Positions 1-64,000 of a stretch of DNA of 64,000 nucleotides are shown one piece after another. The position numbers and the translations under genes were made by a program. Numbering within the stretch: the stretch's first letter is position 1; the number at the start of each line of letters is the position of its first letter. The notes under the pieces are model-generated. The model did no database searches. It had not been told where the DNA came from and saw only the letters and a program-made list of their open reading frames with translations. This stretch comes from Myxococcaceae bacterium (GTDB lineage Bacteria; Myxococcota; Myxococcia; Myxococcales; Myxococcaceae), in contig JAIBBR010000007.1 of assembly GCA_019694575.1 (NCBI GenBank), forward strand, positions 1-64,000, read 5' to 3'.

Positions 1-1224
1 CTAGCTCCACGCCACCAGAGGGTACGGCGGGCCCGGTTTGGCGAAAAGGTAGCCCTGCAACAGTTCTCCGCCCAGTGCCAAAATGGCGTCGCGCTCTTCA
101 ACCGTCTCGATGCCTTCAGAGACCACCTGCATGCCCAGCTCTTTGCACAGCGTCATCAGCGAGCCGACCAGCTTTCGCTTGATGTCTTCTTTGTGCAGGT
201 CGCGAATCAACAGCATGTCGATTTTCACCACCTCGGGTGAAAGCTGCGCGAAGTAGCTCAAGCCTGCGTAGCCTGCTCCCAAATCATCAATGGCGATGCG
301 GTAACCCAGTTTGCGCAGACGGCTGGCACACAATGAAACACCGGCCGCGTCGTCGAGCGCTTCACGCTCTGTAATTTCGAGGACGATTTGTTGGGTGAAA
401 GGTGCCAGCGGTGAATCGGGCGCATAGAGCGTTTCGTCCATCAGGTCACGCGGGTGCAGGTTGATGAAAATATCGATAGGCAGTGGGTGCTCGGTGAGCA
501 TCTTGCCGATAGCGCGGCGAATGGCGCGGCCCACGTCGGGTATGCGGCCCAACCGCTCTGCCGCCGAAAGCAACGCACCGGGGTGCGGCAGCGTCGGTTC
601 TTGGGTGCGCACCAGGCATTCGTACGCCACCACTTTTTTTCGTTTCCAATCGACAATGGGCTGCGTCGCCATCCACAAGGTGTCGATGCCGTTGGTGAGC
701 CGCGCCTCCAACGCGCCACGGTCGCCCACCAGCTTGTCGGCTGAGCCGAGCAGGTTCGCGGCTTCGCGCTTGAGCCGCGCCAACCGGCGAAATTTGGCCG
801 CCCGGTCAACGGCTTCGAGCAAGTCGGCCCGGTCGACAGGCTTGAGCAGGTAACGCAGCGCTCCGTACTCGACCGCTTGCACCGCTGAATCGACGGTGGG
901 GTTGGCGGTAACCAGCAACACCGGCACGTCGAGGTCGCGCTCGCGCACCGCCCGCAACAGTTGCACACCGTTCATGCGGGGCATGGCGATGTCAGTGAGA
1001 ATCACCTCGAAGCGCTCTTTTTCGAGGGCGCGGCAGGCGTCGTCGCCGTCAGAGGCTTCGGTCACTTGGTAACCGGCAGCGACCAGCATGCGCGCATAGG
1101 CGTGGCGCAAGGCGGCGTGGTCATCGACGACCAGAATGTGCCCCTTGGTCGTTTCGCCACGGGTGTCGCCTGCCTGCAGCAGCACCGCGTCGCCCTGGGG
1201 GCGGCTGGCTTTGGAGCCCGACAT
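1..1224 (-). CDS. REC-EAL response regulator, probable c-di-GMP phosphodiesterase
   Basis: Two-domain response regulator of 407 residues. A receiver lies at about residues 28-145, with the acidic pair in ILVVDDH, the phospho-acceptor Asp in TDIAMPRMNG and the conserved Lys in LLKPV. An EAL domain follows from about residue 180; this family hydrolyses cyclic di-GMP to pGpG. The catalytic set looks complete (YECLVR, FINLHP, LEITERE, IDDLGAGYAGL, VKIDML, SEGIE, QGYLFAKP), so I infer an active enzyme. The ATG at 1224 is preferred because AAGGGGGAAC precedes it; an in-frame start ten codons upstream has no such site. It lies 93 bp downstream of the PAS kinase gene on the same strand and is probably its output or a co-regulated partner. 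Confidence 0.93.
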   Translation of the reverse strand: MSGSKASRPQGDAVLLQAGDTRGETTKGHILVVDDHAALRHAYARMLVAAGYQVTEASDGDDACRALEKERFEVILTDIAMPRMNGVQLLRAVRERDLDVPVLLVTANPTVDSAVQAVEYGALRYLLKPVDRADLLEAVDRAAKFRRLARLKREAANLLGSADKLVGDRGALEARLTNGIDTLWMATQPIVDWKRKKVVAYECLVRTQEPTLPHPGALLSAAERLGRIPDVGRAIRRAIGKMLTEHPLPIDIFINLHPRDLMDETLYAPDSPLAPFTQQIVLEITEREALDDAAGVSLCASRLRKLGYRIAIDDLGAGYAGLSYFAQLSPEVVKIDMLLIRDLHKEDIKRKLVGSLMTLCKELGMQVVSEGIETVEERDAILALGGELLQGYLFAKPGPPYPLVAWS

Positions 1225-1317
1225 GTTCCCCCTTCGAGACGACGGCCCTTTCAATGCGCCGCTGATCAGCTGTTGAGTCTACTCGAGGTCAGCTTTCAAT
1301 GGTCTTTAAGAAGCGTG

Positions 1318-4020
1318 TCAAGCTGACGGAGCCGACGGTGGGGGGGCTGGCGCACCCTGTAGCGGTCGCGGTGCTCGCTTGACCGGCTGAGATTCTGCTG
1401 CAAGCTGCGAAAGGGTGGCTGCCGCCTCGGCCAGCACTTCAGGTTGTCGGGGCTCTTCTTCGCCATGCGCGGCGGCGAGCACGGTGTGCAAATGCCCTGA
1501 GCTGGGCAGCCAAAAGGTAACTGTGGTGCCCAGGCCCTCTTCGCTGGCAATCACGAGCTCGCCGCCGTGGTTTTGCACGATGCCTTGCGTGACCGACAAA
1601 CCCAGCCCGGTGCCTTGGCCTTCAGCCTTGGTGGTGAAGAACGGGTCGCATACCAGGTGCAGATTTTGGCGGGGAATGCCGGTTCCCCGGTCTTGAAAGT
1701 GAATGCCCACCCGCTGCTCGTTGCGGGTGTTCCACACCGTCACTTGGCTGCCGGTGGGCGAAGCATGAATGGCGTTGAGCAGCACGTTCATGGTGGCTTG
1801 TGCCAGCTGCGAGGCATTGCCCATGACCATCGCGTCTCCCGCGGGTATGCGCAGGTCGACATCGACCCGTTTTTCACGCAGCAGGGGCGCAATCAGCGGC
1901 AGGCACGAAGCGACTGACATGCGGGCGTCGAGCAGCGTGGCGCCCACCGGTTGGTGCCGCGCATAACCGAGCAGCGAATTGACGGTGGTGCTCATGCGCG
2001 ACAGCGCGTTCTCAATCACGTCGAGGTAATAAGCCTGGCGTTCTTCAGAGAGCTGCCCGTTCTTGAGCGCGCTCACGCAGGCCGCAATGCCGGTGAGCGG
2101 GTTGTTGATTTCGTGGGCCACGCCGGCGGCAAGCATGCCAATCGAAGCCAGCTTTTCGGTCTGCAGCACTTTGAGTTGCTCTTCGACGATGCGGCGGTTG
2201 GCCTCTTCGAGCAGCACGTTGGCCGCGCGCAAGTCGTCGGCGCGCTGGCGTTCTCGGTCGCGTGCTTTGGCGGTGTCTGCCAACGAGCGAGCGAGCGCTT
2301 CTTGCTGCATTTTACGCTCGGTGACGTCTCTCACCACGCCCACCCACTGCAGGTGATCGTTCACCTGCATCGGTTTCATCGCATATTCAATGTCGCGGCG
2401 CACACCGTCTTTTCGCAGCAGCACCGTCTGGTTGATTTCAGAGGGAGGCGAGCGCCCCTCGACGCGTGCCTGGAGCTGGCGGCTTAAGAGCGCATGCTCT
2501 TCGGGAGCGACCAGGTTCAGAAATGACGGCAACGCCAAGAGTTCTTCCACGGTGTAGCCGCTGATTTGGGCCAACGCTTCATTGACGTAAATGAAATGCT
2601 CGTTATCGGTAATGCCCACGCCGTGGCCCATGTCGCTTTGGCCGAGCACCAGGTTCTCGTAGAGCGTGGTCTGCTGGTGAAGTGCTTGCTCAATGCGTTT
2701 GCGCTCGCTGATGTCGCGGTTCACGCTCACCGCGCCGATGAATTCGCCTTTGTCGTCGCGCAACGCGATGGCCGCGGTTTCGATGTACACGGCGGTGCCG
2801 TCTTTTCGGCGTTGAATCACTTCGCAGTTGAAGAGCCGGCCTGTTTCGCGCAGGTCGAACAGGTCGCTGTTCAACGTATTGTTGAGAAATTCGGTCGCGA
2901 GCAAGTCTGACACCGAGCGGCCCATGGCTTCACTTTGGGTCCACCCGTAAATGGCCTCGGCGGCGTGGTTCCAATAGTTGATGACCAGGTCGGGGTCAGT
3001 GGCCACCACCGCGTCAGAGACGTTGGCCATGAGGCGGGCTTGAAACGCCAACTGCCGCTGGGTCTCTTCTTGGGTGCTGATGTCGCGCGAAATGCTCGAC
3101 ATGGCGATGATTTTGCCCTGCGAATCACTCACCGGTGAAAGGGTGAGAGAAATGGTGATTTCACGGCCGTCTTTATGAACCCGGGTGAGCTGCGCGCGCT
3201 GCACCCGGCCAGTGTTCCGTGCGCTCTCGAGCAGACGGGTGAAGTCTTCACTCGCCCCCGCAGGGCTCAGAAATGAAATCGGCTTACCCAGTGCGTCTGA
3301 ACGGCGGTAGCCGTAAATCGCTTCGGCGGCGGGGTTCCAACTTTCGACGGCGCCTTCGAGCGACAACCCGATGATGGCGTCGCCCGACGTCTCGACGATT
3401 TGCGCCAGGTAGCTGCGGGTGTGCTCTTCAATCAGCGCGGCTTCGGTCTTCACCGCTGCCGCCGAGCGGCGCTGCAATTCGTGAGAAAGCAAGAGCCCAA
3501 AAGTGCCGGCGACGAAGAACAACACCAGCCGCGCCAAAATATCGAGCACGCGACCTTGCACCTGCCCCATCAACGCCAGCACGCTCAAGTACCCCAGGCT
3601 GTGAAAAAACACGCTGTACACCGTGTGCTTCAACTTGAAGCGCACCGAGTGTGAGAGCACCGCGGCGTACATCACCACATAGAAGGGTGAGTGAATGCCT
3701 CCCGCTGCGTAAACCCACACCAGGCTCAACCCAGCCTGCCAAGTCACCGTGAAAAAGGCGCCCTTCGCCGTGCTTTGGCGACGCAGTGGCTTGAAGAGGC
3801 TCATGTATGCGCAGTAGAACGCGCCGATTCCGTACAGGGTGTAAATGAGCCACGGCTTGGCGTCGGGTCGCTCGAGCACCCAGGGCCCACCCGCCGCGAA
3901 AGCAACCATGATGCCCCAGCGCAAAACCCCCAACTGCCGCTCGGCCAGGGCGACCTTCGCGCTGCGCGCGGTGACGATGCGCTGGTAAACACCACGCAAA
4001 ATGTCGTTGAAGGTCTTCAA
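1318..4020 (-). CDS. Membrane-bound PAS-domain sensor histidine kinase
   Basis: Sensor kinase of 900 residues. The N-terminus has about six hydrophobic helices (residues 34-180), giving a membrane-embedded sensor without a large periplasmic loop. Three PAS domains follow (about 203-320, 325-440, 450-570), then a coiled coil, a HisKA domain with the phospho-His in GVAHEINNPL (H636) and an HATPase with GTGIP, DPFFTTKAEGQGTGLGL and a C-terminal Ala/Pro-rich tail. The start is a TTG whose TTGA overlaps the stop of the NtrC-type regulator gene, so translation is coupled. The pair is a classic NtrB/NtrC-like arrangement. The kinase core closely resembles that of the REC-kinase at 10519-11694 (EKLAS.G.LAAGVAHEINNPL), suggesting paralogy. 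Confidence 0.93.
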   Translation of the reverse strand: MKTFNDILRGVYQRIVTARSAKVALAERQLGVLRWGIMVAFAAGGPWVLERPDAKPWLIYTLYGIGAFYCAYMSLFKPLRRQSTAKGAFFTVTWQAGLSLVWVYAAGGIHSPFYVVMYAAVLSHSVRFKLKHTVYSVFFHSLGYLSVLALMGQVQGRVLDILARLVLFFVAGTFGLLLSHELQRRSAAAVKTEAALIEEHTRSYLAQIVETSGDAIIGLSLEGAVESWNPAAEAIYGYRRSDALGKPISFLSPAGASEDFTRLLESARNTGRVQRAQLTRVHKDGREITISLTLSPVSDSQGKIIAMSSISRDISTQEETQRQLAFQARLMANVSDAVVATDPDLVINYWNHAAEAIYGWTQSEAMGRSVSDLLATEFLNNTLNSDLFDLRETGRLFNCEVIQRRKDGTAVYIETAAIALRDDKGEFIGAVSVNRDISERKRIEQALHQQTTLYENLVLGQSDMGHGVGITDNEHFIYVNEALAQISGYTVEELLALPSFLNLVAPEEHALLSRQLQARVEGRSPPSEINQTVLLRKDGVRRDIEYAMKPMQVNDHLQWVGVVRDVTERKMQQEALARSLADTAKARDRERQRADDLRAANVLLEEANRRIVEEQLKVLQTEKLASIGMLAAGVAHEINNPLTGIAACVSALKNGQLSEERQAYYLDVIENALSRMSTTVNSLLGYARHQPVGATLLDARMSVASCLPLIAPLLREKRVDVDLRIPAGDAMVMGNASQLAQATMNVLLNAIHASPTGSQVTVWNTRNEQRVGIHFQDRGTGIPRQNLHLVCDPFFTTKAEGQGTGLGLSVTQGIVQNHGGELVIASEEGLGTTVTFWLPSSGHLHTVLAAAHGEEEPRQPEVLAEAAATLSQLAAESQPVKRAPRPLQGAPAPPPSAPSA

Positions 4021-5516
4021 GAAGTTTTCTCAGTCGACCCGTCAGGCGCGAGCTTGGCTTCGCCGTCGGAGCCCGCCAGCGAAGGGTGCATCAGACCCAC
4101 TCCGCTGTCTTCGCTCGACGCGTCTTCTAAGCCGTGCCGCTTGAGCTTTTCCCACAGGTTTTTGCGCGAAATGCCGAGCATTGCCGCGGTTTGGCTCTTG
4201 CTGCCTCCACCGGCCTGCAGCGCTCGCCGCAAATATTCGCGCTCGAATTCGCGCATGGCATTGGGCAAGGGGCGAATACCGCTCGGCGCCGGCTCGGAAG
4301 AGACTTCATTGCCCGCGATGTCGCTCGGTAAATGAATCAAGTCGATGTCGCCCACGCCGCCGGCCATGGCGATGGCGTGGCGAATGGCGTGCTCCAGCTC
4401 GCGCACATTGCCGGGAAAAGAATATTCGGCCAACGCCGCCATCGCGCGCGACGAAATGCCCACCGGTTCTGGGCCTGGCGAAAAACGGCGCAAGAAGTGT
4501 TGCAGCAAAATGGCCAGGTCGCCGCGGCGCTCGCGCAGGGGAGGTATTTCAAATTCTAAAATTTTCAGACGGTAGTACAGGTCGCCACGAAACAACCCGC
4601 GCGCCACCAGGTCTTTCAAGTTGCGGTGGGTGGCCGAAAGCACCCGCACGTCGACGTGCACGCTCTGGTTGGTGCCCAGGGGCTCAAACGACTTTTCTTG
4701 CAGCACGCGCAAGAGCTTGGCCTGCGCCGAGAGTGGAATTTCGGCCACCTCGTCGAGCAGCAGGGTGCCGCCGTCGGCCGCCTTGAACCGGCCGTCGCGT
4801 TTTTTCACCGCGCCGGTGAAAGCGCCGCGCTCGTGGCCAAAGAGCTCGGCGTCGAGCAGTGTTTCGGGAAAAGCGGCGCAATTTACCGCCACGAAGGGCT
4901 TGTCGCGGCGCGCGCTGTGACGGTGCAGGGCGCCGGCCACCAACTCTTTGCCAGTGCCGCTTTCACCGGTAATCAAAATGGGCGCATCGCTGGCGCCCAA
5001 TTTTTCGATGTTCTCGAACATTTTGAGCATGGCGGGTGAACGCCCCACCAACGCCGCTTCGTCAGTCGTCTCGTCGATGATGCGCCGTGCTTCACCCAGC
5101 TCGCGCTTTAAGGCCCGCTCGCGGCTGATGCGCTCGATGCGCAAGAGCAGCTCCTGCACGTTGAAAGGTTTAATCAGATAGTCGGTGGCGCCGTCTTTCA
5201 ACGCCGCGACCGCGTCAGGCACCGCGGCGTAAGCTGTCATCAATATGACGTCGGTCGACGGGGCTTGTTCGCGCACGCGGCGCAACACCGCCAAGCCGTC
5301 GTGAAAAGGCAAACGCACGTCGCACACCACCAAGTCGAAGATTTCTGACCCAATTGCCTCCATGGCGCCTGCCCCGTCAGAGACAATGGTGACCCGGTAG
5401 CCCGCCCCACGCAGGGCGTCTCCCACGCTGACGCGAATCGACGGCTCGTCGTCAACCAGCAAAACGTTGAGCGCGGTGGTGAGAGACTCGAAGGGAATCA
5501 TGGCGTTGAGAGGCAT
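4017..5516 (-). CDS. Sigma-54-dependent NtrC-family response regulator
   Basis: Transcription activator of 499 residues. An N-terminal receiver has LLVDDEPS, the phospho-acceptor Asp in VVCDVRLPFHDG and the Lys in LIKPF. A central AAA+ domain contains Walker A GESGTGKE, the sigma-54-contacting loop GAFTGA and Walker B GGTLLLDEVAE. A C-terminal Fis-type helix-turn-helix reads KSQTAAMLGISRKNLWEKL. Family knowledge: phosphorylation drives oligomerisation and ATP-dependent opening of sigma-54 promoters. The ATG at 5516 is preferred over one 60 bp upstream because GGAAACGTC precedes it and the extra residues are not part of the fold. It is the first gene of a three-gene minus-strand unit with the PAS kinase and the REC-EAL protein. 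Confidence 0.95.
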   Translation of the reverse strand: MPLNAMIPFESLTTALNVLLVDDEPSIRVSVGDALRGAGYRVTIVSDGAGAMEAIGSEIFDLVVCDVRLPFHDGLAVLRRVREQAPSTDVILMTAYAAVPDAVAALKDGATDYLIKPFNVQELLLRIERISRERALKRELGEARRIIDETTDEAALVGRSPAMLKMFENIEKLGASDAPILITGESGTGKELVAGALHRHSARRDKPFVAVNCAAFPETLLDAELFGHERGAFTGAVKKRDGRFKAADGGTLLLDEVAEIPLSAQAKLLRVLQEKSFEPLGTNQSVHVDVRVLSATHRNLKDLVARGLFRGDLYYRLKILEFEIPPLRERRGDLAILLQHFLRRFSPGPEPVGISSRAMAALAEYSFPGNVRELEHAIRHAIAMAGGVGDIDLIHLPSDIAGNEVSSEPAPSGIRPLPNAMREFEREYLRRALQAGGGSKSQTAAMLGISRKNLWEKLKRHGLEDASSEDSGVGLMHPSLAGSDGEAKLAPDGSTEKTS

Positions 5517-5956
5517 GACGTTTCCAAAAAAAAAGTGGGTGGTGGCAACCTGCGCGCAAGCGCGGCCAAACTTCAAACCAAAAAAACAAGACCCAGTCCG
5601 TCAGGCAAGGCGTGGGCCAAGGGTGCTGCGCTTGATGTTTCTCTCGCCAACCGCGGCCAGGGTTACCAAACGGTGACGCCGTAACGCAAACCGACAGGTC
5701 TGCCTGGGGCGAATAGTCACCTAACGGTAGCGCTCGAAGTACGCCAGGTTTCCAAACGGTGCGCCCTTATTCACTTCGCTGCAGGTCAAGACATTGGTTG
5801 CAGACAAAAAAATGAAACTTCACGGTAACGCCTCGAGTGAAGCGGCTCGTTCGTTTTTTCTGCCGCCGACGAAACCACAACGACGGCGAAAGAATTGCAA
5901 CACACCGGTCGAGGGCGGCGTGCGGGGGCAAGCATGCCGTTGCAAAGGGGTCACTG
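5517..5956. other. Divergent intergenic region, 440 bp
   Basis: No convincing gene. It separates the minus-strand NtrC-type operon from the plus-strand CBS/receiver/STAS/phosphatase run, so it should hold at least two divergent promoters. Open frames reading through it on either strand lack a ribosome site and are basic and low-complexity. I see no clear -24/-12 element, terminator or long palindrome. The unusual A-run at about 5526-5534 lies just upstream of the chosen regulator start. Confidence 0.6.
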
Positions 5957-6502
5957 GTGAGCTTGCGAACGATGGAAGCACGTATCAGCGCTCGATTTCC
6001 GGCTCTGCATTTGTGGCAGAAAGCTTTTGACCAACGCATCGCGAGTGACTTGGTTCAGCGCTCGCCGACGGTGGTGTCGCCGTCGATGCGGGTGCAAGAG
6101 GCCGAGCAGCTTTGTTACGAGCTGGGTATTCAGCACTTGGCGGTGGTGAAGAACCTGCGTCAGCCGCTGGGAGTGCTGTGTTTGTGCGACTTGTGGCGCA
6201 TGCCGGCTGAAGCATTGGTTTCAGAATGCATGAGCAGCCCGCCCGAAACGGTGAGCAGCCAAACTCCGATTGACGCGCTGGCTGAAATCGTGCGCGCTCA
6301 ACACTTGGGTTGCCTGTTGGTGTTGGAGGCCGGGCGAGTGGTGGGGGTGGTGACCCGCGGTGACTTGAGACGGGCGGGTATTTTGGCCGCGGTCGACTGT
6401 TTCCGGTGCGCGGCGTGTCACACGTACCACCACGTGCGGCAAGACCCTCTTACCGGTGCGCGCTTGTGCGTTCTGTGCCTTGAGACCTGGAAACCAGTGT
6501 GA
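5957..6502 (+). CDS. CBS-domain protein with C-terminal Cys4 zinc-ribbon-like tail
   Basis: Protein of 181 residues with two CBS motifs. The first (about residues 35-85) includes TVVSPSMRVQEAEQLC and GIQHLAVVKN; the second (about 92-145) includes TPIDALAEIV, GCLLVLEAGRVVGVVTRGDL. CBS pairs bind adenosine nucleotides in many families. The last 35 residues carry CFRCAAC and CVLC, a Cys-rich metal-binding-like motif I do not recognise as a standard fusion. The GTG at 5957 is preferred because AAAGGGG lies six bases upstream; an ATG five codons later (5972) is an alternative. It begins a plus-strand run with a receiver, STAS and PP2C gene, suggesting an input role in that pathway (inference). Confidence 0.82.
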   Translation: MSLRTMEARISARFPALHLWQKAFDQRIASDLVQRSPTVVSPSMRVQEAEQLCYELGIQHLAVVKNLRQPLGVLCLCDLWRMPAEALVSECMSSPPETVSSQTPIDALAEIVRAQHLGCLLVLEAGRVVGVVTRGDLRRAGILAAVDCFRCAACHTYHHVRQDPLTGARLCVLCLETWKPV

Positions 6503-6527
6503 ACCACCCAGACGGGAGAAACCTAAA

Positions 6528-6983
6528 GTGCATCACAAGACGGGCAAGCGCATTGGCCCTCGCGGCTTTTACGAAACCTTTCTGCAGCTGAGCTCGCCCA
6601 AGGTGTTGGTGGTCGACCCGAATGATTATTCTCGCGAGCCGCTCGCTGCCTCGCTGCGGCGCCAGGGCTACCAAGTCACCGAAATGGCCGACAAGAACGA
6701 GCTCTTGACGTACTTCGGCCAACCCATTGATACCCTGCAGCTCGATGAGCTGCCCGAGCTGATTATCGCCGACCTCGACATTTTCGGCGGGACAGCGCAC
6801 CTCAACATGGTTACCTATTTGCGCAAGGCAGAGCGCACCACGCCGGTGATTCTTTTGGCCTCTGAATTCGACTTGGACGGCGCGCTCGAAGCGAGCCAAA
6901 TGGGAGCTGTTTACCTGTTCAAAAAGACGTCGACGGTCGAAGGGCTTTTATCGGCGGCCATGACGCTGGTTCCTCCGAGGTGA
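6528..6983 (+). CDS. Stand-alone receiver-like protein, partly degenerate
   Basis: Protein of 151 residues that folds, by motif order, as a single receiver after a 25-residue basic lead. The putative phospho-acceptor Asp is kept in LIIADLDIFGG and a Lys in YLFKKTS. However, the usual acidic pair reads VVDPND (second acid replaced by Pro) and the Thr/Ser switch residue reads Ala in VILLASEF. It may still be phosphorylated poorly or act as a structural partner. GTG at 6528 is chosen because GGGAGAA lies seven bases upstream; a GTG further upstream would overlap the CBS gene. It sits 25 bp after the CBS gene, in the same likely operon. Confidence 0.8.
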   Translation: MHHKTGKRIGPRGFYETFLQLSSPKVLVVDPNDYSREPLAASLRRQGYQVTEMADKNELLTYFGQPIDTLQLDELPELIIADLDIFGGTAHLNMVTYLRKAERTTPVILLASEFDLDGALEASQMGAVYLFKKTSTVEGLLSAAMTLVPPR

Positions 6984-7068
6984 TAAGGTGGCCACCTAAG
7001 ACTCGCCTTACGGCTCTTGCAACAACCCAGAGCGCGTGCGGTCGGCAGGGCGAAAGGGGTTGAGCGCG

Positions 7069-7632
7069 ATGGAGCAACCCGCTGGTCAGATTTGGGTAGG
7101 CACCTTGGAGCAAACGGTCTGCGTGCGGGTGCAAGGCCGGGCCACTCACCTGCATGGTCAGCCTCTTCGCGACGTAGCCCGTGAAATGTTGAGCCGTGGG
7201 TTTCGCCGCGTCGAGCTCGATTTGGGCAAGTGCACGTATATGGACAGCACGTTTTTGGGTGTGCTGGTGGGCATCAGCATGCGGCTTGAGAAAATGGGAG
7301 CCGACAAGGTCGCCATTTTTCGTATCAGCCCACGCAACCTCGAGCTCTTCAAAACGTTGGGCGTTGACCGCTTCTTCCAGATGGACAGCCCGGGCGCGAT
7401 GGCCCACGCCGACGACCTGAACGACGCACGCGCGTTGGTCGAAGCCCGGCAGGCAACGCCAGCGTGGGCCACCACCATTATTGAAGCGCATCAGCTCTTG
7501 GTCGAAAGCGATGACCGCAATGAGCCGCGTTTCAAAGAGCTGCTCGCCTTTCTCAAAGAAGATTTGGCACGCAAAGAGACAGCCATGCCGGGGCCGTCGA
7601 ACGACGAAGGGGCGCGCCGGTGGAAACATTGA
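7069..7632 (+). CDS. STAS-domain protein, anti-sigma-factor-antagonist type
   Basis: Protein of 187 residues. The first 115 residues form a STAS domain: VCVRVQGRATHLHG, RRVELDLGKCTYMDSTFLG and FKTLGVDRFF. The Ser of YMDSTF is at the position phosphorylated in SpoIIAA/RsbV-type antagonists. The C-terminal 70 residues resemble a charged helical extension (ARALVEARQATPAW, RFKELLAFLKEDLA) not typical of minimal RsbV proteins. ATG at 7069 is chosen with AAAGGGG nine bases upstream. Its stop overlaps the start of the REC-PP2C phosphatase gene by 13 bp, so the two are translationally coupled; the phosphatase probably dephosphorylates this protein (inference from RsbU-RsbV systems). No anti-sigma kinase (RsbW type) is visible nearby. 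Confidence 0.88.
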   Translation: MEQPAGQIWVGTLEQTVCVRVQGRATHLHGQPLRDVAREMLSRGFRRVELDLGKCTYMDSTFLGVLVGISMRLEKMGADKVAIFRISPRNLELFKTLGVDRFFQMDSPGAMAHADDLNDARALVEARQATPAWATTIIEAHQLLVESDDRNEPRFKELLAFLKEDLARKETAMPGPSNDEGARRWKH

Positions 7633-8870
7633 TGATGCCGCGGTTGAAAGTGTTGCTCATCGAAGACACCGATGACGACGCCGAGCTGCTCAAGTTGGCT
7701 CTGCGCGACACACCCTTCGACATTGCCCGGGTCGGTCAGCTCTCTTTGGCCCTCGAGGGGTTGGCGCAAGACCGTTTTGACGTGGTGCTGCTCGACTTGT
7801 CGCTGCCCGACAGCCAGGGGTTCGCCACCTTCGAGGCGGTGCGCCGCGCCGCCGCCCGAGAAGCGATTATCGTGCTTACCGGGCTCGACGACCAAGACCT
7901 GGGCCTGAAGACGGTGCAGAGCGGCGCGCAAGACTATTTGGTGAAGGGCAAAGCGGGGCCCGAGGTGTTGGTGCGCGCCATTCGCTATGCTGTCGAGCGC
8001 ACCCGGGCCGAACAAGAAACCGCGCGTTACGCCCAAGCGCTCAAGGCGAAGAACGCCGAGCTCGAGCGAGACCTCAATTTGGCGCGCGAGATTCAGCAAG
8101 CGTTTTTGCCGCAGCGCTACCCCGTGTTTGCAGACGCCGGTTCAGGCACGCCCAGCAGCTTGCGTTTTTGCCAACGCTATTTTCCCGCGGGGGTGGTGGG
8201 TGGCGACTTCTTCGACGTGCTGCGGGTTTCGAAAGACGAAGCGGGGGTCATTATTTGCGACGTGATGGGCCATGGCGTGCGCGCCGCTTTGGTGACAGCA
8301 ATGTTGCGTGCGTTGATTGACGAGCGGGCGCCGTTTTCTCGCCACCCCGCGCAAATGTTGGAGCAGTTGAACCGCGGGCTGCGCACCATTTGGAAAGACG
8401 CTGAAGCGCCAATGTTCGTCACCGCCGCGTACCTGGTGGTCAATTCACGCACCGGGGCGATGCAGTTCGCCAACGCAGGGCACCCCAACCCGCTCTATCT
8501 GCGCTCGCGGCCCGGCGCTGACCCGCTGCTGTTGGGCGCAGGCGAAAACGGCCCGGCCCTGGGGTTGGCCGATGCGCCCGACTATTCGGTCGGGGTGGTT
8601 GAGCTCAGAAAGGGCGACCGGGTGTTGCTCTATACCGATGGTGTCTTCGAGGTCGAAGGGCCAGGCCCGGCGAGCGACCTTTTTGGTCAGCTCAGGCTGC
8701 GCGAGTCGGCCGCGAAGAGCGCTCTGCTTTCGCCCGACGCGTTTCTCGACGCGTTGATGGTCGACGTGTGCGCGTTTTCAGGCACCTCGAAGTTCGACGA
8801 CGACGCATGCCTGCTCTCGGTCGATTTTTTGGCCGACGAAAGGCCCTTGCCCGTGGTGACTGCCAAATAG
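7620..8870 (+). CDS. REC-PP2C (SpoIIE/RsbU-type) phosphatase response regulator
   Basis: Protein of 416 residues. An N-terminal receiver (about 8-125) has VLLIEDTDDD, the phospho-acceptor Asp in VVLLDLSLPDSQG and the Lys in YLVKGKAG. A short coiled coil leads to a PP2C SpoIIE-type domain from about 165: RYFPAGVVGGDFFDV, ICDVMGHGVRAAL, FANAGHPNPLYL and LLYTDGVFEV, which hold the metal-binding Asp residues. It should be a Ser/Thr phosphatase controlled by phosphorylation. The start is GTG with AAGGGG seven bases upstream, overlapping the STAS gene end. The last 184 bp are overlapped antisense by the degenerate receiver gene that ends at 8687. Confidence 0.93.
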   Translation: METLMMPRLKVLLIEDTDDDAELLKLALRDTPFDIARVGQLSLALEGLAQDRFDVVLLDLSLPDSQGFATFEAVRRAAAREAIIVLTGLDDQDLGLKTVQSGAQDYLVKGKAGPEVLVRAIRYAVERTRAEQETARYAQALKAKNAELERDLNLAREIQQAFLPQRYPVFADAGSGTPSSLRFCQRYFPAGVVGGDFFDVLRVSKDEAGVIICDVMGHGVRAALVTAMLRALIDERAPFSRHPAQMLEQLNRGLRTIWKDAEAPMFVTAAYLVVNSRTGAMQFANAGHPNPLYLRSRPGADPLLLGAGENGPALGLADAPDYSVGVVELRKGDRVLLYTDGVFEVEGPGPASDLFGQLRLRESAAKSALLSPDAFLDALMVDVCAFSGTSKFDDDACLLSVDFLADERPLPVVTAK

Positions 8871-9289
8871 ACTGCCGCTTGCAATTCTTCAGTTTCAACG
8901 GGGCCGTCGAGCACGAAGGTGGCTGAAAACCCGCGTGCCGCGCGCTCGATGTCGGGGTCGCCCATTGAATTGAGAACGATGACCGGCGTCGCGTCGTGGC
9001 GCTCGCGCAGGTAAGCCAAAAGGTCTAACCCGTCGCCGCCCGACATTTCAGCTTGGGCGACAATCACCGAAGGCAAGCAGAAGCCGCCTGGCTGGTTGGC
9101 TGCCCATTTCAAATAGTCTTGGGCCTCGCTGCCGTCTTCGACCTCGGTGACGGCGTAGCCTTTTTGGCGCAGTACATTGGCCAAACGCTCTCGTTGACGT
9201 TCATCTTCTTGCGCGAGCAAGACGCGGCGAATGCCTTGGGGGTTATGTCGCTCTAACTTTTTCGTGGCCGGCCGAAAGTGTGCGCTCAT
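8687..9289 (-). CDS. Degenerate (pseudo-)receiver domain protein
   Basis: Protein of 200 residues whose first 150 align in motif order with receivers, but key residues are changed. The position of the phospho-acceptor Asp is Gln in SVIVAQAEMSGGDG, and the Lys region reads TFVLDGPVE, without Lys. One acidic pair remains in LLAQEDERQ. It is therefore unlikely to accept phosphate and may act as a constitutive binding module. The last 60 residues are low-complexity Ser/Ala-rich and are encoded opposite the 3' end of the PP2C gene (184 bp overlap). ATG at 9289 is chosen because the receiver starts soon after; a start seven codons upstream has no better ribosome site. Confidence 0.68.
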   Translation of the reverse strand: MSAHFRPATKKLERHNPQGIRRVLLAQEDERQRERLANVLRQKGYAVTEVEDGSEAQDYLKWAANQPGGFCLPSVIVAQAEMSGGDGLDLLAYLRERHDATPVIVLNSMGDPDIERAARGFSATFVLDGPVETEELQAAVYLAVTTGKGLSSAKKSTESRHASSSNFEVPENAHTSTINASRNASGESRALFAADSRSLS

Positions 9290-9555
9290 TGTGGGGTTAC
9301 CACAGTCCAAGGCGCGTGCCAGTGTGTTTGTCTATGAATTCATTGAGCGCTGACCTGTTGGCGCGGGGCGGGTCTGTCACCGCTGAGGCATCTGCTGACT
9401 TTGTTTGCTTTGCATGAAGGCTACTGGCTCGTAACGCACCAAGGCTGCTTGTTACGTTTTGGTAACAGGTTGCCTTCTATATACCCGTCGCGGGTCAGAA
9501 TAGACGTGGGCTTCGAATTGCATGCCGCGGTGCCAATTCGCCACAGGGAGCGCTC

Positions 9556-10371
9556 GTGCAGCATTTACTCAAGCTGGGGCCGGTCGACGTTACGGGTGGG
9601 TACACCAATGTGTACTTGAGCATCGGCGAAGATGGGGCGGTAGGGCCTCCGATTTTCGGAGTGAGTGACCTCGAGGCGGTGCGGGCGCTGGTGGGTGAAA
9701 GCAAGCCCGAAGATTTCTGTTGTGAACCGTCGCTCGACGAAGCAGCGCGGGTGGTGGGGGTGTCTTTGGGCGAGGCGCCGAACGGTGCTTTGCAGTCACG
9801 CGCCGCCATCGCCGTTTATGTGGCGTGGAAAAAGCGGGCCTTGCTCGCCAGCTCAGACGTGGCGCTGTCGATGCTGCAGGCGGCCACTGACTTCTGGTCA
9901 GCTCGCCCGTGGCTGTTTTGGACCGACCGGCAGCCCATCGAGGTTCGGGTGACGGGCCAGCTCGAGCACACCTACGAATGCTCAGTGTTTGGCGGCGCCG
10001 AGCAATGTTTCGGTATTGCGCTCTATGAAAGCTTAGGAGGGGTGGAGCAATTTTTTGAGTTTCAACAAGCGGGCCGGGTGCCCGATGCGCGTCTGCTGCC
10101 GGCCATTGGGTTGATGCTCGACGATCAGCCCGCATACGCCACCGAGGCCCTGCTGGCTGCGGGGCGCGTGCCGCGGTTGCCAATGCCTGTCAAAAGTGGG
10201 CCTCAAGGCATTACCGCGCCAAGCGTGGGTGAATGTCTGGCTTTGGTGGCAACGTTGCAAGCGCTCTCTGGCATGGGGCCGGGCCGCTTGAATGGCAGGG
10301 CCCAAGCGCAAAGCCAAGACGAGCACGTGTGTGTGCGCGTGGTGGCTCCCCCGAGCTTCATTCGCAACTGA
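9556..10371 (+). CDS. Hypothetical protein, 271 residues
   Basis: I do not recognise this protein. It starts at a GTG with AGGGAG six bases upstream, has normal codon use, no signal peptide and no membrane helix. It is mildly acidic and carries a Cys pair (DFCCEPS) and hydrophobic stretches such as AAIAVYVAWKKRALL that look like core helices. It lies between the signalling gene runs, upstream of the REC-kinase gene on the same strand with a 147-bp gap, and could be a co-transcribed partner (inference). The intergenic region before it (9290-9555) holds small inverted repeats (GTTAC/GTAAC around 9450-9467) that could be operator sites. Confidence 0.72.
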   Translation: MQHLLKLGPVDVTGGYTNVYLSIGEDGAVGPPIFGVSDLEAVRALVGESKPEDFCCEPSLDEAARVVGVSLGEAPNGALQSRAAIAVYVAWKKRALLASSDVALSMLQAATDFWSARPWLFWTDRQPIEVRVTGQLEHTYECSVFGGAEQCFGIALYESLGGVEQFFEFQQAGRVPDARLLPAIGLMLDDQPAYATEALLAAGRVPRLPMPVKSGPQGITAPSVGECLALVATLQALSGMGPGRLNGRAQAQSQDEHVCVRVVAPPSFIRN

Positions 10372-10518
10372 TTCACTCGGGTTCGCGTTTTTGCTACCCA
10401 GTGGCGCACGAGGAGAGCAGAACATGGCTTCGCAGAAAGCTGCCCATACGTCTGAGTTGCTCGCTTCGCGAAGGCAAGTAGGGTGGCCAAGCCTCGCTGC
10501 GCTCGGAGGCAAGACGTG

Positions 10519-11694
10519 ATGAGCGAGCACGAGGAGCCGCAAGTCAGCATTCTGTTGGTCGACGACCAGCCGATGGGCCTGGCTTTGCTCGAAGACACGC
10601 TGAAGGGGCTGGGGCAGAAACTGGTGAAGGCCCAGTCGGGGCGTGAAGCGCTGCGGCATTTGTTGCGCGAAGAATTCGCGGTGATTCTGCTCGACGTGGT
10701 GATGCCCGAAATAGACGGCTTCGAAACCGCCCGCTTGATTCGTGAACGCAAGTCGTCGGCCAACGTGCCGATTATCTTTCTCACCGCGCTCAGCGACGTT
10801 GAGGTGCAGCAATTTCGGGCGTACTCCATTGGCGCGGTGGACTATGTGTCGAAGCCGGCGCACCCCGACATACTGCGTTCGAAAGTGTCTGTTTTCGTGG
10901 AGCTGGCGAAAAAGACGCAAGCGCTGCGCAAGACGAATGAGCAGCTGCGCGAAGCCAACCGCCAAGTGGTGGAGCAGCAATTGCGCGTGTTGCAGTCTGA
11001 AAAACTGGCCTCGGTCGGGTTGCTCGCGGCGGGGGTGGCGCATGAAATCAACAACCCCCTGATGGGCGTGCAGAACTGCGTGGCGTTGTTGCGCGAAGGC
11101 AGGGCAAGCCCAGAGAGGCGCGAGGCATACTTCGACGCGATTTCCACCGCGTTGGGTCAAATTGGTTCGACGGTGCAGTCGCTGTTGCGTTACGCGCGTG
11201 AGCAGCCGGCTGAGTTCACCACGGTCGACGTCGCGGCATGTGTGTCGACGTGTTTGCCGCTCATCGCCCCGGTGATGCGTACGCGAAGTGTCGAAGTGGT
11301 GCAGCGCATTGCGCCGGGCGAAGTGGTGGTGAAGGGCAATGGCTCGCAGCTTTCGCAGGCGGCGATGAATGTGCTGCTCAACGCGGTGCAGGCGTCGCCT
11401 CCGGGCAGCCAAATTGCCATTTCGTCGCTGACTGAGCCGGGCAGGGTGGGCGTGCGCTTTGAAGACAAGGGCAGCGGCATCTCTGAAGAAGAGCTGCAGA
11501 AAGTGTGTGACCCTTTCTATACGACGAAGTCAGAGGGCGAAGGCACGGGCCTGGGCCTCGCGGTGACGCAGGGCATTTTGCACGCCCATGGCGGTGAGTT
11601 GTCGATTGCCAGCAAGCAGGGCGCGGGCACGGTGGTGACGTTCTGGTTGCCGCTCGAAGGCGCCCGAGCGTTGCCGAAGAGCGCGGTGTTTTAG
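10519..11694 (+). CDS. Receiver-histidine kinase (REC-HisKA-HATPase)
   Basis: Soluble kinase of 391 residues. A receiver at about 8-125 has ILLVDDQ, the Asp in VILLDVVMPEIDG and the Lys in YVSKPAHP. A coiled coil follows, then HisKA with LLAAGVAHEINNPL and an HATPase with NVLLNAV, DKGSGI, DPFYTTKSEGEGTGLGL. The HisKA/HATPase half is strongly similar to the PAS kinase at 1318-4020, so the two probably arose by duplication and domain exchange. A GGAGG site precedes both GTG 10516 and ATG 10519; I chose the ATG. As an orphan REC-kinase it probably relays phosphate from another kinase in this cluster. Confidence 0.93.
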   Translation: MSEHEEPQVSILLVDDQPMGLALLEDTLKGLGQKLVKAQSGREALRHLLREEFAVILLDVVMPEIDGFETARLIRERKSSANVPIIFLTALSDVEVQQFRAYSIGAVDYVSKPAHPDILRSKVSVFVELAKKTQALRKTNEQLREANRQVVEQQLRVLQSEKLASVGLLAAGVAHEINNPLMGVQNCVALLREGRASPERREAYFDAISTALGQIGSTVQSLLRYAREQPAEFTTVDVAACVSTCLPLIAPVMRTRSVEVVQRIAPGEVVVKGNGSQLSQAAMNVLLNAVQASPPGSQIAISSLTEPGRVGVRFEDKGSGISEEELQKVCDPFYTTKSEGEGTGLGLAVTQGILHAHGGELSIASKQGAGTVVTFWLPLEGARALPKSAVF

Positions 11695-11745
11695 CGCCGA
11701 GAAGGCCATGTATTGGCGGGCACTGAGCGGTGGCCGGCCGGGCGA

Positions 11746-12273
11746 CTACTTGACCATCTGGAAGCGTGGGTCGTTGATCCACGACGCGAGAAAGGGAGCA
11801 TCACCCAGGTGGCTCGTGGCGTACTCACCGTTCGCCGTCATGTACGAGATGGCGAACAGTCTACCGTTGAGGCCAGAGGGAGCCACCACGCGTACAGCGG
11901 TGGTTGGAGCTGAGCGATTCAGTATTGGCTCGGAGAGAAGCTCTCCTCCGAAATCCACCACGCCGTCAAACATGCTCGCTAAACGGAGACACAATTGGGC
12001 TAGGAGCTGGTGATCGCGCCGGTCATTGCACATTGCCGCGAGCATTATGCTGCTGCGAGGAGTCCAGCCGAGCACGTTGCCGAGTGCCTGTGTGAGTTCG
12101 TCGAGTTCGCTCGTAGATTTTTGGCCAAAATCAACGAGGAAGGGCCGTTCTTCAACCCAGAAGTCGTCACCCTCGCTTCGTTCCGACATCTGATTAAGCT
12201 CGGCTCGAACAGCAGCGGTGCTCTCGCTTGTCAGAGGCGCCCGAAGAAGAATGGAAGCTGTCGGCCCCGCCAT
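11746..12273 (-). CDS. Hypothetical protein of possible immunity/DUF type
   Basis: Protein of 175 residues, no signal peptide or membrane helix. The C-terminal half has FDGVVDFGG and GEYATSHLGDAPFLASW, ending DPRFQMVK. This pattern reminds me of a bacterial domain of unknown function (DUF6368, from memory), but I cannot verify that. Its base composition and codon use (more CTA, AGA and GTA-type codons, lower GC) differ from neighbouring genes, and it is the only minus-strand gene between two plus-strand genes, so recent acquisition is plausible. A weak AAGG lies about 14 bases upstream of the ATG. A coding-like remnant on the opposite strand begins inside its 5' end. Confidence 0.68.
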   Translation of the reverse strand: MAGPTASILLRAPLTSESTAAVRAELNQMSERSEGDDFWVEERPFLVDFGQKSTSELDELTQALGNVLGWTPRSSIMLAAMCNDRRDHQLLAQLCLRLASMFDGVVDFGGELLSEPILNRSAPTTAVRVVAPSGLNGRLFAISYMTANGEYATSHLGDAPFLASWINDPRFQMVK

Positions 12274-12425
12274 TCGAAGCCGAATACCTTAAAGAAACCG
12301 GTTTGCCCACAGGTACGGCAAAGACCGACACCATCGAAGCGGTGCGAAAAGCAGGCGTGGCCCCGTTTTGGGTTACGCTCCCGCGCACGTCGCTTCATTT
12401 TTCTTCTTTGGAGAATTGGCTTTGA
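12228..12425 (+). pseudogene. Possible 3' remnant of a disrupted gene
   Basis: A 65-codon open frame that begins with TTG, without a ribosome site, yet reads like ordinary protein: PEEEWKLSAPPFEAEYLKE, PTGTAKTDTIEAVRKAG. Codon choice is in line with coding DNA. It has no recognisable full-length counterpart here. One explanation is the C-terminal remainder of a gene truncated when the minus-strand orphan at 11746-12273 arrived; chance is the alternative. The frame overlaps the start of the lipoprotein gene by four bases. Confidence 0.25.
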
Positions 12426-14029
12426 AACGCTCTCTCTTTGGCTTGTCGGTGTTGGCGGCGGCGGTGGTGTTCAGCAACTGCAACTGCGGCGGTGCCGCGC
12501 CCATCGGCGCTTTCTGCAACACCGGGGCTGACTGCGAATCGAAAACGTGCGGCGTCGACAACCGCTGCATTGCCGCTGGCGATGGCGGCACGGGCGGAGG
12601 CACCGGTGGTGGCCAAGCTGGAGGCATGGGCGGCCATGGCGGCACCGGCGGTGGCAGCATGCCCACCTTGCCCGATGGCGGCCCCTGTACCGGCTTGCAA
12701 TGCCAAGTCGCCACATGCACCGGCGGTACGTCGACCACGCTGACTGGCAAGGTGTATGACCCGGGTGGCAACGTGCCGCTGTACAACGCCATTGTTTACG
12801 TGCCCAACGCGGCGCTGAAGCAATTTCCCGCGGGGGCCACCTGCGACGCGTGTGGCGCGCTGGTGTCAGGCAACCCGGTGGCAATTGGGTTGACCGACGC
12901 GACCGGCTCTTTCCGCCTCGAGAATGTGCCCAATGGGGCCAACATTCCCCTCGTGGTGCAGATTGGTAAGTGGCGCCGCCAGGTGACGTTGACCCAAGTC
13001 AACGCGTGCCAAGAAAACGCCCTCACCGATGTGAACCTCACACGCCTGCCGCGCAACCAGAGCGAAGGTGACTTGCCGCTGATGGCACTCGCTTCGGGCG
13101 AAGCAGACGCCTTTGAATGCTTGCTGCGCAAAATCGGCATTTCTGACAGCGAGTTCACCGTGCCCAGCGGCACCGGTCGGGTGCACTTCTACCGTGAGAA
13201 TGGCCGTGTTTTGCCGAGCAATACTCCCGCGGGCAGCACGCTGTGGAACAGCAGCCCCAACTTGGCCAAGTACGACGTGGTGATTTTGCCCTGTGAAGGC
13301 GACGCAAACTACAAGACGGCGCCGCAGGTGAGCAACATGGTGAATTACGCCAACATTGGCGGCCGCGTTTTCGCCACACACTATAGTTACGTGTGGACCC
13401 AAGTCGGCTGGCCGGCGGCGGCCACGTGGGACCCCGGCCTCAAAGACTTGTACTCCAGTGTTTTCAACGTCACGGTTGACCAGTCGTTCCCCAAGGGCAT
13501 GGCCTTTGCGCAATGGCTGAAGAACGTGAACGCGTCGATGAACACCGGTACTTTGGGCATTCGTGAATCGCGCCATGACGTCACTGCGGTGGGGGCGGGC
13601 TCAACCCGCTGGCTGTACGGTGAAGTTCCCTCCGCGGCGCCGAAGCAAGCGTCGATTCAGCACCTCACCTACAACACGCCGTTTCGCGACGCGGGCACGC
13701 TGATTGATGGTGGCGCTGCTCCGCAGTGTGGCCGCGTGGTGTTCAGTGACTTTCACGTCACGGCGGGTGCCATCGACAAGAACGCGGGCAACGAGTTCCC
13801 TGACTACTGCATTCCCGGGGCGCTCACCGGCCAAGAGAAGGCCCTTGAGTTCATGCTCTTTGACTTGTCGGCGTGTGTGCAAGACGACACCACTGGCCCG
13901 TCGGTGTGCAAAGCGGTAGGTCAAAGCTGCCACAGCGATGGTGATTGCTGTGCGGGTCTTTCGTGCACGGACAGCATGGGCAACGCGTGTGCGGGTGAAG
14001 GCTGCACCTGCGAGCCCGGCATCAACTAA
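12422..14029 (+). CDS. Cys-rich lipoprotein with carboxypeptidase-regulatory-like domain
   Basis: Exported protein of 535 residues. Starting at TTG 12422, with GGAG nine bases upstream, it has a signal peptide of Lys-Arg then LFGLSVLAAAVVFSNC, fitting a lipoprotein signal with Cys at the cleavage site. A Cys-rich motif (GAFCNTGADCESKTC) and a Gly-rich linker follow. A carboxypeptidase-regulatory-like beta domain (LTGKVYDPGGNVPL, TDATGSFRLENVP) comes next, then a ThuA/amidotransferase-like Rossmann segment (YDVVILPCEGD, GGRVFATHYSYVW) and a C-terminal Cys-rich tail (CHSDGDCCAGLSC). Such modular lipoproteins are common in Myxococcota; substrate and role are unknown. It converges on the single-receiver gene ten bases away. 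Confidence 0.82.
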   Translation: MKRSLFGLSVLAAAVVFSNCNCGGAAPIGAFCNTGADCESKTCGVDNRCIAAGDGGTGGGTGGGQAGGMGGHGGTGGGSMPTLPDGGPCTGLQCQVATCTGGTSTTLTGKVYDPGGNVPLYNAIVYVPNAALKQFPAGATCDACGALVSGNPVAIGLTDATGSFRLENVPNGANIPLVVQIGKWRRQVTLTQVNACQENALTDVNLTRLPRNQSEGDLPLMALASGEADAFECLLRKIGISDSEFTVPSGTGRVHFYRENGRVLPSNTPAGSTLWNSSPNLAKYDVVILPCEGDANYKTAPQVSNMVNYANIGGRVFATHYSYVWTQVGWPAAATWDPGLKDLYSSVFNVTVDQSFPKGMAFAQWLKNVNASMNTGTLGIRESRHDVTAVGAGSTRWLYGEVPSAAPKQASIQHLTYNTPFRDAGTLIDGGAAPQCGRVVFSDFHVTAGAIDKNAGNEFPDYCIPGALTGQEKALEFMLFDLSACVQDDTTGPSVCKAVGQSCHSDGDCCAGLSCTDSMGNACAGEGCTCEPGIN

Positions 14030-14038
14030 AGCGGAGCT

Positions 14039-14395
14039 TTAGGTTCGCTCGACAAGCAAGTCGTGCAAGTGTTCGAGCATTTCTCCGTTGACCCACGGCT
14101 TGCGCACCAGGCTGTTGACGACGGCAGAATTGAGGTTCAGGTCGTCGGCATCGCCCGTCAAAATGACGCACACGCACTCGGGGTAACGGTGGCGCATTTG
14201 GGCAAGCAGCTCAGAGCCCGTCATTTCGGGCATGCGAAAATCTGAAATCACCATGTCGGGCAAGACATGGGAGTCGCGCGTCAAGGCCTCGCTGGCACGT
14301 GAGAAAAGCTCGACCGAATGGCCCGCCCGTAACAGCAAACGCCGCAATGCGTTACCCACATGAACTTCATCATCGACGATGACAATGGTGGCCAT
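14039..14395 (-). CDS. Single-domain response regulator
   Basis: Receiver of 118 residues with all key residues: acidic pair in IVIVDDEV, phospho-acceptor Asp in MVISDFRMPEMTG, Thr in VILTGDAD and Lys in LVRKPW. There is no output domain, so it acts by protein contact or as a relay. The gene follows the REC-PAS-kinase-REC gene on the same strand, 126 bp away and separated by a stable hairpin (14470-14501), so it may be expressed independently. Its sequence is close to the C-terminal receiver of that kinase (VVDDE, CDLMMPEMTG, LEKPF), pointing to a common origin. Confidence 0.92.
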   Translation of the reverse strand: MATIVIVDDEVHVGNALRRLLLRAGHSVELFSRASEALTRDSHVLPDMVISDFRMPEMTGSELLAQMRHRYPECVCVILTGDADDLNLNSAVVNSLVRKPWVNGEMLEHLHDLLVERT

Positions 14396-14469
14396 GCTCG
14401 TCAGTCGGGTGCAGCCGTCATGCCGCTTCTAAGGTGACGAATCGAGGTCAATGCCCCTGGGTCACTGCT

Positions 14470-14501
14470 GACCGTGGGGTAATGGTGACCCCCTGACGGT
14501 C
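14470..14501. terminator. Bulged hairpin between kinase and receiver genes
   Basis: GACCGT and GGGGT pair with ACCCC and ACGGTC around a 7-base loop, with a 3-base bulge on one side: an 11-bp stem just 20 bases past the stop of the kinase gene at 14522. No U-run follows on the minus strand, so it may be a processing or attenuation structure instead of an intrinsic terminator. Confidence 0.4.
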
Positions 14502-14521
14502 GCCTAAGGGCACGCAGTTGA

Positions 14522-16453
14522 CTACCCCAACCGTCGAATGCGGTGATTCACCAACGCGCGTAACCCCAAAATGTCGAACGGCTTCTCGAGGCGGTGGTTG
14601 CTCACCGAGTCAAGAAAGTCGCGGGCGCGGGGGGTAAAGGCGCCACCGGTGAGAAAAACCATCGACGCGGCTTGGGCGGGCGCCAACAGCGAGATTTCGC
14701 GGTGCAGGTCCATGCCGGTCATCTCGGGCATCATCAAGTCGCACAAGATAAGGTCGTACCGCTCGCCGGCTGAAATGCGCTCTAACGCCAACTTGGCGCG
14801 ATGCAATGTCACTACGTCATGGTCAGTGCCGATGGCGCGCTGTACCGCTTTCGCCACCATTGTTTCGTCGTCGACCACCAGCACTCGGCCGCGCCGCAAA
14901 AGACTGGCCATCACTGGCGTGTTGACGGCCCGAATGGGCTCAGGCTGGGTCGCGGTCGGCACCAGCGAAATCATGAAGCGAGTGCCTTTACCCACTTCAC
15001 TTTCGGCCACGATGTCACCGCCAAAGCTGGTGACGATGCGGTGGCAAATCGACAGCCCAAGGCCCGTGCCCACCCCCACCGGCTTGGTGGTGAGAAATGG
15101 AGTGAAGAGGCGGCTCAAAATGTCGGGGGCGATGCCTTCGCCGGTGTCGGCCACCGTGACGATGACCCGCTTGCCGTCGTACCGGGTGGAAACACGAATT
15201 TCGTTCTGTTTCTCTTGGCCTTCTTCAATTGCCTGCGCGGCGTTCACCACCAGGTTCAAGAAGACTTGGCCCAGGCGGGCTTCGCTGCCTTCGACCAGCG
15301 GCACCGGTTGGTACTCTTTCACCACTTGTGCGCGGTGGCGCAGCTCATTGGCGGCCATGCGCAAGGTCGACTCCATGACCCGCTCGACGTCGACGGGCCC
15401 GTGCTTTTCGTCTTCGCCCCGCGAGAATATTTTCAAGTCGCGCACGATGTGGCGCACCCGGTCGGCACCTTCACGCGCGTCGCGCAGCTCTTCGGTCAGC
15501 CGGTCAGTGATGGTCTTGTCATCGAGCTTGGCGGCCAATTCTTCGACGTCAGTCGCCGCCAATTCGAGGTTGGCCATTACCGCCGCGAGCGGGTTGTTGA
15601 TTTCGTGCGCCACGCCGGCCGCCAGGGTGCCCACCGCGACCATGCGGTCAGCCACCAATAGCTGGGCTTCGACTTTTTTGCGGTCGCTCACGTCGCGAAT
15701 GATGGCGGCGAAGTGGGTTTGCCCGTTTGAAAGCCACCGGCCAAACGACAAGTCGATGGGAAATTCGGTACCGTTTTTTCGCCGGCCAGCCAAGTCGAGC
15801 GTCTTGCCCAAAGCGGGGCTGTCACCCGACGCCAAGTCATTCAGCAGCCCGTCGTGCTGGCCGGAGCGTTCTTGCTTGGCCAGCAACACCGAGAGCGGTT
15901 GGTGCAGCAGCTCGGCGCTCGAATACCCGAACATTTTTTCGGCACAGGCGTTGACGTAGTCAATGTTGCCTGAAGCGTCGGTCGAAATGACCGCGTCGGT
16001 CGCGGTTTCCATGATGCCGCGAAAGCGTGCTTCAGTGGCCCGCTGTGCCAATTCAGCTTCGCGCTTACTGCGGCGGTTGGCCGCGTCGCGCAATTCACGT
16101 TCGATGGCCGGCACCAGGCGGGCCAAGCGGCCCTTCACCATGAAGTCGTGCGCCCCGGCACGCAGCGCGTCGACGGCGATGTCTTCGCCGATGGTGCCTG
16201 ACACGATGAGAAAAGGAATGTCGGCCTTCACGTCTTTGAGCAACGCCAACGCTTCAGGCGCGCTGAACGTCGGCATTGAAAAGTCTGAGAGCACCAGGTC
16301 CCACGTTTGTTCTTTGAGCGCCTGGCGCATCGCTTGGGCGGTGTCTACCCGGCGGTGCGTTACCTGGTAGTCGCCGCGTCGCAGCTCGAGCAACAACAAG
16401 TCGGCATCGTCTGCTGAGTCTTCGACGATGAGCACGCGCAGAGGTCGCTTCAT
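14522..16453 (-). CDS. Hybrid histidine kinase (REC-PAS-HisKA-HATPase-REC)
   Basis: Cytoplasmic kinase of 643 residues with two receivers. REC1 (5-120) has the Asp D57 in VLSDFSMPTFSA and Lys in MVKG. A PAS domain (about 140-262) precedes HisKA with the phospho-His in GVAHEINNPL (H283), an HATPase (NLVVNAAQAI, DTGEGI, TPFLTTKPVGVGTGLGL) and REC2 with the Asp in LILCDLMMPEMTG (about D572) and Lys in LEKPF. The order suggests an incoming phosphate signal at REC1 and a relay through REC2. It starts with ATG 13 bases upstream of the end of the next gene's coding region, in a minus-strand run with CheB/CheR and others. Confidence 0.93.
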   Translation of the reverse strand: MKRPLRVLIVEDSADDADLLLLELRRGDYQVTHRRVDTAQAMRQALKEQTWDLVLSDFSMPTFSAPEALALLKDVKADIPFLIVSGTIGEDIAVDALRAGAHDFMVKGRLARLVPAIERELRDAANRRSKREAELAQRATEARFRGIMETATDAVISTDASGNIDYVNACAEKMFGYSSAELLHQPLSVLLAKQERSGQHDGLLNDLASGDSPALGKTLDLAGRRKNGTEFPIDLSFGRWLSNGQTHFAAIIRDVSDRKKVEAQLLVADRMVAVGTLAAGVAHEINNPLAAVMANLELAATDVEELAAKLDDKTITDRLTEELRDAREGADRVRHIVRDLKIFSRGEDEKHGPVDVERVMESTLRMAANELRHRAQVVKEYQPVPLVEGSEARLGQVFLNLVVNAAQAIEEGQEKQNEIRVSTRYDGKRVIVTVADTGEGIAPDILSRLFTPFLTTKPVGVGTGLGLSICHRIVTSFGGDIVAESEVGKGTRFMISLVPTATQPEPIRAVNTPVMASLLRRGRVLVVDDETMVAKAVQRAIGTDHDVVTLHRAKLALERISAGERYDLILCDLMMPEMTGMDLHREISLLAPAQAASMVFLTGGAFTPRARDFLDSVSNHRLEKPFDILGLRALVNHRIRRLG

Positions 16454-16466
16454 GGAGGGCTCGTTC

Positions 16467-16913
16467 TCATGGCTTCGACTTCAGCGAGGGTCGGCGGTTC
16501 AGTTCTAGCCAGTAGAGGCCGAGCTGCCGGGTGGCTTCGAGAAAGTCAGAAAAGTTCACTGGTTTCTGCACGTAGCTGTTGGCGCCCAGCGCGTAGCTTT
16601 CGACCATGTCACGGTCTTGTGACGACGAGGTCAGAATCACTACCGGCAGTGAGCGGGTGCGGTGGTCAGAGCGAATGCGGCGGAGCACTTCTAAGCCCGT
16701 CAAGCCGGGCAGCTTCAGGTCTAAGAGCACGATTTCGGGCAGCTCGGTGGGGTCGCGCTGGGCGTGGCGACCTTCACAAAACAAAAACGCCAGGGCGTCT
16801 TCACCGTCGAGGCAGACCACCAGCTCGTTATCGAGTCGATTTTTCTGCAGCGCCCGAATGGTCAGCTCAACGTCGTCGGGGTTGTCTTCGACAAGCAACA
16901 TGCGTTTGCTCAC
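16467..16913 (-). CDS. Rcp1-like single-domain response regulator
   Basis: Receiver of 148 residues with the extended form typical of Rcp1-like regulators that pair with phytochrome-type kinases. Key residues are complete: LLVEDNPDDVELT, the Asp in IVLLDLKLPGLTG, the Thr/Ser in VILTSSSQ and the Lys in YVQKPV. It is separated by 20 bp from the upstream REC-kinase (16934-18028), whose core is of the FNYSVSHDLRAPL type usually paired with such receivers; that makes it the likely phosphoacceptor (inference). ATG at 16913 is preceded by a GAGAGGAGCC-like purine-rich stretch. Confidence 0.92.
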   Translation of the reverse strand: MSKRMLLVEDNPDDVELTIRALQKNRLDNELVVCLDGEDALAFLFCEGRHAQRDPTELPEIVLLDLKLPGLTGLEVLRRIRSDHRTRSLPVVILTSSSQDRDMVESYALGANSYVQKPVNFSDFLEATRQLGLYWLELNRRPSLKSKP

Positions 16914-16933
16914 GGGCAGAGGGCTCCTCTCGG

Positions 16934-18028
16934 CTACGGCAACGTAAAGTAAATAGTGGCTCCTTCGTCGGGCACGCCTTCGGCCCAGGTGGTGCCTCCG
17001 TGGCGCTTGATGATGCGCTGCACGATGGCCAGCCCAATGCCCGTGCCTTCGAATTCAGCATCGGTGTGCAGCCGTTGAAACGGTTGGAAGAGCTTGTTGA
17101 CGTGGGCGGGGTTGAAGCCGGCGCCGTTGTCGCGCACGAAGAAGACTTTCTGGCCGTCGCGCTCTGAGCAGCCCAACTCGACGTGAGGCTGGGGTTTCTT
17201 GTGCGAAAATTTCCACGCGTTGCGTAGCAGGTTCTCGAGCACGATACGCAGCAGCCGGCCGTCGGCCACCACCGTCGCTTCGGCAATGCAGCGGTACTGC
17301 ACCCGGTCGCCTCCGTCGGTGCGGCGCAATTCTTCGACCACCGTGTTGGCCAGCGCCACCAAGTCGGTGGGCCGCGCCGCCATTTCGGCCCGGCCCATGC
17401 GCGAGAGCTGCAGCAAGTCGTCAATCAATTGCGACATGCGGTTGGCCGCGGCACGAATGCGGTTCAAATAGTCTTTCGCTTTGCCGTCGAGCTGGTCGCC
17501 GTAGTCTTCGAGCAGCGCTTGGCTGAAACCGTCGAGCGGCCGCAGCGGCGCACGCAAGTCGTGCGAGACCGAATAGTTGAAGGCTTCGAGCTCGGCCAAA
17601 GTGTTTTTGTGTGCCTCGAGCGCGTCGGCCAGTTTCTGCCGGCTGACGTGCAACTCGAGAAAGATGCTCACCTTCGAGAGCAGTACTTCGGGGTTGGTGG
17701 GCTTGAAGAGAAAGTCGACCGCGCCGGCTCCGTAACCTTTGAGCGCGTTGGTTTCGGTCTGGTGCATGGCGGTGACAAAAATGATGGGCACGTCACGCGT
17801 CTGCGGGTTCTCGCGCGCGTAACGGGCGACTTCGTAGCCGTCCATTTCGGGCATTTGCACGTCGAGCAGCATCACCGCGAAAGAATGTTTGAGCAGCGCG
17901 CGCAAGGCTTCGTTGCCCGAGCGGGCGCGAATCAGCTCACAGTCGAGCTTCGACAGCTGCGCCTCGAAGGCCACCAGGTTGGCGTCGACATCGTCGACCA
18001 GCAGCACCTTGGGCCGGGCCGCGTTCAT
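16934..18028 (-). CDS. Receiver-histidine kinase, phytochrome-type kinase core
   Basis: Kinase of 364 residues. A receiver (about 5-120) has VLLVDDVDANL, the Asp in VMLLDVQMPEMDG and the Lys in FLFKP. After a short coiled coil comes HisKA with the phospho-His in FNYSVSHDLRAPL, the form found in bacteriophytochrome-like kinases, then HATPase with NLLRNAWKF, DNGAGF and GTGIGLAI. The start is taken as the ATG at 18028, whose ATGA overlaps the CheB stop; an ATG at 18049 would lengthen the protein by seven residues and overlap CheB by 25 bp. No sensory domain is present, so it probably receives signals by its receiver from the three-receiver hybrid kinase of the same operon. Confidence 0.92.
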   Translation of the reverse strand: MNAARPKVLLVDDVDANLVAFEAQLSKLDCELIRARSGNEALRALLKHSFAVMLLDVQMPEMDGYEVARYARENPQTRDVPIIFVTAMHQTETNALKGYGAGAVDFLFKPTNPEVLLSKVSIFLELHVSRQKLADALEAHKNTLAELEAFNYSVSHDLRAPLRPLDGFSQALLEDYGDQLDGKAKDYLNRIRAAANRMSQLIDDLLQLSRMGRAEMAARPTDLVALANTVVEELRRTDGGDRVQYRCIAEATVVADGRLLRIVLENLLRNAWKFSHKKPQPHVELGCSERDGQKVFFVRDNGAGFNPAHVNKLFQPFQRLHTDAEFEGTGIGLAIVQRIIKRHGGTTWAEGVPDEGATIYFTLP

Positions 18029-18609
18029 GGGTGCAATTGCTTTAGCCATTGTCCCAGCTCCTGGGGTGAACCGACTTTATCAACGGTGGTGGTGTCGATG
18101 CCGGCTTGAGGCATCACCTTGCCCGAAGCGGTGTCAGGGTGTTGACAGGCGACAAGGCCGCCCACGGCTTTTATCTGCTTGAGTCCCGATGCTCCGTCGA
18201 TGCTCGCGCCGCTGAGCAGCACGCCCGTGGTGCGGGGCCCGTAGACATGGGCTGCGCTCTCGAAGAGCACGTCGATTGAAGGCCGCGCGTACTGCACCGG
18301 TGCGTCGGTGTTGAGCGCGAAGGCATGGTGACGCTCGAGCAGCAAGTGGTAATTGGCGGGCGCAACGAAAAGGTGGCCGGGTATCACCGGGTCTCTGTCG
18401 TGCACGGCTTTCACCGGCATTGCCGTGCGGGTGCTCAGCAGTTCGGGCAAGTTGCCTGCGCCGTGACGGTATTGATGCAGCAGCACCACCACCGCGCAGG
18501 GGTAGTCAGCGGGCAGCTGCGGCAACAATTTTTCTAACGCTTCGAAGCCACCTTGCGAGCCGCCAATGCACACCAGCCCGAGGTCAGCCATTTCGCGCTT
18601 AGTTTTCAT
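18025..18609 (-). CDS. cheB: CheB-type methylesterase lacking a receiver domain
   Basis: Protein of 194 residues corresponding to the CheB catalytic domain only. The catalytic Ser lies in CIGGSQGG, the His in LLHQYR and the Asp in LLSGASIDGASG, and APANYH fits the family. CheB removes methyl groups from, or deamidates, chemoreceptor glutamates. The usual N-terminal receiver is missing, as in CheB proteins of operons with CheR and hybrid kinases. No chemoreceptor, CheA or CheW is visible, so the target may be the hybrid kinase next door or a distant receptor (inference). ATG 18609 overlaps the cheR stop; an ATG 18 bp later (18591) is an alternative. Confidence 0.9.
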   Translation of the reverse strand: MKTKREMADLGLVCIGGSQGGFEALEKLLPQLPADYPCAVVVLLHQYRHGAGNLPELLSTRTAMPVKAVHDRDPVIPGHLFVAPANYHLLLERHHAFALNTDAPVQYARPSIDVLFESAAHVYGPRTTGVLLSGASIDGASGLKQIKAVGGLVACQHPDTASGKVMPQAGIDTTTVDKVGSPQELGQWLKQLHP

Positions 18610-19423
18610 GGCGGTAAATGCGTTCTTCCGAAATGAAGTCAGAGAAGGCGAGGCTTTCACCCAGGCGACCTAACCGTTCGCTGGCGCCCAAGCACAAGAA
18701 GCCGCCCGCGCACAGGCTCTGCGAGAGCGTGTTCAGCACCCGCTCGCGTAAGTCGTTGCCGAAATAGATGAGCACGTTGCGGCAGAAGATGACGTGCATT
18801 TCACCAAAGGCGTGGTCTGAGACGAGGTTGTGTTGAAAGAACGACACGTTTCGCCGCAGCGCTTCGTTCATCGCCACGCCACCGTAGGCTTCGGTGTAAT
18901 AGGCAGCGAAATTGCCGGTGCCGCCACCGCGCTGGTAGTTCTCGGTGAAGGTTTTCACCACTTCAGAGGAATAAGTACCTTCTTTGGCCTGCGCCAAGGC
19001 TTGCGGGCTCAAGTCGGTGGCGTAAATTTGCGCGCGCTCGTACAGCCCTTCTTCGGTCAGCACAATGGCGGTGCCGTACACCTCTTCGCCCGTGGCGCAG
19101 CCGGTGTGCCAAATTTTGAGCAGTGGGTACGTGCGCAGCACCGGCACCACTTGGGTGCGAAAAGCCCGGTAGAAAGAAGGGTCACGAAACATTTCGCTCA
19201 CCCGCACCGTCAAGTCTTCGAGCAGGTGCGCGAAGAACGGTGGGCAGGTCAACACCTCGTGCTGCAGTTGGCCCAAATGGGCGTGGCCCGACTTCGCCAG
19301 CGCAAGCAGCACCCGCCGCCGAATCGAGGCCGGCGCGTAGTCGCGCAAGTCGTAACCGTAGCGGCGGTGAATGGCTTCTAAGAAGAGCCGCACTTCGATG
19401 TCTTCGACTTCGGCCGGGTTCAT
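18599..19423 (-). CDS. cheR: CheR-type protein-glutamate O-methyltransferase
   Basis: Methyltransferase of 274 residues. The N-terminal helical domain (YGYDLRDYAPASIRRR) and the SAM-binding domain with HTGCATGEEVY, IYATDLSPQAL, MHVIFCRNVLIYF and GGFLCLGASE match CheR, which methylates receptor glutamates with S-adenosylmethionine. The motif MFRDPSFYRAF is typical. Length matches the family; no TPR extension is present. It overlaps cheB by 11 bp and lies ten bases after the large hybrid kinase gene, so the three form one translational unit. What the pair modifies is not shown by the sequence. Confidence 0.94.
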   Translation of the reverse strand: MNPAEVEDIEVRLFLEAIHRRYGYDLRDYAPASIRRRVLLALAKSGHAHLGQLQHEVLTCPPFFAHLLEDLTVRVSEMFRDPSFYRAFRTQVVPVLRTYPLLKIWHTGCATGEEVYGTAIVLTEEGLYERAQIYATDLSPQALAQAKEGTYSSEVVKTFTENYQRGGGTGNFAAYYTEAYGGVAMNEALRRNVSFFQHNLVSDHAFGEMHVIFCRNVLIYFGNDLRERVLNTLSQSLCAGGFLCLGASERLGRLGESLAFSDFISEERIYRHEN

Positions 19424-19433
19424 TCAACAAGCC

Positions 19434-22943
<3,510 letters not shown>

Positions 22944-23037
22944 GGGTCTTCTCTATGGAGCCGGCAAAACCTGGGCACCGCCCATAAAGGCAAACACCTC
23001 CACCGAAAGCAGCGCGGCCGGGTTGCAGCGACTCATG

Positions 23038-23068
23038 TACAGTTTCCCCCTCGATGTCCCAAACTGTA
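23038..23068. promoter_or_regulatory. 8-bp inverted repeat upstream of hybrid kinase operon
   Basis: TACAGTTT and AAACTGTA form perfect 8-bp arms separated by 15 bases, 95-125 bp upstream of the start of the hybrid kinase gene. The arrangement fits a dimeric repressor or activator site in the operon's 5' region. No protein is assigned to it. Confidence 0.35.
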
Positions 23069-23120
23069 AAAGCTGGACAGACTGTGGAAGCTGACACCGC
23101 GAAAGCGGACGGTCAATTCT

Positions 23121-23142
23121 AAATGCCCGCTGGGCGGCGGGT
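23121..23142 (-). terminator. Candidate terminator after the envelope protein gene
   Basis: On the minus strand CCCGC-6 nt-GCGGG followed by CATTTAG lies ten bases past the stop at 23152. The stem is short and the U-run weak, so this is a tentative call. Confidence 0.3.
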
Positions 23143-23151
23143 ATTGACAGG

Positions 23152-24063
23152 TCAGTCGCCGAAGCCACCTGACCAGATGTAGTCGAGGGTCGGCAAAATA
23201 TTGTTGCTGCGCACCGGCACCCGGTCAGCAAAACCGTCGGCGTCGCGCACCACTGCTTTGGCGCCTTGGTCATAATTGGCCCACAGCACGCCGACAGTGA
23301 CGCGCGAGTGCTTGAAGGTGGCGATATCGACGCCCACATGGCCCGTGACATAGAGCGGGCTGCGCGGCGAAAGTTGCCCCTTGTCTTCTCCTCCGACGAA
23401 GAGGTGCGGTGTAGGCCCCGACAGGTAAACGTTGACTTCACCCCGCACGCGAAACCAGTTGCCAAGCGCCGCGTCGTAGGCCCCTCCCACGCGGGCCAAG
23501 TAACCGGTGGTGGGCGCGGCGAAGAGCAGGTCGAGGGGAGCAATGAATGACTCCAGCGGAGTGGCGCTGTTGGGCCCTAAGGGTATGCGAAAGGTGAAGT
23601 CGCCCCGCACGGTCCACACGTCGTGCTCGCGCACCGTGCCGCTCAGCAACAGGCCAACGCGGGGTACGAGCATCCACCCGATGTTTTCGGTGCTGGTGGC
23701 CCACGTGGGGAAGAAATAGCCCTTCATCAAGCGCATGCCGAAAGTGGGCACCAGCAGCCCCGCTTCAGCCGTGAGGCGCAGCTCTTTTTTCAGAATCGCG
23801 AAACGCCCCGTCAAGTTGGGCGCCACCGGAATCAAAAGCGGGTTCGCTTCGAGCTCGAACCCGTCGGTGAGCGCGTAGCGGGTGGGGTTGAAGAAGCCGG
23901 TCGACCAACGGCCTTTGGGGCCGACGTCGGCGGTGTCGCGGGCGGGGCGGGGCCACGCCCCGGGCGAAGCGACGGCAGCAGGCGTGCTCGCTACGTCAGC
24001 GGCAGAAGCCGCGTCACCCGTTTGCGCGGTGGCGAGGGTCAGTACGAAAAGCAGCGCGTTCAT
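23152..24063 (-). CDS. Secreted or outer-membrane hypothetical protein
   Basis: Protein of 303 residues with an N-terminal signal peptide (MNALLFVLTLATAQ, cleavage near TGDA) and an Ala/Pro-rich start. The rest alternates hydrophobic and polar residues in beta-strand pattern (GRFAILKKELRLTAEAGLL, VWTVRGDFTFRIPLG, VYLSGPTPHLFVG), which suggests an outer-membrane barrel or secreted beta protein; I do not recognise a family. Its ATG overlaps the stop of the endonuclease/exonuclease/phosphatase gene (ATGA), so the two are translationally coupled and both exported, suggesting a joint envelope function of unknown nature. Confidence 0.75.
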   Translation of the reverse strand: MNALLFVLTLATAQTGDAASAADVASTPAAVASPGAWPRPARDTADVGPKGRWSTGFFNPTRYALTDGFELEANPLLIPVAPNLTGRFAILKKELRLTAEAGLLVPTFGMRLMKGYFFPTWATSTENIGWMLVPRVGLLLSGTVREHDVWTVRGDFTFRIPLGPNSATPLESFIAPLDLLFAAPTTGYLARVGGAYDAALGNWFRVRGEVNVYLSGPTPHLFVGGEDKGQLSPRSPLYVTGHVGVDIATFKHSRVTVGVLWANYDQGAKAVVRDADGFADRVPVRSNNILPTLDYIWSGGFGD

Positions 24064-25226
24064 GGCAACACCCAGGTTCCAGCGGTAGGAGCGTGGTCAG
24101 ACAAGCGAAGGACATCGGCGGTGATGCCCAACCGGCCGGGGCCTTGAATCACGTCGGTGCTGCCGGCTTCCCAGCTCTGATTTTTCTGAACGAACAAATA
24201 GTCGAGCGTGCGGTTCCAGTTGCCTTTCACGCCCTCGTCATTGGTGCCGTCGGGGCCGAGCACGCTGTGGGTGAAGTACATTTGCTGCGAGTCGGGCGTG
24301 TTGCCGTAGCGCGCAAGCTCGATTGACGGCGTGAACTCGTCGAAGAAGGGCTTCATCACACTCGGGGTGTAGGGTGGCTGGGCGTAGTCGGTGCCGACTG
24401 ACGACGCGCGCTCATCGAGAAAGCCTTTGAGATGCATTTTGCCTTCGCAGCTGTCGGCGGTGCCGGCGGCGGCTTTTTCGTCGCACAAAGGCGGCAGCTC
24501 GTTGAAGTCGCCTCCAATCACGAAGGGCAGCGTCTCGCCCGTCATCAGCCCGTGAATCTGTTTGATTTGTTTCTGCTTGGTGCCGTCGTTGTCGTACGCC
24601 TCGGTGTGCACGACGTACGCGGCCACGTGGCGAGCGTTGCCGAGGTCTAATTCTGCGCGGGTGACGGTGCGGTGAATGTAAAAAGTCTTCACCAGGGCGC
24701 TCTGGTCGGTGCGGTCTTCTTGGCGAATGCGCTCGGCTTTGACGATGGGGTAGCGGCTGAAGACCGCGTTGCCCAAATTGACCCGGCCCACGCCTTCGCT
24801 GGGGGCATAGCGGGTGTTCCACGTTTCTCCGTACGCGGCGTAACGCAAGGGCGTGTGCTCGAGAATGAAGCGCACCATGTCGATGTATGCGCTGCGCCGC
24901 GAGTCGACTTCAATTTCTTCGGTCATCAGAATGTCGGGGTTGTATTGCTCGATGAGCTCAGAAATTTTGGTGAGGCAGCCTTCGACTTCTTGGGTCGTCA
25001 TCTGGGTACGGTCGCCCCAAAAATCGAACCAAAAGTCGATGCGGCAAGCGCCGTACTTGACGTTCCACGCCATGACTTTGAGGCGGGTGGGGTTGGCCGT
25101 GGGCTCGGGCGACGCGGCTTTCTCGCGGTAAACGGGTATTTCTTCGCGGGTGAAAGAAAGGCTGTCAGCGGCCCATTCACAACTGACGCTGCAGAGAGCG
25201 GTGAAGACGATGAAAAGCGTGCGCAT
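24060..25226 (-). CDS. Exported endonuclease/exonuclease/phosphatase-family protein
   Basis: Protein of 388 residues with the endonuclease/exonuclease/phosphatase fold. Conserved residues are in order: Asn in VMAWNVKYG, Glu in ILMTEEIEVDS, Asp-Asn in VIGGDFNELPP, Asp in RTLDYLFV, and the C-terminal SDHAP. Family members are Mg-dependent phosphodiesterases or phosphatases of nucleic acids, inositol phosphates or sphingolipids; the substrate here is unknown. The start ATG 25226 gives a signal peptide (RTLFIVFTALCSVSC) with a possible lipoprotein Cys. The upstream ribosome site is weak; an in-frame start 36 bases earlier would bury the signal. It is coupled to the downstream envelope protein gene. 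Confidence 0.85.
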   Translation of the reverse strand: MRTLFIVFTALCSVSCEWAADSLSFTREEIPVYREKAASPEPTANPTRLKVMAWNVKYGACRIDFWFDFWGDRTQMTTQEVEGCLTKISELIEQYNPDILMTEEIEVDSRRSAYIDMVRFILEHTPLRYAAYGETWNTRYAPSEGVGRVNLGNAVFSRYPIVKAERIRQEDRTDQSALVKTFYIHRTVTRAELDLGNARHVAAYVVHTEAYDNDGTKQKQIKQIHGLMTGETLPFVIGGDFNELPPLCDEKAAAGTADSCEGKMHLKGFLDERASSVGTDYAQPPYTPSVMKPFFDEFTPSIELARYGNTPDSQQMYFTHSVLGPDGTNDEGVKGNWNRTLDYLFVQKNQSWEAGSTDVIQGPGRLGITADVLRLSDHAPTAGTWVLP

Positions 25227-25326
25227 GACGCACAAGCTGGCCGATTTCACCCGCGCTGTCACGAATTGAAAGCCTTCGTTCAGCTGTCGATGTGACGGGC
25301 GTGCTCCGGCCGGTGCGCCTCTTGGG

Positions 25327-25878
25327 TCAAGCGAGCATCGCGTGGAGCGCTTGCACGGTGTTCCAGTTGCGCGTGGTGACGGTAGAACCGGCTGCTTTGT
25401 CCATCACCGCGGGGGTGATTTTCGATGCCCCGGCGCCTTTTTTGAAATCAATCCACAACGCTCCGTCGCCCAGCAACTGGGCGTCTTCGCCGAAAGTGGC
25501 GCGGTCTAAAATTCGCTCCACCGCGCCGTCTCGCGGTGTTTTTTTCGAAAGCCCGAGGAGCAGCATATGGGGCCGCTCCTTTTGCGCTTGAGGAAAAGGG
25601 CTGCCCGCCGCGTAGCTGCTCCACTGGGCTTGGGTACGCACGATGACTTCGACGGTGAACCCGAAGTGAGCGGCGATGGCTTTTTCGAGCGCGGCTTCGG
25701 CCTGCGCGGGCGTGCGGTGAGAGGCGAAGACCAAGTTGCCGCTCTGAATGTACGTGGCGGGCGCGGTGAAGCCGCAGGCTTCGGCGAGTTGTCGCAGCGT
25801 TTGCATCGGCACTTTCTTGTTGCCGCCCACGTTGATACCGCGCAGCAGCGCCACCATTTTCGTCGTCGCCTTTTTCAT
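25327..25878 (-). CDS. DUF1697-family protein
   Basis: Protein of 183 residues matching DUF1697: MVALLRGINVGGNKKVPM at the N-terminus, TYIQSGNLVFASH and a C-terminal segment with TTRNWNTVQAL. The motif LLRGINVGG.. is characteristic, but biochemical function in the family is not established as far as I know. No signal peptide. I chose ATG 25878 because the preceding nine codons are not in the family pattern. It is divergent from the sigma factor gene, with a 240-bp shared region containing a GGTGGG/CCCACC inverted repeat (25927-25947). Confidence 0.9.
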   Translation of the reverse strand: MKKATTKMVALLRGINVGGNKKVPMQTLRQLAEACGFTAPATYIQSGNLVFASHRTPAQAEAALEKAIAAHFGFTVEVIVRTQAQWSSYAAGSPFPQAQKERPHMLLLGLSKKTPRDGAVERILDRATFGEDAQLLGDGALWIDFKKGAGASKITPAVMDKAAGSTVTTRNWNTVQALHAMLA

Positions 25879-26118
25879 GCGGGTGCGCACTGTATGCGAA
25901 GGCACGAAGCGTTGGCTTTACAGGCCGGTGGGCCCAAGACACCCACCAGGGTGAACATTGTACGGCACGTTTTTCTTGGCCTTTCCTCTCGTTCGATGAA
26001 CCGCATGGCCGTGTTTGTTTTGACCGAGCACTGACGACCGGGAGACATTGCCTTGCTTGCTGCCTGTTCTCTTTTCGTTGTCTGCGAAAACACCCGTGCC
26101 CCGGTAAGACGGCGAAAC

Positions 26119-26616
26119 ATGTGGACCGCGGCGGCGATTGAGGAGCTCTATAAGAAATATAGCTATGGCGTCTTTCGCCGTTGCCGGGCCTTGGTGCGCA
26201 ACGACGCCGAAGCGAATGATCTCACGCAAGAAGTCTTCGTCTATGCGCTCGAGCAAGGAGCGCGGTTTCAAGGCCGCTCATCAGTCTCGACATTTCTCTT
26301 CGGGGTTGCCACGCACTTGTGCCTCAACCACATTCGCAACCGCGTTGCGCGTGGTGCAAGTTGGCAAAACCAAGTCGCATGGGAAACAGATGAAAGCGCT
26401 CCACCGCCCGACCACGCGCTGAGCGCCGCGCAAATTTGGCAGGCTGTATTGGCCGCGGCCGATGAGGTCACCGCGCAAATCGCCGTCTACCATTTCGTCG
26501 ATGGACTGCCGCAGGGAGAAATTGCCCAGCTCGTCGGCTATTCCCGTGTCACCGTCAACCAGCGGCTGCAAGCCTTTCGCGACCAAGCCCGAAAACTCGC
26601 TGAGAATCTGCCATGA
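26119..26616 (+). CDS. RNA polymerase ECF-type sigma factor
   Basis: Sigma-70-family factor of 165 residues. Region 2 covers YSYGVFRRCRALVRNDAEAND then LTQEVFVYALEQ and TFLFGVATHLCLNHIR; region 4 covers EVTAQIAVYHFVDGLPQGE and the helix-turn-helix IAQLVGYSRVTVNQRLQAF. ECF factors are usually held by an anti-sigma factor, and the next gene encodes such a candidate. ATG at 26119 is chosen for protein length and fold; a TTG at 26053, with GGGAGA eight bases upstream, would add 22 residues and cannot be excluded. The stop overlaps the following gene (ATGA), which in turn overlaps a caspase gene. Confidence 0.88.
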   Translation: MWTAAAIEELYKKYSYGVFRRCRALVRNDAEANDLTQEVFVYALEQGARFQGRSSVSTFLFGVATHLCLNHIRNRVARGASWQNQVAWETDESAPPPDHALSAAQIWQAVLAAADEVTAQIAVYHFVDGLPQGEIAQLVGYSRVTVNQRLQAFRDQARKLAENLP

Positions 26617-27332
26617 ACTCCCACCCGTCGGCCTTGTTTTGGGCGCGTTATCTGGCGAACGAATTGTCTTTTCTCGAACGATGGCGCTTTCAAAGGCACT
26701 GTTCACGTTGCTCCCGATGCGCTCAAGCGCTTGCCCGGGAGCAGACAGAACGGCAGGTTTTCGATGCGGCTCCTGCGCGCAAGCTCGACCTTGCTGTTTT
26801 GCAGCGTCGCTTCGCAAAAGGTGTTGACGCACCTGAGACGATGCGTGTTTCGAAATGGGCTTGGGCCTTCGCGGTTCCCTCGTTTGCCGCCGCCATGGTG
26901 CTGTGGGTGATGGCGCCTAGACCTGACACCCAGACAGCCAAAGGCGCCGACTTTTTCACCGTCGTGACCAAGCGCGGAGATGACGTGAAGAGCCTGGGAG
27001 CCACCTGCGCTCCCAAAGACCAGGTGCGCGCTCGGTTCAGGAGCAGCCAGCGCTACTTGTTGATTGTCGGCGTTGATGCCACGGGCGACGTGCAGGTGCT
27101 GTACCCAATGGGAGGCATATCGTCGCAAACACTTTCTGACACCGAAGGCCTGTCGCCGGGCAGTTGGGAGCTCGATGAAAAACCCGGTACCCAACGCTTC
27201 ATTGCCTTTTTCTCAGAGAAACCCTTAGCGGTGAGCGACGTCACCAGGGTTATTCGCGCGAAAGGTGCGTCAACGCCTTTGTTGCCGAAAGTGAACGTGG
27301 TGGAGCAGCGCTGCGAAAAGAGCGCTCCATGA
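26613..27332 (+). CDS. Membrane anti-sigma-like protein with zinc-finger and DUF4384-like domain
   Basis: Protein of 239 residues. The first 50 residues contain a Cys/His cluster (QRHCSRCSRCAQALA) resembling the zinc-finger anti-sigma motif HxxxCxxC. A single membrane helix follows (about residues 87-104, WAFAVPSFAAAMVLWVMA). The C-terminal part is periplasmic by topology and has the beta-strand pattern of DUF4384-like domains (RYLLIVGVDATGDVQVLYP, QRFIAFFSEKPLAV). I infer that it sequesters the sigma factor encoded just upstream and senses envelope signals. It overlaps the sigma gene and the caspase gene by four bases each, so all three are translationally coupled. Confidence 0.8.
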   Translation: MNSHPSALFWARYLANELSFLERWRFQRHCSRCSRCAQALAREQTERQVFDAAPARKLDLAVLQRRFAKGVDAPETMRVSKWAWAFAVPSFAAAMVLWVMAPRPDTQTAKGADFFTVVTKRGDDVKSLGATCAPKDQVRARFRSSQRYLLIVGVDATGDVQVLYPMGGISSQTLSDTEGLSPGSWELDEKPGTQRFIAFFSEKPLAVSDVTRVIRAKGASTPLLPKVNVVEQRCEKSAP

Positions 27333-28849
27333 GGCGCGCGGTATTTCTCTGCGGTGTGCTGTGTTGCGCGGGTGCTGAAGCGGGCGAAAGGGTCGCGCTC
27401 ATCGTTTCAAATGACACCGGTCTCTCAGATGATGCGCCGCTCAAGTACACCTCGGCCGACGCTGACCGCATTGCAGACGTGTTGACTGAGCTCGGCGAGT
27501 TTCAGCGGGCCGATGTACACCGCATGTCGGGTAAAAGCGCGGCAGAGGTTTTGAGCAAGCTCGACCAACTGGCGCTCGCTTCGAGCCGTTGGAAGACATT
27601 TTTCTTTTTCTACTCAGGCCATGCCGACGCGAGTGCGTTGCGCATGGCGGGCAGCACCCTGCCGTTTGACACCATGCGCCAACACCTGAGCGCGGTGAAG
27701 GCCGACTTGCATGTCTCTATTCTCGACGCATGCCAGTCAGGAGGCGCGGCGCGAACCAAAGGTGTGCGTGAAGCGCCGGCCTTCGACGTGCGCATCAACG
27801 ACGACGCTATCGAAGGCACGGTGTTCATCTCGTCGAGCGCACCTGACGAGCAATCGTACGAATCAGAAGATGCACGCGGGGCGGTGTTCACCTCTCACTG
27901 GACTGCCGGTTTGCGTGGCGCAGCCGATCGCGACGGTGACAACCAAGTCACCTTAGGCGAAGCGTACAGCTACGCTTATTCTCAGACGTTGCGCGCCACG
28001 CTGCTCTCGCGCGCCGGGCCTCAGCACCCGACGTATTACTGGAATTTTTCGGGCAAGCGCGACCCGGTGCTGACGGTGCTCAATACTTCGGCTCACCTCA
28101 CCATCGTCTCTGATGTCGACGCTCGCTACGTGCTGTTTGATGCGCAGGAGCGTGATGTGCTGGCAGAGCTTCCTATCGAAAGGGGCGACAAGCGGCGCGT
28201 GGCGGTGGCTCCTGGTGAATATGTGGTGAAGAAGCGCGGGGCCAATGGGCTTGCGGTGGCGCGTGTAGAAATCACCAAGGGCGATGACCGCATTCTGCAA
28301 GGGCAACAGATGAAGCCGGTGCCTTTTGTTCGCTTGGCACGCAAGGGCCCCTTGGGGGGCATGTGGCTCACCGCGGCGGCTGGACAATACGCTTCGGCGC
28401 TGGGCCCTTTGGGGCACCTGCATTTCGACTTGGGCGTCGAATGGGAACGGGGGCCGTGGCTTTTGTTCGGTGGGCTCTTGGTGGCAACCGGCAGTGAAAC
28501 GCAAGCCGGGCTGACAACGGCCGACACGTTGGTGGGCCTTACCGGAGGGGCGCTCTTTTCATTGAGACTGGGGCAAGTGGCGCTGCGTGCGGGACCTTTG
28601 GCGGGCCTCGCGTATGTTCGGCAAGCTTCTTTTGGACAAAAGCCGCGGCAGTCATTGGGTGCGTTGCTCACGCTGCGCGTGCGCCTCGACATTGACTTGG
28701 TAGAGCGGTTCAGCCTTTTCGCGCTGATAGACGGGGGCGCACAGGGTATTCGCCTCGCGGCTCGCCCTGAGCGCGATGGCTTCAGCATCGGTTCTTTTGG
28801 CGTGCTGGCGTACGCTTCTTATTCAGTGGGAGCTCGCTTTTCATGGTGA
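27329..28849 (+). CDS. Secreted caspase-family protease with PEGA-like and beta-barrel C-terminus
   Basis: Protein of 506 residues with a signal peptide (RRAVFLCGVLCCAGAEA). Residues 20-240 form a caspase (peptidase C14) domain: catalytic His98 in FFFYSGHAD and Cys135 in ILDACQSGG, the canonical dyad. Residues 255-330 have a PEGA-like beta domain pattern (RRVAVAPGEYVVKKRG). Residues 340-506 alternate polar and hydrophobic residues and end in GARFSW, with a C-terminal aromatic, as expected for an outer-membrane barrel. It may be a barrel-anchored protease exposing its caspase domain to the periplasm. It is coupled to the anti-sigma-like gene, so proteolysis in signalling is plausible (inference). 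Confidence 0.85.
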   Translation: MRRAVFLCGVLCCAGAEAGERVALIVSNDTGLSDDAPLKYTSADADRIADVLTELGEFQRADVHRMSGKSAAEVLSKLDQLALASSRWKTFFFFYSGHADASALRMAGSTLPFDTMRQHLSAVKADLHVSILDACQSGGAARTKGVREAPAFDVRINDDAIEGTVFISSSAPDEQSYESEDARGAVFTSHWTAGLRGAADRDGDNQVTLGEAYSYAYSQTLRATLLSRAGPQHPTYYWNFSGKRDPVLTVLNTSAHLTIVSDVDARYVLFDAQERDVLAELPIERGDKRRVAVAPGEYVVKKRGANGLAVARVEITKGDDRILQGQQMKPVPFVRLARKGPLGGMWLTAAAGQYASALGPLGHLHFDLGVEWERGPWLLFGGLLVATGSETQAGLTTADTLVGLTGGALFSLRLGQVALRAGPLAGLAYVRQASFGQKPRQSLGALLTLRVRLDIDLVERFSLFALIDGGAQGIRLAARPERDGFSIGSFGVLAYASYSVGARFSW

Positions 28850-28945
28850 CTGCACGCCCCCACTTAACAGCCAGCGGGAGCCGCGACACCCATGCGAGAA
28901 CATGAGGCGCCGCCGATGGGCGCCTTCCACCCGCGAGGAACTCTC

Positions 28946-30523
28946 ATGATGTTGAAGAAGACTTTGGTGATGGCTGCGCTGCTGCTCACGAGCGCTTGTG
29001 ACCCGATGCAAATACGGCCTGGAAGTGACTTCAAAATCGAAGTCACTTCGGCATTGCCTATTGTGCTGTACCAACAGGTCGAACCCGTAGAGTTGAAATT
29101 CACGTTGACTGGTTGCAAAAACTTCGACGTCGCTATCGCCAACGGTGATGGCACCCACGTCGAAGAGCACCTGCTCGACGTCGAGCCGCTGTCAGACGGC
29201 AGCTACAAAGCGCGCGTCGACGTGGCATCGTTGGTGGGGGCCCAAAATCACTGCGCCTACGACGAAAAGCAACCGGCAAACCCAGCGCCGCAGCTCGTCG
29301 CCCACTGCAACGACGATGCAAGAATCACCAAAAGCGAGCTGATGAAGGTGCAGTACGTCGCTTCTTGGCGTTCGGTGTGGCGCAGCCCCTATGGACCGGC
29401 GCAAACCATTTTTCCCGGAGCTGCTTCCAATGATTTTTTCGCCGTCGGCAACGGTACGCTGACTGCGCAAACACTCGATGCTTCACACCAAGCGTCGGTG
29501 GTGGCTGCGGTGAGTCCCGTTGAGCCGCCGCTGCTCGCTCAACAAGACAACCACATTTATCTCTGGGTCGGTTGCCCCCTGCCGAGCACCAGCGCATGCG
29601 GAATTTCAGACCCCATTCCGTTCGGCCCCAGCGCCACTTTTCCACAAGGGGGCTCGTTGAGCGTCAGCACGTCATTTCTTCAGTCGTACGAGCGACGTGC
29701 ATCGGGTTCACTCGTCGCCGGTGCCGCGGTGTCGATACCTCTTTCGGCAAAGCATCTCGCATTCGAAAAGACCGGAAACCTGATGGTGCTCAGCCGAATC
29801 ACTCCCACGCTGTTGACGCGTGTCGCCTGGGACTCAATACCCACCACTCAAGCTTTTTCGAACGAGGCTAACGCCACCTCGTTCTCGCGCTTGGGTGACG
29901 GCTCGCTGGTCTTTGCCGCGCACGATGCGACCAACGAAAGCTTGGGCCGGCTGCGTAACTCTGACGGCACTTTGTTGGCGGAGCCGATGTTACCGGGCAC
30001 GGGCAAGGTCAATTTACTTGCTGTCGCACCGACGGCAGCAGACGACAATGTTCCGATGGCCCTGGTTCGCAATAAAGTGCTGTGGCTTGGCTCTGCGCGC
30101 GGCGAGTGGACGCAGCTTCAAACAGCTCTCTTGGCCGACACTGACGTAATGCAGCGAGAAAACCCCGGCGCTGAAACGTGGGGTGTGGCATGGCTCGACA
30201 CCGGCGTGGTGTTGTGGACAGAAAAGGCGGTTGAAGTCTTCGAGCTCGCTGCGCCACATGCCCGTCGCTATGTCTATGTTCCGACGGGGTATTCTGCCAG
30301 TGCCCAACAACCACCGCGCATCAAGGGCGTGACCTGTGTGGGAGACAGCCTTGCACTTACCATGGCGACGGGCATTCGGTTGCTCGCGACCGATGGCCAT
30401 TTGAAGGGCGGGGCAGACCCACTGCCCTGCGGTTTGACTCCTCCGTCACGCGCGGTGGCGTTTGACAAGAGCACCGTAGCGCTGCCTGCCGGCGAGTACA
30501 CGTATGTCTTCACCGTAAACTGA
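28946..30523 (+). CDS. Lipoprotein of unknown function
   Basis: Protein of 525 residues with a lipoprotein signal: Leu-Lys-Lys then TLVMAALLLTSAC, with the acylated Cys after LTSA. GAGGAA is five bases upstream of the ATG at 28946 (a second ATG follows at once). The mature protein is beta-rich with repeated hydrophobic strands, and a middle region (FAAHDATNESLGRL, VLWLGSARGEWTQLQ) may form a propeller-like fold. There is no recognisable catalytic motif. It lies 97 bp after the caspase gene on the same strand and could be part of the same regulon. It converges with the Rieske-reductase gene 21 bp away. Confidence 0.78.
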   Translation: MMLKKTLVMAALLLTSACDPMQIRPGSDFKIEVTSALPIVLYQQVEPVELKFTLTGCKNFDVAIANGDGTHVEEHLLDVEPLSDGSYKARVDVASLVGAQNHCAYDEKQPANPAPQLVAHCNDDARITKSELMKVQYVASWRSVWRSPYGPAQTIFPGAASNDFFAVGNGTLTAQTLDASHQASVVAAVSPVEPPLLAQQDNHIYLWVGCPLPSTSACGISDPIPFGPSATFPQGGSLSVSTSFLQSYERRASGSLVAGAAVSIPLSAKHLAFEKTGNLMVLSRITPTLLTRVAWDSIPTTQAFSNEANATSFSRLGDGSLVFAAHDATNESLGRLRNSDGTLLAEPMLPGTGKVNLLAVAPTAADDNVPMALVRNKVLWLGSARGEWTQLQTALLADTDVMQRENPGAETWGVAWLDTGVVLWTEKAVEVFELAAPHARRYVYVPTGYSASAQQPPRIKGVTCVGDSLALTMATGIRLLATDGHLKGGADPLPCGLTPPSRAVAFDKSTVALPAGEYTYVFTVN

Positions 30524-30543
30524 AGGCAGTGCGCGTTGACGAG

Positions 30544-32049
30544 CTACCCCTCTAACTGCTGTTCGTTCTCAAGGCTCGCTCGGTCTCGGCCCACGGTAAG
30601 CACCGCCAACACCCGGTCACCCTTCTTGTACCTCACCGTGGCGTCGCGTTTTTCAAGGCTCCCTCCCAGGTCCAGTGTGTCCCACGACTCGGCATGCCCC
30701 ACGTACGAGAGCGTCACGTCGTATTGCGTGGTCCAAAAAAACGGCGCCTGGTTGAAGGGCTGCTTCTTGCCCAAAATATTGCGCGCCACCGTCTGGCCCT
30801 GCCGCTGTGCCACCACCCAATGCTCGATGCGCACCGACTCGCCCGTGCGCGCGTCAGGGTAACGCGCGATGTCGCCCGCTGCGTAAACACCGGGCGCCGA
30901 CGTTTCTAAAAAAGCATTCACCTTCACGCCGCGGTCAACCGCGAGGCCGGCCTTTTCGGCCAAATCGAAAACGGGCCTCACGCCGACACCCAAAATAACC
31001 ATGTCTGTGGCAATGCGCTCGCCGTTTGAAAGCGTCACTTCCTTCGCGTCGATGGCGCTGGCGGTGAGCTTCAAATGAAAATTCACCCCGTGCTCTTCAT
31101 GCACCTTTTGCATCCACTCGCCGACGGGAGCCCCGAGCACCCGCTCGAAGGGCTTCGCTTCGGGCGCCACCACGTGCACTTCCAACCCGCGCGTACGCAG
31201 CGACGCCGCCACTTCGAGGCCAATGAAGCTGGCGCCCAAAATCACCGCGGTTTTCGCCTTGCCCACCACACCTAAAATCGCTTTGCAGTCGGTCAATGTG
31301 CGCAACACGAAGACATGCGGCAAATCAGCGCCAGGTATGGGCAGGCGAATCGGCTCGGCACCGGTAGCGAGCACCAGCGCTCCGTACCCGACGGTTGAAC
31401 CGTCGTTCAGTTGCACACTCTTCGCGCGGGTATCAATCGACGCCACGCGGGTGCTGGTGCGCAGGGTGATGTTTTTCTCTTGGTAAAAATCTTCACCGCG
31501 CAAGGGCAGCCATTCTTCGGGGGCGTTGCCGGCCAAATAGTCTTTCGAAAGGTTCGGCCTGTCGACTGGCACTGACGTGTCGGCCGAGAGCACGGTGATG
31601 TTGCCCGTGTAGCCTTCATTGCGCAGTGTTTCCGCGGCGCTGTTGCCGGCGGCGCCTCCACCCACAATCACCACCGAGGGCGGCCCGGCCTGTGGCTTCA
31701 CCGCCGGCGTCGCTTTCTTGCCCGTGACGCGCACCTGGCCGCCCTTTTCTTCGAGCGCGTAGCAGCCCAACGGGTTGAGCGCGGGGGCACCCACCGCGGC
31801 TCCGGTGCGCACGTCGAAGCGCGCGTGGTGCCAGGGGCAACGCACGGTGTGGCCCACTTGCAGCCCTTCGGCCAGTGGCCCGCTGTAATGCGTGCAGGTG
31901 GCGCTCACCGCAAAGAGCTGCCCTTCACTGCGCACTACCAACACGGCTTCACCTTGTGCGTGGCCGAGCAACGGTTTGCCTTCAGCGACGCTCGCGGCGT
32001 CGATGCCTTGGCTCAAATCAGGTCCTGACAGCGGTGCGGCGTTTCCCAT
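30544..32049 (-). CDS. Rieske-fused FAD-dependent reductase (AIF/ferredoxin reductase type)
   Basis: Protein of 501 residues. Residues 1-110 form a Rieske [2Fe-2S] domain, with ligand motifs CTHYSG and CPWHHA. The rest is a two-dinucleotide-binding-domain reductase: FAD motif VIVGGGAAGNSAAE, NAD motif AVILGASFIGLE and the C-terminal GVYAAGDIARYP. This fusion resembles AIFM3-like and ring-dioxygenase-associated reductases. The electron acceptor is unknown; NAD(P)H oxidation through FAD to the iron-sulfur cluster is expected. No dioxygenase subunits are nearby. Confidence 0.92.
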   Translation of the reverse strand: MGNAAPLSGPDLSQGIDAASVAEGKPLLGHAQGEAVLVVRSEGQLFAVSATCTHYSGPLAEGLQVGHTVRCPWHHARFDVRTGAAVGAPALNPLGCYALEEKGGQVRVTGKKATPAVKPQAGPPSVVIVGGGAAGNSAAETLRNEGYTGNITVLSADTSVPVDRPNLSKDYLAGNAPEEWLPLRGEDFYQEKNITLRTSTRVASIDTRAKSVQLNDGSTVGYGALVLATGAEPIRLPIPGADLPHVFVLRTLTDCKAILGVVGKAKTAVILGASFIGLEVAASLRTRGLEVHVVAPEAKPFERVLGAPVGEWMQKVHEEHGVNFHLKLTASAIDAKEVTLSNGERIATDMVILGVGVRPVFDLAEKAGLAVDRGVKVNAFLETSAPGVYAAGDIARYPDARTGESVRIEHWVVAQRQGQTVARNILGKKQPFNQAPFFWTTQYDVTLSYVGHAESWDTLDLGGSLEKRDATVRYKKGDRVLAVLTVGRDRASLENEQQLEG

Positions 32050-32175
32050 GGAGCCCCTCGCGAGATGAAAACAACGCTTCGAAAAATGAAATTGGTTGAA
32101 CAGAAACCGGCTGGCATGCGTTAGACGCGCGTACGGTAACGACGTGACAAGGTGAAGACCAGGTAATCAATTTGT

Positions 32176-32191
32176 TGGCCTGTGCCGTGCA
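32176..32191 (+). promoter_or_regulatory. Candidate sigma-54 (-24/-12) promoter
   Basis: The sequence TGGCCTGTGCCGTGCA matches the -24/-12 consensus with correct GG-to-GC spacing; differences are at the A of GGCA and at one T before GC. It points to the lipoprotein gene, whose start codon (32246) is 55 bases downstream of the element. Match is partial, so confidence is low. Confidence 0.35.
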
Positions 32192-32245
32192 TTCTTAGAA
32201 GATGCGCCGCGAATTTGGAGCATTCAACTCATGGAGGGAGTACCG

Positions 32246-33253
32246 ATGAAGCTGCATCGTTTTTTACTGCCGTTCGCTGCATTGACACTGGGAGCGCTTA
32301 GCGCGTGTGGTTCGCTGGGTGGAGAAAATGACGGTGGCCGCACAGACGGTGGCTTAGCGGGGGCGTGTAGCGCTGACTCACAATGCGCCACTGGCGAAAT
32401 TTGCCACCCCACCGCGAAAATCTGCGCCAAGACGTGCATGTCGTCTTCTGACTGCCCGAGCTCGGCAAAAACATGCGACCTGCCCGTGGGCAACGCCGAC
32501 GGAGGCACCACCAAGGTTTGCCAATGCTCCACCACGCAGCTGTGCAACGGCGGTGCAATGGGTGACCTGGTGTGCGCGACCTACGACAAAGTGTGTGTCG
32601 GCAAGTGCACGGGCAATACCGACTGCCCCTCTGGCCGCACCTGCGATACGGCGACCGGCCAATGCAATGCGTCGATGATGACCGAGACCTGTACTTTCGG
32701 TAGCTGCACCGGCGGCAAAGTGTGTGACTTGGTTACCAGCACCTGCAAAGCCCCGGCGACCTGCGTCACCGCCAATGCGCAACCCGACGTCTGCGGCTAC
32801 GCGGGGTACTGCAACGCCGGCACCTGCTCTGAGATTTCGGCACCCACCTGCAGCAACTTCCCCTCCAACGCCGCCGCGCGCTCGTGGAACCCGGCGACCC
32901 AGCAAGGGCCGGTCATCTATTCCATCACCAAGCTCGCCTTCACCGTCGACAACACGTTCTGCTGCGGCGCGGGCATGACCTGCGCGGTCAACAAGCGTGC
33001 CAAAGTGCACGTGCAGGCGTACCACCCGGGCGGCTTGTTGCTCGGCCAGACGATGCAACCCAGCCTGCAGAATTACCGCGAAGACATGACGTCTATTGCT
33101 ATCGCCGCGACTCAAATTCAAAGCTACATGTCGTCAAACAGCGGCAAGAATGCCAGCTTCGATGTGAACTTCTGCACTGCTACCGCCAACGCTTCGCTCA
33201 CCATTGCCCTGACGTACGATAACGGCAACGGTGCGTGCTTCACCTTGAATTAA
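32246..33253 (+). CDS. Cys-rich lipoprotein
   Basis: Protein of 335 residues with a lipoprotein signal (LHRFLLPFAALTLGALSAC), a Gly/Asp linker and many Cys spaced as in Cys-rich repeats (CSADSQCATGEICHPTAKIC, CTGNTDCPSGRTCDTATGQC, CSNFPS). The latter part has fewer Cys (CCGAGMTC, DVNFC). Binding of ligands or scaffold roles are possible; I see no catalytic motif. GGAGGGAG five bases before the ATG defines the start. It may be transcribed from the -24/-12-like element upstream and is followed after 14 bases by the MORN-like gene. Confidence 0.83.
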   Translation: MKLHRFLLPFAALTLGALSACGSLGGENDGGRTDGGLAGACSADSQCATGEICHPTAKICAKTCMSSSDCPSSAKTCDLPVGNADGGTTKVCQCSTTQLCNGGAMGDLVCATYDKVCVGKCTGNTDCPSGRTCDTATGQCNASMMTETCTFGSCTGGKVCDLVTSTCKAPATCVTANAQPDVCGYAGYCNAGTCSEISAPTCSNFPSNAAARSWNPATQQGPVIYSITKLAFTVDNTFCCGAGMTCAVNKRAKVHVQAYHPGGLLLGQTMQPSLQNYREDMTSIAIAATQIQSYMSSNSGKNASFDVNFCTATANASLTIALTYDNGNGACFTLN

Positions 33254-33267
33254 AAGGAGACCCAACG

Positions 33268-33765
33268 ATGAATCGCTCAATTCTTTCTGCATTGGCTGTT
33301 TCACTGGTGAGTACGGGGGCGCTCGCTGCTGATGTCGCGGCTCCGTCACGGTCTGTCGTGGCGAAGCGCGTCGCCGTGGTGCTGCAATGCCCGGCAGGCG
33401 CTCGCCAAATCACCACGCCAGAAGAGGCGTACTGCTCCAAAGGCAGCGGCGCAGGCAACGAGACCTTGAATGGCCCGTTCGTCGAAATGCACGCCAACGG
33501 CGTCAAGGCGGCCGAAGGCAATTACGTCGAGGGCAACCGAGACGGCCATTGGGTCTACTATGACGAGAGTGGCAAGAAGCGCGGCGAGATTGATTTCAAA
33601 GGCGACCACTTTCACGGCCGTCGCGTGGTGTTCGCCGCCGACGGCAAGTTACAAGTCGAAGAGCAATGGGTCATGGGCAAGCGCCAGGGAGCGTCAAAGT
33701 CGTACGACGCTGACGGCAAGGTCACCATCACGCAGTTCAAAGATGACTTGGCTGTCGCCCAGTAA
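33268..33765 (+). CDS. Exported MORN-repeat-variant protein
   Basis: Protein of 165 residues with a signal peptide (NRSILSALAVSLVSTGALA). The mature part has about four short MORN-like repeats: GPFVEMHANGVKAAEGNY, GHWVYYDESGKKRGEIDF, GRRVVFAADGKLQVEEQW and GASKSYDADGKVTITQF. Proteins with this repeat are often annotated as YwqK-type antitoxins, but without a toxin partner that label is not supported here. AAGGAG eight bases upstream of ATG 33268 fits. The gene is probably cotranscribed with the Cys-rich lipoprotein. Confidence 0.82.
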   Translation: MNRSILSALAVSLVSTGALAADVAAPSRSVVAKRVAVVLQCPAGARQITTPEEAYCSKGSGAGNETLNGPFVEMHANGVKAAEGNYVEGNRDGHWVYYDESGKKRGEIDFKGDHFHGRRVVFAADGKLQVEEQWVMGKRQGASKSYDADGKVTITQFKDDLAVAQ

Positions 33766-33786
33766 CGCTTAAAGAAACGTTCAAAG

Positions 33787-33818
33787 CGAGGTGGCTTGCC
33801 CAATGGTGAGCCACCTCG
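33787..33818. terminator. Strong shared hairpin terminator
   Basis: CGAGGTGGCT pairs perfectly with AGCCACCTCG around a 12-base loop, followed on the plus strand by TCTTGT. It lies between the converging MORN-like and DUF218 genes and probably ends both transcripts. Confidence 0.7.
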
Positions 33819-33833
33819 TCTTGTATGCGCGTG

Positions 33834-34373
33834 TTAGCGCGAGAACAGCGCGTCTTTGACCAAGGCGGCGAGCTCGCGCATGCGCCACCAGGTGCGTGAC
33901 GGCGCTGACCGCGTGTTCCACGGGCGGGGTGACGGAGCGGGCACTACCTCAAAGCCTGCTCGCGTAAAGAGCCACCGGGCTCGCGGCATGTGGTACCCGT
34001 CGGTGACGAGCAAAATCTTTTTCACCGGACGGTCTGCCAACAGGCGGGCGGTGAAGCGGGCGTTTTCATGGGTAGAACGGCTGCGCTCTTCACACAGGCA
34101 TGCAGCGGGTGAAACTTTTTCAGCCACGGCCAATGCGCGCGCGACCGAGGCTTCACTGGGCCGGCCTTTGGGGGCGCCTCCGCTGAAGACGAGCAGTGGT
34201 GCGGCCTGGGCATGAAACAGCATCACGGCATGGGCCACCCGGAAGCGAAGCGAAAGACAGGCCTCGCCCGTCGCGCTCACCTTGGCACCCAGCACCACAA
34301 TGGCATCGGCCGTCTGCACATGCGCAGGTGTATAACGGCGCAGCCGGGGTGGTAAGCGCGCGGTAGAGGCCAT
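33834..34373 (-). CDS. YdcF/DUF218-family protein
   Basis: Protein of 179 residues with the DUF218 pattern: DAIVVLGAKVSATGEACLSLRF, LLVFSGGAPKGRPSEA, ILLVTDGYHMPRARWLF. Family members bind nucleotide-linked or SAM-like ligands, but roles are poorly defined. The chosen ATG (34373) starts after the 5' end of the divergent YCII gene; an in-frame start 18 codons upstream would overlap it. No ribosome site is strong. N-terminal hydrophobicity is low, so I do not call a signal peptide. Confidence 0.78.
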   Translation of the reverse strand: MASTARLPPRLRRYTPAHVQTADAIVVLGAKVSATGEACLSLRFRVAHAVMLFHAQAAPLLVFSGGAPKGRPSEASVARALAVAEKVSPAACLCEERSRSTHENARFTARLLADRPVKKILLVTDGYHMPRARWLFTRAGFEVVPAPSPRPWNTRSAPSRTWWRMRELAALVKDALFSR

Positions 34374-34416
34374 AAAGGCGTGGGCTCGTTCGACGAAGCA
34401 CCAAAGGAGAAAACAC

Positions 34417-34827
34417 ATGCGCTTCATGATGCTGATGATTCCCCAAGGCTATGACAAAGCGGGGGCTGAAGCCCGGCCGACCGCCGAAGCCATTGCCGAG
34501 ATGACCCAGTACAACGAAGCGCTCACCAAGGCGGGTGTGCTGCTCGCGCTCGACGGTTTGCACCCCCAGGCGTCGTCGACGCGACTTACCTTCAATAACA
34601 AGAAAGCCCACGTGAAAGACGGGCCTTTCGCCGAGGCGAAAGAAGCGATCGGCGGCTACTGGATGATTCAGGTGAAGTCGAAAGAAGAAGCGGTGCAGTG
34701 GGCATCGCGTTGCCCCGCGGGTGATGGCGACACCATCGAAGTTCGCCAGGTCTTCGAAATGACCGACTTCGCTGAAGTGCCGCAAATCTCGCCCGAGCTG
34801 AGCAAAATCGGCGCGCGCCAGTCGTAA
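34417..34827 (+). CDS. YCII-related domain protein
   Basis: Protein of 136 residues with the YCII/DGPF fold: MRFMMLMIPQGYD at the start and KDGPFAEAKEAIGGYW in the middle, the DGPF signature. YCII proteins include dehydratase- and oxygenase-like enzymes and regulatory partners of ECF41-type sigma factors; no such sigma factor is adjacent here. AAAGGAG eight bases upstream defines the ATG. It is divergent from the DUF218 gene and followed after 110 bases by the BNR-repeat gene. Confidence 0.9.
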   Translation: MRFMMLMIPQGYDKAGAEARPTAEAIAEMTQYNEALTKAGVLLALDGLHPQASSTRLTFNNKKAHVKDGPFAEAKEAIGGYWMIQVKSKEEAVQWASRCPAGDGDTIEVRQVFEMTDFAEVPQISPELSKIGARQS

Positions 34828-34937
34828 TTTTCGGTTTGAAAGGCGCTGTCGCTCACGCACAACACGCGCAAACAAGAGCTGTTGCGCAAGCGCGCGGCTG
34901 AATGCAGCATGCTTTCAAACGAAAGGAATTGAACGCC

Positions 34938-36143
34938 ATGGCCGTGAAGAAAAAGAAACCCACTGCCCTCAAACGCAAGCGCCCTGCGGCTGCCCGCGCC
35001 CAGAAGTCGAACCAGCCCGTGTTGGTGATGGTGGCGACCCGCAAAGGCGCTTGGTTTTTACGCAGCGACGCCGCGCGAAAAAACTGGCGCATCGAAGGGC
35101 CACACTTTCTAGGCAACATCATCAACCACGTGGTGTTGGACCCTCGCGACGGCAAGACGCTGCTCGCCGCCGCCAGCACGGGGCACCTGGGGCCCACGCT
35201 CTTTCGGTCGACCAACGGCGGCCGCACCTGGAAAGAGGCGTCGAAGCCGCCCGCGTTTGCCAAAGCACCTGAAGGCGAAAAAGGCCGCTCGGTGAATCAC
35301 ACGTTTTGGCTGGTGCCATGCCACGCCAACGAGCCCAATGCCTGGTACGCGGGCACGTCTCCGCAAGGGCTGTTTCGCTCTGACGACGGCGGCGACACGT
35401 GGCACGGTGTGAGCGGCCTCAACGACAACCTCGAGTACCGAAAGTACATGGGCTCGGAACAAGACGGCACGCCTGACGGCCCGAAAATGCACTCGGTGAT
35501 TGTCGACCCCAGAGACCCGAAACATCTCTACTTTGGCATGTCGAGTGGTGGTGTGCACGAGTCGCTCGATGGCGGCAAGACGTGGTCGCCCCTGGTGAAC
35601 GGCATGGAAGTGGTCGAAGGTTTCGACGCGTCAAACATCATGTTTCATGACCCGCATTGCGTGCGCATGTGCCCCAGTAACCCCGACCGCCTCTACCAGC
35701 AGAACCACTGTGGCATTTACCGGTTGGACCGGCCGGGCACCCAGTGGGAGCGGGTCGGTAACAACATGCCCAAGGCGGTGGGAGACGTCGGTTTTCCCAT
35801 GGTGGTGCACCCGCGTGACGAAGACACCGCGTGGGTTTTTCCGATGGACGGGCAAACCGTGTGGCCGCGTACCAGCCCCAATGGTCGGCCGAGCACGTAC
35901 GTCACCAAAGATGCCGGCATGACTTGGCAACGGCTCGACGCCGGCATGCCGCGCGAGCAAGCATGGTGGACCGTGAAGCGCCAAGCGATGACGTCAGACG
36001 CGAAAGACCCGGTGGGTTTGTATTTTGGCACCACCAGCGGCGAGCTGTGGGCAAGCCGCGACGAGGGCAAAAAATGGTCGTGCATTGCTCGGCATTTGCC
36101 TGAAATTTACGCTGTCGAAGCGGCAGTCGCTTTAGAGCGATGA
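34938..36143 (+). CDS. BNR/sialidase-like beta-propeller protein
   Basis: Protein of 401 residues with a basic N-terminus (VKKKKPTALKRKRP) and at least five BNR/Asp-box motifs: STNGGRTW, SDDGGDTW, SLDGGKTW, TKDAGMTW and SRDEGKKW. Such motifs occur in sialidase-fold and VPS10-type propellers; most relatives are not proven glycosidases. A conserved stretch VLVMVATRKGAWF begins the propeller. No signal peptide is visible, so it is probably cytoplasmic. Its stop overlaps the start of the MoaD/ThiS-like gene (ATGA), which makes functional pairing likely. ATG 34938 chosen with AAAGGAA upstream. Confidence 0.85.
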   Translation: MAVKKKKPTALKRKRPAAARAQKSNQPVLVMVATRKGAWFLRSDAARKNWRIEGPHFLGNIINHVVLDPRDGKTLLAAASTGHLGPTLFRSTNGGRTWKEASKPPAFAKAPEGEKGRSVNHTFWLVPCHANEPNAWYAGTSPQGLFRSDDGGDTWHGVSGLNDNLEYRKYMGSEQDGTPDGPKMHSVIVDPRDPKHLYFGMSSGGVHESLDGGKTWSPLVNGMEVVEGFDASNIMFHDPHCVRMCPSNPDRLYQQNHCGIYRLDRPGTQWERVGNNMPKAVGDVGFPMVVHPRDEDTAWVFPMDGQTVWPRTSPNGRPSTYVTKDAGMTWQRLDAGMPREQAWWTVKRQAMTSDAKDPVGLYFGTTSGELWASRDEGKKWSCIARHLPEIYAVEAAVALER

Positions 36144-36400
36144 AGGTGCTGATACCGAGCCCCTTGTTTTCGTACACCGCGGGCAAGAGCGCCGTCGACG
36201 CGTACGGGGCCACGTTGTCGGCCGTGCTGGCTGATTTGGAGCGCCAGTTTGCCGGTATTCGTTTTCGCATTGTTGACGAGCAAGAGCGCATGCGGCCGCA
36301 CATGCGCTTTTTCATCAATGGTGAGCAGACATTTGATTTGCGGCAACCATTGCACCCGACTGATTCGATACAAATCGTTCAGGCGCTGAGCGGCGGTTGA
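36140..36400 (+). CDS. MoaD/ThiS-family (beta-grasp) protein
   Basis: Protein of 86 residues with the beta-grasp pattern of MoaD/ThiS: VLIPSPLFSYTAG, hydrophobic ADLERQF, and the C-terminus IVQALSGG ending in the Gly-Gly needed for adenylation and thiocarboxylation in this family. The length is normal. It overlaps the BNR gene by four bases. No E1-like (MoeB/ThiF) enzyme is nearby, so its activating partner must be elsewhere or it acts non-enzymatically. A strong hairpin (36412-36445) follows. Confidence 0.88.
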   Translation: MKVLIPSPLFSYTAGKSAVDAYGATLSAVLADLERQFAGIRFRIVDEQERMRPHMRFFINGEQTFDLRQPLHPTDSIQIVQALSGG

Positions 36401-36411
36401 AAGAGACGCAG

Positions 36412-36445
36412 CCACCGGGCCACCCATGCTGAAGGGGCCCGGTGG
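36412..36445 (+). terminator. Hairpin terminator after the MoaD-like gene
   Basis: CCACCGGGCC pairs with GGCCCGGTGG around a 14-base loop, followed by TTTCGGTT. It lies 12 bases past the stop at 36400 and before the convergent KGG gene. Confidence 0.65.
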
Positions 36446-36467
36446 TTTCGGTTCGGCGTCGGCAGGC

Positions 36468-37388
36468 TTAGTGCGTAGAGCGTGAACGGCCGCTGGCGAG
36501 GCCGCCTTTGCGAGCGATGCGTCGCTGCTCTTGCGGGTCCATCGCGGCGAAGCCACGACGGCTTGAGCCTCGTTGCGTTGTCGCGCGGTGACCGTGCCCG
36601 TTGCCATTCGAGCCGCGGCCGCTGCCAGAGCGTGAACGCCCGTCATCATCTTCATGACGCGAGCGCCCACTGGCGAGCCCTCCTCTGCGAGCAATTTCGC
36701 GTTGCTCTTGGGGGTCCATCGCGGCGAAGCCACGACGGCGGTTGCCACCGCCCCGACGGTCGTCATCGTCGTCTTCATCATCATCGCGAGAACGGCTTTC
36801 GCCCATGCTGCTCCGGTGGCCTCTACGGTCATCGTCGTCGTCTTCATCGTCGTTGCGGCGCGAACGGCCGCTGGCTTCGCCACCCCTGCGAGCGATGTCG
36901 CGCTGCTCTTCGGGGTCCATCGAGGCGAAGCCCCGGTGACTCGAGCCACCGCGCCTGTCGTAGTCATCATCATCGTCGTCTTCATTGCGGCGCGAACGGC
37001 CGCTGGCTTCGCCACCCCTGCGAGCGATGTCGCGCTGCTCTTCGGGGTCCATCGAGGCGAAGCCCCGCCGGCTCGAGCCACCCCGGTCATCGTCGTCTTC
37101 TTCTTCGTAGCGACGGCTCGAACGAGCGCTGCGGTCGTCATCATCGTCTTCGCCGCGACGTGAACGGCCGCTCATTTCACCACCGCGCCTCGAAATTTCG
37201 CGCTGCTCATCGCGGTCCATCGAGGCGAAGCCGCGTCGGCTTGAGCCACCCCGGTCATCGTCTTCGTCTTCATCTTCATCGTCGTAATCTTCGTCTTCAT
37301 CGCGGCGTGACGAGCGGTAATACCTGTCGTCGTCTTGTTGTTGCGAGCCGCGGCTGCGCCAGTCGTTCTGTGTCGTTTCATGTCTCAT
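36468..37388 (-). CDS. Five-repeat KGG-motif stress protein
   Basis: Protein of 306 residues made of five copies of a KGG-type motif, RGFASMDPEEQRDIARRGG or close variants, separated by acidic/Arg/Ser linkers (DDDDD runs). KGG-domain proteins are small hydrophilic stress proteins related to plant Em/LEA proteins; the usual form has one to three copies. No structural domain beyond this is seen. The central pair of repeats is encoded by an 83-bp exact duplication. AGAGG lies 11 bases before the ATG at 37388. It follows the membrane protein gene by 40 bases, forming a two-gene unit. Confidence 0.9.
   Translation of the reverse strand: MRHETTQNDWRSRGSQQQDDDRYYRSSRRDEDEDYDDEDEDEDDDRGGSSRRGFASMDRDEQREISRRGGEMSGRSRRGEDDDDDRSARSSRRYEEEDDDDRGGSSRRGFASMDPEEQRDIARRGGEASGRSRRNEDDDDDDYDRRGGSSHRGFASMDPEEQRDIARRGGEASGRSRRNDDEDDDDDRRGHRSSMGESRSRDDDEDDDDDRRGGGNRRRGFAAMDPQEQREIARRGGLASGRSRHEDDDGRSRSGSGRGSNGNGHGHRATTQRGSSRRGFAAMDPQEQRRIARKGGLASGRSRSTH
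36853..36935. repeat. 83-bp direct repeat, copy 1 (inside KGG gene)
   Basis: Identical to 36985-37067, offset by 132 bp, which is 44 codons, so the reading frame is kept. It reflects recent duplication of one KGG unit. Confidence 0.9.
36985..37067. repeat. 83-bp direct repeat, copy 2 (inside KGG gene)
   Basis: Second copy of the exact repeat at 36853-36935; both encode the same KGG motif plus linker. Confidence 0.9.
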
Positions 37389-37428
37389 GACGAAATGCCT
37401 CTTTCATGTGCTCGTTGTGCGTGAAGGG

Positions 37429-37773
37429 TTAGTGCTGCATGTCGACGTCTTCGCCTGACGAATTGCCCCGGTCGGTGCGGTCATGCCCCGCCACTTTCAC
37501 CAGCTTGTTGTAGACGCCCAATAGCAGCAGGGTGGGCGCCCACAGCCCGATGAAAGTCGACATCGGCGCGCGCGGCTGCATCATCTTGAGGCCCGTGCGG
37601 CGGCCCTCGACGACTTGGGTAATCAGCGACAGGCCGATGGCCCCCGCCGCGCCCCAAAGAAAAACATCAGACGGAATTTTCGCCGTCTGCTTTTCGATGG
37701 AGCGGGCCAAGCGGCCTTCTTTCACGTCGTATTCAGGTTCGGTTTCACTCGACAACAGTTCTGTATTCGCCAT
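37429..37773 (-). CDS. Small two-helix membrane protein
   Basis: Protein of 114 residues. Two predicted membrane helices (about residues 35-52, VFLWGAAGAIGLSLITQVV, and 71-92, MSTFIGLWAPTLLLLGVYN) are joined by a short basic loop, and the C-terminus is polar (DRTDRGNSSGEDVDMQH). No family is recognised. GAGGAA eight bases before ATG 37773 defines the start. Directly upstream of the KGG gene and on the same strand, it may share the stress-related function (inference). Confidence 0.78.
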   Translation of the reverse strand: MANTELLSSETEPEYDVKEGRLARSIEKQTAKIPSDVFLWGAAGAIGLSLITQVVEGRRTGLKMMQPRAPMSTFIGLWAPTLLLLGVYNKLVKVAGHDRTDRGNSSGEDVDMQH

Positions 37774-37918
37774 TGTGTGTTTCCTCCGCCGCCAATTCGG
37801 TGCAATCGACGGACCACGAAACACCCCTGCGGCAGGCGTGACAAAACGTGTTGCACCGCGCGAAAAGTGAATAGGGCAAAGTGGCGCTTGAGCGCAGTGG
37901 CGAACAACGACACCAGTC
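37774..37918. other. Intergenic region upstream of the membrane protein gene
   Basis: The 145 bp between the membrane protein start and the inverted-repeat element hold no gene. They should contain the promoter of the minus-strand membrane/KGG unit. GGTGCAA (about 37799) and TTGCACC (about 37853) form a widely spaced inverted repeat of unknown meaning. Confidence 0.4.
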
Positions 37919-38106
37919 ACCTAGAGCGCCGAACAGGTTACCGGACCGTCGCGAGGGGCTTAAGACCGAAGCGAGGCGGGCGCCCGAGGAAGGAGCACCG
38001 GAGGCGTGCCGTTGGGCACGTCGAGGAGCGGACTGACGAGGCCGCACGCCGCAGCGAGAGGATCGGCAGCCGCAGTAGGTCGGGTAAACTGTTCGGCGCT
38101 CTAGGT
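37919..38106. mobile_element. 188-bp element bounded by 29-bp terminal inverted repeats (MITE-like or structured RNA)
   Basis: Positions 37919-37947 and 38078-38106 are inverted repeats with 27 of 29 paired positions; the outer 18 bp (ACCTAGAGCGCCGAACAG) match perfectly. The 130-bp interior has many GAGG-type purine repeats and a CGTGCC-GTTG-GGCACG hairpin at 38005-38020. No protein frame of note is inside. The right arm contains the stop codon of the photolyase gene (TAG at 38101-38103). It may be a non-autonomous transposable element, or a structured RNA with a long terminal stem. No transposase is in the window. Other copies in the genome would decide between these. Confidence 0.55.
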
Positions 38107-39513
38107 CGGCCGCGAACGGTTCAAGTGGTGCTTGGCGATTAAAAGAAAGCGCTCACGCGCAGCGGTGTGCTCGACGATGGGCAAGGGGTAATCGCGGCCC
38201 AGGTGAAGGCCTGCTTCACGCAGCACTGAAGCGGGAGCGGCCCAAGGTTGGTGAATGTAGCGGGCGGGCAGCCGCGCCAACTCAGGCACCCAGCGCTTCA
38301 CGTAGTCACCGTCAGGGTCGAACTTCTGCCCCTGCAGCACCGGGTTGAAGACGCGAAAGTACGGTTGGGCGTCGCAACCGCAACCGGCCGACCATTGCCA
38401 GCCTGAGTTGTTCTGCGCCCAGTCTCCGTCGGTGAGGTATTTCAAATAATGCATTTCGCCGCGCCGGTAGTTGATGAGCAGGTGTTTGCAAAGAAAGCTG
38501 GCCGAAATCATACGGGCGCGGTTGTGCACGAAGCCTTCGCGCAGCAGCTGCCGGGCCGAAGCGTCGACAATGGGGTAACCGGTGCGCCCTTGGGTCCAGG
38601 CTTCAAAGTGCTCGGCGTTGTCGCTCCAGGGAAAGCCGGTGAAGCCACTTTGAAAAGGTTTGCCGAGCAGCTCGGGCCGGTCCCACAGGGTGCTGTGGGT
38701 AAATTCGCGCCAAGTGAGCTCGTTCAAAAAGGCGCGTGGGTGCGGCGCGGTCTCGGCGGCTGTCCACACTTGGCGCGGCGAGAGTGTGCCGAACTTCAAG
38801 TCTTGCGAGAGGCGGCTGGTTCCCCGCAAATCCATTCGGTCGCGGTTTTGTGCGTAGTCACTGGCAATGCTGCTCACGAAGTGTTTGAGCCGTTGATGGG
38901 CAGCGGCTTCTCCGGCTTCAACCAATTGCGGGTTGGGGGCAATGCCCAGCGCTTCATCTGAAAGAAGGGGGTCGCTTTTTTCAGTCACCTCGCGCGGCAA
39001 AGGAGGCAACGACTTCGGTGCTGCCAGTGGTTTGCTGACAGTGAGTGTTTGTAAAAACGCCCGCGCGAACGGCGTGAAAACGGCGTACGGCTGGCCGCCT
39101 TGTGAGCGCAGTGTGCCGGGCGGTAAGAGCGTTTCTCCCTCGTACAGCTCGAAGGGTACGTGCAGCGCTTCACGCACGCGGCGGTCACGTTCGCGGGCGA
39201 AGGGCTCGACCCAGCGTTGGGCCACCACGCGGTCGACGCTCCATTTTTTGGCCAACATCGGCACGACTTTTGTGCTCTTGCCCGCCACGATGACCAAGCG
39301 TGAGCCCAGCTGCGCGATGTTTGCTTCGAGCTCGCGCAATGAAGCGAGCAGGTACTGCATGCGGTGTGGCAGCTCACGCGCGCGGGCAGGGGCGAAGAAA
39401 TAGGGGTCCAACACGAAGAGGGGAATCACCTCGCCCGCAGAGGCGGCGTCACGCAGCGGAGCATGGTCGGCGATGCGCAGGTCTTTTCCGCGAAACCAAA
39501 CCAGAGTTCGCAT
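38101..39513 (-). CDS. phrB: Deoxyribodipyrimidine photolyase, class I CPD type
   Basis: Protein of 470 residues, the usual length. Starting MRTLVWFRGKDLRIADH, it has the N-terminal chromophore-binding domain and the FAD domain with GWQWSAGCGCDAQPYFRVF, NPVLQGQKFDPDGDYVKRW and RMISASFLCKHLLIN. The family repairs cyclobutane pyrimidine dimers with blue light. ATG 39513 is chosen since the protein begins with the conserved motif; an upstream frame would add 46 non-conserved residues. Its stop codon lies inside the right arm of the inverted-repeat element, and the final residues (LNRSRPT) may have been altered by insertion. Confidence 0.95.
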   Translation of the reverse strand: MRTLVWFRGKDLRIADHAPLRDAASAGEVIPLFVLDPYFFAPARARELPHRMQYLLASLRELEANIAQLGSRLVIVAGKSTKVVPMLAKKWSVDRVVAQRWVEPFARERDRRVREALHVPFELYEGETLLPPGTLRSQGGQPYAVFTPFARAFLQTLTVSKPLAAPKSLPPLPREVTEKSDPLLSDEALGIAPNPQLVEAGEAAAHQRLKHFVSSIASDYAQNRDRMDLRGTSRLSQDLKFGTLSPRQVWTAAETAPHPRAFLNELTWREFTHSTLWDRPELLGKPFQSGFTGFPWSDNAEHFEAWTQGRTGYPIVDASARQLLREGFVHNRARMISASFLCKHLLINYRRGEMHYLKYLTDGDWAQNNSGWQWSAGCGCDAQPYFRVFNPVLQGQKFDPDGDYVKRWVPELARLPARYIHQPWAAPASVLREAGLHLGRDYPLPIVEHTAARERFLLIAKHHLNRSRPT

Positions 39514-39644
39514 GACCGTGGGTTTTACATGGTTTTCGTTCTGCGGCGCTTTGGCGTTATAGGGCGAGCGCGCCACGGCAGTTGTTTGCGCGACGGGCCG
39601 CTGCTCTGTTTCTTGCAGGCCATCGCGCGAAACGGAGGCAGTCA

Positions 39645-41048
39645 ATGGCAAAGCAACTCTTCAGCAGTGTGGCGCTCTTGGTAACGCTTCTTTTCGTTGC
39701 GTGTACCCCTCGCAACAACAACGGTAACGGCGGTAACGGCAATGGCGTCGACGGTGGTAACAACACAGGCGCTGACGGTGGCGAGGCGTTCTCGTGTGAC
39801 GACGCCGGCAGCGCGCTCAATGGCGAAGCGCTGGCCAATGCACGGCGAATGTTGACGCAAGGGCAGCAGACTTTTCGCTATGAGACATTTGGCGACGAGG
39901 CGTTCTGGGGTGGCACGTTGCGCCTGCACCACGCGATTTTGGGTGAAGCCCATGGCGGTGTGGGTGCCGGCGTGACGCCCACTGCCGCGCTTGCGGTGGG
40001 GCTCAAAGTCGACGTCGACGCGCTGCCGGCCGACTTGCAAGAGCAGCTGCGCAACCAACAAGTCAATCTCGAGAGCGTCGACACCACCATTGCTTTGCTG
40101 CGGCTCAACGCCATTGTCGGAGTGACGGGCGTGTTTGACCAAACGTCAGGCACCAACCTGGCTTCCATCGGCATTCAGTGTGCGTTCTGCCATTCTACGG
40201 TTGACGACTCGTTCGCGCCGGGCATTGGCCGCCGCATCGACGGAGCGCCGAACCGCAATTTGAACGTCGGCGCCATTGTCAACCTCTCGCCCGACTTGAG
40301 CGCGGTGCAGACGCTGCTCAATGCGCCCGACGGCACGGTGCGCCAAGTGTTGATGGGCTGGGGCCCGGGCAAATTTGATGCAGCGCTTTTCCTCGACGGC
40401 AAGGGCTTGCGCCCCGATGGAAAGACGGCCGCCACGTTGATTCCTCCCGCGTACGGCCTGGCGGGTGTCAACCTGCACTCCTATACCGGTTGGGGCTCGG
40501 TGACGTACTGGAACGCCTTTGTCGCCAACTTAGAAATGCACGGCAAAGGCACATTTTATGACCCGCGTCTTTCAGACGAGACGAAGTTTCCCGTGGCGGC
40601 GGCGAATCACTTCGCCAACGTGCGCAACAAGCCCGACTTGGTTACGCCGAAGCTCGCGGCGCTGCATTTTTATCAACTCGCGTTGCAACCGCCGGTGCCG
40701 CCCGCGGGGAGCTTCGATGCCGCCAAAGCGGGCCGCGGTCAGGTGCTCTTCGATGGCGCGGCGCGGTGCGCCAGCTGCCACGTGCCGCCGCTTTTCACCG
40801 AACCAGGGTGGAGCATGCACACACCCGAAGAAATCGGCATTGATGATTTTCAAGCGTCGCGTTCACCTGATGGCCGGTATCGCACCACGCCGCTGCGTGG
40901 GTTGTGGGCGCGCTCGACGGGTGGTTTTTACCACGATGGCCGTTTTGCCACGCTGCTCGACGTGGTCAACCATTACAACGGTGTCTTCACGCTCGAGCTC
41001 AATGACTCACAAAAGAGCGACCTGGTCGAGTACTTGAAGTCGATTTAG
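39645..41048 (+). CDS. Di-haem cytochrome c peroxidase-like lipoprotein
   Basis: Protein of 467 residues with a lipoprotein signal (AKQLFSSVALLVTLLFVAC) and a Gly/Asn/Asp linker. Two haem c motifs are present, CAFCH and CASCH, consistent with di-haem cytochrome c peroxidase/MauG-like proteins. A His/Met ligand set around MHTPEEIG and the region FYHDGRF fits the family. Enzyme activity is expected to be peroxide reduction or protein oxidation, but substrate is unknown. GGAGG before ATG 39645 defines the start. It lies divergently to the photolyase gene, 131 bp apart. Confidence 0.88.
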   Translation: MAKQLFSSVALLVTLLFVACTPRNNNGNGGNGNGVDGGNNTGADGGEAFSCDDAGSALNGEALANARRMLTQGQQTFRYETFGDEAFWGGTLRLHHAILGEAHGGVGAGVTPTAALAVGLKVDVDALPADLQEQLRNQQVNLESVDTTIALLRLNAIVGVTGVFDQTSGTNLASIGIQCAFCHSTVDDSFAPGIGRRIDGAPNRNLNVGAIVNLSPDLSAVQTLLNAPDGTVRQVLMGWGPGKFDAALFLDGKGLRPDGKTAATLIPPAYGLAGVNLHSYTGWGSVTYWNAFVANLEMHGKGTFYDPRLSDETKFPVAAANHFANVRNKPDLVTPKLAALHFYQLALQPPVPPAGSFDAAKAGRGQVLFDGAARCASCHVPPLFTEPGWSMHTPEEIGIDDFQASRSPDGRYRTTPLRGLWARSTGGFYHDGRFATLLDVVNHYNGVFTLELNDSQKSDLVEYLKSI

Positions 41049-41073
41049 CCGCGGCTCGTGTAGGGTGGTCAGC

Positions 41074-41457
41074 ATGATTGACCACACCGGCGTGAAAGTC
41101 AGTGACGTGAAGACCGCGCGGGCGTTTTATGACCAGGCGCTCGCGCCGCTCGGCTACCAAGTGCTTAGGGTCATTCCACCCGAGGTCAACGAAGGCCGAA
41201 TGGTGCTCGGGTATGGCGTGCCTCCCAAGCCTGATTTCTGGGTGGGTGAAGGCCCGGTGAATGTGCCGCCCATTCATGTGGCTTTTCGCGCTGACAATCG
41301 TCAAGCGGTTGACGCGTTCTACCAAGCCGCGCTGGCAGCGGGAGGCCGTGACAATGGGCCTCCTGGGCCTCGGCCGCATTACCACGCCAATTATTATGGC
41401 GCGTTCGTGTTCGACCCTGATGGGCACGTCATCGAGGCGGTTTTTCACGGCGGGTAG
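41074..41457 (+). CDS. Glyoxalase/VOC-family protein
   Basis: Protein of 127 residues with the VOC fold: IDHTGVKVSDVKTARAFYDQ at the start, FRADNRQAVDAFY, and FDPDGHVIEAVFH at the end, the usual metal-ligand Glu region. Members bind metals and act as lyases, dioxygenases or resistance proteins; the substrate here is unknown. ATG 41074 is preferred over a GTG nine bases upstream because the VOC fold starts with it. It is followed by a strong hairpin (41564-41610). Confidence 0.9.
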   Translation: MIDHTGVKVSDVKTARAFYDQALAPLGYQVLRVIPPEVNEGRMVLGYGVPPKPDFWVGEGPVNVPPIHVAFRADNRQAVDAFYQAALAAGGRDNGPPGPRPHYHANYYGAFVFDPDGHVIEAVFHGG

Positions 41458-41563
41458 CTTGGCTTTTTGTGAAGTGGGTAGAGCGTTGAATGTCTCGTCA
41501 GTTTCTTGGGTGCTCGCCTGCTTGCAAGGAGCTTGAGAGGCTTCGTTCGTCCGCTTTGAAAAC

Positions 41564-41610
41564 AGGTGCGTGCTGATTGTGGGCGCTAATGCACGAAACA
41601 GCACGCACCT
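41564..41610. terminator. Long hairpin between converging genes
   Basis: AGGTGCGTGCT pairs perfectly with AGCACGCACCT (11 bp) around a 25-base loop. It lies between the VOC gene (+) and the glucosidase-fusion gene (-), probably serving both as terminator. Confidence 0.65.
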
Positions 41611-41646
41611 TGGTGCTTTCCCGCGAGGCTTCAAGTCACATGGCGG

Positions 41647-44600
41647 TTAGTGCTTTTCGTCAGCCGTGCTGAGCAGCCCCTGACGCCGCTCGTCGTCGGT
41701 GGGGTTGGCCCGCACCGTCGGTACCAGCTGCAACTTCTGCGCGAGCACTTTGTCTAAGTCTTGCGCCGTCTTGTCTGCCCAAATTTCCCAAGACTTAAGG
41801 CCCGAGCCTTGAGGTGGGGGCGGTTGAATCCACCCGCGCTCCAAGAGCAGGCGCCACACCAAGGTAATGGTCCACGCTTGGTCTTTTTGCGGGGGCTGCA
41901 GTACCCGGTTCATACCCATCTCTGGGTCTTTCACCTTTTTTTCTCGGGTAGCGACGGGGTGTTTCTTCGCGCCAGAGGGCGTGCGGTCCCACTTCGCGAA
42001 AGACCCAGGCATGGTGCCAATGGCGAGCTCGACCATGCTGCCTTCGCGGGCCACCAACTTGAGCACGCGATTTTCGAGATCGCGCCCTTGCTCCTCAAAC
42101 CCGCGCTGTCGCATGGCCCGCGCGATGTACCCAGTGTCCCAAGGCCAAGTAGAACCTTGGTGATAGGCGCCCGGCTTGTACCGTGTTCCCATGCGCGACA
42201 AAGTGAGCACGCCTTCTTCAGCAAACATGTCAGGCGCGAGCATGCGGTCGACAATGGCTTTCGTTCGACGAGGATCGACATCGTCCATGATGCGGCTGCC
42301 GAGCAAATGGCCGGTGTTTGAGGCGACGAGAGGCTCGACCGATGCGTGGCCGTTTTTCATCTCGGCCATGCCGCCATAGCCTTCAAGTGTCTTGGCCACG
42401 TTCTCGAGGGTAGGCGTCTTCTTGTAGACCGCTTTGTATCGACGCTGCATCTTCATGAAGACGTCGGGGTTTTGCTCTAAATATTGCTGGGCTCTTTCTG
42501 CGGTCACCCAGAAGTCTTGGTGAAAATTCGCCTTGAATTGCTGTGCGCGCGCTTCGGCCGATTCAGGTGTGAATACCGCTTCGGGTAGCTTGAGGGCGTC
42601 GCGCGTTCGTTTGAGCAAGGCTGAATCTCGATTCAGACCGAACTCACGACAAAGCCGCGCGAAGTCTTGCAGCGCGTTGAACGCATAACCTTGTACCTCG
42701 GTAGAGAGGTGAAGCTCTGCCAGACTGCCGTCGGCACGGGGTACGCCGTCTCCTGAATCGCGCCAGCCCTGCGACAAAATGCCGTCAGTGCTCATGCGCA
42801 GCGTCCACAAGTAACCGCCGCCTTTGGGGTCATCGATGCGGCCGCGCAGCCAGCCATAAGCCTGCACCAGCGATTCGCCTATCGTGACTTTTCTGCCATC
42901 GAGACCCGTGGTCTCGATTTTCAAGTACTCGGCAAACGCTTGGTCGCCCACGACATTGCGCAGCGCCGCCATGCCGCGAATGAAGTTGGGCGTCGCATCG
43001 ACGGTGCCCCAGTTGATGAGCGGCTTGGTGACACCCGAAACGCCGGGCTCTTCTTTCCAGCCTTCGGGCAGGTGCGCGATGATGGGGTCACCCGGAGCGC
43101 GGTACTCATGCGCAACGCGGCCGAACTCTTGGTCGCTGCGCACGTTGGTGACGCGGCCTTGAATCTTGGCGTGCTCAATCAGGGTCGCAGCGAGCACATT
43201 GACAGCGCCGTCTATCGAGTTGCCCAATACCTTGGTGAGCGCCGGGCTGAAGCGGCCCACGTGATTCATGCCCTGCAGCAAGTCGATGGCGGCGCGCAGC
43301 GAGTCGCGGCCAAAGAGGGTGGCGAACAACCCGCCGAATGAAGCCACCACCGGGTGAAATTTGCCCGCCCGGCCCACTTTGTTGGGGTCAATTTCAGCCG
43401 CGCCTTCACTCAACGCCTTCAGGTCGAGCTTGCCCATCATCTCCCACGGCTTCTTCGTGGCAGAGATGTTGCCGAGCATTTCTGGCGTGTACTCGCGCAA
43501 AAACGTGAGCATGTCGCGGGTAACGCCGTCGGCCGTGGGGGTGCCGGCAATCAACTTGTCTCGGCCTGCCTTCACATCGAACAGCTTGCCCACACCTCCC
43601 GCTGCCTTGGCGTTGTTGCGCGTCACCGCCAACCAGAAAGCGTCAGAGCCCAACGTCATTGCTTTGTCGCCAATCGACAGTTGGTCCCAATTGTTCAGAG
43701 CTTGCGCGGTGCCGCCGGCGAGCGCGCTGGCCCAGGCCACGTCACCCGCGACGCCCACGCCCGCGGCCACTGTCGCGGCTGACTTTGCTCCGGCGAGCGC
43801 TTCGGTCGCCATCACCCGCGCCACCGGCGTCGCGACCATCGACCCGAGCATTGCCGTGTTTGCGGCCAACGCGAACCATTCAGCACGCGCGGCGGGGTTC
43901 AGCACCGAAAGCGTTTGCCCGTGAGTTGCGCGGTCTTGCAGTGCCTCGGCCGAGCGCTTGGTGAACCAACCGGCCGAGCCCGAGAAGAGCGGCAACGTCA
44001 CCCACCAGGGAACGACGCTGCCCGCCCCCAGCATCAATGCGCCGCCGACCGCCACACCCGCTGTCATCGCAGCCTTGTCGATTTTCGGCTTGAGGTCGGT
44101 CGATGCGTGGGTGGGCTCGCGGGGCTGCAGTGGCAGGTCTCCGCGAACTTTGAAAGACGGCTTCAAGTAACTGACGTGCCCCGCCGGCAGACGGTTGTTG
44201 GCTTTCCAGTCGTTGATGTCGGTGTACACCCGCGCTTCACCGGCCAGATATTCAACCAGCGACGAAGCACCGCTGGCGCGCTTTACCTGCAGCAGGGTGA
44301 CGGCCTGCGTGCCGGTCTGCGGTGAATCGAAAATGACGGGCAGCGGTGAAATGTGCACCGGCTCAGCGCTGCCTTTGTCGAGCAACGGGGCTATTTTTTC
44401 AGCCAAGTCTTCTTCAATGCCAAAAGCTTTGCGCAAAAAAGTGCGGAGCTTTTGGCCGGCGAGGGCGAGTGGCGTCTTGGCGGCTTCTTGGTAGGCCGCG
44501 AAAATGGGCGCGGTCAGCTCTGCATAGTGCTCGAGCTCGAAGGCGTACTGCTTGTTCAACCCTTCGACGGCCTGCGCATTGACGAGTGACGACACTTCTT

Positions 44601-45582
44601 TCGCGGGCAGACCCGCGGCCACATGTTCAGCCTCGGCGTCGACCAGCACCTCGTCGGCCCTTAACCCATCGACCCACTTGAAGAGGCCGCCGACCGGCGC
44701 GTCGAGCACGTCTTGAGCATGTTTCGCTGCGAATGCGCTAAGCACCTGCTGCCGGTCTTCCCACGGCAGTGCGGCGAAAACGCGGAGCAGCAACGCGCCG
44801 CCGGCTCCGCTGGTGCTGGCGTCACGCAAGAGCGAATCAGCCGTGCCGTTGAACTTCTCGAGCTGGCCCTGCGCCTTGAGCGCGGTGAAGGCAGTGTGGA
44901 AGCGCGCTTTCAGCTCGGCAGACGACGTGAGCGCGGCCGACAGCTCGCGACCCTTGGTGCTGCCGGTCAGCACTTTGGGGTTGAACGCGTAATGGAGCGC
45001 CGGTTCACCGGGGTAAGCGATAGAAACGAAAATCTCACTGCCGTGTGGGCTGGAGATTCCGGTGCGCCGCGCCAAGGTGCCGTCTTTCGCGGCGAGCAAG
45101 CGCACTTCTGCGCCCGGGTGCTGCTTCGTCAACAACGACAAAGCCACCGGCACCAGCAGCGCGACGTCAGAATTGGCCGTGGCGAGCTGGGGGTCTGCGG
45201 TGAGCAGGCCGCTCAACGTTTCGAGTGTGCCTAAATTGCGTTGCAACGAAGCCTCGAGTGCCTGGGCGTCGCCGGGGCCGCGCAGGCTGCACAGGGCGTC
45301 TTGCCAGTCGGCGACCAACTGAGCGCGGTCAGACGTGCCCTCGACTTCGACTTGGTCGGGGGCGAGCGTCTGCCACAGTTCAGTGGCGCGTGTTTCGAGC
45401 GCCGACACGGTTTCGCGGCGCACCACGGGCGTGGTTTTCACCCACTGGGCGACAGTTGAAGCCTCGCCAGTCTTGGCGACAGACGGGTTGGGCGCGGTTT
45501 CGGCACGCGGCGTTTCTGGGCGCTCGACACCCGTATTGCCGCCCAAAGAAGAAGTCGACTTGAAGTCGTTGCGGACCGTCAT
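41647..45582 (-). CDS. Large fusion with C-terminal amylo-alpha-1,6-glucosidase-like domain
   Basis: Protein of 1311 residues. The C-terminal half matches glycogen-debranching-type (six-hairpin) glucosidases: QGWRDSGDGVPRADGSL, LHLSTEVQGYAFNAL and YHQGSTWPWDTGYIARAM contain the family's catalytic acid and base regions. The N-terminal half is unusual: about 470 residues of Ala/Leu-rich unknown sequence, then a hydrophobic helical segment (about 495-660, with VAVGGALMLGAGSVVPWWV) resembling, from memory, a DUF4781-type region found in other myxobacterial proteins. Its N-terminus has no signal peptide. The fusion suggests a membrane-associated or self-associated glycoside hydrolase; the substrate is unknown. 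Confidence 0.78.
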   Translation of the reverse strand: MTVRNDFKSTSSLGGNTGVERPETPRAETAPNPSVAKTGEASTVAQWVKTTPVVRRETVSALETRATELWQTLAPDQVEVEGTSDRAQLVADWQDALCSLRGPGDAQALEASLQRNLGTLETLSGLLTADPQLATANSDVALLVPVALSLLTKQHPGAEVRLLAAKDGTLARRTGISSPHGSEIFVSIAYPGEPALHYAFNPKVLTGSTKGRELSAALTSSAELKARFHTAFTALKAQGQLEKFNGTADSLLRDASTSGAGGALLLRVFAALPWEDRQQVLSAFAAKHAQDVLDAPVGGLFKWVDGLRADEVLVDAEAEHVAAGLPAKEVSSLVNAQAVEGLNKQYAFELEHYAELTAPIFAAYQEAAKTPLALAGQKLRTFLRKAFGIEEDLAEKIAPLLDKGSAEPVHISPLPVIFDSPQTGTQAVTLLQVKRASGASSLVEYLAGEARVYTDINDWKANNRLPAGHVSYLKPSFKVRGDLPLQPREPTHASTDLKPKIDKAAMTAGVAVGGALMLGAGSVVPWWVTLPLFSGSAGWFTKRSAEALQDRATHGQTLSVLNPAARAEWFALAANTAMLGSMVATPVARVMATEALAGAKSAATVAAGVGVAGDVAWASALAGGTAQALNNWDQLSIGDKAMTLGSDAFWLAVTRNNAKAAGGVGKLFDVKAGRDKLIAGTPTADGVTRDMLTFLREYTPEMLGNISATKKPWEMMGKLDLKALSEGAAEIDPNKVGRAGKFHPVVASFGGLFATLFGRDSLRAAIDLLQGMNHVGRFSPALTKVLGNSIDGAVNVLAATLIEHAKIQGRVTNVRSDQEFGRVAHEYRAPGDPIIAHLPEGWKEEPGVSGVTKPLINWGTVDATPNFIRGMAALRNVVGDQAFAEYLKIETTGLDGRKVTIGESLVQAYGWLRGRIDDPKGGGYLWTLRMSTDGILSQGWRDSGDGVPRADGSLAELHLSTEVQGYAFNALQDFARLCREFGLNRDSALLKRTRDALKLPEAVFTPESAEARAQQFKANFHQDFWVTAERAQQYLEQNPDVFMKMQRRYKAVYKKTPTLENVAKTLEGYGGMAEMKNGHASVEPLVASNTGHLLGSRIMDDVDPRRTKAIVDRMLAPDMFAEEGVLTLSRMGTRYKPGAYHQGSTWPWDTGYIARAMRQRGFEEQGRDLENRVLKLVAREGSMVELAIGTMPGSFAKWDRTPSGAKKHPVATREKKVKDPEMGMNRVLQPPQKDQAWTITLVWRLLLERGWIQPPPPQGSGLKSWEIWADKTAQDLDKVLAQKLQLVPTVRANPTDDERRQGLLSTADEKH

Positions 45583-45675
45583 GTGGCCATCAGAAATAGC
45601 ACGAACGGGCTAACCTGCCTGTTTGCTGACGGCCCGGCCGCTGTACCAAATGAGAAGACTTTTGACGGCTGGCCC

Positions 45676-47385
45676 TTACTTTGCCACGCGCAAGAAACCG
45701 CCGTCGGCCAGCTGCGCGATGACGTCTTGTACCAACCCAGGGGGAAGCTTCTGAGAGCGCCGAAGTTGGGCCATGGCTTCATCGGTGTTGGCGGGGGTGC
45801 GAAACAACTCGAGCGCCGCGAGAATGGCGGTGGCCACCGCACCGGTCTGCACGTTGGGGTCGGCGAAAACCCGCTCGTTCAAGTCAGGCGCGCACGCCAC
45901 CCCGGCGCCGTCGACCGAGCGGATGACGCGAAGCCGACGCTGCGCAAGCGCAGGCGGCACTCGAAAGGTGCCGAGCCATTCGCCGAGTGACACATCTGCT
46001 TGTGCGCCGACGTTGCTCACCCAACGGGTGTGCAACGAAGCATGACGTGTCGGCTTGCCTCGCTGCATGGCGCGGTAAACCTTCTCGAAATGCTTTTGCA
46101 CTTTTGCTTCGAGCTTCACGTCGCGGTACCGCACCATGGGAAAAGCGCCGTCGGTGGCATGCCCATGTGCTGAAAACCAGTCGACGAAGCCTTCAAATGT
46201 GTGCGCGTCAGTCGCCATGCCGAAGCGGTCGGCATGTTGTGTGACCAACGCACCTGGTTGCGATTCCAGCCGCTGGCAGCCGACATCGAGACCGCGCTCG
46301 AGCAATTTTTCGACCAACGGCAATTCTTCACGCAGCGCTTCGTCACTGGTGTGGGGCAGGCCGGCGATACCGCATACCTCCAACTTCACGTTGGGGTGTT
46401 GACGGCAAAAGTCGACCGTGTCGAAAAGCTCGGCGTCAGTCGGGCACGGTTTGAGCAACCCGCGGCGCATCAAGTCGTGGCGCTGCGTTTGCGAAAAGCA
46501 ACCCACGTCGAGCACCATGTACACCCGGCCGAATGTGGCGCTCAATGCGTCGACGAGCGAGCGCTCAGGCACGCCCCACAGAAAGTACGTCACCGCGTGG
46601 CGCGACAGGTCGTGCCCTTGCCACGCGTGCGTCAGAAAATCAGCGGTGCCGCCCGCGAAGTCGTAGCGGAGCTGCCAACCGCGGCCCACGATTTCATGGT
46701 GGTCTTTCTGCACGCTCTTCACCGGGCGCAAGAAAGACGTGGGTCGGCCAAACGAGGCTTGCTCCATGCCGCGGGTGCCTCCGCAGTACACGCAGTTCTC
46801 GCTGCAGCCTTTGCCCGGTTGTACCCAGCCCGAGAAAGAGTGCCGGTCGATGCCGCTCAAAAACATGTCGTCGAAGTGCGAATAGAAAACCTCGTCGCTT
46901 TTTACGCTCTGCACGTAGCCAAGCGGCGCTCGCTTCGGGTGGCCGTCTTGGGCGCGGGTGACGCAGTTGAAAGGCGCCTTGTCTCGCCTGCAAACAGAGA
47001 GCAATGGGCGCTCGCCGTCGCCGAGCACGATGTCGTCGATGCAGTCGTAAGCGGCCAATTCGCGCCAGAAATATGAAGCGCTGTTGCCGCCCACCACGAT
47101 GCGCACGTCGGGGTCGATGTGGCGCACGGTCTGCGCGATGAGCAGCCCGCGCGAGAGGTGGTTGAACCACTTCAGGCTGATGCCGATGAGTTGTGGCTTC
47201 ACGTGCGAGAGCAGGGCGGTCATCGACTGGGCGATGGTCTCGTCGTCGGTGTCGTCGTCGACCAGCCGTACGAAGGCTTCGACCCCGTTGCGCCGCAAGT
47301 ACGCCGCCAAATACAAAATGCCGCAGGTGGCTTCACCGCGGCCGGCGCCGAGCAACAGCACGGGAGAGAGTGGGCGGGGTGGCAT
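45676..47385 (-). CDS. Radical SAM protein with N-terminal B12-binding-like fold
   Basis: Protein of 569 residues. An N-terminal Rossmann-type domain (LLGAGRGEATCGILYLAAYL, RIVVGGNSASYFW) resembles cobalamin-binding folds, yet no DxHxxG motif is visible. A radical SAM domain follows with the cluster motif CSENCVYC (CX3CX2C) and GGT-type and DVGCFS segments. Members catalyse methylations or other radical chemistry; the substrate is unknown. ATG 47385 lies next to a GGTGC-5 nt-GCACC hairpin. It is divergent from a SAM methyltransferase gene (75 bp gap), so the two may form one modification pathway (inference). Confidence 0.86.
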   Translation of the reverse strand: MPPRPLSPVLLLGAGRGEATCGILYLAAYLRRNGVEAFVRLVDDDTDDETIAQSMTALLSHVKPQLIGISLKWFNHLSRGLLIAQTVRHIDPDVRIVVGGNSASYFWRELAAYDCIDDIVLGDGERPLLSVCRRDKAPFNCVTRAQDGHPKRAPLGYVQSVKSDEVFYSHFDDMFLSGIDRHSFSGWVQPGKGCSENCVYCGGTRGMEQASFGRPTSFLRPVKSVQKDHHEIVGRGWQLRYDFAGGTADFLTHAWQGHDLSRHAVTYFLWGVPERSLVDALSATFGRVYMVLDVGCFSQTQRHDLMRRGLLKPCPTDAELFDTVDFCRQHPNVKLEVCGIAGLPHTSDEALREELPLVEKLLERGLDVGCQRLESQPGALVTQHADRFGMATDAHTFEGFVDWFSAHGHATDGAFPMVRYRDVKLEAKVQKHFEKVYRAMQRGKPTRHASLHTRWVSNVGAQADVSLGEWLGTFRVPPALAQRRLRVIRSVDGAGVACAPDLNERVFADPNVQTGAVATAILAALELFRTPANTDEAMAQLRRSQKLPPGLVQDVIAQLADGGFLRVAK

Positions 47386-47400
47386 GGTGCTCGTTGCACC
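47386..47400 (-). promoter_or_regulatory. Palindromic hairpin just upstream of the radical SAM start
   Basis: GGTGC and GCACC flank TCGTT, one base from the start codon of the radical SAM gene, in the position where the ribosome site would lie. It could hide or expose that site in mRNA or form an operator. The rest of the divergent 75-bp region shows no second clear element. Confidence 0.35.
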
Positions 47401-47460
47401 TTATATGTCTGGCTCACCCGGTGCCGGTAAAGCGAATCAAAACCTAAAGGAAGATTTGCT

Positions 47461-48096
47461 TTGCCAGCTGCGCCGTTAACATTGCATGTCAACAAAGCCG
47501 TGACTCACTTACTGCGCGGTTCATCGCTGTTGGCGCAATTGCTGGCCGAGCCGGCCCACGCGCGTGATGCGTGGGTTGACGCATTGCTCGGCATGCCTGA
47601 AGCGCCTGAAGAAGAAGCGTTGCCGCGGGGCGGGGTGCCGTATGTGCCGTGTGAGGTCGACGACATTGTGGCGATGGTGCGCGAGTTGCCGTTGCGCACC
47701 GAAGACACGCTCGTCGACTTGGGGTCTGGTTTGGGGCGCGTGGCGTTGATTGGCCATTTGCTCTCTGGCGCGCGAGCCCACGGCATCGAGTTTCAGCCCG
47801 GGCTGGTGCAATTGGCGCAGGCCCGTGCCCGCGCACTGGGCCTTGCCCGCGTCACCTTCACACAGGGCGACGCGGCCGAGGCTCCGCTCGAGGGCACGGT
47901 GTTTTTTCTCTACTCACCGTTCAACGGTGAAACGCTGACGCGGGTGCTCCAACGCCTGAAAATGCTCGCGAAGGAGCGCTCTATCGCGGTGTGCTGTGTA
48001 GACATGGAGCTTGCTTCGGAGCGCTGGTTGAGAGCGCGCTCCACTTCGCGTGCCGGGTTGACGATTTACCGGTCGGTGACTGGTACGCGCATGTAG
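47461..48096 (+). CDS. SAM-dependent methyltransferase
   Basis: Protein of 211 residues with Rossmann-type methyltransferase motifs: motif I DLGSGLGRVALIGH, motif II-like AHGIEFQPGLVQLA, and post-motif VTFTQGDAAEAP and VFFLYSPFNGETL. Proteins of this form are often protein or small-molecule methyltransferases; the substrate is unknown. TTG at 47461 is taken as start since AAAGGAAG lies seven bases upstream. The gene's 3' end overlaps convergently the next gene by 31 bp. Confidence 0.88.
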   Translation: MPAAPLTLHVNKAVTHLLRGSSLLAQLLAEPAHARDAWVDALLGMPEAPEEEALPRGGVPYVPCEVDDIVAMVRELPLRTEDTLVDLGSGLGRVALIGHLLSGARAHGIEFQPGLVQLAQARARALGLARVTFTQGDAAEAPLEGTVFFLYSPFNGETLTRVLQRLKMLAKERSIAVCCVDMELASERWLRARSTSRAGLTIYRSVTGTRM

Positions 48097-48725
48097 CGGG
48101 TGTGAGGCGCTTCGGTCTGGGCGATGTCTTCGGGCAGCGTCAGCTTGGTCTCGATGCCCGGCGCGAAGTCGATGTTCACCGCCGAATACAAGTGCTGCAC
48201 GAAGGCCGAGCAAAACAATGCCCGTTCGCGGGCAAGCTTGTTGGCCCCGAGCCGCGACGAAGGCTTCTTCAAGCTCATGTACACGGCGAGCAATTCACGC
48301 AGAGAGTACTGGGTGCGCCGCGCCAACAAGTCGAGACCCAGGCCGATGACGCGTTTCACCTGCGGCGGCGTCAGGTTGAAGTCGAGCACCGCCACATGGG
48401 GGTACTCTTTTTCGTCACCGTATTTTTCAACGCGGTTTTCCTGCACGCCGATTTGCACGCGCTCGCGGTGAAAGTCGATGTCTGATTCTAGGGCCCACAA
48501 GGCGCCGTCTTCGCGCGGGCCGACAAAGATGAACGCGTGGCTGAATTGAGACCATTCGCGGTCGGCGTTGAGCTTGCGCTGGCTGCGGCGAATCATGCGG
48601 TCGATGAAGGCGGCTCCACCCACCAGACCCACGGTGCCCGCGCGGCCGTGGCGAGCGAAGAAATCAGCATTGCTGGGGGCATTCACCGCCACCACCCGCG
48701 GGCTCATTGTCGACGTTGCTTTCAT
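48066..48725 (-). CDS. Permuted NlpC/P60-like (YiiX-type) cysteine peptidase homologue
   Basis: Protein of 219 residues. The order of conserved residues, His in FSHAFIFVG, a Glu/Asp region WALESDID and Cys in CSAFVQHLY, is that of circularly permuted NlpC/P60 (YiiX/LRAT-type) proteins. Those act as peptidoglycan amidases or acyltransferases. No signal peptide is visible. ATG 48725 is preferred over upstream starts that add a Cys-rich non-conserved lead. It lies 43 bases after the DODA-type gene on the same strand, and its 3' end overlaps the methyltransferase gene. Confidence 0.72.
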   Translation of the reverse strand: MKATSTMSPRVVAVNAPSNADFFARHGRAGTVGLVGGAAFIDRMIRRSQRKLNADREWSQFSHAFIFVGPREDGALWALESDIDFHRERVQIGVQENRVEKYGDEKEYPHVAVLDFNLTPPQVKRVIGLGLDLLARRTQYSLRELLAVYMSLKKPSSRLGANKLARERALFCSAFVQHLYSAVNIDFAPGIETKLTLPEDIAQTEAPHTRYMRVPVTDR

Positions 48726-48768
48726 GTGAAGACACGGCGGCCTAACACACTGGCAAACAAAATAAGCG

Positions 48769-49692
48769 CTACCCGAAGTGCACCGCGGTGATGCGCGCCG
48801 CCATGAATTCGTCGCTATAGGCAATGCGGCCCACGTCGTCGCCCGCGGCGCCGGCCACTACCATCAGCGGCACCAGGTGGTCTTCGTGTGGGTGGGCCAC
48901 GCGCCCGCCGGGTGCTGACTCCCACGCCGTCAGCCGCTCTGTGCGTCGCAAAGGAGAACCCGTGACCGATTCTTGCAGCCACGTGTCGAAGGCCTGCGAG
49001 TCTTGCCGCGCGGTGCCCATGCGCCATGAACGAAAACTGTGAAAGCTCATGCCGCTGCCCGCGATGAGCACGCCCTCGTCACGCAACGGAGCGAGCGCGC
49101 GGCCCATCGCCAAATGCTCGGCCGGGTCGTAGTTGCGCTTGAGAGACAGTTGAATCGTCGGAATGTCGGCCGCTGGCCACGACAACTTGAAGGGTATGAA
49201 AGTGCCGTGGTCATACCCGCGGCGCTCGTCAGTCTTCGCCGCCATGCCCCCAGCTTCGAGCAGCCCCACCACGCGCTGGGCCAAAAGAGGGTCGCCCAAA
49301 GCAGGCCATGTCAACGTGTAAGCCTCGGGAGGAAAGCCGCCATAGTCATAAAAGAGCGGAGGCTTCGAAGACGTCATCACCGTGGGAACCGCTTCTTCCC
49401 AATGCGCTGAGATGACCAGCAACGCCTTGGGCTTGGTGGGCAACGACTTGGGCAAGCCGACGAAGTACGCCCGCAACGACGCGATGTCGCGCATCGACGC
49501 CATGCCGCCCATGTCGACGAAAGGCCATGGGCCCCCGCCATGCGGCACGAAGACTACGGGCATGCGCGAGCGCACCGCCGCTGCCGTGCCCTTTGACGAC
49601 GATGACGCAGTCGCCAGCCCCGTCAAACCCGCTGCGCCGGCGACGGTGACTTCACGCCGGGTGAAGCCGTTGTTGCCCTCTTCATTGCTCAT
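48769..49692 (-). CDS. DODA-type extradiol aromatic ring-opening dioxygenase
   Basis: Protein of 307 residues. The metal-binding His residues are seen in VPHGGGPWPF, ISAHWEE and YDHGTFIP; the FYDYGGFPPEAY and GSGMSFHSF stretches match the LigB/4,5-DOPA dioxygenase family, which opens catechol rings using Fe(II) or Zn. The first 35 residues hold FTRREVTVAGAAGLTGLAT, a twin-arginine-like signal, so the protein may be exported, which is unusual but seen in relatives. GGGAGG precedes ATG 49692. It sits between the CoA-binding and peptidase genes in one strand run. Confidence 0.9.
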   Translation of the reverse strand: MSNEEGNNGFTRREVTVAGAAGLTGLATASSSSKGTAAAVRSRMPVVFVPHGGGPWPFVDMGGMASMRDIASLRAYFVGLPKSLPTKPKALLVISAHWEEAVPTVMTSSKPPLFYDYGGFPPEAYTLTWPALGDPLLAQRVVGLLEAGGMAAKTDERRGYDHGTFIPFKLSWPAADIPTIQLSLKRNYDPAEHLAMGRALAPLRDEGVLIAGSGMSFHSFRSWRMGTARQDSQAFDTWLQESVTGSPLRRTERLTAWESAPGGRVAHPHEDHLVPLMVVAGAAGDDVGRIAYSDEFMAARITAVHFG

Positions 49693-49718
49693 CAATGCCT
49701 CCCGCGCTTAAAGAGCGG

Positions 49719-50156
49719 TTAACGGTAACGCGACGTATACACGCCGAGACACCGGTCTTGAACCACCTGAATGCCTGCTTCAGCCAACCGCTGCGCCGCC
49801 GCGTCGTGCCGAATGCCGCTCTGCAACCAAACCACTTTGGGCCGTTGCGCTTGGGGCAATGCGAGCACGTCGTCAGCCAGCTGTGCAATGGCGTCGATGC
49901 GGCGAAAAACGTCGACGATGTCGACCCGTTCACCCATTGCCGCCAACGAGGAGAAAGCTTTTTTCCCCAGCGACTTTTCGATGTGAGGGTTGACCGGAAT
50001 GACGCGCAAGCCGTGCGATTCGACCGCGCGCGGTATCTCGTACGACGGCAGGTAAGGCGTGCGCTCGTCTTTCATGCCCACCACCGCCACGGTCTTCGCG
50101 GCGCGCACAATGGCTTCGAGCTCGGCTTCGGTTTCGATGATGTTGGGGTGGCCCAT
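49719..50156 (-). CDS. CoA-binding domain protein (YccU-type)
   Basis: Protein of 145 residues with a Rossmann-like CoA-binding pattern: VAVVGMKDERTP, LRVIPVNPH, VDIVDVFRR and WLQSGIRHDAAAQRLAEAG, ending with VQDRCLGVY. Family proteins bind CoA; the role is unknown. ATG 50156 is chosen because the conserved fold starts here; starts further upstream would run into the divergent LysR promoter. It shares an 82-bp divergent region with the LysR gene and is probably its target (inference). Confidence 0.88.
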   Translation of the reverse strand: MGHPNIIETEAELEAIVRAAKTVAVVGMKDERTPYLPSYEIPRAVESHGLRVIPVNPHIEKSLGKKAFSSLAAMGERVDIVDVFRRIDAIAQLADDVLALPQAQRPKVVWLQSGIRHDAAAQRLAEAGIQVVQDRCLGVYTSRYR

Positions 50157-50223
50157 GGGGTTCTCGTCGCTTGCTTCGAGAGAAAATGATGCTGTTTCGT
50201 ATTTCGCGCCAGTACTCAAAATG

Positions 50224-50235
50224 ACAACATGTTGT
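50224..50235. promoter_or_regulatory. Perfect 12-bp palindrome before the LysR gene
   Basis: ACAACATGTTGT is a perfect palindrome ending three bases before the LysR start codon (50239) and 68 bp from the divergent CoA-binding gene. Its position fits an autoregulatory operator. Confidence 0.45.
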
Positions 50236-50238
50236 TGC

Positions 50239-51132
50239 ATGAAAGAAACACAGGCTGACTATGGCCTATTGGCGGTATTTGTAACCGTGGCCCAAGAAGG
50301 AAGCTTCACCAAAGCCGCCCGAAAGCTGGGGGTGGGCAAAGGCACGGTGAGCCGGGGTATCGCCGCGCTCGAGACCCAGTTGGGCACTGAATTGGTGCAC
50401 CGCACCACCCGCGCCGTGGCCCTTTCTACCGCAGGCACTGCCCTGTACGAGCGCACCGCGCAACACCTGGCGGCGCTTGACCAGGCCGTGCAAAAGCTGC
50501 CCGAGCGCGCGGCCGAGCCGTCGGGGTTGCTGCGAATCACCGCTCCGCACGACTTTGCTTTCGTCGTACTGGCTGACGTGGTGACGCGCTTCGCGTTGCG
50601 CTACCCCGACGTGCAAGTCGACTTGCGAACCACCAATACCGTGCTCGATCTCGTTGCGGCCGGCATCGACGTGGCGATTCGTGGCGTCACCCAAATGAAA
50701 GATTCGACCTTGACCATTCGCCGGCTCGGCATCGGCATGAGTGGTTGGTACGCCGCGCCCAGCTATTTGGCCCGGCGCGGCAAACCGAAAGAGGTGGGTG
50801 ACCCCCGCCACGAGTGGGTCTTGCACCGAGGTTTGCGCGCCACGCTGAAGATTGCCCCCGAGGTGCCGTGCCGGTTTCTCAGCGACGATTTTTTGCTCTC
50901 GCGCAGCCTGGCCCGCGAAGGCGCGGGAATTTGCCTGTTACCCGCCTTCGCCGCCGCGCCGTACGTGCGCGAAGGGTGGCTTGAAGCGGTGCCGCTCGCC
51001 GACCCGCCCAACGCGGTGAAGCTTGACCTGGCGCTGCTTTACCCGAACAGCGGCCAGGTGCCGCGCAAGGTCACCGCGTTCTGTGAAGTGGTGCTCGACT
51101 GGGCGAAGAAATTTCGCTTGAGCCTCGGGTGA
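50239..51132 (+). CDS. LysR-family transcriptional regulator
   Basis: Protein of 297 residues. The N-terminal winged helix-turn-helix reads TVAQEGSFTKAARKLGVGKG then VSRGIAALETQLGTELVHR; the C-terminal effector-binding domain includes PSGLLRITAPHDFAFVVLADV and FCEVVLDWAKKF. LysR proteins control divergent genes and themselves. ATG 50239 is chosen because longer frames run into the divergent gene; a 12-bp palindrome lies just before it. Expected target: the CoA-binding gene across the divergent region (50157-50238). The inducer is unknown. Confidence 0.94.
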   Translation: MKETQADYGLLAVFVTVAQEGSFTKAARKLGVGKGTVSRGIAALETQLGTELVHRTTRAVALSTAGTALYERTAQHLAALDQAVQKLPERAAEPSGLLRITAPHDFAFVVLADVVTRFALRYPDVQVDLRTTNTVLDLVAAGIDVAIRGVTQMKDSTLTIRRLGIGMSGWYAAPSYLARRGKPKEVGDPRHEWVLHRGLRATLKIAPEVPCRFLSDDFLLSRSLAREGAGICLLPAFAAAPYVREGWLEAVPLADPPNAVKLDLALLYPNSGQVPRKVTAFCEVVLDWAKKFRLSLG

Positions 51133-51195
51133 TGAAAGCGCGCCGTTATTTCGAAGACGGTGGAACCGCCCTTAGGTATGCAAGTTGGCTTCACG

Positions 51196-51894
51196 ATGAC
51201 TCCGTTCTTTCAGGTGACGCTGCGCACGACCGATGTCGAAGGAGCACGCGCTTTTTATTCAGCGCTGCTCGGGGGCGAAGGGCTCGACGTCGTGCAATTG
51301 CATGAGCAAGCGATTGCCCGTGGAGCGCCCGCACATTGGCTCTCCTTTCTCGATGTGGGCGACGTTGACCGTGCGTCGGCGGCGTTTCACGGGCGCGGTG
51401 CTTCGCCCTTGGCGCCCAAATGGGTGAACCCCCAGGGCCTCGAGGCCGCGGTGATGCGCGACCCGGGGGGAGCGGTGATTGCGCTCGCGAAACCTCCCAT
51501 GGGCGTTTCTGAAGACAGCATGCGGCCCACGGTGGCTTGGTTCAGCCTCAATACCCACGACGTCGAAAGCGCGAAGAAGAATTACGGTGAGCTCTTTGGG
51601 TGGCACTTTGGGCCAGCGCGCAATTTGGGGCGGCTGGGGGTTTTTCACCCCTTTGCGTATGCGCCAGAGGGCCTGCCCGTCGGGGTGATGGCGGGCATCG
51701 AGGGGCGTGCCGGTGTGCACCCGCATTGGCTGGTTCATTTTCGCGTGCAGGTGTTGAGCGTGTCAGTCAACGCTGTGCTCGCGTCAGGCGGGGTGGTGGT
51801 TGACCAACTCACGCTGTCGACCGGTGAGCGCATCGCGGTGTGCCAAGACCCGCAAGGCGCGGCGTTCGCACTGCAAGATCAACGCGCGTATTGA
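51196..51894 (+). CDS. Two-domain VOC/glyoxalase protein
   Basis: Protein of 232 residues with two VOC repeats: TPFFQVTLRTTDVEGARAFY with DPGGAVIALAKPP, then AWFSLNTHDVESAKKNYGEL with DPQGAAFALQD. The two halves form one metal-binding module in this family. The start is uncertain: ATG 51196 fits the fold, while ATG 51178 and GTG 51160 are in frame upstream with weak sites. It lies 63 bases after the LysR gene, perhaps its regulon member. The 3' end overlaps the DoxX gene by 16 bp, convergently. Confidence 0.86.
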   Translation: MTPFFQVTLRTTDVEGARAFYSALLGGEGLDVVQLHEQAIARGAPAHWLSFLDVGDVDRASAAFHGRGASPLAPKWVNPQGLEAAVMRDPGGAVIALAKPPMGVSEDSMRPTVAWFSLNTHDVESAKKNYGELFGWHFGPARNLGRLGVFHPFAYAPEGLPVGVMAGIEGRAGVHPHWLVHFRVQVLSVSVNAVLASGGVVVDQLTLSTGERIAVCQDPQGAAFALQDQRAY

Positions 51895-52313
51895 CGTGTT
51901 CGCTGCACGGCCAGCCAGAAGAAATACGAGAGCGCCCAGAGCACGCCGGTGCCGGCCGCCCAGAGCCACACCTGCGCCGCGTCGCCCAACGCGAAGTGCG
52001 CGATGAGTGCCGACACGAGGGTGATGGCGAAGCCCGCGTACGCCCATTCTTTGAGCCGCGCGGGAGCAGGCGCCAGCAACACCGCCACCCCCAGAAATTT
52101 CGCCCACGAAAGCTCTTCGCGAAAATACGAGGGAAAACCCAAGTGCGTGAACATTTGCGCCACTTGCGGCAGCTTCAACTGCGCGTACGCGGTGAAGCCC
52201 ATTTGCAGACAGAAGAGCGCGGTGGTGACCCAGTAGCCGACGAGCAGCCCTTTTGAATGGGTGCCGCCCACCTTCACCGGAGCAGAAATTGGTTTTTGCA
52301 GAGTCGATTCCAT
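51879..52313 (-). CDS. DoxX-like membrane protein
   Basis: Protein of 144 residues with four membrane helices (about 24-44, 66-85, 89-108, 113-135), including LLVGYWVTTALFCLQMGFTA and WLWAAGTGVLWALSYFFWLA. The pattern matches the DoxX family, subunits associated with quinone oxidation or resistance. No partner is adjacent, and its function is not clear from context. ATG 52313 is the only good start. Converges with the VOC gene. Confidence 0.87.
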   Translation of the reverse strand: MESTLQKPISAPVKVGGTHSKGLLVGYWVTTALFCLQMGFTAYAQLKLPQVAQMFTHLGFPSYFREELSWAKFLGVAVLLAPAPARLKEWAYAGFAITLVSALIAHFALGDAAQVWLWAAGTGVLWALSYFFWLAVQRTRQYAR

Positions 52314-52485
52314 GTCGGTTTCCCACCCGCTGTATGAAACTTGGTGCGGTTAGCTTTTTTTCTGGGCGCGCTTCGTCTGCGGAGTTTTCGATTTGGCCGT
52401 CACCATGTGGCGGCCACCTTCGCGGGCGGTGGCGCGTCAGTCAAGTTGCCTGGTTTGCCGTGCGCATTGTGATAGTTGCCTGGGC

Positions 52486-52872
52486 ATGGCTAACACCATT
52501 GTGAGCTACCACGCAGCGCAAACGCGCGAAGTTCGCGCCGTGCTCAAGGTTTTGCGTGAAGAAATCGACCGAGGGTTGCCCGGCGCAGAAAGCAAAGTCT
52601 GGCATGCCCACCCGGTGTGGTTTCTCGAAGGCAACCCCATTGTCGGCTACAGCGTGCTGAAGAGCGGCCCGCGCTTGCTTTTTTGGAGCGGCCAGTCGTT
52701 TGACGAGCCCGGCCTCAAACCCGAAGGCTCCTTCAAGGCGGCGCAGGCGTTCTTCAACAGCCCCGCTGACATCAAGGTGCGCGACTTGCGTCGCTGGCTC
52801 AAAAAGTCTCGCGACATTCAGTGGGACTACAAGAACATCATCAAGCACAGAGGCTTGAAGCGGTTGAAGTGA
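52486..52872 (+). CDS. DUF1801-family protein
   Basis: Protein of 128 residues with the DUF1801 (YdhG-like) pattern: LREEIDRGLPGAESKVWHAH, WFLEGNPIVGYSVLKSG and RLLFWSGQSFDEPGL. Family function is uncertain; some members bind iron or nucleotides. ATG 52486 is chosen, since upstream codons are not conserved. The ribosome site is weak. It converges with the Ser/Thr kinase gene 11 bp away. Confidence 0.88.
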   Translation: MANTIVSYHAAQTREVRAVLKVLREEIDRGLPGAESKVWHAHPVWFLEGNPIVGYSVLKSGPRLLFWSGQSFDEPGLKPEGSFKAAQAFFNSPADIKVRDLRRWLKKSRDIQWDYKNIIKHRGLKRLK

Positions 52873-52883
52873 CGGTCGGCCCC

Positions 52884-53861
52884 TTACTGCGACTGCTCAC
52901 TGGCTCCGAACAACCCGCGCACCACCGCCGCAATCGCCAAGGGAGTGCCAATGCGCTCATCGAAGTGCGGCACCAATGCCGCGGCGAATTCAGCCGCGCT
53001 GTGAAAGCGGTTTTTTGGCTTCTTCGAGAATGCGCGCGTCAGCACGTCTTCGAGCTCTTGGGGAACCTCAGGCCGCAGATTGCGCACCGGCGTGAGCTTG
53101 CGCTTGCGCACGTTCTTCAAAACCATGGTCGGGTTGTCTCCGGCGCATGGGCGCTCGAGCGTCAGCAGCTCATACAGCGTTACCGCGGCAGCCCATAAAT
53201 CGGTGTTGAAGTCGATTTCACCTTCGAGCGCTTCGGGAGACAAGTAGTGCGCTTTGCCAGCAATGGGCGAGTTGTCACCCTCGTTCAAAAAAGTGCGCGA
53301 AACACCGAAGTCACCCAGCTTGATGTCGCCCACCCGCGAGATGAAAACGTTCGACGGTGAAACGTCACAGTGCACAAGCTGAAGAGGCCGGCCGTCGTCG
53401 CCGTTGAGTTGGTGCGCGTAAGCCAACGCATCGAGCAACGTTTTGGCGAGGTACACCGCGAAGTCGATGGGCAGTTGAATGCCGCGCGCCCGGCAGCGCT
53501 GAATCATTTGCCCCACATCACGCCCGTCGACGTGCTCCATCGCGATGAATGAGATGCCGCGCACCACGCCCACTTCGTAAACGCTGACCACATGGGGGTG
53601 CGCCAAAAGCCGGCTCAAGCTGGCTTCTTGAGCGAATAGGCGCTGCTGTGTTTCATCGGCCGACAGGTGAGGCAACAACCGCTTGAAAGCCACCGGCCAA
53701 CCCGCGCGGGGGCCTTCGAGCGCGCGCCCGTAGAAAACCTCGGCCATGCCGCCGCGCCCCAGTCGATTGAACAACTCGTAGCTCCCCAGCTTTACCGACG
53801 TGGGGCCTTCGGCCGGGGCCAGTGTAGGTTTCATGGCGGCGTCGTGCTCTAAACCGTTCAT
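52884..53861 (-). CDS. Soluble Ser/Thr protein kinase
   Basis: Kinase of 325 residues. Glycine loop GRGGMAEVFYGR, Lys in VAFKRLLPHL, catalytic loop HCDVSPSNVF, DFG in LGDFGVS and activation-segment YLSPEAL are all present. The usual HRD reads HCD, so it is a non-RD kinase with the Arg replaced by Cys, though the catalytic Asp is kept. No membrane helix or extracellular sensor is present. The start ATG 53861 has a weak AAGG; an alternative is ATG 53834. A TCTCTATAGAGA palindrome is 34 bases upstream. It may regulate neighbours through phosphorylation (inference). Confidence 0.92.
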   Translation of the reverse strand: MNGLEHDAAMKPTLAPAEGPTSVKLGSYELFNRLGRGGMAEVFYGRALEGPRAGWPVAFKRLLPHLSADETQQRLFAQEASLSRLLAHPHVVSVYEVGVVRGISFIAMEHVDGRDVGQMIQRCRARGIQLPIDFAVYLAKTLLDALAYAHQLNGDDGRPLQLVHCDVSPSNVFISRVGDIKLGDFGVSRTFLNEGDNSPIAGKAHYLSPEALEGEIDFNTDLWAAAVTLYELLTLERPCAGDNPTMVLKNVRKRKLTPVRNLRPEVPQELEDVLTRAFSKKPKNRFHSAAEFAAALVPHFDERIGTPLAIAAVVRGLFGASEQSQ

Positions 53862-53894
53862 GCCTTGAAGGTGTGCAACGAAGGGGCCACGACA

Positions 53895-53906
53895 TCTCTA
53901 TAGAGA
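53895..53906. promoter_or_regulatory. Palindrome upstream of the Ser/Thr kinase gene
   Basis: TCTCTATAGAGA is a perfect 12-bp palindrome 34 bases before the start of the kinase gene; its centre contains a -10-like TATAGA read on either strand. It may be an operator or core promoter element. Confidence 0.35.
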
Positions 53907-53976
53907 AATTGGGCAGGAGCACAGGTCAGAACACACCCCCTGGGTCGTCTTTGACTTTTCGAACCCCTCGGCCTGC

Positions 53977-56496
53977 TTAGTGTGGGTTACCCAACTCGTT
54001 GACGGTTGCTACCAGCACCTCGGCGCTCACTGGTTTGGCGATGTAGCGCTCGAAACCCGCTTCGATGGCGCGCTGGCGATCTTCGTCACGCGCATAGGCG
54101 CTCACCGCGCACGCGGGAATGGGCTTTTTGCCTTCAGCCCGCCGCGCCCGGTTGATGGCCTCAATCAGCTCATAGCCGTTCATCTCGGGCAACCCAATGT
54201 CGCAGACGATGACCGAAGGAGGCATTGCATGCCGCTCTTTGAGCCGGGCCAGCGCCTCGAAGCCGGTGCCGACGGCCACCACTTCGGCCTGGGTGTGCTC
54301 GAGGGTCCACTGCATGACCTCGCGGGTGTGCACGTCGTCTTCGATGAGCAACACGCTCAAGCCGCTCAACGAAGGTGCAGAAGGGCACGTCGCGGTGTGG
54401 GTGTCGCTCGGCGTGGCGGCGGCTTCCACCCAGGGCACGCGAACCGTAAAGACCGCGCCTTTTCCCTCGCCGTCGCTCGTTGCGTTCACCGTGCCTCCAT
54501 GCAGCTCGACCAGTGAGCGGCACAGCGCGAGCCCGATGCCCAGGCCCGCGTGTTGCCGGCGTTCGCCCATGTTCGCCTGAGAGAAGCGTTGAAACAGGCG
54601 TGGCAAAAAGTCAGGAGCGATGCCTTGCCCGCTGTCGCTGACGTGTACCTCGAGGTGCCCCGCATGCTTTCGAAAGCGAAGCGACACCTGGCCACCGCTC
54701 GGAGTGAATTTCACCGCGTTCGATAGCAGGTTCCACAGCACTTGTTGAAAGCGGTCGGCGTCGAGCACGATGTCTCTTAGACCGGGCTCGAGCTCGGTCT
54801 GCAGCGTCACCCCTTTGGCGTCAGCGGTTGGCCGAATGACTTCACGCGCCGCGCGGGCAATGTTTTCGACCGGTACGGGTCGTTTCTCGAGCGTCAACTT
54901 ACCCGACTGAAGGCGCATTAAATCGAGCAGGTCTTCAATGAGGCGCGACTGGCTTTCGGCGCTCCGCACAATTGATTCGACCGCTCGGCCAAAGTCTTTC
55001 ATTGGCACGTTGCCGGCGAGCAGCGCGCGCCCCCACAACAAAATGGGAGCCAACGGCGTGCGCAATTCGTGGCTCAGGGTGGCCAGAAATTCGTCTTTTG
55101 CTTGGTTGGCTTTGACCGACGCCGCTTCGGCCCGTGCGCGCTCGACAGCACCCCAGGTGCGCTCGGCCACTTCTTCTACCAACGCCACCTCTTTGGGCGA
55201 CCAATGGCGTGGCGCGATGCAGTGGGCTGCCAATGTCGCCGACAAGACGCCGTCTTTCACCAAGGGCACCGCGATGTACGAACGAAAACCTGCGTCAATG
55301 ATGACGCGTTTTTCGGCGTCACTGAGGGTGGTGTCGCAGGTCACGTCGTTGCAAACGGCGGTACGGCCAGCGCGGTAGGTTGCCACCAGGCGCTCGCCGA
55401 AATCGAGAGGGCTGAAGCTGCCGACCATCGGTGGCAGACCGTCGCCGTAGCCTTGATGAATGACCACCCTGCCGCCCACATTTTCGCCGTAGTGCACTTG
55501 GTTGGCGCTCAAATGCTCGCCGAGCATTCGGGCCGCTTCGGCTTGTACCGCCATCGGGTTGCTCAGCCGTCGCAGTGTGTCGGCGAGCTTGAGCAAAAAA
55601 GACTTTTGCTCTTTGACTTCGCGCAAAGTGACTTCGCTTTGTTTGCGTTCGGTAATGTCTGAACAAACCCCGGTAATTGAAATTGCCTTGGGCGGGCTGC
55701 CTTCGAATTGGGTTTGCCCGACATGGGCTACCCACCGCACGGCGCCATCGACGGGGCGGCGTATGCGGCATTCGCTGCGAAACAAACCGCCGCTGCGTGG
55801 GTCGAGGGCGCGCAGCACTGCTTGGTGGTGTAAGTGAGCATCGTCGGGAAGAATCAATTCGGTGATGCCGCGCACGTGGTTGAGTGACTCGTCGGGCGCC
55901 AGCCCATAGAGCGCCAGTGTTCGTGCGTCGCATTCGCCGCGGTCTTGCTCGGGGTACCAAACGAAAGTTCCCATTTCGGCGGCGTCGAGCGCGACCTGCA
56001 GGCGGGCGTCGCTCGCACGTCGGGCTGTTTCGGCGCGCGCACGCTCAACCTCGGCCCACGTTCTTTCGGCAGTGGCGCGAATCACCGCGATTTCAGGCTG
56101 AGTCCACGAATGGGGTTGGGTGTGATGAACGACCAAGCTGGCGATGCGCTGACCGCCTCTCACGATGGGAAACACCGCCCACGCGGCGACGCCAAGCCGC
56201 GCAGGGTGGGCGCGCTCAGCCGTGTTGAGCGGGCTGCAGGTGTTGACATCGGGCCCTAGCCAGAGAACGTCTTCACGTTCTCCGAGGGGGTTCTCTGTTC
56301 CCGCTTTAAAATAGACATTGCTCGCGTTCAGGTGCTCTGCGAGCACGCGGGCCGCGGTGCGCTGAACCTCGTCAGCGTTGTTGAGCGGCGCCAACGTGTT
56401 ACTCAGCATGAGCAGAAAAGTTTGTATTTCTTGTGGCTGGTGAAGAGCCTGCGCTGAACCCTGGTACAGCAAGCCTTGCTTGTCGACGCTCGTCAT
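53977..56496 (-). CDS. Hybrid histidine kinase (GAF-PAS-GAF-HisKA-HATPase-REC)
   Basis: Cytoplasmic hybrid kinase of 839 residues. Order: GAF (about 20-155), PAS (about 165-285), GAF (about 300-450), HisKA with the phospho-His in LATLSHELRTPL (about H476), HATPase (NLLSNAVKF, DSGQGI, GIGLALCR), and a receiver with the Asp in VIVCDIGLPEMNGYE and Lys in YIAKPVS. No membrane helix, so the signal is sensed inside the cell, probably a small molecule or redox partner by the GAF domains. ATG 56496 follows AAGGGGGGAG. Divergent from an unknown gene. Confidence 0.94.
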   Translation of the reverse strand: MTSVDKQGLLYQGSAQALHQPQEIQTFLLMLSNTLAPLNNADEVQRTAARVLAEHLNASNVYFKAGTENPLGEREDVLWLGPDVNTCSPLNTAERAHPARLGVAAWAVFPIVRGGQRIASLVVHHTQPHSWTQPEIAVIRATAERTWAEVERARAETARRASDARLQVALDAAEMGTFVWYPEQDRGECDARTLALYGLAPDESLNHVRGITELILPDDAHLHHQAVLRALDPRSGGLFRSECRIRRPVDGAVRWVAHVGQTQFEGSPPKAISITGVCSDITERKQSEVTLREVKEQKSFLLKLADTLRRLSNPMAVQAEAARMLGEHLSANQVHYGENVGGRVVIHQGYGDGLPPMVGSFSPLDFGERLVATYRAGRTAVCNDVTCDTTLSDAEKRVIIDAGFRSYIAVPLVKDGVLSATLAAHCIAPRHWSPKEVALVEEVAERTWGAVERARAEAASVKANQAKDEFLATLSHELRTPLAPILLWGRALLAGNVPMKDFGRAVESIVRSAESQSRLIEDLLDLMRLQSGKLTLEKRPVPVENIARAAREVIRPTADAKGVTLQTELEPGLRDIVLDADRFQQVLWNLLSNAVKFTPSGGQVSLRFRKHAGHLEVHVSDSGQGIAPDFLPRLFQRFSQANMGERRQHAGLGIGLALCRSLVELHGGTVNATSDGEGKGAVFTVRVPWVEAAATPSDTHTATCPSAPSLSGLSVLLIEDDVHTREVMQWTLEHTQAEVVAVGTGFEALARLKERHAMPPSVIVCDIGLPEMNGYELIEAINRARRAEGKKPIPACAVSAYARDEDRQRAIEAGFERYIAKPVSAEVLVATVNELGNPH

Positions 56497-56668
56497 CGCT
56501 CCCCCCTTCAGGTGACGATTGGCCGTAACAGGTTCGCTCGGCGGCGCCAACCGAATGGCCTGACTTCGTCAGTCAAATTGAAAAAGTGGAAGACTGAGGG
56601 GTGGTTATGGTTGTGCCGTTACTTTCGCGGCCCACATGTTGTCGATGCCCAAAGACGTCGCTTGCGTG

Positions 56669-56688
56669 ATGCCGCTTATCTGCGGCAT
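56669..56688. promoter_or_regulatory. 7-bp inverted repeat upstream of unknown gene
   Basis: ATGCCGC and GCGGCAT flank a 6-base loop, 24 bases before the start of the gene at 56712, in the divergent region with the hybrid kinase gene. Could be a 5' UTR hairpin or operator. Confidence 0.3.
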
Positions 56689-56711
56689 GAATCGGCGGCA
56701 GGTGCCGAACA

Positions 56712-57581
56712 ATGAATGAGTTTTCACCCATCTCCAAAAGTGAGCTGACAACGCTGATGGCAACGGCGCTTGCCGAGGCTGACGACGTGGTGCGCATGGC
56801 TTGGGAGCGAATTCGCATTGAGCCGCAGAAGTGGCGCTGCAAACTCTCGGTATATTCGGGAGACGAATTCTGGGCAGTCGCAGTGACTGGAAACCAGGTC
56901 ATCTGGTTCAACGACATTGAAGATGGCTTCAATACCAGCCCGTTTCAGACGCGCGGTGTCATCGACGTTGTTTCTTTCACCCAAAGTCGTTTTTCGGAAA
57001 TTTTGAATGCGCTCCCTGAAGCCTTGTCGGCAGAAGTTTTTGCGCGCGCGGGGGCCTCTTCGGCTGTGCCTCCGGCATTGAGAGGACCTGGGACAATCGT
57101 TCGGCGGCAAACGACTTACTGGGTTACCCAACCGAACGCGGGACCCATGGCGCGGGTACACTTTTCGGGCAAGCGCGAGTCGCGCTTCGTTGAGGTTGAC
57201 TACGCCTCGGCGGAAATCAGTGGGAAACACCCGCTGCTGCGCGACTACCAAGAAGCTTGGTCGAATCTTTACGTGTCGAATGCACAGAGAGCCTCGGTCG
57301 ATGCGTTCGAGCGCGTGCAGGCATGCGTGAGTGAGAGCAGTGAAGGGTGGCGCCGGTTCGAAGAATACGGGGCCGGTGCCCAAATCTTTCAGGCCGGTCA
57401 TGGTTTGTTTATGTGCGCGCCGGTCAGCCTCATTCGCGAGGTTGCTGAAGTTGTCTCGCGTTGCGGAGCGACCGTTTCAGTCACCAGTGAATGGAAGGAA
57501 AAGGGCTCTGGCGAAGACGTGCGAGTGCTGCTCTTTGGGCAATCGTTCGTTGTGGCCGACGCGTTTCGATTCGAGTTCTGA
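56712..57581 (+). CDS. Hypothetical protein, 289 residues
   Basis: Not recognised. The protein is soluble, with no signal peptide or membrane helix. A few stretches look structured, such as KLSVYSGDEFWAVAVTGNQV, GRESR-type FSGKRESRFVEVDYASA and HGLFMCAPVSLIREVAEVV. The ribosome site is poor, and codon use is less biased than in neighbours, with more A/T at third positions, which hints at recent acquisition. It is divergent from the hybrid kinase gene and isolated before a 487-bp non-coding stretch. Confidence 0.66.
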   Translation: MNEFSPISKSELTTLMATALAEADDVVRMAWERIRIEPQKWRCKLSVYSGDEFWAVAVTGNQVIWFNDIEDGFNTSPFQTRGVIDVVSFTQSRFSEILNALPEALSAEVFARAGASSAVPPALRGPGTIVRRQTTYWVTQPNAGPMARVHFSGKRESRFVEVDYASAEISGKHPLLRDYQEAWSNLYVSNAQRASVDAFERVQACVSESSEGWRRFEEYGAGAQIFQAGHGLFMCAPVSLIREVAEVVSRCGATVSVTSEWKEKGSGEDVRVLLFGQSFVVADAFRFEF

Positions 57582-58068
57582 ATTCCGTGCTATCCCGAGC
57601 GTGACTGACGATTTGAACTCCAGGTCTTGGACCTAAAGAGTAGTTGGCTCAAATGAAGCGAGGGCGGGTTGAATGTCTCTTAAGCTTCTGGGTGGCGACG
57701 CGCTCTCATGTCCGAAAGGGGCGCGGAAGCCTTTGTTCACCTTGGAACAGCAGCGGGCAAGAACTGTGTGCTGAATGGTGAAAAATTTTCACCGTTTGGC
57801 TCACACTCAACAAGAGGGCTGGCACTTCCAGGTCGACAAGACGGGTTGACGCGAGTTCAGAGAGAGCGCGGGCCGGTGATTACAACCATGCTGACTTTCA
57901 AAACAAACTCACGTTGCAAAGGTACAGCACACAAGTTACGGAAATTGCTCTCAAGCCTGCTGTGAACACGAAAAAAAGAAAGGGCATGTCGGTTTCACCA
58001 TTTTCTCTTTGTCGTCTTTACCGAAGCAGACGGCCGAGACGAACGCTCAAAACCAAAGAAAGAAAGCC
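57582..58068. other. Intergenic region of 487 bp with an operator-like palindrome
   Basis: No convincing gene. A plus-strand open frame (57708-57965) lacks a ribosome site and coding character. The region is more A/T-rich than the rest of the window, and includes a perfect palindrome (GGTGAAAA-A-TTTTCACC, 57777-57793). A T-arm-like segment (TTCAAATC on the minus strand near 57611-57618) does not extend to a tRNA. Confidence 0.5.
57777..57793. promoter_or_regulatory. Perfect 17-bp palindrome in intergenic region
   Basis: GGTGAAAA A TTTTCACC has 8-bp arms around a single base and lies about 275 bp upstream of the AHSA1-type gene. It looks like a repressor binding site. No nearby repressor gene is seen. 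Confidence 0.4.
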
Positions 58069-58521
58069 ATGACTACGAACAACACCGTCAAGCTGCACCG
58101 CGTGCTCCAAGCCCCGCCCGAGCGAATCTACCGGGCCTTTTTGAATGCCGACGCGATGGCCAAGTGGCTGCCGCCGCACGGCTTCACTGGCAAAGTTCAC
58201 CAACTCAAGGCCGAGGTGGGTGGCACTTATAAAATGTCATTCACCAACCTCACCACCGGTCACAGCCATTCATTCGGCGGTGAGTTTCTCGAGTTGGTGC
58301 CGAACGAGCGCATTCGCCACACCGACAAATTCGACGACCCCAACCTGCCTGGGCAAATGACCACCACCATTACGTTGAAAAAAGTGTCAGTCGGCACCGA
58401 GCTCAACGTGGTGCAAGAGGGCATTCCCTCTGCGATTCCGGTCGAAGGCTGCTACCTCGGCTGGCAAGAGTCGCTGACCCTGCTCGCGCAGCTCGTCGAA
58501 GCCGAAATTCCGCAAGGGTGA
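58069..58521 (+). CDS. AHSA1/SRPBCC-family protein
   Basis: Protein of 150 residues with the Bet v1/START-like pattern of AHSA1 proteins: KLHRVLQAPPERIYRAFL, MAKWLPPHGFTG and GCYLGWQESLTLLAQLVEAE. Such proteins bind hydrophobic ligands or modulate protein partners; no specific role is shown. ATG 58069 is preceded by a purine-rich AAAGAAAG; the upstream 20 codons are not conserved. Its stop is 7 bases from the convergent outer-membrane factor gene. Confidence 0.9.
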   Translation: MTTNNTVKLHRVLQAPPERIYRAFLNADAMAKWLPPHGFTGKVHQLKAEVGGTYKMSFTNLTTGHSHSFGGEFLELVPNERIRHTDKFDDPNLPGQMTTTITLKKVSVGTELNVVQEGIPSAIPVEGCYLGWQESLTLLAQLVEAEIPQG

Positions 58522-58528
58522 GCCACGC

Positions 58529-59785
58529 TCACCGCCCCTGAGAGGTGGCATCGAGGCCCGCCGCGGCAATCACCGCAACCTCGGCGAGCTTCACGCTCTC
58601 TTGTTGCCGCGAGTACTGCACGCGCAGCTCCTTGAGCGAACGAAACGCGTCGAGCAGTTCTAAAATGCCGCTTTGCCCCTCGCGGTAAGCGTCTTCGGCC
58701 ATTTTGCGCAAGGCCGGTAAACGGCCCACTACGTCGCGCTCCAGGGTGCTCAGCGCCTCGCGTTGCTTCACCAAGACGCCACCCGCGCGTTCAATTTCGG
58801 CACGTGTTTCGGCGAGCTCGGCTTCTTCGCCCAGCCTTTGCGCTTCGATGTCGGCCGTGGCCCGCGCGACGGCGCCTTGGTTGCGGTCGAAGAGAGGCAG
58901 CGGCAATGACAACCCAAAGTACGCTGACACGCCATCGTCTGACTGTGTGAATGCCACGCCGGCCGAAATCGACGGCACGGGCCAACGGTCGCGCTGTGCC
59001 ACGCTGAGCGCTCCCCGCGCGGCCGCTTGCCGTTCTCGCATCGCCCGCAAACCGGGGCGCTGCTGCAAGGCCGTTTCCCACAGGCGGGTGAAGTCGGTTT
59101 CTATCTGGGCGGGCGACAGGTCGCCCTCGGCGTGGGGCGCCCAGTTGGGCAAACCCAACTGCGCTGCCAACTTGCGCGAAGCCTCTTCGACGTCAGCTTT
59201 TGCGTTCATTGCTTCGACCCGCAGTGTGCGCGATTCAATTTCGATGCGCGCCACATCGTAGCGGCTGCGGTCTCCCGCTGAGGCCCGGCCGGCCACCACT
59301 TTTTCTACCCGCTCCAAGTCAGCGGCGCTCTCGTCTAAAACCCGTGCCTGTTCTTGCTTCGACAATAGCTCGACGAAAGCCTCGCGCACTTGCCGCCGAC
59401 GGTCTGCCAAGTCAGCCGCCACGCGCGCTTTCGCTGCCGAGACATTCAACTCTGCCGCGTCACGTCGCACCCCGCGCTGGTTGAAAATGAGCAACGGCTG
59501 CTCGAGTACGACTTGGTGCTGGGTCACCGCGCCGGTGTTGGCGCCCGAGACCAAGCGCTGGCCCGAGTAGCTCACCGACGGGTTGGGGTGAACGTCGGCT
59601 GCCGCGCGGTCTGCCGCGACGACGTCGATTTGCGCTTTGTCGGCCGCGGTGCGCGGGCTGGTTTGCTCGAGCAATTCGAGCGCTTTCGACAAGGTCAGTG
59701 ACTCGGGCAACGCCGGGCCCTGCGCAAAAGCGCCGGCGGAAAGGAGAAGGAGAAAAACGCCCCACGGGCTGTCTAAACGACTCAT
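58529..59785 (-). CDS. Outer-membrane efflux factor (TolC/CzcC type)
   Basis: Protein of 418 residues with a signal peptide (MSRLDSPWGVFLLLLSAGAF) and the repeated helical pattern of TolC-family factors: SLTLSKALELLEQTSPR, ARVAADLADRRRQVREAFVEL, and ETRAEIERAGGVLVKQ. It is the outer-membrane channel of a tripartite efflux complex. It overlaps the RND gene by four bases (ATGA), so they are coupled. CzcC-like family is inferred from context with a CzcA-type pump. It lies last in the operon read on the minus strand. Confidence 0.92.
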   Translation of the reverse strand: MSRLDSPWGVFLLLLSAGAFAQGPALPESLTLSKALELLEQTSPRTAADKAQIDVVAADRAAADVHPNPSVSYSGQRLVSGANTGAVTQHQVVLEQPLLIFNQRGVRRDAAELNVSAAKARVAADLADRRRQVREAFVELLSKQEQARVLDESAADLERVEKVVAGRASAGDRSRYDVARIEIESRTLRVEAMNAKADVEEASRKLAAQLGLPNWAPHAEGDLSPAQIETDFTRLWETALQQRPGLRAMRERQAAARGALSVAQRDRWPVPSISAGVAFTQSDDGVSAYFGLSLPLPLFDRNQGAVARATADIEAQRLGEEAELAETRAEIERAGGVLVKQREALSTLERDVVGRLPALRKMAEDAYREGQSGILELLDAFRSLKELRVQYSRQQESVKLAEVAVIAAAGLDATSQGR

Positions 59786-62700
59786 GCTGCTTGGGCCTCC
59801 TTTCCTTCCACCGGACTTTTATTTGCAGGCCCCGCGGCCGGCCCGTCTTCTTCATCGTCGACGTTGGCGGCCACCGGCAGCTGCTTCACCAGCACGCTGT
59901 ACACCGCAGGCAACACGAAGAGCGTCACGGCGACGGCAGTCACCAGACCGCCGATAATCACCACCGCAAAGGGCCGTTGCGTTTCGCTGCCCACGCCATT
60001 CGACACCGCCGTGGGCATCAAACCGAGCATCGCGAGCAAGGCGGTCATCAACACTGCGCGAAAACGACTGGCCGCGCCTTCTACCAGGGCCGGCTTCAAG
60101 GCTTCGTTCGCCCGGCGTCTTTCGTCGACCGCGCTCACCACCAACAACGAAGCCAAACACACTTGCCCCAGCAGCGTGATGAACCCGACCGCGGCGCTCA
60201 CTGACAGCGGCACGCCCACCAGCGCGAGCGCAAAGACACCACCGCTCATTGCAAACGGAGCCACCACCAACACCGTGCCCGCGCTCCTGGCGCTGCCCAG
60301 CGCCATGTAGAGCAGCGCGAAGACGACGAGAAACGAGAGCGGCACGATGACCGCGAGCCGGCCTAACGCGCGCTTCTGGTTTTCGAATTCGCCGCCCCAG
60401 ACGAGAAAGTTACCTTCTGGCACCTTCACGTCTTTTTTTACCGCGGCCATGGCGTCTTTGATGACCGAGCCCATGTCGCGCCCTTCGACGTTGAACTTCA
60501 GCGCCAGCACGCGGCTGTTTGCCTCGCGGTTGATATTGGCGCGGCCCATCGCCTGCTCGATGTGCGCCACTTCACGCAGTGGCACGCGGTTGCCACCCGT
60601 GGTGGGAATCAAAATGTCGCCAATGCGCGCGGCGTCGTCGCGCTCGGCGACGGGAAAAATCACCCGAACGGGAGCCGGTCGTTCTTTTTCCCATAGCTCG
60701 GTCACCAGCTTGCCGCTCAGCGCGGTTTCAATCACGTCTTGTGCGGCGCTCACGCTGATGCCGGCGCGGGCCAGGGCCGGGCGGTCGAGCAGAATTTGCA
60801 GCTGGGGCACGCTGGAATCACGGTAGAGACCCAAGTCGACCACGCCGTCGACTTTCTGCAGCGCCGCGATAGATTTTTCGAGCGTCTCGCGCATCACGTC
60901 TAAATCAGTGCCGAACGCCTTGAGCACCACTTTGCCGCGCACGCCGCTCACGGCTTCTTCAACGTTGTCTTTGATGGGCTGCGAGAAGTTGAACTGCACG
61001 CCGGGAATTTCGGTGAGCGACGCCCGCATTTCTTGAATCAGGCGCTCTTTGTCCCAGCCGTTGCGCCACTGCTCATGCGGCTTCAGGCGAACGAAGGTCT
61101 CGCTCATGTTGACGCCTTCGTTGTCGGTGCCGTCTTCAGGCCGCCCGTGCTCGCTCAAGGTCTCGAGCACTTCGGGAAAAGCGAGAATGCGCTTGCGCAC
61201 TTCAACCAAAATGCTCGATCCACGCTCGAGCGAAATGCTGGGAGGCATTTCGACGAAGACCACGAAATCGCCTTCGTCAAGCTCGGGCAAGAATTCGCTG
61301 CCCACGCGCGAGCCGACCAACACCGTCAGCACCAGCAGCGCAGCCACTGCGCCGAAGATGACTTTTTTGTGCTCCAACAGCCAGGTCACCGCGCCGCGGT
61401 AGTGGTCTCTTAATTTCACGAGCAACTTCGGCTCACTCACTTCGACGTCTTTCGGTCGCAGCACCACCGCGAGCAACGCCGGCACCACGGTGAGCGCGAA
61501 CACCAGCGCGCCGGCGAGGGCGAAGCTGTAGGTGAGCGAAAGCGGGCGGAAAATGCGGCCTTCGACGCGCTCCAAGGTGAAGACGGGTATCAGCGCCGCG
61601 ATGATAATGGCCATCGCGAAGAAGGTGGGCCGCGCCACGTCGAGCGCCGAGTGCAAAATCAGGCTCAGCAGTTCGCGTTTCTTTTTCGGTTTGCGCCGCG
61701 CCGCTTCGTGCAACACGTTTTCGACGAGCACCACCGCGCCGTCGACCAGAATGCCAAAGTCAATCGCTCCTACCGAGACCAAGTTGGCGGGCAAGCCAAT
61801 GGTTTTCAGCCCGATGAACGCGGCCAGGAGCGCGAGTGGAATAATCGACGCCACCACCAGTGAGCAGCGCATGCTGCGCAAGAACAGCCACACCACGCAC
61901 AGCACCAAGAGCGCGCCGTGCAACAAGTTGTGATGCACGGTGGAAAGCGTGTGGGCCACCAAGTTGGTGCGATCGTAAAAAGGCTCAATCTTCATGCCCT
62001 GGGGCAAAATGTTGTTGTTGAGCTCTTCGACCTTGGCGTGCACGCCGTCGAGCACCACGCTGGGGTTTTCTCCACGGCGCAAGAGCACGAAGCCCTCGGT
62101 TACGTTCTGCAGCTGGTTGTAACCCACCGTTCCGCGGCGAGGCGTGTGCGACGCCACCACGCGCGCCACGTCTCCCACTGTGACGGGCGTGCCCCCTTCG
62201 CTCTTGAGCACGATTTCTTGAATGTCGCGCGGGCTGCGCAGGTAACCCACGCCGCGAACAGTGAGCTCTTGGTCACCGTTTTTTAAAAAGCCGCCGCCCA
62301 CGTTGCGGTTTGAACGTTCTAACGCTTCGGTGACGTCGGCGAGCGTGATGTCGTGTGCGAGCAGGCGCGAAGGGTCGACCTCCACGTGAATTTCTTTCAA
62401 AAAACCGCCGAAGGTCACCACGTCAGCCACGCCAGGCACCTGTTTCAGCGTGCGGGCGATGTTCCATTCCAACTCCGAGCGCGTCTCGGCCAAGGTGTGC
62501 CGGTCGCTGCTGACTCTGAATTGGTAAATTTCTCCCAGCGGAGTCGCTTCAGGCGACAGCTTGATGTCTGAGCCGGGCGGCACTTCAGCTTCAGTCAGCC
62601 GCTCGCTGACCATGGTGCGCGCTTTGAAAGGGTCTGCGTCGTCATCGAAAGTGAGCGAAATGAGTGAGAGCCCAAACAAACTTTCGCTGCGCATCTGCAG

Positions 62701-62937
62701 CATGCCGGGAGTGCCGTTGAGCACGCGCTCCAAGGGCACCGTGACTTGCCGTTCAATTTCTTCGGGCGCCAGCCCCGGTAGCTGCGCAATCACCGTCACC
62801 TGAATGTTGGTGACGTCGGGAAAAGCTTCGATGGGTGTCTGCAAATATGCGCGCACGCCGTAGAGCGCGATGACGAGCGTGGCAGCGAGAACCGGCAACC
62901 TGCGCTGCACGCAAAAGTTGATGAGTGGGCGGAGCAT
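59782..62937 (-). CDS. czcA: Heavy-metal RND efflux pump, CzcA/CnrA type
   Basis: Inner-membrane transporter of 1051 residues, the usual length. Typical stretches: LPGLAPEEIERQVTVPLERV, GYNQLQNV-type loop, 12 hydrophobic helices and the transmembrane motif DFGILVDGAVVLVEN. That motif, with its Asp, Gly and Glu residues, is of the divalent-cation type (Zn, Co, Ni, Cd) of the HME-RND family; the monovalent Cu/Ag type has a different Ala-rich version. It probably exports divalent metal ions from periplasm or cytoplasm. It lies 12 bases after the adaptor gene. Confidence 0.94.
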   Translation of the reverse strand: MLRPLINFCVQRRLPVLAATLVIALYGVRAYLQTPIEAFPDVTNIQVTVIAQLPGLAPEEIERQVTVPLERVLNGTPGMLQMRSESLFGLSLISLTFDDDADPFKARTMVSERLTEAEVPPGSDIKLSPEATPLGEIYQFRVSSDRHTLAETRSELEWNIARTLKQVPGVADVVTFGGFLKEIHVEVDPSRLLAHDITLADVTEALERSNRNVGGGFLKNGDQELTVRGVGYLRSPRDIQEIVLKSEGGTPVTVGDVARVVASHTPRRGTVGYNQLQNVTEGFVLLRRGENPSVVLDGVHAKVEELNNNILPQGMKIEPFYDRTNLVAHTLSTVHHNLLHGALLVLCVVWLFLRSMRCSLVVASIIPLALLAAFIGLKTIGLPANLVSVGAIDFGILVDGAVVLVENVLHEAARRKPKKKRELLSLILHSALDVARPTFFAMAIIIAALIPVFTLERVEGRIFRPLSLTYSFALAGALVFALTVVPALLAVVLRPKDVEVSEPKLLVKLRDHYRGAVTWLLEHKKVIFGAVAALLVLTVLVGSRVGSEFLPELDEGDFVVFVEMPPSISLERGSSILVEVRKRILAFPEVLETLSEHGRPEDGTDNEGVNMSETFVRLKPHEQWRNGWDKERLIQEMRASLTEIPGVQFNFSQPIKDNVEEAVSGVRGKVVLKAFGTDLDVMRETLEKSIAALQKVDGVVDLGLYRDSSVPQLQILLDRPALARAGISVSAAQDVIETALSGKLVTELWEKERPAPVRVIFPVAERDDAARIGDILIPTTGGNRVPLREVAHIEQAMGRANINREANSRVLALKFNVEGRDMGSVIKDAMAAVKKDVKVPEGNFLVWGGEFENQKRALGRLAVIVPLSFLVVFALLYMALGSARSAGTVLVVAPFAMSGGVFALALVGVPLSVSAAVGFITLLGQVCLASLLVVSAVDERRRANEALKPALVEGAASRFRAVLMTALLAMLGLMPTAVSNGVGSETQRPFAVVIIGGLVTAVAVTLFVLPAVYSVLVKQLPVAANVDDEEDGPAAGPANKSPVEGKEAQAA

Positions 62938-62949
62938 GGCGGCCTTGGG

Positions 62950-64000
62950 CTAAAGAAGTTGGTCTGCCGAGCCGTCGAGCAAAAGCGCTCCACCGACGAC
63001 GACTTTGTCGCCTGGCACGATGCCTGAAATGACTTGCACTTTGCCTTCAACGGGCTGAGCCACCACCACCGAGCGCCGCACGAAGGTAATGGGGTCTTGC
63101 TCGACGTACACCACCGAGTCTTTGCCGTCTTTTATCAACACCGCTTCGGTCGGCAGCGTGATGCCGCCTTCGAAAGATTCAATGCCCACGCGCCCAAACA
63201 TGCCCGGCCGTAGCACCGCGCTGCTGTTGTCGAGCGAAATGCGCACCGGCACCGTACGCATGCCGTTGGTTACTACCGTGCCAATCGACGTCACGCTGCC
63301 GAGCAGCGGCTCATGCACCGAGTTCAGCTCGACCGTCGCTTTTGCGCCTTCATGCACCAGCGCCAAGTCGCGCTCGAAAATGTCGGCGACAATCCACAAG
63401 GCTGAGGGGTCACCCACTTCGATGACGGGCTCGCCGCCGGGTTGTACCGCCGCTCCCACTGTCGCCGCTCGGCCCAACACCGTGCCGGCAATGGGCGCGC
63501 GCAGCACCACCGCCGTGCCGGCCCCGGCTCCCACGAAGAGCGCCGACGCTTGGGCCCGTGAAAATTCGGCTTCGGCTTCAGACAACTTGGTTTCTGCTTC
63601 GAGCTTCTCGCGCTCGCTGCCGACGCCTTGCTCCACCATGCGCTGCGTGCGCTGCAGTGCCACCCGCGCTTCTTTCAACCGTGCATCGGCGGTGGCCAGC
63701 GCGGTGCGGGCCGCGGCCGCTTCGGGGCAGTCGAGCGTGACGAGCGCGTCTCCCGGTTTCACTTTGTCTCCCGTCTTGACGTGCACCCGCTCAACCCGGC
63801 CGGCAAAGGGCGCGCCGAGCTGCGACATCGCGCCGTCTTTGAAGGCCACCCGGGCTGGCGCCTTGAGCACCGCCACCGTCTTGCTTGCGTTGACCGGTTC
63901 GACCGCGATGAACGGGCGCGACGCTTCTTTGATTTGCACCACCCCGTCTTGTTTGGGCTTGGCGTTGCCCGTGTAGGCCGCCGCCGGGGTTTCGGGCGAA
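62950..64000 (-). CDS. RND efflux periplasmic adaptor (HlyD/CzcB type), 5' end outside window
   Basis: The frame is open to the window edge (no stop in the last 58 bp; it reads on as SPETPAAAYTGNAKP), so the start and any signal peptide lie outside. At least 350 codons are visible. A lipoyl-like hairpin with coiled coil (APFAGRVERVHVKTGDKV, LKEARVALQRTQRMVEQ), a beta-barrel (DPSALWIVADIFERD) and membrane-proximal domain (PTEAVLIKDGKDSVVYVEQ) match membrane-fusion proteins. It bridges the RND pump and outer-membrane channel encoded downstream. Family assignment is firm; metal preference is inferred from the pump. Confidence 0.92.
   Translation of the reverse strand, partial: SPETPAAAYTGNAKPKQDGVVQIKEASRPFIAVEPVNASKTVAVLKAPARVAFKDGAMSQLGAPFAGRVERVHVKTGDKVKPGDALVTLDCPEAAAARTALATADARLKEARVALQRTQRMVEQGVGSEREKLEAETKLSEAEAEFSRAQASALFVGAGAGTAVVLRAPIAGTVLGRAATVGAAVQPGGEPVIEVGDPSALWIVADIFERDLALVHEGAKATVELNSVHEPLLGSVTSIGTVVTNGMRTVPVRISLDNSSAVLRPGMFGRVGIESFEGGITLPTEAVLIKDGKDSVVYVEQDPITFVRRSVVVAQPVEGKVQVISGIVPGDKVVVGGALLLDGSADQLL

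Follow-up and report, generated by a model that had tools for sequence, protein, structure and literature searches.

A caspase on a predicted outer-membrane barrel, encoded with an ECF sigma factor and a ZAS-type anti-sigma in Myxococcota, as a possible site-1 protease

Two described arrangements for signalling across the envelope to a sigma factor resemble the locus analysed here. The FecI-FecR-FecA system combines a sigma factor and a membrane anti-sigma with an outer-membrane barrel that carries a periplasmic N-terminal domain. The RseA/DegS/RseP and RsiW/PrsW/RasP systems work by regulated intramembrane proteolysis, in which a site-1 cut outside the membrane is followed by the action of a site-2 protease. 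Cell death is the usual context in which bacterial caspases are considered, and for most of them we know of no established physiological role or natural substrate. In ECF54 systems, CHAT proteases, which belong to the caspase clan, have been proposed to regulate the linked ECF sigma factor without an anti-sigma (PMC8999054). Four of the five metacaspases of Myxococcus xanthus are encoded in operons with sigma factors, and the same report extends this operon structure to Anaeromyxobacter, Haliangium, Sorangium, Ralstonia and Fibrobacter (Asplund-Samuelsson et al. 2012, PMC3501461).

Within the window, by which we mean the whole 64-kb stretch of myxobacterial DNA that was analysed, three genes overlap by 4 bp each. 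A preliminary description of this DNA had given the coordinates correctly, and both junctions (sigma/anti-sigma and anti-sigma/caspase) consist of the overlap ATGA. The genes are as follows.

26119..26616, + strand: ECF sigma factor gene (165 aa; Sigma70_r2, TIGR02937)
26613..27332, + strand: ZAS-type membrane anti-sigma-like gene (239 aa; 4-bp overlap with the sigma gene; profile match to solved anti-sigmas, AlphaFold pLDDT 87.8)
27329..28849, + strand: secreted caspase gene with C-terminal barrel (506 aa; 4-bp overlap with the anti-sigma gene; Peptidase_C14, AlphaFold pLDDT 90.7)

A long ORF upstream of the sigma gene (25327-25905) lies on the opposite strand. As judged from sequence and structural models, the operon pairs a predicted ECF sigma factor and membrane anti-sigma with a predicted exported caspase on an outer-membrane barrel. 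It most likely belongs to the same family as the sigma-70/metacaspase operons reported in 2012, of which there are several per genome; the accessible part of that report mentions no anti-sigma, barrel, lysine-glycine motif or mechanism (PMC3501461). Beyond the operon of 2012, the new elements are an anti-sigma partner, an outer-membrane barrel, a lipoprotein gene that is frequent downstream and a Lys-Gly motif common to anti-sigma and caspase; no description of the partner, the barrel or the motif in sigma-caspase operons was found in the literature searched, the coverage of which was incomplete. The gene order and a barrel with a periplasmic N-terminal domain are shared with FecI-FecR-FecA, but the window operon has neither a TonB-dependent receptor nor a FecR domain, and its periplasmic domain is a caspase. 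The resemblance to RseA/DegS/RseP and RsiW/PrsW/RasP would consist in a site-1 cut just outside the membrane followed by a site-2 protease, with the difference that the proposed site-1 protease is an operon-encoded caspase anchored in the outer membrane. ECF54 systems likewise link a caspase-clan protease to an ECF sigma factor, but they have a CHAT domain and are proposed to act without an anti-sigma, whereas the protease in the window is an exported C14 caspase barrel.

The first protein had been taken for a sigma factor, and this identification holds: Pfam finds Sigma70_r2 (PF04542, E 5e-14), and the TIGR02937 sigma70-ECF cut-off is exceeded (63.7 vs 42.9 bits) over residues 6-159, a span that includes region 4, for which PF08281 alone is under its Pfam cut-off. 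Upstream of 209 sigma genes the canonical ECF promoter GGAAC-N15-17-CGT was found once, against 2.8 occurrences expected from shuffles, and an enriched AACTT stems mostly from upstream coding sequence. Autoregulation of the sigma factor is therefore neither supported nor excluded by the promoter scan.

The second protein has three recognizable parts.

26697..26720, + strand: HxxxCxxC zinc motif of the anti-sigma, H29-x3-C33-x2-C36 (alignment of 65 sequences)
26853..26912, + strand: membrane helix of the anti-sigma, residues 81-100 (AlphaFold helix; hydrophobic segment)
26943..27329, + strand: DUF4384-like Ig-type ectodomain, residues 111-239 (DUF4384 E 1.8e-4, below cut-off; beta-sandwich)

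The Cys-rich N-terminus and membrane helix noted in the preliminary description are both found, the helix being part of an AlphaFold model (pLDDT 87.8) with N-terminal helices and a beta ectodomain from residue 114. Full invariance in the alignment (n=65) is limited to C33, C36 and K110, and H29 is kept in more than 90% of the sequences; H4 sits at what we take to be the spacing of ChrR. The HCC zinc residues are present in 190 of 228 adjacent anti-sigma/caspase pairs, and about one anti-sigma in six lacks them (reading REG, ADL, ASE or similar), the rest of the protein being kept, K-G included. Against Pfam the window protein scores 19.2 bits for zf-HC2 (cut-off 22.2) and 21.9 bits for DUF4384 (cut-off 27; E 1.8e-4), and at E<=0.01 these domains are found in 27/65 and 40/65 relatives, respectively; the DUF4384-like domain proposed earlier is below the cut-off in the window protein itself. 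Of 77 DUF4384 matches in 60 genomes, 57 have a listed caspase no more than 3 kb away. The profile built from the 65 anti-sigma sequences (A2) matches RslA (2.6e-5), ChrR (7e-5), DdvA (9.5e-4) and RsiW (0.0088), and by this match the middle protein is a ZAS-type anti-sigma, predicted to inhibit its sigma factor. These four proteins have the ZAS-type zinc domain in common with it; we know of none among them with a DUF4384-like ectodomain or a caspase partner. No zinc anti-sigma is among the fold-library matches listed for the model, these lists being filled by its beta ectodomain, which resembles macroglobulin and Ig-like domains (VIA Z about 8-9), a common arrangement.

The third protein consists of a protease domain, a small beta domain and a barrel.

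27386..28078, + strand: caspase p20/p10 domain, about residues 20-250 (structural match to caspase-7)
27620..27622, + strand: catalytic H98 (invariant, alignment of 67)
27731..27733, + strand: catalytic C135 (invariant, alignment of 67)
28091..28321, + strand: small beta domain, residues 255-331 (strands in the AlphaFold model)
28361..28843, + strand: eight-strand outer-membrane barrel, residues 345-505 (model strands; Foldseek match to Ail)

Pfam assigns the protein to Peptidase_C14 (E 1.2e-14, 55 bits vs a cut-off of 21.4), and its AlphaFold model (pLDDT 90.7) superimposes on caspase-7 (4jr2) with a VIA Z of 23.1 and an rmsd of 2.6 over 201 residues. The His/Cys dyad is exactly where it had been placed. 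D44, S96 and D133 are also invariant in the caspase alignment (n=67) and, on alignment to metacaspases, map to TbMCA2 Asp95, Ser156 and Asp211, S1-pocket positions with a role in accepting basic residues (PMC4357240; PMC6426788). The caspase bears the acidic S1 residues (D44, D133) of Arg/Lys-cleaving metacaspases (C14B), and cleavage after a basic P1 residue is predicted. The signal peptide claimed earlier is consistent with the outcome of a simple rule, which finds a hydrophobic stretch at the N-terminus of 214 of 228 caspases. As for the C-terminal 170 residues, which the preliminary description had read as an outer-membrane barrel, they are predicted to form eight long strands and not a soluble fold; Foldseek matches them to the outer-membrane protein Ail (3qrc, E 2.8e-7), and Pfam finds Opacity in 5 and OMP_b-brl in 2 of the 67 caspase relatives. 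The PEGA-like domain also suggested there corresponds to the small beta domain, which is present in the model, but the window caspase has no Pfam match to PEGA at E<=1; the label was dropped, and Pfam leaves the family of the domain unassigned. A subtype of about 680-830 residues ending in a WPGxxxGLRI-like sequence (L084, L091-L093, L096, L103-L106, L109-L114) may have a different or larger barrel at its C-terminus.

The source genome encodes six caspases of this family, all with same-strand upstream matches to sigma factor and anti-sigma; at one of them (L037) about 460 bp separate the end of the anti-sigma gene from the caspase ORF. Among the genomes surveyed, 51 of 60 have a family caspase, and a single myxobacterial genome can have as many as a dozen. 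Sigma and anti-sigma genes lie upstream of the caspase in 87 of 110 homologous loci, and exact 4-bp overlaps are found at 71/87 sigma/anti-sigma and 75/93 anti-sigma/caspase junctions, counts somewhat favoured by picking the start codons nearest to the overlap. The linkage of the three genes is far beyond chance, and their co-occurrence in other genomes, which the preliminary description had proposed to check, extends across Myxococcota. Of the remaining 23 loci, four are truncated on the upstream side because the contig or the stretch is short, four show an anti-sigma with the sigma factor not found, three (L043, L051, L107) have an anti-sigma with K-G lying downstream of their caspase (as does the sigma factor in L043), two have an anti-sigma on the opposite strand, and ten have no anti-sigma nearby. 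Named relatives are nearly all Myxococcaceae, Archangium, Anaeromyxobacter, or MAGs of Myxococcales or Deltaproteobacteria, and the anti-sigma/caspase pair also occurs in other classes of Myxococcota, with up to 22 anti-sigma matches per genome. One locus, L121, is on a 603-kb contig labelled Comamonas sp. KCTC 72670 (BNCN01000006.1) and is 67% identical to the myxobacterial query; this record may be misnamed or contaminated.

Both envelope proteins carry a conserved Lys-Gly motif.

26940..26945, + strand: conserved K110-G111 of the anti-sigma, just outside the membrane; candidate site-1 cleavage site (K 65/65, G 64/65)
27758..27763, + strand: K144-G145 loop of the caspase, nine residues after C135; candidate autoprocessing site (67/67)

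The distance from the catalytic Cys to the Lys is 9 in 218 of 227 caspases, and K144-G145 falls within a low-confidence stretch of the model (141-160). In the anti-sigmas a median of 13 residues separates the membrane helix from the Lys, and the distances on both sides of the motif vary. K-G is present in both partners in 214 of 228 adjacent pairs, with Arg at P3 in 170 anti-sigmas and 189 caspases, and 36 of 46 clusters at 50% identity have K-G in both partners throughout. Among the failing pairs are five in which no anti-sigma residue, and one in which no caspase residue, is aligned at the motif. In the 222 pairs in which both partners have a residue aligned there, five or six anti-sigmas (L210 depends on the alignment) and three caspases are without K, and all three K-less caspases are paired with K-less anti-sigmas (anti-sigma/caspase residues M/R in L309, R/R in L324 and R/A in L210). 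By simple arithmetic this co-loss has a probability of about 1e-5 under independence, a figure that is only indicative because the pairs are related and divergent; two of the three come from one taxonomic family, and all are divergent lineages. The anti-sigma Lys is replaced by Arg in four cases (L308, L324, L285, L210), which would be acceptable to a basic-P1 protease, and by Met in L318 and L309.

As a control, other zinc-finger anti-sigmas from the same or related genomes were inspected, and 1 of 15 has a near-membrane K-G; unrelated caspases are mostly without K-G at the position after the catalytic Cys. K-G was ruled out as a strict mark of caspase adjacency, since 18 of 23 unpaired anti-sigmas keep it (some of the 23 being near a differently arranged caspase or near the end of a stretch), as do family caspases without sigma/anti-sigma partners. 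This conservation in most orphans may reflect a structural role; with many caspases per genome, action in trans could also explain it. DUF4384-type anti-sigmas with K-G and no adjoining family caspase were found at L193, L202, L204, L208, L262, L296, L313 and L321. The one at L204 is followed by a matrixin-like ORF with the look of a metalloprotease, and a search for a replacement protease beside the orphan anti-sigmas showed no neighbour common to them.

The motif is a strong lead, and no proof, suggesting that the caspase cuts the anti-sigma. The preliminary description had left the caspase as sensor, effector or anti-sigma protease; the last role is favoured by the sequences, because of the Lys-Gly motifs common to both proteins and the conserved acidic S1 residues. 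We put at roughly 0.45 the probability of a self-contained transmembrane signalling module in which the caspase acts on its own anti-sigma as a dedicated site-1 protease, with the cleavage itself predicted. In the resting state the anti-sigma would hold the sigma factor. On a signal felt via the barrel, or if the barrel failed to assemble, the caspase would cleave its own chain at K144|G145 and the anti-sigma at K110|G111, a short way beyond the inner membrane. An M50 site-2 protease would then free the sigma factor to transcribe its regulon, perhaps including its own operon and the downstream lipoprotein gene. Genes for M50 site-2 proteases are found in the source genome (best E 1.1e-69), which is weak evidence, as every control genome has them too. 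Should the motif reading hold, one large caspase family would act in signalling, with both its substrate and the bond it cleaves predicted, so that the question of its role becomes directly testable, and a new kind of site-1 protease, anchored in the outer membrane, would join the known means of switching on ECF sigma factors.

Against a site-1 cut stand the Met residues that replace the Lys in some anti-sigmas (L318, L309) and the position of K110 at the rim of the folded ectodomain, and this position also fits a reading in which the two motifs are unrelated and structural, marking where the first ectodomain strand begins in the anti-sigma and anchoring the loop after the Cys in the caspase, with a merely coincidental dipeptide match. 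The nearly fixed Cys-to-Lys distance and the persistence of K-G in orphan proteins agree with such a reading, but it is harder to reconcile with the R-x-K-G context common to both proteins, the co-loss in three pairs, the low model confidence of both motif stretches and the variable distances flanking the anti-sigma motif; on balance we find it rather unlikely. Reach is another difficulty for the site-1 protease, as a caspase held at the outer membrane may not, by reasoning, get to a site about 13 residues from the inner membrane. It is for this reason that a variant is worth considering, very unlikely as we hold it to be, in which the barrel is an assembly sentinel: once folded it would keep the caspase away from the inner membrane, and on failed assembly the stranded caspase would cut K110|G111, each genome having several such switches, many tied to different surface lipoproteins.

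Two further readings dispense with cleavage of the anti-sigma. The barrel might bind a ligand or sense the envelope, and the caspase domain might touch the ectodomain and so change the grip on the sigma factor, as in a FecA/FecR/FecI-like relay, leaving the dyad for some other purpose. The identical gene order, the periplasmic N-terminal domain of the barrel and the link between DUF4384-like ectodomains and caspases would all be expected of such a relay; we nevertheless judge it unlikely, given a dyad invariant in 67 caspases, an eight-strand barrel with no TonB-dependent receptor fold, and the absence of a FecR domain in Pfam. Alternatively, the caspase might be an output of the sigma factor and not its regulator, a surface or periplasmic protease for cell death, predation or development made from an autoregulated operon. 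Co-expression implied by the gene overlaps and the lipoprotein gene often found downstream accord with an output role, as does the death role proposed for Myxococcus metacaspases in the 2012 report (PMC3501461). An output role leaves unexplained, however, both the motif common to the anti-sigma and the DUF4384-caspase association, and the usual GGAAC-CGT ECF promoter was not found upstream; we consider it distinctly improbable.

The operon possibly has a fourth member.

28946..30523, + strand: lipoprotein gene with lipobox LTSAC, possible fourth operon member (co-directional, 96 bp after the caspase gene)

A lipobox is present in 63 of 115 ORFs downstream of caspases, compared with 9.8% of background ORFs, many of these loci being orthologous and not independent. 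The family of the downstream lipoprotein differs by caspase subtype (RCC1 repeats, TIG, Big_5 or none), and the lipoprotein of the window has no match in any other of the 60 genomes. The downstream lipoprotein was rejected as a caspase substrate, its K-G frequency being that of the background (3.4 vs 3.2 per 1000 aa). Elsewhere in the window, at 19434-22943 on the minus strand, a large ORF resembles by eye a hybrid histidine kinase with several receiver domains.
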